Shown: piece by piece, positions 1 to 34,371 of the stretch
Layout: every line of letters starts with the position of its first letter
Numbering within the stretch: position 1 is the first letter of the stretch
Assembly (NCBI GenBank): GCA_016871115.1
Contig: VFZP01000013.1
Location: 1-34,371, forward strand
Reading direction: 5' to 3'
From: Acidobacteriota bacterium
GTDB lineage: Bacteria > Acidobacteriota > Terriglobia > Bryobacterales > Bryobacteraceae
DNA length: 34,371 nt
The notes under the pieces: model-generated
The model's input: the letters and a program-made list of their open reading frames with translations, nothing else
Databases searched by the model: none
Told to the model about the DNA's origin: nothing
Made by a program: the position numbers and the translations under genes

Positions 1-74
1 CGCCCGGTGCGGGCATCACAGTATCTGGGTCGACCCCTTTCCGCCGCTGCCCCGTCATCTCCGGTCGGCCCGAA

Positions 75-102
75 GATCAAAAAAATACGTTTTTACATGA
101 TC
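75..102. terminator. AT-rich inverted repeat at the 3' end of addA, overlapping its stop codon
   Basis: GATCAaaaaaatacgtttttacaTGATC: GATCA/TGATC arms around A-tract/T-tract; on the minus strand TAA is followed by AAAACGTATTTTTTT. Confidence 0.35.
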
Positions 103-3100
103 GCTAACAAAACGCGCAGCAACCACCCACGCGCGGGCTGTTTTGTGAGCTGAGCGGCCGCGTGGACGTACCAGCGGAGCTGCGTCTCGTAGTGCCGGCG
201 GCGCGAGTGGAAGTCCGCGTCGGTCTTGTAGTCGACGATCTGCCATGACGCGCCGTCGAAGTAAGCGAGGTCCACAATGCCTTCGAGGAGGCGGCCGTCC
301 GCCGCGCGGAAGCGAACCGGCCACTCGCGGTGGACGCGTGGCGCGGCGGCGGCCGCTTGCAGCAGAGGATGCGCGAGCGTGGCGGCCACGGCTTCCGCCG
401 CGGCGGCGCGCTCTTCCTCCGGCGCGCCCATGATGCGGCTCTGCAGTTCCACCTGCGTCTCGACGGTTTCACGCGTGGCGCGGAAATCGATGTCGCGCAT
501 CACCACATGGAGGAGCACTCCGAAATGCGAGCCGAAGGCGCGCGGCGTTGCCGTGTCGCGGCGGGCATCCGCCACGTCCACTGGCAGCACGGCGGGAGGC
601 GGCTCAGTGGCTTCGCTCGGCGAGAAGATTGTGAAAGCCGGTGTGGCTCCGCGTGCGGCGATGGCCTCACGCTGCTCGCGCCACGCTTCGTACGCCGTGA
701 TGCTGGCAGACTCTTCGTCGCCCGCCAACACCTCCTCCTGCCGGAAACCGTAGTTGGCTTCGACGCCCAACTTCAATGCCCCGGGGTCCCACCACACCAA
801 GCGGTGCGCGCCGGCCGAGGGAGTGACCAAGCCGGGCCTCACCGACATCTCTCCGCCCCGGTTCATCTCCGGCGGCCGGCTGAGCACGGAGCTGTCTCCG
901 AAACGCGGGCAGCCATCGGCTTGCGGCTCGGAGCGGCGGAAGGCGCCCTTCTCCGGATACACGGCACGCCACAGCGGCGATAGCCAACTGTCCTGCACTT
1001 CTTCGTCGCCCACCGTGGGCACCACCAGAAGGTCACGCGCACGGGTGGCCGCGACGTACGCCACGCGCACGCCCTCGGCTTGCTCACGCGCCAGTTCGCG
1101 GTCACGATGTGCAAGCAGCGGCCACGGCGTGCATTGCAGCAGGCGCATGGCGCACAGGTGGCGCTCGGAATCCACGTAGCGATCCGGCTCGCGAGGCGAC
1201 AGGTTCGCGGTCATGTCGGCGAGGATCACCACGGGAAACTCCAGGCCCTTGGCGGCATGCACGGTCATCATGCGGACGCCTTCGGAGCCTTCTTCGAGGG
1301 CGGGCGCTTCGGACGACTCGGCCTTTTCCACCTGCGCTTCCAGCATCTCCACAAAGCCACGGAACGAGATGCCGCCTTCGCTTTCATAACCGCGCGCCAC
1401 GTCGGCCACGCGATACACGTTGGCCAGCACCTGTTGGCCACCGGGGCGCAGAGCAAAGCCCGCGTGCGCGCGGGTGAATTCGAGGAGCTGATGCACGGTG
1501 GCCGCCACGGGCCGCCAGTTGCGCTGGCGGTGCAGTTCGCGCAGCAACTCCAAGGCCTGGCGAATCGGCGTGAACTTTGCGTCGAGTTGATCGAGGTCCG
1601 GCAGGTACGGCGACAGCCGCTTGTACAAGAGCCGGAACTCGAGCAGCAATGCATCGGGGATCGCGAACAACGAGCCTTTGAGCGCCGCGAAGACCGAGAG
1701 TTCATCGCCCGGCCACTCCACGGCGGCCAAGGCCGCGCGCAGCGTTTCCACCTCCTCGCGCGCGTGGAACGAACGCGAGCCCACGAGCAGGTGGGGGATG
1801 CCGCGGGCTTCGAGGCTGCGTGTATAGTCGCGCGTGAGGTCACGCCCGAAGCTGGTGAAGCGGCGGAACAGCAAGCAGATGTGGCGCGCGGAGATGGGCG
1901 TGAACGCACCCGTGTCGGGGTCTTCCACCTGCCAGCCGCTTTCGTTGATGAGCCACTCGGCGTAGGCGGCGATCGTGTCCGGCAGGCAGTTGTTGATCTC
2001 GATCTTCGAGAGCCGGAACATGCCATAAGGACGCGGCGCGGGTAGCGCGACGACGGAGGGCTGCCCGGTGAGCGGGGTGCGAACTTCTTCGAGAGGTGAG
2101 TACTCGGCTTGGCCCGCTTCCATGTCGCCCGTCATCTCCGGCGCGAAGGCGGCGTTCACCATTTGCTGAATCGGGTGCACGGAACGGAAGCTGCGAGTGA
2201 GGCGGACCACGCCCACGCCGCGCCCGGCGAGCCGGTCTCGCAGGCCGCGATACAGCACGACGTCCGCGCGGCGGAATTTGTAGATGGACTGCTTGGGGTC
2301 GCCCACGAGGAACAGCTTGCCCGGCACGGGCGTGACGTCGAGCCAGTCATCCGCGGCCGCGGCGTCTGAGCAGAGCAGCAGGAGGAGTTCCGCTTGCACC
2401 GGGTCTGTGTCCTGGAACTCGTCAACGAAGATATGCGAGAAGCGGCGCTGGAGGAACTCGCGCACTTCGCGGTTGTCGCGCACGAGGTCGCGCGCCTTCA
2501 GCAGCAGGTCATGAAAATCGAGGAGCCCCGCCTGGCGCTTGAGTTCTTCGTAACGCTCAACGAGGCCTGACATTTCTTCCCGCAACGCGTGCGCAAGATC
2601 GGCTTCAGACTGCACGCGGAACTGGTCCAGCGCGTACGTCAACTCCTCAGCGCCTTTCGCCTTGATGCGGGTGAGATCGCGCAGGAGCTTGAGGAGCAGC
2701 GCTTCAAGCGTATCGTAGTCACGTGCGCCAACCGCTTCAGACCGCTCGATCCACGCGGCGAGATCCGTGACCACCTGGAACTTCTGGTTCACGCGCGGCG
2801 CCATCTGCCGCACACGCTCGGCCAGTAGGTCCACTTCCGTGGCGCGGTCCCACTCCACGCGATCCCACGGCGTGGGATAGTCGCGCCATTCAATCAACGC
2901 GCGGCCCGCGGACTTCAGCCGGTCCAGCGGGGCTTCCTCGCCGGGCTGCAGCGCGAGGCGGATCAGCGCGCGGCGCAGCCCGGGCGCCGTTTCGTTGAGC
3001 TGCTCCTGGATCCAGGCGCGAAACGCCCGCTCCTGGATCTGGCGGCTTGCGAGTTCGGTGAGTTCGCGGAAGGCCGGATCCACGCGCGCCTCCACCGGGC

Positions 3101-3473
3101 GCTCACGCAGGATCTGTCCGCAGAAGGCGTGGATGGTGCCGATGGACGCTTCTTCGAGATGCGCCAGCGCGCCTTCGAGCGCCGCGCGCCGCTGATCGCT
3201 GTCTTCCTCGGCGCGTGCACGGTCAAGCTCCTGCCGCAGGCGAAGCTTCAACTCGCCGGCGGCTTTGTTGGTGAAGGTGACGGCGGCAATCTTGTCGATG
3301 TCAGCGCCTTCGGCCAGCACAGCCACGATCCGGCGTACCAGTTCCGTCGTCTTGCCCGTGCCCGCGGAGGCCTCCACGATGAGGCTTTCTTGTAGCGATG
3401 TGCGGATGCGCTCACGCGCCGCCGCGTCTTCGTTGTCGCGCGGTACGAGCCGAAGCCCTGCGCCGCTACTCAT
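93..3473 (-). CDS. addA: AddA/RecB-like UvrD-family helicase-nuclease (exonuclease V-type)
   Basis: Walker A EASAGTGKTTELVRR, VTFTNKAAGEL, GTIHAFC, FVDEFQDTDPVQ, VGDPKQSIYKFRRAD, TVHAAKGLEFPVVIL, VAATRARDLL; C-terminal nuclease EGIVDLAYFDG...IVDYKTD...QLRWY. ATG at 3473 overlaps the addB stop. Confidence 0.9.
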   Translation of the reverse strand: MSSGAGLRLVPRDNEDAAARERIRTSLQESLIVEASAGTGKTTELVRRIVAVLAEGADIDKIAAVTFTNKAAGELKLRLRQELDRARAEEDSDQRRAALEGALAHLEEASIGTIHAFCGQILRERPVEARVDPAFRELTELASRQIQERAFRAWIQEQLNETAPGLRRALIRLALQPGEEAPLDRLKSAGRALIEWRDYPTPWDRVEWDRATEVDLLAERVRQMAPRVNQKFQVVTDLAAWIERSEAVGARDYDTLEALLLKLLRDLTRIKAKGAEELTYALDQFRVQSEADLAHALREEMSGLVERYEELKRQAGLLDFHDLLLKARDLVRDNREVREFLQRRFSHIFVDEFQDTDPVQAELLLLLCSDAAAADDWLDVTPVPGKLFLVGDPKQSIYKFRRADVVLYRGLRDRLAGRGVGVVRLTRSFRSVHPIQQMVNAAFAPEMTGDMEAGQAEYSPLEEVRTPLTGQPSVVALPAPRPYGMFRLSKIEINNCLPDTIAAYAEWLINESGWQVEDPDTGAFTPISARHICLLFRRFTSFGRDLTRDYTRSLEARGIPHLLVGSRSFHAREEVETLRAALAAVEWPGDELSVFAALKGSLFAIPDALLLEFRLLYKRLSPYLPDLDQLDAKFTPIRQALELLRELHRQRNWRPVAATVHQLLEFTRAHAGFALRPGGQQVLANVYRVADVARGYESEGGISFRGFVEMLEAQVEKAESSEAPALEEGSEGVRMMTVHAAKGLEFPVVILADMTANLSPREPDRYVDSERHLCAMRLLQCTPWPLLAHRDRELAREQAEGVRVAYVAATRARDLLVVPTVGDEEVQDSWLSPLWRAVYPEKGAFRRSEPQADGCPRFGDSSVLSRPPEMNRGGEMSVRPGLVTPSAGAHRLVWWDPGALKLGVEANYGFRQEEVLAGDEESASITAYEAWREQREAIAARGATPAFTIFSPSEATEPPPAVLPVDVADARRDTATPRAFGSHFGVLLHVVMRDIDFRATRETVETQVELQSRIMGAPEEERAAAAEAVAATLAHPLLQAAAAAPRVHREWPVRFRAADGRLLEGIVDLAYFDGASWQIVDYKTDADFHSRRRHYETQLRWYVHAAAQLTKQPARGWLLRVLLAIM

Positions 3474-6400
3474 GGCAACCCTCGCAGGCGATTCAATGCG
3501 TCCAACCGCTCCGCCGGTTTGCGCCGCAAGCGCTCTTCTTCGCGCGGGCCGCACACACGCTCGTAGTCACACATCGTGCACGCTTCGCGCGCGGGGGCGG
3601 CCGGCAAGAACCCTTGCGCGAGCGCTTCGTCGATTCCCTCCAGCACCTGCTCCAGATGCTGCCGGGCGATCGGCTTCACCGGCACGCTGTATTCCTTGTA
3701 GCCGCCACGCTGCGTGCAATAAAACAGACGCCCCATGGAAACGGGCTGTCCCAGCATCTGCCCGGCGGCCAGCGAATACAGCAGCGGCTGCAAAACCGCG
3801 CCGCCGCCCACCGCCATTGGAGCTTTGTCGAGGGGGCGGCCTGTCTTGTGATCCGTGATGCGAATCAGGCCTGACTCGCGGTGGCGCTCCACCAGATCGA
3901 TCGATCCGCGGAGCCGCACGCCTGCCATCGGCGCCACATCTTCGGCGCGCGAAGCATCGTCACGCGAGCCGCCGCGTTCTTTCAACCCGAAGCCCAGCTC
4001 AAAGTGAACCGGCGTCCATTCGTCGTCAATGGTGGCCACGTGCCGCGCCCATGTGCGCAGATCGGTGCGCAGGTCTTCGATCTCGCTCACCCACACGCGG
4101 TCAATCGCGGGCGCCAGCTTCTCGCGCCACTGCTCGGCTACCTGATTCAACGCGCGGTCTGCATGCTCCAGCGCGGGGGCGAGCCGCGAACGGTCCAGCG
4201 GCAAAAGACCTTCGTGCTTCATCGCCTGGAAGAACGTGAACTGCGCTTCGTGGAACAACGCGCCGCGCGTCAACGGGTCCAGTTGCTCCAACGCGGCAAT
4301 GCCGTCGCGTTCGCGAAGCCCGTGCACGGCCTGCAGAAAGAAACGATACGGGCACGAAGCATACTGCTGCAGCGAGGTGGCCGAATAGACGCGGGCGCTC
4401 AAACGGTGGGCCTCCAGCAAACCCGCCGTGGGCGCGTCTTTGCTCGCCACCAATCCATCCGCCCATGACCAGGCGTTCTTCCAACGCAACCACCGCGTGC
4501 GCAGCGAACGCGCCAAGTGGGTGTTGACCGCCAGCAGATACCGCCCCACGCCGCGACGGCGTTCCGGCGGCAAGTCTTCAAACTGCCGCAACGACGCAAT
4601 ATCGTATTCGGTATCGTCAATGGCCTCGCGTGGATCCGCCGGCGCGGGCCATCCCAAACGCGACGGCGCGGCCTTGGCGGCGCGCTCCTGAAACTTGCGC
4701 AACTCCGGCAATGCGCCTTCGGCAGCACGCACCACTTCCAGCGCATAAAACGACGGCACGCGCGGGCGCGATTGCGCGGTATCCATGCGCGGATAGGACA
4801 CCACCAGTTGCTGCTCGGCGGCACCTGCCGCGACGGCTAACAGGAGCCGCTCGCGCGCCACTAGTTGATCGCGCCCGGGCAGCGGATGCGGCAAGGCGCG
4901 GCGGTAATGATCCAGTAACAGCGGATCCTCGTACGCTTTGCGCGGAAAGACTCCCTCGGTAAGGCCCGGGAGAAACACGACGTCGAACCGGTGCGCGCGG
5001 GCCTCCTCAATCGTGCCGCAGAACACCGCGCCATATCGCCGCGACGGTGGGTCGGCGCGCAAGAAGCGCAGGCGATCCTGCAACACGCCGTACACTTCAT
5101 CCAGCGTCGCGGGGCCCACTTCGCCCATCGGCCGCAGTTCATTTAGTACGGCCAGCACGGCTTCCGGCGCGCGCAGCGTCGTCTCGGCGAGTTCGATTAG
5201 TGCCGTCAGCCACTCGGTCCACTTTGCGCGGCGAGGCAAGGCGTCCAACAGCCCGATCACCGGCAGCGCGAAGCCTCTCAACGCGCTGAGTTGCTCCAGC
5301 CGGCGTGATGTGCCCTCGCTCTCGGCGCTGCTCAGTTGTAGCTTCAACTCTTCCTCGTAACCGTCAATGCGGCGCTCCCAACGCGCGCGCCCGCCCACCA
5401 CGGCGGCATCCACCAGCAACTGCTCCCAGCCGCGCGGCGCGGTGATCACCGGGCCCGGTCCAGCAGCCTCGCCCTGCGGCGACTCACCCGTGTCGGCGTC
5501 CGGTTGGAAGCCTGCCAGCAGTTCGTCCTGCGGCGGCGTGAAACCACGTTCCACACGCACCGGGCCGCCGCCGGCATCGAGATCCGGCACCTGCGCCAGC
5601 GATAGATACTCAGCAAAGCGCGACGCTGAACAATCTTCCGCCGCGCATTGCAGCAGCGCCAGAAACGCACGGCCTGCCGGATCCGGACGCGCGGACCCAC
5701 GCGGAAAAAACGCCGGAATGCCAGCCCGGCGCAACGCGTCCTCGAGCAACGGCTGATACTTCTCCGGGTTGCGCATCAGTGCGGCCATCGCGTCGAACGG
5801 CAGTCCTGCTGCCGCGAGCTTCTGGATGCGGCGCGAGATCTCCACACACTCCAGGCCCTCGCCCGGCGCCGAGAACACTGCCAACGAGTCATCCACCGGT
5901 GCGGCTTCGAGGTGTGTTTCAAACACCTGCCGCCGCAGGCGCGCCAGAGTTTTCTCTTCCCGCGCATCGCCGTCCACTGCGCCGATTTCAGCCGCTACGC
6001 CGAGCGCCGCTTCCAGATGCTTGCGCGATTCTTCGTCCGCCTCGAGCGTCACGGCCAGTACCGCGGGCGAGCGCTGTACGAACGCCGCCACCAACTCGCG
6101 TTGCCTGGCAGACCGCACAGCCACGTCGAGCATCAGCACCGGCAATCCCAGGACGCGGTGCGTGCCATCGCCGGCGGCCTTCAGCGCGAGGCCGTAGAGC
6201 GTGGCTTGATCAGAGAGAGACTGCTGCTGCAGTTGCGCCGCGAAGTCCAGGTGCAGCCGCGCAAGATCCGCCCCGGGCGCGCCGGTGGCGGCGAGTTCGG
6301 CGGCCCCCACGTTCTCCATGCGCAGCTCGGTGAGCGTGCGTGCCGCCGCGCGCACAAAGCCCGGCGTATCGGCGACGGGGTGGAAATAGGGTAAGCGCCG

Positions 6401-6700
6401 GCTCGCGCGCAACTCATGCACCACGCGCGCCACCAGCGCTTCGAGCCCCAGCATGCTGACCGGAGCCAGCCCCCAGCGCGCGAGTTCGGGAGAAGCAAGC
6501 TGCGCGGCGAGGTGCGACAGCGTGAGCGTATGGACGCCGAGGAGCCCTTCGCCGCACACTTTGCGAAGAAGATCGTCCGCCGCGCTGCGCGATGGAGCCA
6601 GCACCAGCATTTCCGATGCGCCGCCGCGATGCGCCTCCAGAAACGCGGCCGCTTCGGCATGCATGGCCGCGGCGGCCGGAAAGCGAACGAGCCGCGTCAC
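3470..6700 (-). CDS. addB: AddB-like subunit with PD-(D/E)XK nuclease and probable Fe-S cysteines
   Basis: 1076 aa; SCPYRFF, GSIDLVERH...ITDHKTGRPL, Cys tail EACTMCDYERVC; directly upstream of addA; GTG start at 6700. Confidence 0.82.
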   Translation of the reverse strand: MTRLVRFPAAAAMHAEAAAFLEAHRGGASEMLVLAPSRSAADDLLRKVCGEGLLGVHTLTLSHLAAQLASPELARWGLAPVSMLGLEALVARVVHELRASRRLPYFHPVADTPGFVRAAARTLTELRMENVGAAELAATGAPGADLARLHLDFAAQLQQQSLSDQATLYGLALKAAGDGTHRVLGLPVLMLDVAVRSARQRELVAAFVQRSPAVLAVTLEADEESRKHLEAALGVAAEIGAVDGDAREEKTLARLRRQVFETHLEAAPVDDSLAVFSAPGEGLECVEISRRIQKLAAAGLPFDAMAALMRNPEKYQPLLEDALRRAGIPAFFPRGSARPDPAGRAFLALLQCAAEDCSASRFAEYLSLAQVPDLDAGGGPVRVERGFTPPQDELLAGFQPDADTGESPQGEAAGPGPVITAPRGWEQLLVDAAVVGGRARWERRIDGYEEELKLQLSSAESEGTSRRLEQLSALRGFALPVIGLLDALPRRAKWTEWLTALIELAETTLRAPEAVLAVLNELRPMGEVGPATLDEVYGVLQDRLRFLRADPPSRRYGAVFCGTIEEARAHRFDVVFLPGLTEGVFPRKAYEDPLLLDHYRRALPHPLPGRDQLVARERLLLAVAAGAAEQQLVVSYPRMDTAQSRPRVPSFYALEVVRAAEGALPELRKFQERAAKAAPSRLGWPAPADPREAIDDTEYDIASLRQFEDLPPERRRGVGRYLLAVNTHLARSLRTRWLRWKNAWSWADGLVASKDAPTAGLLEAHRLSARVYSATSLQQYASCPYRFFLQAVHGLRERDGIAALEQLDPLTRGALFHEAQFTFFQAMKHEGLLPLDRSRLAPALEHADRALNQVAEQWREKLAPAIDRVWVSEIEDLRTDLRTWARHVATIDDEWTPVHFELGFGLKERGGSRDDASRAEDVAPMAGVRLRGSIDLVERHRESGLIRITDHKTGRPLDKAPMAVGGGAVLQPLLYSLAAGQMLGQPVSMGRLFYCTQRGGYKEYSVPVKPIARQHLEQVLEGIDEALAQGFLPAAPAREACTMCDYERVCGPREEERLRRKPAERLDALNRLRGLP

Positions 6701-7572
6701 GCCTTCTTGCGGGGTTTCCGCGCGGGCGCGGCATCGTTGGTGCCGGTTAGCAGCAATTGTTGTTCGGGCTCGGCCTGATCGGAGTCTGCCCCCGCGGCGG
6801 CGGGCTTCTTGAAGGCCGCCAGACTGGTCTTCAGGGCTTCCATGATGTCGATCACCGGCGCGAGTTCCTGCGCGGCGGGTGGCGCCACCACATCCTGATC
6901 CTTCACCTCGGACTCAATCATGTTCTTCAGCGACTCGCGGTAGGTGTCCTTATACTTCTCCGGCTCGAAGTGTCCGCCCAGCGCCATCACCAGACTCTTG
7001 GCCATCAGCAGTTCTTTGTCCTGGACCATTCCGGTGTTGACGCGGAACTCGTCAATGGCGCGCACTTCGTCCTGGTAGTACATGGTGTGCAGCAGGATGC
7101 CGTGGCGGCCCGGGCGCAGCACTACCGTGTGCTCGCGGTTGTGCATGGTAATCTTGGCCAGCGCAAATTGTCCGGAGTCGTTCATCGCCGCATACAACAG
7201 CGTGTAGGCCTTTTCGCCCGCTTCGTCCGGCTGCAGGTAGTAGCTGCTTTCGAGGTACACCGGGTCGAGTTCAGACGCGGGCACGAACTCGAGGATTTCC
7301 ATCACTTTTGCCGTTTTCGGCTGGATCTTCTTGATGTCCTCTTTCTCGATGATGACGTAGCGGTCTTTCTCATACTCGAAGCCCTTGACGAGTTCGCTAC
7401 GCGGCACCGGTTTGTCCGTACTGGCGGAGAAAAGCACCTGCTTGACGCGCGAGTGGTCCGCCTTGTGGAGTTGATTGAAGCTTACGGTTTCCGGCCGCGC
7501 GGCGACGGTCATCTTCACGGGAATGGAGACCATGCCGAACGTGATATGACCTTTCCAATTAGTCGCTGCCAT
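6697..7572 (-). CDS. ku: Ku protein, bacterial NHEJ
   Basis: WKGHITFGMVSIPVKMTVAARPETVSFNQLHKADHSRVKQVLFSASTDKPVPRSELVKGFEYEKDRYVIIEKEDI; basic C-terminal tail RKPRKKA. Confidence 0.95.
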   Translation of the reverse strand: MAATNWKGHITFGMVSIPVKMTVAARPETVSFNQLHKADHSRVKQVLFSASTDKPVPRSELVKGFEYEKDRYVIIEKEDIKKIQPKTAKVMEILEFVPASELDPVYLESSYYLQPDEAGEKAYTLLYAAMNDSGQFALAKITMHNREHTVVLRPGRHGILLHTMYYQDEVRAIDEFRVNTGMVQDKELLMAKSLVMALGGHFEPEKYKDTYRESLKNMIESEVKDQDVVAPPAAQELAPVIDIMEALKTSLAAFKKPAAAGADSDQAEPEQQLLLTGTNDAAPARKPRKKA

Positions 7573-7711
7573 TCTCGTTTCATAGCACTAACTGCGCTGC
7601 GCCCGCAACTACGAGATCCGCCCGCGGCCTTCAAGCCCGTGGTTTGACCGCCGGCCCGCGAATAGGTTGCACTTCTCCCGGCGGGCGCACCTTCGGTTTT
7701 TCCGAACACCG

Positions 7712-7957
7712 CTATAACCAGGCGTTCACTTCGGCGGAATGAAAGCGCCACTGTCCCATCGCCTTGAACCCAGGCAATCCTTCGACGCCGTGCGAATCCT
7801 CGTGCAGCCGCGCCCAGCGAGTCACTGTGCCGGCCGACATACGCAGCCAGCGCGCCACGTCCGCCGCGGTGAGCGCGCCTTCGCGCTGCGCAATCAGCGT
7901 TACGACTTTACCGTTCCGCCGCCAGAACCACGCTGCCGCCGCCGCTGCCTTGGCCAT
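7712..7957 (-). CDS. Small helix-turn-helix (excisionase/HTH_17-like) protein
   Basis: LTAADVARWLRMSAGTVTRWARLHED...GLPGFKAMGQWRFHSAEVNAWL; likely start ATG at 7957. Confidence 0.7.
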   Translation of the reverse strand: MAKAAAAAAWFWRRNGKVVTLIAQREGALTAADVARWLRMSAGTVTRWARLHEDSHGVEGLPGFKAMGQWRFHSAEVNAWL

Positions 7958-7965
7958 GTCTGTTC

Positions 7966-8629
7966 CTATCTCGTGATCCGCAGATTTGCGAAATGCGCTT
8001 CGGTTCCGGGTCCGATCCAAAGAGCCACCGCGCCTTTGGCGCCCGGGCCCAGCTTGAGATCATTGACGACCAGCGTGGGTTGGGCGTTGCCATGCACGTA
8101 CAAGCGCGCCTGTTCGCCTTGCACGGCGATGCGCACCTTGGTCCACGCCCCTGGCTCGAGATCCACATACGACTCATACTTCTCCGGCGTTTCCTTGCGC
8201 GACCGCGCCCAGGGATACTCGGGAAAAGAGATGTACTGCACCGAGTGATTGCGCCTTCCCTGGTCTTCCGCCCGGCCGTTGGCGGGCCGCAGATAGATGC
8301 ATTCGAACTTCGACACGTCGGGCGCCACGCGAAAGGCGACACCCACAAAGCCGCACGCCTGTCCGGATGCACCGGCGCCGGGACGCCCCGCCAGATCGAT
8401 CTCAATGACGCCGTTGGTGAAGTCCTCGGTGCCGCCGATCAGCACCAGCTTGTCTTCGCTCTCCCGCGGACTCCGGCGTCACGCACAGCCCCGCACGGCC
8501 TTGATGAACCGCGGCGGCAATGGCTGTCTGGTGTGCCTTGAGTCCGTCCGGACCGTCCAGCGAGCGCGACAACGTCGTCTGCGCTGAGAGGGCGGCGGTA
8601 CACAGCAATACGACTCCTGTCAGCTTCAT
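7966..8629 (-). pseudogene. Secreted DUF1080/LamG-like protein, frameshifted
   Basis: Signal peptide MKLTGVVLLCTAALSAQ in ORF 8402..8629; continuation ESEDKLVLIGGTEDFTNGVIEIDLAGRPG...LRITR lies in another frame (ORF 7966..8445). Confidence 0.6.
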
Positions 8630-8630
8630 C

Positions 8631-9236
8631 CTAATACTCCAGTTTCCCGCGATACACGAGGTCTTTCACTTTGAATTCCGCTTCAGCGAACGGCCTGGGA
8701 TTGCCGGGCACATACAGCAAGACGTGGAGCGTGTGCACTCCTTCGAGCGGCAGCCGTGGAAACAGAATGCGCAGATACGGATCGCTCGGCGTGGGCGGAA
8801 AATGCCCCATCGGGAAAATCTTCTTGCGGCCGCCCACGCGGATATAGCACTCTTTCTCCATCTGCTTCAATTCGCGCGATTCGCTGAAGGCGGTCAGATT
8901 CGCCACGCGCGTGGCCACCACGATACGCTTGCCCGGATTCTGGGAAATGTAGGTGAAGTAGTCGTCCTCGTCCGCCCGCGCCTCGGCTTGGCCTTCCGCC
9001 GCCCCGCGCGTGCGCAACTGCAGTTCGGCGTCGCGCATGGGACTGGCTGAGGCCAGAAAAACCGGCGAGGCCGAGTTGAGCGCGGTGGCGCCCCAGGGCG
9101 AGAGGGTGAAGATGGACTCGATTTCCTCGCGGGTCCACTGTGCCGGTGGTTTGGACTCCCAGAACGGCGCCTGGGCCGCAGTGGCAGCCGTAACCGCACT
9201 CAGCACAGCGGCGGCGATGGCGCGGCGGCGAGTCAC
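8631..9236 (-). CDS. Secreted hypothetical protein (WESKP..W..EE...SPW pattern)
   Basis: MTRRRAIAAAVLSAVTAATAAQAPFWESKPPAQWTREEIESIFTLSPWG; GTG start at 9236. Confidence 0.65.
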   Translation of the reverse strand: MTRRRAIAAAVLSAVTAATAAQAPFWESKPPAQWTREEIESIFTLSPWGATALNSASPVFLASASPMRDAELQLRTRGAAEGQAEARADEDDYFTYISQNPGKRIVVATRVANLTAFSESRELKQMEKECYIRVGGRKKIFPMGHFPPTPSDPYLRILFPRLPLEGVHTLHVLLYVPGNPRPFAEAEFKVKDLVYRGKLEY

Positions 9237-9243
9237 CCTACTG

Positions 9244-9531
9244 TCATACCAGCCATTCAATCCCGGCGCTGATGAGCATGCCGCCCAACTCGGCCGCGGC
9301 ATCCCGTTCCACGGCGTTGAGTACCTGCTCGGCCAACTGGCGCGAGGCCGATACCGTCACGGCAGCCACCAGCGCCGACTGCCAGACGTCCTGATAGTCA
9401 ATCTCGGCAATCGCGATGTTGTGGCGGTGGGCCAGCCTGTCTTTCAGGCTCTTCACCACGTGGCGCTTTCCCTTGAGCGAACGGGCGTGCTCAATATGGA
9501 GTTCCATGGTGAGCACGCCGAATGCGGGCAT
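9244..9531 (-). CDS. DUF503 (YlxP-like) protein
   Basis: MELHIEHARSLKGKRHVVKSLKDRLAHRHNIAIAEIDYQDVWQSALVAAVTVS; immediately downstream of infB, a known context. Confidence 0.9.
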   Translation of the reverse strand: MPAFGVLTMELHIEHARSLKGKRHVVKSLKDRLAHRHNIAIAEIDYQDVWQSALVAAVTVSASRQLAEQVLNAVERDAAAELGGMLISAGIEWLV

Positions 9532-9543
9532 GACAATAGATTC

Positions 9544-12669
<3,126 letters not shown>

Positions 12670-12699
12670 AGTATTCAGGCTCGTCTCTGTAAAAGACGC

Positions 12700-14097
12700 C
12701 TACTGCCCTTGGACTCCTGTGGCCGGCTCTGATATCGTAGCAGATTCGTTTTCGCCGGGCGTCGCGGAAGATTCCGCATTCTCAGCGACTTCCGGGGATT
12801 TTGGCACGGGGTCGCCACCCGCGGCCGCTCCGTCCGTTTCGTATTGGCCGTAGTATCCACCCACGGCCAGATGAATCCGCGCCGCGTCGGCCCCCGGAGC
12901 CGCCTCGGCAATCTGCTCGGGCGTCATCGCCCCCAAATTTTCCACTGTCGAAATGCCGGCGTCCACCAACTGAGTGACTTCGCCGTCATCCCATCCGTAG
13001 TCAGCCAGCACTGCTACCGGCGTGCCCGGCACCGTCAGGGCAGCCATCGTCGATTCTACTTCCTGGCGCTTTTCCTCTTCACTCTTGATATCCACGCGCC
13101 AGCCCATCAGCTTGGCGGCCAGGCGCACGTTCTGACCCTTCTTGCCGATGGCCAGCGAAAGCTGCGAGTCGTCGACAATCACTTCCAGGTGTTTGTCCGC
13201 CGAACTTAGAATCGCCACGCGCAAAATCTTGGCCGGGCTCAGCGCATGCGTGGCAAACACCACGGGATCTTCGGAGAATTCAATGATGTCTATCTTTTCG
13301 CCGCGCAACTCGCGGATGATGGACTGTACGCGCATGCCCTTCATACCCACGCAGGCGCCCACCGAATCCACGTCGCGGTCGCGGCTGAAGACGGCAATCT
13401 TGGTACGCTCGCCGGCTTCGCGCGCGCAGCCTTTGATCACGATGGTGTTGTCGTAGATCTCTGGCACTTCCTGTTCGAACAGGCGCATCACCAGTTCCGG
13501 GGCGGCACGGGAAACCAACACGCCCGCGTTTTTTCCGCTCTTTTCCACGCTCTTGATGACACAACGCAAGCGCTCGCCGATGGAGAAGTTCTCCAGGCGC
13601 GACTGTTCTTTTTTCGGCAGACGCGCTTCGGTCTTGCCCAGGTCCACCACCATGTCGCCGGCTTCGATGCGCTTCACCGAGCAGTTGGCGAGTTCGCCCA
13701 CGCGCCCGGTGAACTCCGAAAAGACGTTCTCGCGCTCGGCTTCGCGTATTTTCTGCAGGATCACCTGCTTTGCCGTTTGCGCGGAAATGCGCCCAAGCGC
13801 ATCGGCCTTCTTGGCCAGACGGACCTCCATGCCGAGTTCGGGCACCAGCCCTTTCTGCAGCTTGCGCGCCTGATCAGGCGTGACCTCGTTGAGCGGATCG
13901 TTCACCTGCTCCACCACGGTCTTCACCAGGTAGAGCTCAATGTCGCCCTTCTCGTTAAAGTCGATCGCCATGTTTTCGTTCGCTCGGAACTGCTTGCGCG
14001 CCGCCACCAGCACGGCGTCCTTGACGGCATCGAAGATCACTTGCGGGTCGATGCCCTTCTCCTTGGCGAGCATTTCAATGGACTGATAAATCGACAC
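12700..14097 (-). CDS. nusA: Transcription termination/antitermination factor NusA
   Basis: N-terminal NusA domain, S1, KH (VGACVGMKGMRVQSIIRELRGEKIDIIEFSEDP; LAIGKKGQNVRLAAKLMGWRVDI), between rimP and infB. Confidence 0.97.
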   Translation of the reverse strand: MSIYQSIEMLAKEKGIDPQVIFDAVKDAVLVAARKQFRANENMAIDFNEKGDIELYLVKTVVEQVNDPLNEVTPDQARKLQKGLVPELGMEVRLAKKADALGRISAQTAKQVILQKIREAERENVFSEFTGRVGELANCSVKRIEAGDMVVDLGKTEARLPKKEQSRLENFSIGERLRCVIKSVEKSGKNAGVLVSRAAPELVMRLFEQEVPEIYDNTIVIKGCAREAGERTKIAVFSRDRDVDSVGACVGMKGMRVQSIIRELRGEKIDIIEFSEDPVVFATHALSPAKILRVAILSSADKHLEVIVDDSQLSLAIGKKGQNVRLAAKLMGWRVDIKSEEEKRQEVESTMAALTVPGTPVAVLADYGWDDGEVTQLVDAGISTVENLGAMTPEQIAEAAPGADAARIHLAVGGYYGQYETDGAAAGGDPVPKSPEVAENAESSATPGENESATISEPATGVQGQ

Positions 14098-14157
14098 GAC
14101 CCGATTGACCTCGACTTTCTTTATCCTCTACTGGTGCTTTTGGCTTTTTGAAAACGG

Positions 14158-14646
14158 CTACCACTCGAACTTCAGGTTGGCTCGATCCACCTGAGCGAGA
14201 GGAATTGACACCGGTTCGCCGCCCGCAGGCGCCAGCGTGATCGCCTCGCCGTTGAAGCCGGAGAGCGTGCCTTCCCAGAAGGTGCGCTGGTCACCGGGCG
14301 TCAGCGGCTGGCGCAGGACGATTTTGACTTTCTGGCCCTGGAACCGCTCGAAATCGCGAGGCCTGGTGAGCTTGCGCTCGACGCCCGGCGAACTGACTTC
14401 GAGCGTATAAGGGCCGCCCGGGATCAGATCTTCGGCATCCACCACGGTACTGACGTATTGAGAGATCATTTCACAATCGCCGTGTGTAACGCCGGCGGGT
14501 TTGTCGATAAAGATCCGCAGCACGCGGTGGCCGCTGCGCCCGCCGCCGCCGAGCCATTGAGTTTCCACCGATTCAATGCCGTCAGCCCGGCCGGCACGGT
14601 CCACGATCTCCGTGACCTTGTCGATCCAGGCGGCGGCTTTTGTCAC
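14158..14646 (-). CDS. rimP: Ribosome maturation factor RimP
   Basis: VLRIFIDKPAGVTHGDCEMISQYVSTVVDAEDLIPGGPYTLEVSSPGVERKLTRPRDFERFQGQKVKI; the annotated GTG at 14715 lies in a terminator hairpin, so GTG at 14646 is preferred. Confidence 0.93.
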   Translation of the reverse strand: MTKAAAWIDKVTEIVDRAGRADGIESVETQWLGGGGRSGHRVLRIFIDKPAGVTHGDCEMISQYVSTVVDAEDLIPGGPYTLEVSSPGVERKLTRPRDFERFQGQKVKIVLRQPLTPGDQRTFWEGTLSGFNGEAITLAPAGGEPVSIPLAQVDRANLKFEW

Positions 14647-14692
14647 AAATTCTTCGTTGGTAGCGGGCAAATTCAAAAAAGGGCGGCCCAAT

Positions 14693-14715
14693 AAAAAAGT
14701 GGGCCCTACGCCCAC
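14693..14715 (-). terminator. Intrinsic terminator in the rimP-nusA-infB leader
   Basis: Minus strand 5'-GTGGGC GTAGG GCCCAC TTTTTT-3'; stem extends by one A-T pair. Confidence 0.72.
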
Positions 14716-14737
14716 TCGCCGCTTTCACCTAGTTCGG

Positions 14738-14746
14738 ATTATAGCA
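14738..14746 (-). promoter_or_regulatory. Extended -10 promoter element upstream of rimP
   Basis: Minus strand TGCTATAAT, exact match to extended -10 TGnTATAAT; no good -35 seen. Confidence 0.6.
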
Positions 14747-14768
14747 GGTACCGACGCGCGCGGGTTGA

Positions 14769-15292
14769 CTACCGTTCGTCCGCCGAGGGTCCGTACATCG
14801 CCGGACCGGTACGTCCAGCATGCGGAGGCACACCGACAACTGGCCGCGGTGGTGGACGATGTGATTGCAGATCATGCCGCGGACCACGGCGACCCTGGGC
14901 AACGTGAACATGGTCTGGCCGGCCAGCTTCAACGTCCAGGGCTACAGCCACGGCGCGTCGTCAGGAGCCTGTTCGAGCGACCGCAGCAGTTCGGCGGCAG
15001 CCTCGTCGAACTTGACGAGCACCTGAGCCGTGGTTGTGGCCTGGAAGCCCTCGCGCTTCGGTCCATCCACCGGAGCCAGATCCAGTTCCGTGGTGGCGAG
15101 CGTGACCGGTAACCACGTATGTATTTCCGTCAGATGGCTGGCAAGTTGTCCGAGGGTCATCGATTTTCCGTGCGGTTTCCAATCGAAACGATCGTCAGGC
15201 AGCCGGCTCAGCAGTTTCCGGGTGGTGGCGAGTTCCTGGGTCAATTCTCCGAGTAGCGACCGGTTGATGGGCATGGCCACAGAGTATGGCAT
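14769..15292 (-). pseudogene. DinB-family protein, decayed
   Basis: DDRFDWKPHGKSMTLGQLASHLTEIHTW...DDAPWL*PWTLKLAGQTMFTLPRVAVVRGMICNHIVHHRGQLSVCLRMLDVPV, then shift to PAMYGPSADER*. Confidence 0.8.
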
Positions 15293-15339
15293 GACCGGAG
15301 CGGGTTGCGATTTCGCCGTAGTTCCGAACAGGGCGCTTT

Positions 15340-15375
15340 CCCCGGACGCCAGATCCGGGGCGTCCGTACCGGTAC
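15340..15375. repeat. Two mutually exclusive hairpins plus a 10-bp palindrome
   Basis: CCCCGGA(cgccaga)TCCGGGG and GGACGCC(agatccgg)GGCGTCC share bases; followed by GTACCGGTAC. Confidence 0.5.
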
Positions 15376-15417
15376 TGTGATTGATGGCCTAGGGCCCTCC
15401 CAACGTGACTTATCCTC

Positions 15418-16230
15418 GTTAGTGAGTTTTTGGCCTCTGTGCGTCCTGTTTGTCCCGCTGATTGGCGTAACAGTTGCGGGTTCCATGGTGGACGACTCGT
15501 CGAAACCCATTTCTCTTTGCCGGACTTCGGTCTGTTCTGCGTGTGCGGTTTCCAGGAAGGCGCCGGCGTTTACTCGATATCTGTCCAATGAGTAGTCAGG
15601 TGGCACGGCAACATCAACCGCGCGGGCGGCTGCCGCTGTTCCTTACGGACGGCCAGCCCACTCGGCCAATATGGCGAATCTGCAGGATAAGGCCGGCGAT
15701 TCCTGTAGCAGCGATGCGCCCAAGAACGGCTGGTTGGCGCTGGCGCCAGTGGGTCGAAGCGTGGCCTGTTTGCGCCTATACCGCGGCGCCGCCGGCAGAC
15801 AACGATGCGATCGCCGCTTCTAGATCGTCAGGTTGCAGCTACGCAAGCAACCTGTCCAATCTGAACAACGGTATCTTCCACCTCACCGGCGGCGGCGCGA
15901 ACCTGCTGACGGGCACAAGTACGTGAGCCGATTCGATCGGCCGCATTCGGGTTGACGGCTGCCAAACGCTCATCAAATCAATCAATGTGGCCACGAACGC
16001 CCGGGCCAGCGCGGCCAGCCGGGCGCGTGCGGACGCCGTCAGCCGCGGCCTGGAATTGGCGACCCTCGCCATCGGAGTGGGTGCACAGGCGCGGGATTGC
16101 CAACACCGCCGTCAGTGCCAGCTACGGCAATACGAAGCCGACGCGCATGTATATCGGCGCCGACAACCTCACGCAGCTTGACGAAGCGTTTGCCGCGCTT
16201 GCTTCGGAGACGATGCGCTTTGCCAAATAA
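15418..16230 (+). pseudogene. TadG-like VWA-domain protein remnant, multiply frameshifted
   Basis: Fragments across frames: LFVPLIGVTVAGS; LFLTDGQPT; GCSYASNLSNLNNG; IRVDGCQTLIKSINVATNA...LATLAIGVGA; GIANTAVSASYGNTKPTRMYIGADNLTQLDEAFAALASETMRFAK*. Confidence 0.65.
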
Positions 16231-16250
16231 GTAAGCCGCGCGCCGGCGTG

Positions 16251-17435
16251 TTACTTCTTCTCGGGCGGTGGGGGCCAGCCCACGATGGACTTGGCGTCCA
16301 CCGCCACACTCAGCCGGAACGGTTCAGCGGAAAACGCGACCGGCTTGCCCTCAAACTCCAACGCAATACCCACCTCCGGGCAGCGCGGCTGGGCGGCGTC
16401 GAGCTTCAGGACCACTTCCTCAACGGCTGAGTCCTGCAAGCCCAGGTACACTTCGGTGGGCTTGGGGTCCGCGTCGCAGCGCACCACGTAGCCCTTCACC
16501 AGCGGCAAGGCGCCTTCTGCCAGTTTCTGATACTCGGCCTGTGCGCCCGCGCCGGTCAGCCGGCGGCGGATCTTGACCCAGGTGAACAACTGCGGATTGG
16601 TAGCCTGCATCTGTTCGTCTGCCTTGCGCTGGGCTACTTCGGCGGCGGTCTCGATCTTGAAATCCGCGGCCGGTTTGTTGACGGCGGCTGCCTTGGCCGC
16701 CGCGCCGATCTCATCGAGACCATCGAGCGCGCCATGATAGCCCGTGTAGGCGGCTTCGAGCAATGTGCGCACGTCGCGGCGCTGCGCCGCGGCCAGTGCG
16801 CCGGCGCCATCGGTATAGGAGGCGCGGGCCAGATGCCAGATGGCCTCCACTTGCCTCGACGGCTCTTTCTGCGTGGCCATCATCGCGCCCAGCCACGCCG
16901 ATACTTCGGCGTTGCGCGGCGCGGCGGCGAGAGACAGGAACAGTTCTTTCTCGGCTGCCGCCGCATCGCCGCGCTGCCAGGCGGCCCAGCCCAAGGTGCG
17001 ATGCGCCAGGGCGGTGACTTCGTCTTTCTGCGCGGCGGGCTGCGTGGCGGCCACCTTCACCAGGCGGCGCGCCCACTGCTCCGCTTCAGCCAGCGCGGCG
17101 GGCGTGGGGGCCAGGGGCGCTTGCGGGGCGAACAAGGTCAGCCAGTAGAGTCCGGTGAAGTGATCGGCGTTCACGGCCACCAGTTCGCGCGCGGCCTCCG
17201 TCATCTTTGTCTTGTCGCCCAAAAACTGCGCGGCGGCGAGGATCATCTCAGCGCGCTGCGGACGAAGCGCGGAGTTGGGAAACTTCTGCTTCCATTGCTC
17301 GAGCAGGGGCAGGCGTTGCGCGGGGGCTTTCTGCGCGCGGACGGCGAGGGCGAGGTCATACTCGTCGCGGCTGGTCCAGTCTTGCGCCAGCGCGGCCGAT
17401 GTGGCCAGTAGCAGGGAAGGGAACAGGCGTCTCAT
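16251..17435 (-). CDS. Exported TPR-like hypothetical protein, third gene of caspase operon
   Basis: Signal peptide MRRLFPSLLLATSAALAQ; helical repeat-like sequence; ATG overlaps upstream stop (ATGA 17435-17432). Confidence 0.7.
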   Translation of the reverse strand: MRRLFPSLLLATSAALAQDWTSRDEYDLALAVRAQKAPAQRLPLLEQWKQKFPNSALRPQRAEMILAAAQFLGDKTKMTEAARELVAVNADHFTGLYWLTLFAPQAPLAPTPAALAEAEQWARRLVKVAATQPAAQKDEVTALAHRTLGWAAWQRGDAAAAEKELFLSLAAAPRNAEVSAWLGAMMATQKEPSRQVEAIWHLARASYTDGAGALAAAQRRDVRTLLEAAYTGYHGALDGLDEIGAAAKAAAVNKPAADFKIETAAEVAQRKADEQMQATNPQLFTWVKIRRRLTGAGAQAEYQKLAEGALPLVKGYVVRCDADPKPTEVYLGLQDSAVEEVVLKLDAAQPRCPEVGIALEFEGKPVAFSAEPFRLSVAVDAKSIVGWPPPPEKK

Positions 17436-19156
17436 TGCAGGTCCAGGTCCGAAGTGACATTGGCGCGCACGCGCACGCGCCGCTCCTGCGTCTTGCGGCC
17501 CGCTTCCATGAGCCGCAGCTCATACTCGCCGGCGGGCAAGCGCAGCGTATAGGGGAGTTGACGCGCGACGGCCTTGCCGTCCAGCATCACGCCCAGGCCT
17601 TTCTTGGTAGACCGAACCGTGAGTTCGCCGAACTCTTCCGAGACCAGATCGCGGGCGCCAGCTACGGACTTTACCTCCACATACAAGTCATCCAGCGTGA
17701 TGCGCGGCTCATCGGCGGCCGGGGCGGGCGCCGCGGCGGCGGTTTGCACCGGTTGCTCGGCGGCTGCTGCTGCCGGCGCCGGCGCCGCGGCGGGCTGCTC
17801 CTTCGGCGCCGCCGGCGGAGGAGGCAGTTGCTTGATCAGCCCCGCATAGTCCACCCGCACCGGTTGCCGCGCCCAGCGGCGCCCGGCTTCCCAATCGGGC
17901 ACGCCGAAGCGCAGCCCCGGAAACAGTTCCGCCAGCGGCGGAGGCTTCATCAGCCCGCCCTTCAACGCTTCGGCCGCGGCGGGTTCAGCGGCGGCCAGTT
18001 CCTTCAACATTGTGCCGGCGCGCTGCACGTCGGGCGTGGCTCCGCGCTGGCGTACGGCTTCGAGCGCCGCCACCGCGCGCTTCAGGTCTGCCGTGAGGAG
18101 CGCGCTGTTGGCTGCTTCGAGGCCCGCGTCCACGGCAAAGGGGTCCAGTTTCAGCGCGGCCTCGGCTGCGGTCGCCGCCGCCGCAAATTCGCCGGCGTCG
18201 AACTTTGTCTCTGCTTCGTAGCGCGTCTTCAGATACGGCAAGCGCGCCCGGGCGGCTTCTTCCACGGATCCGCCGGGTTTCTGCTTGATGATGCGCCCGG
18301 CCAACTCCATCGCCTCCGGCCAGTTTTCGTATTGCTCGTTGCGCAGCATGTCGCCGAGCCACTTGGCCACGATCGACTCGTCATTTTCCGCCACGGCGTT
18401 GCTGGGCGGATGAAAGTAGAACTTCGATGTCAGGCTGGTGTTGGACCACGGTGTTTGCTTGCCGCCGGTGGCGTCTTCCACCCTCTTCCGGACGCGCGTG
18501 AACACGTCGTCCACGGTCAGGTTTGGCTGCGCGATCGCTTCGGCGAGCGCTTCGGTGAACCAGGAGTTGGTCCCGTTCGGGTTGTCGGTTGCCACGTTGC
18601 CGGGCTGCGTGGAAAACGCGATGTAGGTGCGGGCGCCCGCCGCGCCGGTGGGGTCAGCGAGGCCAGCCTTCAATTGGTACGTCTCGGCCACCGGATTGGT
18701 GCGGCAGGCATCGAGAACCACAATGATGCTCTTGGCCTTCGAGCCCTTCAACTCATCGAACACCAGCTTCAGCGAGAACGACTTCAGCTTGGCGTCAATC
18801 AAACTCCTGGCGGACTCGAAATCCGTGGGGATCAGGACATTCTCGCCGCCCACCTGGATGGCATGGCCGGCGTAGAAAATCAACGCTACATCGTTGGGGC
18901 CGATGTTGAACAGGAACTCGCTGACGGCTTCTTCCATCGCCGCCTTCGCTGCATTCTCACGCTTGATCACCTTGAAGCCCGCGCCTTGCAACGCTTTCTC
19001 CATCGCGCGCGCGTCGTTCACGGCGTTCTGCAGCGGCCGGATCGAATAGGTGTCGTTGCCAATCACCAGCGCAATGCGCTTGCCCTCCTCAGCTGCCGGC
19101 TGCGCCCACAGGGCCGCGGCCGCCGCGAGTGTCCACAAACCAACCAGCTTCTTCAT
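17432..19156 (-). CDS. Exported caspase-like (C14) peptidase with C-terminal PEGA-like domain
   Basis: Signal peptide MKKLVGLWTLAAAAALWAQ; RIALVIGNDTY; FYAGHA (His) and VVLDACRTNP (Cys) dyad; C-terminal LTVRSTKKGLGVMLDGKAVARQLPYTLRLPAGEYELRLMEAGRKTQERRVRV. Confidence 0.9.
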   Translation of the reverse strand: MKKLVGLWTLAAAAALWAQPAAEEGKRIALVIGNDTYSIRPLQNAVNDARAMEKALQGAGFKVIKRENAAKAAMEEAVSEFLFNIGPNDVALIFYAGHAIQVGGENVLIPTDFESARSLIDAKLKSFSLKLVFDELKGSKAKSIIVVLDACRTNPVAETYQLKAGLADPTGAAGARTYIAFSTQPGNVATDNPNGTNSWFTEALAEAIAQPNLTVDDVFTRVRKRVEDATGGKQTPWSNTSLTSKFYFHPPSNAVAENDESIVAKWLGDMLRNEQYENWPEAMELAGRIIKQKPGGSVEEAARARLPYLKTRYEAETKFDAGEFAAAATAAEAALKLDPFAVDAGLEAANSALLTADLKRAVAALEAVRQRGATPDVQRAGTMLKELAAAEPAAAEALKGGLMKPPPLAELFPGLRFGVPDWEAGRRWARQPVRVDYAGLIKQLPPPPAAPKEQPAAAPAPAAAAAEQPVQTAAAAPAPAADEPRITLDDLYVEVKSVAGARDLVSEEFGELTVRSTKKGLGVMLDGKAVARQLPYTLRLPAGEYELRLMEAGRKTQERRVRVRANVTSDLDLQ

Positions 19157-21624
19157 CGCTTCCCTCTTGCCCCGGCGCCAGCCGCGGCGAAAAATACTTC
19201 TCTCGACCGCTGATCGAGCGACTCATCCTTGTCGCATTCAGCCGAAACCAGCGTGGCCCCGTTCCAAACGTATTTGATCTTGCCGTCTTTCTGGCCGGCG
19301 CGAAACTCCTCGCCCACCAGACGGTCTTGCTGATACTGCATCGTGCGTTCGTAGATCTGCGGGCCGCGCGGCGCATCGGCCGCCGTCAACTGATACACGC
19401 GCACCGCCTGCAAGCGCATCTCGTTCCACTCAAACTCGGCCAACACCGGCGGCCGCGCGCCCGGCTCCTTTTCGGCCAGTTGGCGCGCGCTCTTCACGCG
19501 TCCGCGCTCGTCATATTCAAATGCAAAGTAGTAGGGCCGCTCCCACACAAACGGATGGAAGAAGCGATTGCCCGCCACGCCCACCGTGGCCTGACGCCCG
19601 GTGAGCCGGCCGAGCATGGCGGTGTCGATCAACGGGCTGTTGGGCAGAATCAAGTTCGATGCCGCCAGCAGCGCGTCGGTCCCTTCGGGCGCTTTGTGCG
19701 CGGCGTCCGCCGCGTCGGCCGCAAACGGATGCGGGATCTTATCGGTGTGGGAAAACGTGATGGTTTTTTCGGCCGCGCCGGCTGACGCCTTTTCAAACGT
19801 GGGTACGATGGAGCGCAGCCGCGGACCGTCCCAGTTGAACTTGGTGGACAGTTTGCCCGACGCTTCAATGCGGTCGATGCGCGCCGCAAAGCCGAGACTC
19901 AGCGGACAGTAGGCCGCGCCCGCCGGCGTGGGTGCGCCGGAGAGCCAGTGGCCGGCGGCATCCGCCGCGGTGAGATTCGCCGCGGGCGCCGTGGCCGCCA
20001 GGCCCAGCCAGCGCGCCACGCGGGCGCGCTGCTCACCGTTCGCATCGAGCGAGTCCGACACGTCCAGATACTTGTTCAGCCGCGCCAGGCCCGTCTTGCG
20101 GTCATGCGTCACCAGCGCGCCCAAGCCGCCGTAGTAGAGAAACACCGGGTCGTTTTCGTCGGCCAGCAGGGCCTTTTTCGCCAGAGCGGAGGTTTCGTGA
20201 TACTGCGCGGCCTCCCAGGCCTTCGCCAGCCGTTCGCGCACGCTCGTGCGCAGGTCGTCCAGCTGGAAGGCCAGTTCCCCGCGCAGCTTGTTGCCCGCTT
20301 CGCGTTCGCGCTCGATGGCCAGCAGATCGTAGTTGTCCAACGTGCGCAGTGCCCGCGCCGTTTCGCCCCGCGCGCCGAGTACACTTGCTTTGGTCAACAG
20401 GAGCGGCAACGATTCCGAATCGATCCGCTCGGCCACGGCGATCTTCTCCATGGCCTCGTCCAGCTTGTTCTGCTGACGGTACCGGTCTGCCATGTTGCGG
20501 TTTTGTTCAATCACGTCGAGATCGCCCGGCGAGAGCTGCTTGCGGCGATTCTGCCGGTCGACGGCCGATTGGCGCGAGTAGTTGGCCCAGGCGCGCGCCA
20601 CGTCGCTGGAAAGATCAGCCTGCGAAGGCTTGCGGAGGCTCGCCAGGCGCAGTTCGTTGAAGGCCCTGCGAAACTCGCCGCGGTCCGTACGCGCGCGGCC
20701 AGACTTCCAATGTCCGTCCAGGCTCGCCTGCATCGCCGCGCGCTGCTGCCTGGACAATTCCGGGAACGAGCCCTGGTGTTTTTCAAACGGCCGGTACGCC
20801 AGCAGAAACGCATCCCATTGCCGCCCGGCGGCGAGGGTTTTGAGAATCGCGATGCGTTGATCGAGCCAGGCTTTGCCCGCCGCCAGCTTTGCGCGGGCTT
20901 CTTTGTGTTCGGGCACGTCGGCATACGCTTTGGCCGAGAGCTCCGACATCTTGAGGCCTTCACTGAGCGACTGCGCGCTGTTTACGCCGGCATCGAAGCG
21001 CTCCCGCCGCACGCGGAGGAACTCGGCCACGCGCCGCTCCACCGTGGCCATCGCCGGATCCGATCCATGCGCCGCCACGGCCGCCGACGTGAGTTCGATC
21101 TGCACGGGAAACACGCCTGCTTCGCCGCCGCCTAATAGCGCCAAGGCGGTGCGGTCCATGCATATCGCCGCCAGTTCCTTCACTCCGCCCGCCAGATACG
21201 CGACGAACTCGTTCGCCGGCACAGGCAGCGGCGTCTTGCCCTTCTCCGCCTTCTTGTAGGTGAGCGCGGCTTCCTTCCATGCGTCAGGCGGCGCGGGGAA
21301 CGGTTTCTTTAAAATCCCCTGCGGATACACATATTGCAACGAAGGGCCGTAGTGCACCAGCACGCCGGAGCCCGTGTCGCGCAGCAGCGTCGCACCGAGC
21401 TTCACATGCTGAAGCTTGTTGAAGGGAGTTGCCGTGGCGGGCTTGTCGCCGAGAATCTCCACGCGGTCTTTGCCGTTCACCTCGAGGTCCCAGGCGGGCG
21501 CAAAGCGCAGCCCGTCGGCCGCGCGCGTCACCAGTAAGCCCTGCGCGGCGGCAGGCGGGCACAGCAGGGCAGCAGCAGCCGTAGCGGCAATCGAAAACAG
21601 ACGGACGAACGCAGCAGGTTGCAT
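19153..21624 (-). CDS. Exported 823-aa hypothetical protein, first gene of caspase operon
   Basis: Signal peptide MQPAAFVRLFSIAATAAAALLCPPAAAQG; long uninterrupted ORF; no family recognised; stop overlaps caspase ATG (ATGA 19156-19153). Confidence 0.8.
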   Translation of the reverse strand: MQPAAFVRLFSIAATAAAALLCPPAAAQGLLVTRAADGLRFAPAWDLEVNGKDRVEILGDKPATATPFNKLQHVKLGATLLRDTGSGVLVHYGPSLQYVYPQGILKKPFPAPPDAWKEAALTYKKAEKGKTPLPVPANEFVAYLAGGVKELAAICMDRTALALLGGGEAGVFPVQIELTSAAVAAHGSDPAMATVERRVAEFLRVRRERFDAGVNSAQSLSEGLKMSELSAKAYADVPEHKEARAKLAAGKAWLDQRIAILKTLAAGRQWDAFLLAYRPFEKHQGSFPELSRQQRAAMQASLDGHWKSGRARTDRGEFRRAFNELRLASLRKPSQADLSSDVARAWANYSRQSAVDRQNRRKQLSPGDLDVIEQNRNMADRYRQQNKLDEAMEKIAVAERIDSESLPLLLTKASVLGARGETARALRTLDNYDLLAIEREREAGNKLRGELAFQLDDLRTSVRERLAKAWEAAQYHETSALAKKALLADENDPVFLYYGGLGALVTHDRKTGLARLNKYLDVSDSLDANGEQRARVARWLGLAATAPAANLTAADAAGHWLSGAPTPAGAAYCPLSLGFAARIDRIEASGKLSTKFNWDGPRLRSIVPTFEKASAGAAEKTITFSHTDKIPHPFAADAADAAHKAPEGTDALLAASNLILPNSPLIDTAMLGRLTGRQATVGVAGNRFFHPFVWERPYYFAFEYDERGRVKSARQLAEKEPGARPPVLAEFEWNEMRLQAVRVYQLTAADAPRGPQIYERTMQYQQDRLVGEEFRAGQKDGKIKYVWNGATLVSAECDKDESLDQRSREVFFAAAGAGARGKR

Positions 21625-21659
21625 GGAAACGATACCGAAAGGAACGAAAAGTCATCCCC

Positions 21660-21688
21660 AGTCTACCGACTCGCTCTTACAGGCGCAA
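21660..21688 (-). promoter_or_regulatory. Candidate sigma70-type promoter for the caspase operon
   Basis: Minus strand TTGCGC-N17-TAGACT upstream of ATG at 21624. Confidence 0.35.
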
Positions 21689-21708
21689 TTCACCCGCAAA
21701 GAGGGACG

Positions 21709-21714
21709 TAGAAT
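21709..21714 (+). promoter_or_regulatory. Candidate -10 element 8 nt upstream of the DUF1549 GTG
   Basis: TAGAAT acgaatta GTG; reverse complement reads TATTCT. Confidence 0.35.
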
Positions 21715-21722
21715 ACGAATTA

Positions 21723-24134
21723 GTGCAACCGGGCGCCATTTCGTTTCTCGGCCTCGCCGCGGCCTTACTCTTGACGGCGCAGGAGGAGCCTGCCCGCAAG
21801 GTTTTTTGGGCCTTCCGCGCGCCTGCGAAGACTACGCCGGCCGCCGGGTTCGCCGAGCATCCTATCGATGCGTTTGTGCTGGCGAAGCTCAAGACGAAGG
21901 GGCTGGCGATATCGCCGCGCGCCGCTGGCCGCGAACTGACGCGCCGCTTGCACTTCGATCTCACCGGCTTGCCGCCTGCGCCCGCGGACTTCGACACGCC
22001 TTACGAGGAGACGATCAAAAAGCTCCTCGCTTCACCGCGGTACGGCGAACGCTGGGGCCGGCATTGGCTGGACGTAGTGCGTTTCGGTGAGACAGACGGC
22101 GGCGAACACAACTACGAGCGCTGGCACGCCTGGCGCTATCGCGACTACGTGATCGGCGCCTTCAAGGAAGACAAGCCCTACCCAGAGTTCATCCGCGAAC
22201 AGATTGCCGGCGACCTGCTGGAGCCCGGGAATCCGCGGATGGCCGCGGCGACGGGATTCCTGGTGGCGGGCCCGTGGGACCAAGTTTCGGCTGAGCTCAA
22301 CAAAGACAAGATCATGGTCATGACCGCGCGGTTGGATGAGCTGGACGACATGGTGACCACCACCTTCCATACGTTCCAGGCGCTCACCGTCAACTGCGCG
22401 CGCTGCCACAATCACAAGTTCGATCCGATTCCCGCGAAAGATTTCTACAAACTCACCGCGGTGTTTCGCGGCGTTACGTTCGGCACGCGCACCGTGGCGC
22501 CCGCGGCGGACGTGGCGGCCTACGACGCGCGCGTGAAGCGGTTGAAGCAGGAGCTGGGGGCGTTGCAGCAGGCGTTGGGCAAAATCGAAAACCCCGTGCT
22601 TGCGCGCCTGCAACGGGCGCGCTACGAAGCATTCGATCGTGCCCGTGCGGCGGAGCCGCGCCGCATTCCGCTGAACCCGGTCTTCAACCGCAATCAGTTT
22701 GCCAGGCGCGAAGCGGCGCACTGGCGGCTGGCGATCAGCAAGGTGCAGGGCAAACGCGCCAAGCTCGCCGAAGTGCGGTTGGGCGATGCCGTGGCGCTAC
22801 GCAACTGGACCGCCGAAGCCGAAGTGAAAGACGACGCGCCGGTGTACGCTCCGCTGGCTGCGCCGCCGGGCGCGGTGAGCGAGGTCCGCTGGTGGACCGA
22901 CGCCGCCACTGCGCAGCGTGACGGCATGCCGATGGTGTACCGGCTCGAAGCGTCCGCGGACGGAACGGCCTGGACGGAAATCTGCTCTTCGCTCGATCAC
23001 ATCCGGAGCCTGGAACTCGATCTGCCCGCCGTCTCGCCGGTTGATGTGGCTGCGCAACTGGACGCCGCGTCCGCCGCTGAACGCGCGCGTTTGCTCGGCG
23101 AGATGGCGCGCGTGAATCGCGCCATTGAAGCCGAGCCCGAGCCCGCCAAGGTCTACGGCGCCAAACCCGCTACGCTCACCAGCGCGCATCTGCTCGACCG
23201 CGGCAGCGTCGCCAAGCCCGTTGAAGAAGTGCTGCCCGGCGCGCTCACCGCCGTCTCGCAAATGCCGCCGGACTTTGGCCTCACGCCCCAGTCGACGGAT
23301 CGCGAACGGCGCCTGGCGCTGGCCGATTGGATCGCCAGCCCGAACAACCCGCTCACCGCACGCGTGATGGTGAATCGCGTGTGGGCTTATCACTTCGGCA
23401 CGGGTCTGGTGAACACGCCGAGCGACTTCGGCGTGATGGGAGACCGCCCGTCGCACCCGGAACTGCTGGACTGGCTGGCGGTGTGGTTCATGGAAAACGG
23501 CTGGAGCGTAAAGAAACTCCACCGCCTCATACTGACCTCGCGCGCCTATCAGCAATCGTCCGCCGTCAATGCCGAAGCGGCTGCGGTGGATTCGGACAAC
23601 CGCCTCTACTGGCGCATGACGCCGCGCCGCCTGGACGCCGAATCGCTTCGCGATGCGATGCTGGCGCTCTCCGGGAACCTGCGCTTGGAAGCGGGCGGCG
23701 GCCCCAGCTTCCCGTTGCAAAAGCGCGGTGACCGCGGCAGCTACATCTACAAGGCGCTTGACAACGACGGTCCGGAGGTGTGGCGCCGCGCCGTGTATCG
23801 GTTCGTCGTGCGCGGCGGCGAGCGGATCATGATGGACAGCTTCGATTGTCCGGATCCGGCCGTGGCCTCGCCGCAGCGCACGGTGTCGAACACCGCCGTG
23901 CAAGCGTTGACGCTGTTCAACAATCAGTTTGTGCTGCGGCAATCCGGGCTGCTCGCGCAGCGCCTCACGCGCGAACATGCCGCCGACCCCGTGGCCGGCG
24001 CGTATCGCCTGCTTTTCGGCCGCGCGCCGCGCGAGACCGAACGCCGCCGCGCCGAGACGTTCCTGCGCGACAATTCCCTGGAACTGTACTGCCGCGTGCT
24101 ACTCAATACCAACGAGTTTGTTTATGTTCCCTAG
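21723..24134 (+). CDS. DUF1549/DUF1553 (PSD1-type) protein with CxxCH motif
   Basis: HPIDAFVLAKLKTKGLAISPRAAGRELTRRLHFDLTGLPP; RYGERWGRHWLDVVRF; NCARCHNHKFDPIPAKDFY; NPLTARVMVNRVWAYHFGTGLVNTPSDFG. Confidence 0.92.
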   Translation: MQPGAISFLGLAAALLLTAQEEPARKVFWAFRAPAKTTPAAGFAEHPIDAFVLAKLKTKGLAISPRAAGRELTRRLHFDLTGLPPAPADFDTPYEETIKKLLASPRYGERWGRHWLDVVRFGETDGGEHNYERWHAWRYRDYVIGAFKEDKPYPEFIREQIAGDLLEPGNPRMAAATGFLVAGPWDQVSAELNKDKIMVMTARLDELDDMVTTTFHTFQALTVNCARCHNHKFDPIPAKDFYKLTAVFRGVTFGTRTVAPAADVAAYDARVKRLKQELGALQQALGKIENPVLARLQRARYEAFDRARAAEPRRIPLNPVFNRNQFARREAAHWRLAISKVQGKRAKLAEVRLGDAVALRNWTAEAEVKDDAPVYAPLAAPPGAVSEVRWWTDAATAQRDGMPMVYRLEASADGTAWTEICSSLDHIRSLELDLPAVSPVDVAAQLDAASAAERARLLGEMARVNRAIEAEPEPAKVYGAKPATLTSAHLLDRGSVAKPVEEVLPGALTAVSQMPPDFGLTPQSTDRERRLALADWIASPNNPLTARVMVNRVWAYHFGTGLVNTPSDFGVMGDRPSHPELLDWLAVWFMENGWSVKKLHRLILTSRAYQQSSAVNAEAAAVDSDNRLYWRMTPRRLDAESLRDAMLALSGNLRLEAGGGPSFPLQKRGDRGSYIYKALDNDGPEVWRRAVYRFVVRGGERIMMDSFDCPDPAVASPQRTVSNTAVQALTLFNNQFVLRQSGLLAQRLTREHAADPVAGAYRLLFGRAPRETERRRAETFLRDNSLELYCRVLLNTNEFVYVP

Positions 24135-25524
24135 CCGCCGAGAGATGTTGTGGCGGGCCGGCGGCGGGCTCGCCGGCATTGCGCTGGCCGCGCTCGAAGC
24201 CCGCGCCGCGACGAATACGCCGCGCCCGCCGCATCGCGATTTTTCCGCGCGCGCCAAGAATATCATCATGGTGTTTCTGCCCGGCGGCATCAGCCACGTA
24301 GACACGCTCGACTATAAGCCGGCGCTGGAAAAACATCACGGGCAGGAGACCAGGGGCGCCAACACCATCACGCCGTTTTTCGGGCGCCGCGGCACGGTGA
24401 TGAAGTCGCCCTTCACGTTCAGGCAGTACGGCCAGAGCGGGCAGTGGGTGTCGGAGATTCTGCCGCATCTCGGCGGTGTGGTGGATGACCTCACGTTCGT
24501 CCACTCCTGTGTCGCGCGCTCCAACGCGCACGGCCCGGCGTTGTTTCAGATGTCCACCGGGTTCATCTTTCAGGGCTTTCCGTCCATCGGATCGTGGGTG
24601 AGCTACGGCCTGGGTAGCGAGAACGACAACCTCCCCAGCTTTGTGGTGCTGCCGGACCGCCGCGGGTTGCCGCCGTGCGGGGCGGCGTTGTGGGGCAACG
24701 GATTCCTGCCTGCCGCGCACCAGGGCGTGATCCTCGGCGGCGCCGAGATGCCGATTGCCGATCTCGCTCCGCCCGCGCCGGTGAGCGCGCGCCAGCAGGC
24801 CGCGAGTTACGATCTGCTCTCGGCGTTGAATCAGGATCACCTGCATCACCACGAAGGCGAAGACGCGCTGGCCGCCCGCATCCGTGCGTATGAACTCGCC
24901 GCGCGCATGCAGCTTTCCGCGCCCGCCGTCACCGACGTCAGCGGTGAGTCCGAAGCCACTCGCGAGATGTACGGCCTCAATCGACCCGAAACGCGTGACT
25001 TCGGCTGGAACTGCCTGATGGCGCGCCGTCTGATTGAAAAGGGCGTGCGCTGCATCCAGATGTACAACGGCGGCCACTTCGGTGAACCGCGGGTGAACTG
25101 GGACGGCCACGAGGATCTACGCGCCAATCACACGAAGAACGCGCGTGTGCTGGATCAGCCGCTCGCCGCACTGCTGCGCGATTTGAAACAGCGCGGGCTG
25201 CTGGATGAAACGCTCGTAGTCTTCACAACCGAGTTCGGGCGGCTGCCCATCAGCGAAGGCCTCGGTGAGGGCGGCCGCGACCACAACCCCGAGGGCTTCA
25301 CCAGCTTTCTGGCCGGCCCGGGTTTGAAGAAGGGTTTGCGCTATGGCGCGACGGATGAACTCGGCTACAAGGCCGTGGTGAATCCGGTGACGGTGTACGA
25401 CCTGCACGCCACCGTGCTGCAGTTGCTCGGGCTCGAGCACACGCAGCTTTCCTGGTATCACAACGGCGTGCGCCGGAAGCTGACGGACGTGCACGGCCAT
25501 GTGGTGAAGGATCTGCTGGCTTAG
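24124..25524 (+). CDS. DUF1501 family protein
   Basis: Tat-like SRREMLWRAGGGLAGIAL; NIIMVFLPGGISHVDTLDYKPALEKHHGQ; VVFTTEFGRLPISEGLGEGGRDHNPEGF; overlaps the upstream gene. Confidence 0.93.
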   Translation: MFPSRREMLWRAGGGLAGIALAALEARAATNTPRPPHRDFSARAKNIIMVFLPGGISHVDTLDYKPALEKHHGQETRGANTITPFFGRRGTVMKSPFTFRQYGQSGQWVSEILPHLGGVVDDLTFVHSCVARSNAHGPALFQMSTGFIFQGFPSIGSWVSYGLGSENDNLPSFVVLPDRRGLPPCGAALWGNGFLPAAHQGVILGGAEMPIADLAPPAPVSARQQAASYDLLSALNQDHLHHHEGEDALAARIRAYELAARMQLSAPAVTDVSGESEATREMYGLNRPETRDFGWNCLMARRLIEKGVRCIQMYNGGHFGEPRVNWDGHEDLRANHTKNARVLDQPLAALLRDLKQRGLLDETLVVFTTEFGRLPISEGLGEGGRDHNPEGFTSFLAGPGLKKGLRYGATDELGYKAVVNPVTVYDLHATVLQLLGLEHTQLSWYHNGVRRKLTDVHGHVVKDLLA

Positions 25525-25533
25525 TTGCCGCCG

Positions 25534-27206
25534 ATGAACCGCCGCTCGTTTGTGCGCTCGCTCTGCCGTACGGCTGCGGTGTTTGCCTCTGACGACCTGC
25601 TGCGCGGTGTTCCACTCGGCGTGCAGTTCGTGAACGTCGCGCGCGAGGCTGGACTGCGCAGCCCGACGATCTACGGCAGCGAGCGGCGCAACAAATACCT
25701 CATTGAAACCACCGGCTGCGGCGCGGCGTTTTTCGACTACGACGGCGACGGGTGGCTCGATATTTTTCTCGTCAACGGCACGCGCTTTGAAACGCGCTGG
25801 CCCGCGGGCGCGGCGCCCGTCAGCCGCCTGTACAAGAACAACCGGGACGGCACGGTCACCGATGTGACCGTCGCCGCCGGCCTCGCGCGCGCCGGTTGGG
25901 GCTCTGGATGCTGTGTGGGGGACTTCGACAACGACAGCCACGACGACCTGTTTGTCACCTACTGGGGCGATTGCGCGCTCTGGAAAAATCTCGGTAACTG
26001 CAAGTTCGTTGACGTGGCTGCGAAGGCGGGCGTCACGACGCGGACCGCGCCGGGTCTCAAGCGCTCAGCCACCTCGATCTGTTCGTGGCCAACTACATTG
26101 ACTTCGACCCGAAGACTGCGCCACTTCCCGAGTCCGGCCCGTGCAAGTACAAGGGGCTGCTCGTGGCTTGCGGTCGGCCGGGGCTGCAGGGCGGCAAGAA
26201 TACTCTTTTCCGCAATCGCGGCGACGGCACGTTTGAAGATGTTTCGCAGCAGGCAGGCATCCTCAACGCGCCGGGCACCTATGGGCTCGGCGTGGCGGTA
26301 GCGGATTTCGACAACGACGGCTGGCCCGACATCTACGTCGCCAACGACTCGACGTCCGCGGCGCTTTACCGAAACAACCACGACGGCACGTTCACCGAAA
26401 ACGCCATCGAGCGCGGCGCGGCCTATTCGGCTGACGGCAAGCCGCAAGCCGGCATGGGCGTGAGCGTGGACGATTATGACGGCGATGGCCGCTTCGATAT
26501 CGTGAAAACGAACTTCGCCGGAGACCCGGCGAGCCTGTATCGTGGCCTCGACGCCGGCGTGTTTGAAGACCGTACGCTGCAGGCCGGGCTCGGGCGAGTG
26601 ACGCGTTTTCTCGGCTGGGGCGCGGCGTTCATGGATTTCGATAACGACGGCTGGATGGACATTCTGTTGTGCAACGGGCACGTCTATCCAGAGGTGGGCG
26701 AGAGCGCGCAGGAGTCCGGCTACAGGCAGCGCAAAGTGGCCTACCGGAACCTGCGCAATGGGCGTTTTGAAGAAGTCTCGGAACAACTCGGCTCTGAGAT
26801 CCTGGAAAAGGTGACGGGCCGCGGGATGGCGCTGGGCGGTTTCGACAACGATGGCGATCTCGATGTGCTGGTGAACTGTATCAACGATGTGCCGCAACTG
26901 CTGCGGTGTGACTCGGCGCTGAAGCAGGCGTGGCTCAAGGTGAAGACGGTGGGCACCAGATCGAACCGCTCGGGCATCGGCGCGCGGGTCGTCTGCACGG
27001 CCACCATCGGCGGCCAACTTCGCCGGCAAATGGATGAAGTGCGCAGTGGCGGCAGTTATCTTTCTCAGAACGATCCGCGCGTACACTTCGGCTTGGGCGA
27101 TGCGACGGAGGCGGACATCGAAGTGCATTGGCCGAGCGGACATGTGGATCAACTGCCGGGCGTTGCCGTCAATCGCGTGATCACGGTGACGGAAGTAAAG
27201 CCGTGA
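25534..27206 (+). pseudogene. ASPIC/UnbV-type FG-GAP/VCBS repeat protein with internal deletion/frameshift
   Basis: First part ...TTGCGAAFFDYDGDGWLDIFLVNGTRF (25534 to about 26063); second part HLDLFVANYIDFDPKTAPLPESGPCKYKGLLVACGRPGLQGGKN... in another frame to 27206. Confidence 0.85.
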
Positions 27207-28329
27207 GGGCACTGGTGGCGCTGCTGCTGTTAGCGAGTGGCGGGCTGTTATCGGCCCAGTCGCCGGGGCGTGCGCAAGCCCGCGCGATGAAGGCGAAGGG
27301 CGACGCGGCCGGCGCGCTCGCCGCTTTTGAACAAGCCGCGACCGCTGAACCCAAAGCCGCGGACCTGCGGGATGAGATCGGCTTTCTGCTGGCGGTGTTG
27401 GGCCGGCGCGATGAGGCTGTGTCGAGCTTCCGCGCCGCGCTGGCGCTGAATCCGTGCTATGCGCCCGCGCACTTTCATCTCGGCGTTGCGTTGTGGCTGA
27501 AGCCCGTGCGGGTGCGCGTCTCACTCCGCCGCGCCCGGAGCTATGGAATCTGATCGGGACGATTGAGCAGAGCCGCGGCGCGCTCGAGGCCGCGCGTGAT
27601 GCGTTTGCCCGAGCTGTCGCACTGCGCCCCGCCGACGCCGAGTATCGGAACAATCTCGGCTTCGTCCTGCTGGATCTCGGTCTCGGCGGACAGGGCCTCG
27701 CGCAGTTCCGTGCCGTTTTGCATCGCGACCCCGCGAATCTCCGCGCGCAGGTGAACGTCGGCCCAGCGCGACTCCAGCAAGGCGATTACGACGCGGCGTT
27801 AGCGCACTTCACGCGCCTGGCGAAACTGCACCCGGAGCACGCCGTGATCCGCCATGACCTTGGCCTCGCGCTCAAGCAAAAGGACCGGCTCCACGAAGCC
27901 AAACGCGAGTTTCGCGAAGCGCTGCGCTTGAATCCTGACATGGCCGAAGCCTACTGCACGCTCGGCATCACGGCCTGGCAGGACGGCGATTTCGCCGAGA
28001 CGGTGACGGCGATGCGCGGAGCTGTTGAGCGCCTGCCGGACTACGCCGCGGCGCAATACATGCTGGGCACCGCGCTCAAGCAGCAAGGCGAGTTCTCAGC
28101 GGCGGCTGAAGCGTTGGAGGCCGCCATTAAGCTGGATCCCGATTCGCCAGGGCCGTTCAACACGCTCGCGCAGATCCGGCAGTCGCAGGGCAACGCGGAG
28201 GCGGCCCGCCGGCTCTTTGCGCAGGCCGCCGAAGCCAAGCGCGCTTTGGAAGCGAATCAGGCGCGCAAGCTAGGAGCGATGGGGCCAGCCACGCGCGATA
28301 CCGCGCCGTTGCCGCGCGGGGTGCGGTAG
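27203..28329 (+). pseudogene. TPR-repeat protein, frameshifted
   Basis: GTG at 27203 overlaps TGA (GTGA); ALNPCYAPAHFHLGVALWL then frame change to AEARAGARLTPPRPELWNLIGTIEQSRG...TPR repeats to 28329. Confidence 0.75.
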
Positions 28330-28472
28330 GGGCCGTCACTAATCAACGCGCAGCAGACGCCCGCCCGACGGCCTCTGGAAGCGCGAACCCTGAATCGCCT
28401 TCAGCAGATGAAGGTACTCGCGCCCATTGACCTTGCAGAGGACGATACAGTTCGCGAGGGCTGCGCCAGCCC

Positions 28473-31400
28473 TCAGAACGCGTACTTCAACGCCATCTGC
28501 CATTGCCGCGGCACATAACTCGGGAACGCGCCAAAGATGTGCTCCGCGACGCCCGGGCAATCTACGCAGGCGTTCGGATTCGCCAGGTTCGTGTGGTTGG
28601 TGAAGTTGAATGCCTCGGCGCGGAACTGCACGCTGTGGCGTTCATTGAAGCGGAACGTCTTGAAGAACGACATGTCGAGTTGTCCGAACGCCGGTCCGAC
28701 AATCGCGTTGCGTCCCACCGTGCCGAAGCGGCCGCGTTGCGGAAGCTGCCATGGCCCGTCGGTCTGCCCGTTGGCCGTCAGCGGCGCAGCTGCCGTTCTG
28801 AACCAGCCGAACTGGCCCGGGTTGTTCACCGTGAAATCGCCCACCAGATTCGGGCGGCACCAGCCGGTGTCGCGGTCGGCATTGCAGTCGCGGTAGCTGG
28901 GCGTGAAGGGCTGGTCCGACATGTAGCTCCAGGTGCCGTTCATCTGCCAGCCGCCGACCAGGAAATCGAGCGCCTTGGGTGCGTTGGCCAGATGCGCGCG
29001 GCCTTTGCCGAACGGAAGCTCGTAGAGCGATGCCAGGAAGAACACATGGGCGCGGTTGTTGTTCGAAATGCCGCGTGCGGGCTTGGCGTCGCGCGGATAG
29101 TACGTGCCGTCAAAGTCGATGTTCTTTGAGAACGTGTGGTGCGACATCACGTTGAAGCCGCCTGAAAAGCGCTTGTCAAAACGCATTTGCACGGAGTGGT
29201 AGTTGTTGCTCGCGTCGCTTCCGTAGTAGCGGAGGTTTTGCGACCATCCGAACTTCTTGAAGAACGGCTTGCGCTGGTTGGTGGTCGTCGTGCCGAAGCC
29301 GTTGATGTCGGCCTGATTGGGATTGTAGTCGCCGCCGATGCCCGCAAATGTGTGCGTGCCCTTGGTGCCTACGTAGGCCACCTCGGCCGAAGACGTGCTG
29401 CTCAACTGGCGTTGAATGGTGAAGTTCCAGGCGTCCACCGTGGGGAAGCGGATAGGGTTGGTGATCACAAACGCCGTCACGCCGTTCGGCAGAATGTTTT
29501 TGCCGTTCGGACCCTTGCGCTGCGCGGCGAGAATGCTGGCCGAATCGAGCGGTTGCGGGCCGTTGTTCAGCATGAACACCGCATCGAAGTTGTTGGCCGG
29601 TTGCACGGACTGAATACCCAGAATCGGCAGATTCTGCGTGACATTGTGGCCGAATATCGAGCCGAACACGCCGAGGTTGAAGCCGCGCCCGTAGCCCGTG
29701 CGAATCACGGTTTTCGGAATGAGTTGATAGGCGATGCCGAGGCGCGGCGCAAAGAGCTTGTTCGACGTTTTCACGTTCAGATCGAGTCCCACGCCGTCGC
29801 GGCCCGCCACCAACGCTTCGCCGGTTTCCATGTTCAAAAAGCCGCCGTTACCCGGTGCGTTCACGCGCTGCGGCCGGTAGGTTTCCCACCGCAGGCCGTA
29901 GTTGACTGTCAGCTTGCTCGTGACGCGCCACTGGTCCTGCGCGAAGAAGAACAGGCGGTTCTGCGTCTCACTCGCGTCGAGCGCGTTCGAGACATAACGT
30001 TCAAAACGCGAAACGTCGCCCATCAGGAACGAGGCGAGGCCGGAGCCTCCGCCGCTGGGGCCTTGTGTGCGCGCCGCATCTAAGTTGAGCTCGCCAGACC
30101 AGTGACGGTCGCTCGGCACGCGCAGGTTGTAGGCGCGGCGGATGTCAGCGCCGAACTTGAAGGTGTGGTTGCCCTGGATGCGCGTCCAGTTGTTGACGAA
30201 CTGGAACTGCTTCTCGTCCTGAATCAGCGGGCAGTTGCAGCCGTTCCACCGAGGGCGTAGCCAAAGCGGAACAGGTTGTTGCCGTAGCCGTTGATGAAGA
30301 ACGCGGGCATGCCGGAATTGAAATTGTCATCCACGTTCAGGCCCGGAATCCCGGCGTCTTTGACCGGCGCCGTGCCGATGCCGTCCGGTTGGCCGAACAC
30401 GTGGTAGCGCATGAATCCGAAGCGGAAATCGGTGAGCAGGTTGGGCCGCACGTTGTAGTCGAAGCCGCCGGCAATCGAGTGATTGCGGGAGTCCGACGCG
30501 CCGGCGTAGGCGTTGGTGCATCCGTAAGCATCGAGGCCCGGCCCGCTCGCCACGAGGCCGAACGAGCCCGGCGCAACCATGCGGAAGTCCTGCATCGAGT
30601 AGCGGCCAAAGACGTGGATCTTGTCGGTGGTGAAATGAGTAATCCGGATGTTGAAGGCATTGTCGTTTAACCGCACGCCGCCAGAGGACGCGAAGTTCGG
30701 CTGGTCGAGCGCGGCATTGGTGTTCGGGCCCGGTATCAGTTTCAGCAGATTCTGCGTCTGCGGCGACAGGCGGTTGGCGGGAATGATGTTGCCCGCAAAC
30801 GGCATCCGGCTGGCCGGCGCGGCGCCGCTCCGCGGATCGAAGATGTTGATCCCGGTGGCGCTCATGTCGCCGGCGCGTTCGGCCAGGGACGGCACGCGCA
30901 ACAGCGTTCCGCCTCCCGTGTTCCGGCGCGTCCCCTGGTAGTCGCCGAAATAAAACAACTTGTTCTTGACCACCGCGCCGCCAATTGAGCCGCCAAACTG
31001 GTTCCATTGCGTGAGCAAAATCAGCCGGCCGTTGGAGTTCGGAATCGGCCGCGATTGCGTGAACGGGTTCCGCGCGTTCATCCTGCCGTTGCGCAGGAAT
31101 TCAAATGCCGACCCATGAACTGAGTTGGTGCCGGACTTTGTCTGCGCGCTCACCACGCCCGCGCTTGCCACGCCGAATTCAGCGTCGTAGTTGGCGGTCG
31201 TGATCTTGGCCTCGGTCACCGATTCCAACGTCGGGTTGATGACGATCCACCCGAGCACAGCGTCGTGGTTATCCGTGCCGTCCAGCAAGTGCGAGGTGCC
31301 GGCAAAACCCTGGCCGTTCACCAGCATGCGGTAGGAGCCCTACGGGTTCTCCGCCGACGCTGACGTCAGCGACGTGGGGAACGACACGACGCCGAGGGTC

Positions 31401-31551
31401 ATCAACTGAAAATTCGCGAAGCGCCGGTTTAAGACCGGCAATTCCGTTACGGTGCGCTCCGTGTAGGTAGAGGCTACGTCGCTGCGCTCGGTCTTCAACA
31501 CGCCCGCGCCCGACGTTACTGCCATCGTCTGCGTCACCTCGCCTACTTCTA
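28473..31551 (-). pseudogene. TonB-dependent receptor (Cna-B/Oar-like), 5'-truncated, with one in-frame TAG and one frameshift
   Basis: LEVGEVTQTMAVTSGAGVLKTERSDV...ENP*GSYRMLVNGQGFAGTSHLLDGTDN...LGGTAATAR* shifted to GCNCPLIQDEKQFQFVNNWTRIQGNHTFKFGADIRRAYNLRVPSDRHW...QMALKYAF*. Confidence 0.9.
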
Positions 31552-31801
31552 GTGTCCTGCAATTGAATTGCCTTTAAATAAAGGCGGAACTGTGCCATAC
31601 TTAGCCGTGGCACGCCCTGTCTCGACCATCGAGCTCACTCCAGAAGAGCGATCCACGCTGCGCCGCCGTGCTCACTCTCCCACCAGCGCGCAGCGCGACG
31701 CACTGAGGGTAAGGATTGTCCTGATGCGAGCCGAAGGGCACAAGGAAACCGACGTAGCTGCTGCTACCGGCTTGAGCATGGCGACGGTATCGCTTGAGTA
31801 G
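31552..31801 (+). mobile_element. IS630-family element left end with truncated transposase N-terminus
   Basis: Starts after TA at 31550-31551; ORF from GTG 31607: MARPVSTIELTPEERSTLRRRAHSPTSAQRDALRVRIVLMRAEGHKETDVAAATGLSMATVSL then E*. Confidence 0.75.
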
Positions 31802-31848
31802 GATCAGCGCCTTTTCCGGTGGGTTCAGATACAGGCCGATGACCTGAC
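31799..31848 (-). mobile_element. Short inverted fragment of IS630-type transposase catalytic region
   Basis: Minus-strand VIGLYLNPPEKALIL, a segment typical of IS630 transposases just before DEKSQ. Confidence 0.6.
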
Positions 31849-31849
31849 T

Positions 31850-32150
31850 GCGGCGGATTCTCCACGGTCACCACCGAGTCCACATTATGGATGAAACCGT
31901 TGGCCGCGGCGTCGGCATAGGCCGCCGAATTGGCTGAAGTCGAGCTTTGCGTCCGCTTCAGTTCAATGGCCGCCGCCCGCGCCGCCTGCGCCGCCGCGTC
32001 CGCCGCGGTTTGCGCCTTGCGCTTCCACATCTGAAGATAGGCAACGTCTAGAGCGAGGCCGGCGAACTCGCAGAGCATGAAGGCGCCGATTGCGAATGTA
32101 ACAATCAGCACGCCTTTGCGTTTGGATTGGCGAAAGTGAGCGAGGTTGAA
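31850..32150 (-). pseudogene. TadG/TadE-like N-terminal relic
   Basis: KNFNLAHFRQSKRKGVLIVTFAIGAFMLCEFAGLALDVAYLQMWKRKAQTAADAAAQAA...VVTVENPPQSG then IS sequence; no standard start codon at the expected KNF position (ATT AAA AAT TTC). Confidence 0.65.
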
Positions 32151-32291
32151 ATTTTTAATTGCTGTGACTCCACCGTCGTGAGAGAATTCGGCGGGTCACG
32201 GAACAAAAAATAGGCTGGGCATAGCTCCTAAGGGATAGTTGGCCCAAGCCTCGGCAATCACACCTATGCAAGATTCGCCCGGTTTGCGTAA

Positions 32292-33386
32292 TTATTTCCG
32301 TTCGTGCAAAAACACACACTTCTCCAGCCGGCTCTGCCCGCCATCGTTCACCGCAAACTGCGCGCTGGTGAACCCGGTTCTCCGCTGCCGCCCGTTCCAC
32401 AAGGCGGCGCCCGCGTACGCGCCGTCTTTGCGGAGGCAGTAGAAATTGATGTCGAACTTCTCCAGCCGCTTCAGGTCATTGCCGTAGTTGCGCGCCACGC
32501 GCTTCAGGCAATCGAGCACGGCGTCCTTCGGCTCCATACCGTGCCGCATATTCTCAATAATCGTGTGCGCGCCGGCCACGCGAATGTTCTCTTCGCCGCG
32601 CCCGGTGGAGCCCGCCGCGCCCACCTCCTGATCCACGTACAGGCCCGCGCCGACGATCGGCGAGTCACCCACGCGGCCAGGGATCTTCCAGGACAATCCG
32701 GATGTGGTGGTGACGCCGGACATCTCGCCCCTGGCATTCAGCGCGAGGCAATTGATGGTACCGGTCACCGGATGCGCGGCGCGGTCCCAGGCGTAGGCGA
32801 GCAGTTCGTCCGTCACGCCTGGAAACACGTTGCGGAGCGCCGCCGCGGCTGCCTTCGGCGGGGCGTCCAGCCCGTCGGTCCAATTGTTGTGGCCGCCGGC
32901 GTCGCGTTGCGACTGCTTCCAGGTGAGCCACGCCAGGCGCGACCTCTCGGTGAGCAGATTCTCCTCGCGCATCCCGAACGCCTTGGCAAACCGCAAGGCG
33001 CCTTCACCCACCAGCATGATGTGGTCGGTCTGCTCCATCACCAGTTTGGCGAGGCGCGATGGATACTTGATGTTCCGCACGCTTGCCACCGAACCGGCGC
33101 GGCGCGAAGGACCGTGCATCACGCTGGCGTCGAGTTCCACGATGCCTTCTTCGTTGGGCAGCCCGCCATAGCCCACCGAATCGTCCTCCGGATCTTCTTC
33201 ATTGATGTTCACGCCGGCGATCACGGCGTCGAGCGTGTCTTTGCCCTGCTTCATCCACTCCACGGCGCGCGCGGTGGCGCGCAGCCCGTTGGCGCTCGAA
33301 ATCGAGATCGTCTTCGGGCCACTCTGCGCTGCCGCTGCTGAAGCCAGCGCGGCGGTGCCCATCATCCAGTCGCGACGGTTCCACAT
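32292..33386 (-). CDS. N4-(beta-N-acetylglucosaminyl)-L-asparaginase / Ntn-hydrolase, Tat-like signal
   Basis: MWNRRDWMMGTAALASAAAAQ; DDSVGYGGLPNEEG; GTINCLALNARGEMSGVTTTSGLSWKIPGRVGDSPIVGAGLYVD; GSTGRGE. Confidence 0.92.
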   Translation of the reverse strand: MWNRRDWMMGTAALASAAAAQSGPKTISISSANGLRATARAVEWMKQGKDTLDAVIAGVNINEEDPEDDSVGYGGLPNEEGIVELDASVMHGPSRRAGSVASVRNIKYPSRLAKLVMEQTDHIMLVGEGALRFAKAFGMREENLLTERSRLAWLTWKQSQRDAGGHNNWTDGLDAPPKAAAAALRNVFPGVTDELLAYAWDRAAHPVTGTINCLALNARGEMSGVTTTSGLSWKIPGRVGDSPIVGAGLYVDQEVGAAGSTGRGEENIRVAGAHTIIENMRHGMEPKDAVLDCLKRVARNYGNDLKRLEKFDINFYCLRKDGAYAGAALWNGRQRRTGFTSAQFAVNDGGQSRLEKCVFLHERK

Positions 33387-33393
33387 ATGACCC

Positions 33394-33401
33394 ACTATAC
33401 T
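33394..33401. promoter_or_regulatory. Symmetric bidirectional -10 (ACTATACT) between divergent genes
   Basis: Plus TATACT (33396-33401)-7 nt-GTG 33409; minus TATAGT (33399-33394)-7 nt-ATG 33386. Confidence 0.55.
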
Positions 33402-33408
33402 GAACGAT

Positions 33409-33828
33409 GTGACGCGCAGGGGTTGGTTGGCTGGCGTGGCGGCAGCGCCGTTGGCGGTGCACGCGCAGGTTCGTCAGCGCGCGGGCCGGGGCAAGAAGGA
33501 CAAAGAGAAGCCGCCGGATCTAGAGATCGTTGAGTTGAAAGTCCGGCGCGATGAAAAACTCATCACCGTCGACGGGCGCGTGCGGAACATTTCCGCGAAG
33601 CCGATGAAGGGCGTGGTGCTGTTTTTTGAGTTTCTGGAGGCTGACCACAAGATGATCAGCCGCATGATCGCCGAAGTGACCAAGGACGCAGTGGCGCCCG
33701 GCGAAGACGGTACGTTCGAAACCCAAATGAGGGACCAGTCGCGTGCCGTGGCCGTGCGCCTGGATGCCGAGGATATCGATGGGCGCTACTTCAATGTAGA
33801 CAAGCCCGGTCCTTACGAAATCGAATAG
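33409..33828 (+). CDS. Exported FxLYD-like hypothetical protein
   Basis: MTRRGWLAGVAAAPLAVHAQV; PPDLEIVELKVRRDEKLITVDGRVRNISAKPMKGVVLFFEFLEADHKMI. Confidence 0.75.
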   Translation: MTRRGWLAGVAAAPLAVHAQVRQRAGRGKKDKEKPPDLEIVELKVRRDEKLITVDGRVRNISAKPMKGVVLFFEFLEADHKMISRMIAEVTKDAVAPGEDGTFETQMRDQSRAVAVRLDAEDIDGRYFNVDKPGPYEIE

Positions 33829-33829
33829 C

Positions 33830-34125
33830 GGTCCAGAATGGCCGACAATGCCCCGCGGCCATTCGAACCGGCTCGGCTCCCAGTCTGCTCCGCGCGGCTT
33901 TCTCCCACCGTTCGGGATTGATCGCTCGGTCCTCGGTGCAGGAGATGTACAGCGAGGGAACGGCAGCGGGCCAATTCTCGAAAGGGCTGGCTTCGGTAAC
34001 TAACAGCTCGTTTGGTGAACATCGATCGCAGGGTCGAAACTGCCCATCGGGCTACTTCGGGCGGGCAGTCATGGAAGAGAAGCGCCAGAGAAACCGCGGC
34101 CGAGAGCGATTCCGTCTCGGGCGCG
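33830..34125 (-). pseudogene. Alpha/beta-hydrolase (EstC-like) C-terminal relic, frameshifted
   Basis: Minus-strand SLSAAVSLALLFHDCPPEVARWAVSTLRSM, then another frame LLVTEASPFENWPAAVPSLYISCTEDRAINPERWEKAARSRLGAEPVRMAAGHC. Confidence 0.5.
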
Positions 34126-34277
34126 GCCGATCATTTCCAACTGCCGAGACTGGGACTTCGCGATCGTGTCAGTTGGATCCGAGATCTGTACGAGTAGCCG
34201 ACTCCGGAGCTGTCTCGATCGGCTCGGCGGGCCTAAACGCGCACGACATCCTTCTTCATACTGTAAAGAATGGCTCG

Positions 34278-34371
34278 TCAGAAAAATTCGTGGGCAAGTG
34301 GCGGCTCGGGCAGCTTTCCAAGTGTGTGATGTAGCGCGAGTTCGAGGATGCGATAGGTGCGAAAGCCGTAC
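34278..34371 (-). mobile_element. Transposase-like C-terminus, partial at window edge
   Basis: Minus-strand YGFRTYRILELALHHTLGKLPEPPLAHEFF*; resembles C-termini of ISL3-type transposases from memory. Confidence 0.45.

Follow-up and report, generated by a model that had tools for sequence, protein, structure and literature searches.

Gene layout and protein architecture

The window (the whole 34,371-nt stretch of DNA that was analysed) is an entire contig, C13 of the 6.3-Mb draft genome G000, and carries three minus-strand genes, each starting with ATG and running into the next through a stop/start overlap (Table 1). Their products of 823, 574, and 394 aa are referred to hereafter as p823, p574, and p394, after their lengths. 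The same three overlapping frames had been picked out in an earlier sequence-only reading, which is borne out here. The p574-p394 joint is an ATGA in 8/12 operons examined, and joints elsewhere lie within 61 nt. Scans for promoters and terminators gave no signal exceeding that of shuffled sequence. Downstream of p394 (window 15300-16240) the minus-strand frames are broken and no clear gene is visible, perhaps the trace of a decayed gene. A cluster for DNA break repair occupies positions 96-7572 of the window, where genes for AddA/AddB-like helicase-nucleases precede one for Ku.

Table 1. Features of the three-gene operon, in window coordinates
Feature	Position	Strand	Basis
p823, exported (inferred) TPR protein with N-terminal beta domain and RHS/YD-like C-terminal beta domain	19153..21624	-	ORF, AlphaFold, ortholog TPR families, Foldseek
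p823 putative signal peptide, residues 1-28	21541..21624	-	hydrophobic segment, Ala-rich end; low pLDDT 1-26
p823 N-terminal beta domain, residues 29-145	21190..21540	-	AlphaFold secondary structure; no Pfam match
p823 helical/TPR solenoid, residues 148-542	19999..21183	-	AlphaFold, Foldseek, ortholog TPR families
p823 C-terminal beta domain, about residues 570-812, RHS-like	19189..19917	-	AlphaFold, Foldseek
ATGA stop/start overlap, p823-p574	19153..19156	-	sequence
p574, exported (inferred) caspase-TPR-PEGA protease	17432..19156	-	ORF, Pfam
p574 caspase (Peptidase_C14) domain, residues 26-247	18416..19081	-	PF00656, E 3e-41
p574 catalytic His98 codon (FYAGHA)	18863..18865	-	invariant in 12/12 canonical operons examined
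p574 catalytic Cys151 codon (LDACRTNP)	18704..18706	-	invariant in 12/12; only Cys of p574
p574 TPR-like region, about residues 275-380	18017..18334	-	TPR_16 E 0.008, TPR_19 E 0.03, LapB E 0.006: weak
p574 PEGA domain, residues 509-573	17438..17632	-	PF08308, E 7.9e-7
ATGA stop/start overlap, p574-p394	17432..17435	-	sequence
p394, exported (inferred) TPR protein with small C-terminal beta domain	16251..17435	-	ORF, AlphaFold, ortholog TPR families

All three proteins begin with a short hydrophobic stretch that ends in an Ala-rich, cleavage-like site (AAAQ, LWAQ, and ALAQ). By composition these N-termini resemble Sec signal peptides, which is consistent with the signal peptide previously assigned to each protein and suggests export; no lipoprotein signal was recognised at the N-termini of the three.

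The match of p574 to PF00656 (142 bits, compared to a Pfam cut-off of 21.4) is the sole one in the window genome, and PF08308 also scores above its cut-off (29.3 vs 20.8 bits), in agreement with the PEGA-like module that the sequence-only reading had placed at the end of this protein. The caspase dyad, which had been recognised from its two motifs, is intact: H98 and C151, as well as D48, D149, and D191, are invariant in 12/12 canonical operons examined, and the dyad and pocket residues remain unchanged even though some canonical p574s are only about 46% identical to that of the window. The three Asp are candidates for an acidic pocket that would accept Arg/Lys at P1, two of them (D48 and D149) having Asp counterparts in an alignment with MALT1, and p574 would probably cleave after Arg or Lys. 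The PADLOC generic caspase model matches p574 (E 1e-18); the EACC1-associated caspase model NF047832 gives 67.5 bits, far under the NCBIfam cut-off of 140 bits. Known orthocaspases share with p574 the PF00656 domain, the His/Cys dyad, and, putatively, the acidic pocket residues, and TPR partners are common among them (PMC3501461, PMC6426788). Unlike them, p574 is apparently exported, has a C-terminal PEGA domain, and belongs to a strictly co-occurring set with two TPR proteins.

As single sequences, p823 and p394 gave no significant match in Pfam, NCBIfam, or PADLOC. Their AlphaFold models (pLDDT of 87 for p823 and 91 for p394) found TPR superhelices in Foldseek, and TPR families were matched in up to 8/17 orthologs of p823 and up to 9/13 of p394. 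The repeats thus escape single-sequence searches and are revealed by ortholog alignments, and the helical-repeat character noted earlier for both flanking proteins can now be specified as TPR. All three products are therefore TPR proteins, the matches in p574 being weak; TPR proteins are so abundant in these genomes that this content alone carries little information. The C-terminal domain of p823, within which lies the family signature N[RPK][FY]FxPF[VA]W, bears a weak likeness to teneurin and Tse15 Rhs structures (Foldseek prob 0.93-0.99, E about 3e-3), and RHS_repeat was matched in only 1/17 p823 orthologs (E 0.004). The p394 alignment gave a weak profile match to LbcA (PA4667, E 1e-3), which may be generic TPR similarity.

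Conservation and distribution of the three genes

Relatives of p823 occur in 20/200 genomes of the order Bryobacterales. Full-length relatives of p574 (≥455 bits) are present in 15/200, and p394 of the operon type (≥269 bits) in the same 15 genomes, which are also those carrying the close p823 group. Each gene pair co-occurs with a hypergeometric probability of 7e-23, computed without correction for phylogeny, and the three-gene set is found together far beyond chance. The genomes are drafts, from which genes may be missing, and genes at related loci were called with a simple codon-usage script. The three genes are adjacent on one contig in all genomes unless the contig ends within p574 (G043 and G123), in which case a second contig ends with the tail of p574 next to p394. 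A conserved-neighbourhood analysis, which the sequence-only reading had set as a check on its proposal, thus finds the three genes to be neighbours in the 15 genomes as far as contigs permit, and the scattered homologs that would have refuted the proposal were not seen in this set. The mirror-tree correlation between the three proteins has an r of 0.94-0.96 for pairwise distances, a value which common ancestry alone also raises, and dN/dS ratios of 0.08-0.25 point to purifying selection on all three genes.

A scan of 84,980 species with a single peptide pattern, giving a count that is a lower bound, returned at least 21 p823 loci, nearly all from entries labelled as MAGs and all under Bryobacterales/Solibacteraceae or broader Acidobacteriota names; the carriers are described as uncultured soil Acidobacteria. 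When 396 genomes of the phylum were searched with a profile, matches outside Bryobacteraceae were to the TPR region of p823 only, and a wider spread in the phylum was rejected on these grounds. As far as found by sequence, the p823 family appears restricted to this one family of Acidobacteriota. A mobile or viral origin was likewise rejected, p823 having no relatives in viral contigs or phages at the sensitivity used; plasmids gave only matches to p574, over its caspase domain.

p394 also belongs to a paralog family present in 192/200 genomes. Four of these paralogs (L200, L203, L204, and L205) adjoin genes which, named by eye, are sodium/solute-symporter-like and APC-permease-like. A role for p394 drawn from this near-universal family was rejected, as the transporter-like neighbours gave no pointer to a role with a caspase.

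Outside the canonical set, the caspase domain is not always intact. A closely related paralogous locus (L042) has Tyr in place of the caspase His and Ser in place of Cys, with the fold kept. This is the pattern of the known YS pseudo-orthocaspases (PMC6426788), although those are described in a photosynthesis context and L042 lies within a p823-linked, probably exported module of Acidobacteriota. Its p823 branches within the canonical clade (99/97), indicating that caspase activity was lost. In five distant loci (L044-L048), whose split from the other p823 loci is weakly supported (79/74), a p823-like protein is accompanied by a TPR-PEGA-like one that has no caspase domain. Taken together, the dead and the domain-less cases suggest that some p823-type modules do without proteolysis.

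At one of the distant loci (L045:1710-10222) the p823-like gene lies divergently to two others, one for a zf-HC2 anti-sigma-like protein and one for a CHAT-TPR protein of 996 aa, which again is a caspase-superfamily protease. At a further distant locus (L043:8126-15317) a weak sigma-region-4 protein, a zf-HC2-DUF4384 protein, a p823-like protein, and a caspase with an intact dyad are encoded in a row. Modules of the p823 type therefore recur near signalling genes and caspase-superfamily proteases.

Kinase and DUF4384 neighbours and a second caspase locus

Ten of the 15 canonical operons adjoin a gene for a Ser/Thr kinase-TM-FGE-like fusion and/or one for an exported DUF4384 protein. The kinase fusion is found beside the operon in five genomes (G072, G089, G110, G122, and G123) and the DUF4384 protein in eight (G071, G072, G089, G090, G122, G152, G169, and G171); outer gene neighbours are otherwise diverse. 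The window operon has neither: in this genome a kinase of this type is encoded on contig C447 and a DUF4384 protein on C2, both unlinked to the operon. Kinases encoded next to the operon occupy three separate positions in the kinase tree (rough bootstrap), and there the C447 kinase is the sister (99/99) of the one next to the G072 operon. Another operon without either neighbour is that of G066, where p394 adjoins a peptidase M23 gene. DUF4384 and FGE domains are known as fusion partners of caspases (PMC3501461, PMC6426788), whereas here they reside on separate neighbouring genes.

The FGE part of the kinase, in the copies read, has no Cys in the stretch preceding the final G(F/I)RC, where the catalytic cysteines of an FGE are expected. 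Many bacterial FGE domains are reported to be without catalytic residues (PMC5915273).

In several genomes related kinase genes follow TssL/TssM genes, plus TssK in L226, with only some of the copies confirmed by Pfam. In L213, L216, L218, L220, L224, and L226 the kinase-TM-FGE gene comes directly after TssM/IcmF-like T6SS genes, with TssL/DotU and TssK genes at some of these loci, as though a kinase of the PpkA type had been joined to a sensor of the FGE type in these Acidobacteriota. Next to the operon-linked kinase genes, no T6SS gene was recognised. The neighbouring kinase is comparable to PpkA with its periplasmic activators TagR/RtkS of the threonine phosphorylation pathway (PMC10482370, PMC6082577) in its order of Ser/Thr kinase, TM segment, and extracytoplasmic domain, as well as in having relatives beside TssK/TssL/TssM, but differs in that its extracytoplasmic part is a pseudo-FGE domain.

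A second exported caspase is encoded in these genomes. Its loci (L215-L224 and L207) contain a 690-aa caspase-PEGA-TPR protein, two DUF4384 proteins, an Ig-like 'VEGEGAINN' protein, and a kinase-TM-FGE fusion, which in the loci read is of the same type as the operon-linked kinase. The 690-aa caspase keeps its dyad and has relatives in about half of the 200 Bryobacterales genomes. Like the operon, this locus pairs an apparently exported caspase carrying PEGA and TPR with DUF4384 and STK-FGE neighbours; unlike it, p823 and p394 are absent, the caspase is diverged (weak cross-match), and PEGA precedes the TPRs rather than following them. Both caspases are present in 11/15 canonical genomes, and the idea of the operon as a replacement of the 690-aa caspase was not supported.

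Possible roles of the module

Neither p823/p394 nor a PEGA caspase in Acidobacteriota was found described in the open-access papers searched, in keeping with the earlier suggestion of an undescribed system. We tentatively favour, with somewhat less than even confidence, a caspase of the envelope that has its own TPR adaptors and is probably linked to signalling by the kinase. In this reading p574 would be an orthocaspase that is exported, is equipped for catalysis, and carries TPR and PEGA in its tail. p823 and p394 would most likely act in complex with it as dedicated exported scaffolds or adaptors, which may tether it to the envelope and either present substrates to it or gate their access; cleavage would probably be after Arg/Lys. 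The stoichiometric complex and the substrate role of p823 put forward in the sequence-only reading are hypothetical. The whole would be a protease module of the envelope that is confined to one lineage, Bryobacteraceae.

The adaptor role is modelled on pairs of a TPR adaptor and a periplasmic protease such as LbcA-CtpA of Pseudomonas (PMC8764530, PMC11021448), which combines an envelope protease with a TPR partner, as the operon would. The two differ in that CtpA is a C-terminal processing protease and p574 a C14 caspase, that the operon has two putative TPR partners, and that its N-termini in the window show no recognised lipoprotein signal. Repeated linkage to the kinase and the exported DUF4384 protein further suggests that the module may feed, or be read by, the pseudo-FGE Ser/Thr kinase as an envelope-state signal. 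An exchange of signals is plausible by analogy with Pseudomonas and Serratia, where T6SS kinases of this kind are activated by periplasmic proteins (PMC10482370, PMC6082577). Both LbcA-CtpA and TagR/RtkS-PpkA serve here as working analogies, and we claim membership in neither.

An alternative, which we regard as unlikely although it is the strongest of the rivals, is a secreted or surface protease engaged in peptide scavenging or developmental processing, with the TPR proteins as anchors, no dedicated signalling, and an incidental kinase linkage. The window and G066 copies without kinase or DUF4384 neighbours, the M23 peptidase gene in G066, and the variety of outer neighbours would all suit it. 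It is at odds with the presence of kinase and/or DUF4384 genes beside 10/15 operons, involving three kinase lineages, and with the same neighbours at the distantly related caspase-TPR-PEGA locus.

More doubtful still is a specific form of the favoured envelope-caspase reading, namely an undescribed extracytoplasmic proteolytic sensing relay in which a caspase-TPR complex would make a signal read by the pseudo-FGE of a T6SS-type kinase. The caspase would then be an upstream sensor of envelope damage, and not an intracellular executioner, and derived copies would have kept the scaffold after loss of the protease. We find about as improbable a mainly structural role, in which p823 and p574-type TPR/PEGA proteins would form an envelope assembly with the caspase domain as an optional or regulatory extra. 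The Tyr/Ser copy with its retained fold and the five domain-less loci are what such an assembly would lead one to expect, but not the invariance of dyad and pocket residues in the canonical set down to about 46% identity, nor that C151 is the only Cys of the window p574.

The least probable alternative is a cell-death, anti-phage, or conflict effector, a kind of role that the sequence-only reading mentioned for bacterial C14 proteins in general, whose caspase would kill the cell once the pseudo-FGE kinase or p823 senses attack: caspases and FGE/C-type-lectin folds do occur with kinases in bacterial systems proposed to act in conflict (PMC10907252), fusions of a caspase with FGE are frequent (PMC3501461), and the PADLOC generic model is matched, but that model is all PADLOC gives, the product is seemingly exported, the EACC1-type model falls well short of its cut-off, phage and viral collections, at the sensitivity of the searches, contain no p823, and the neighbourhood lends this reading no support, with no STAND/MoxR NTPase, EAD, VMAP, or defence partner recognised among the annotated subset of neighbours.

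What caspases do in bacteria is poorly understood, and they are often proposed to be cell-death effectors. The operon, which appears to export one together with two dedicated TPR partners and is repeatedly linked to a sensor kinase, makes a role in the envelope concrete and testable, with natural active, dead, and domain-less variants at hand for comparison.
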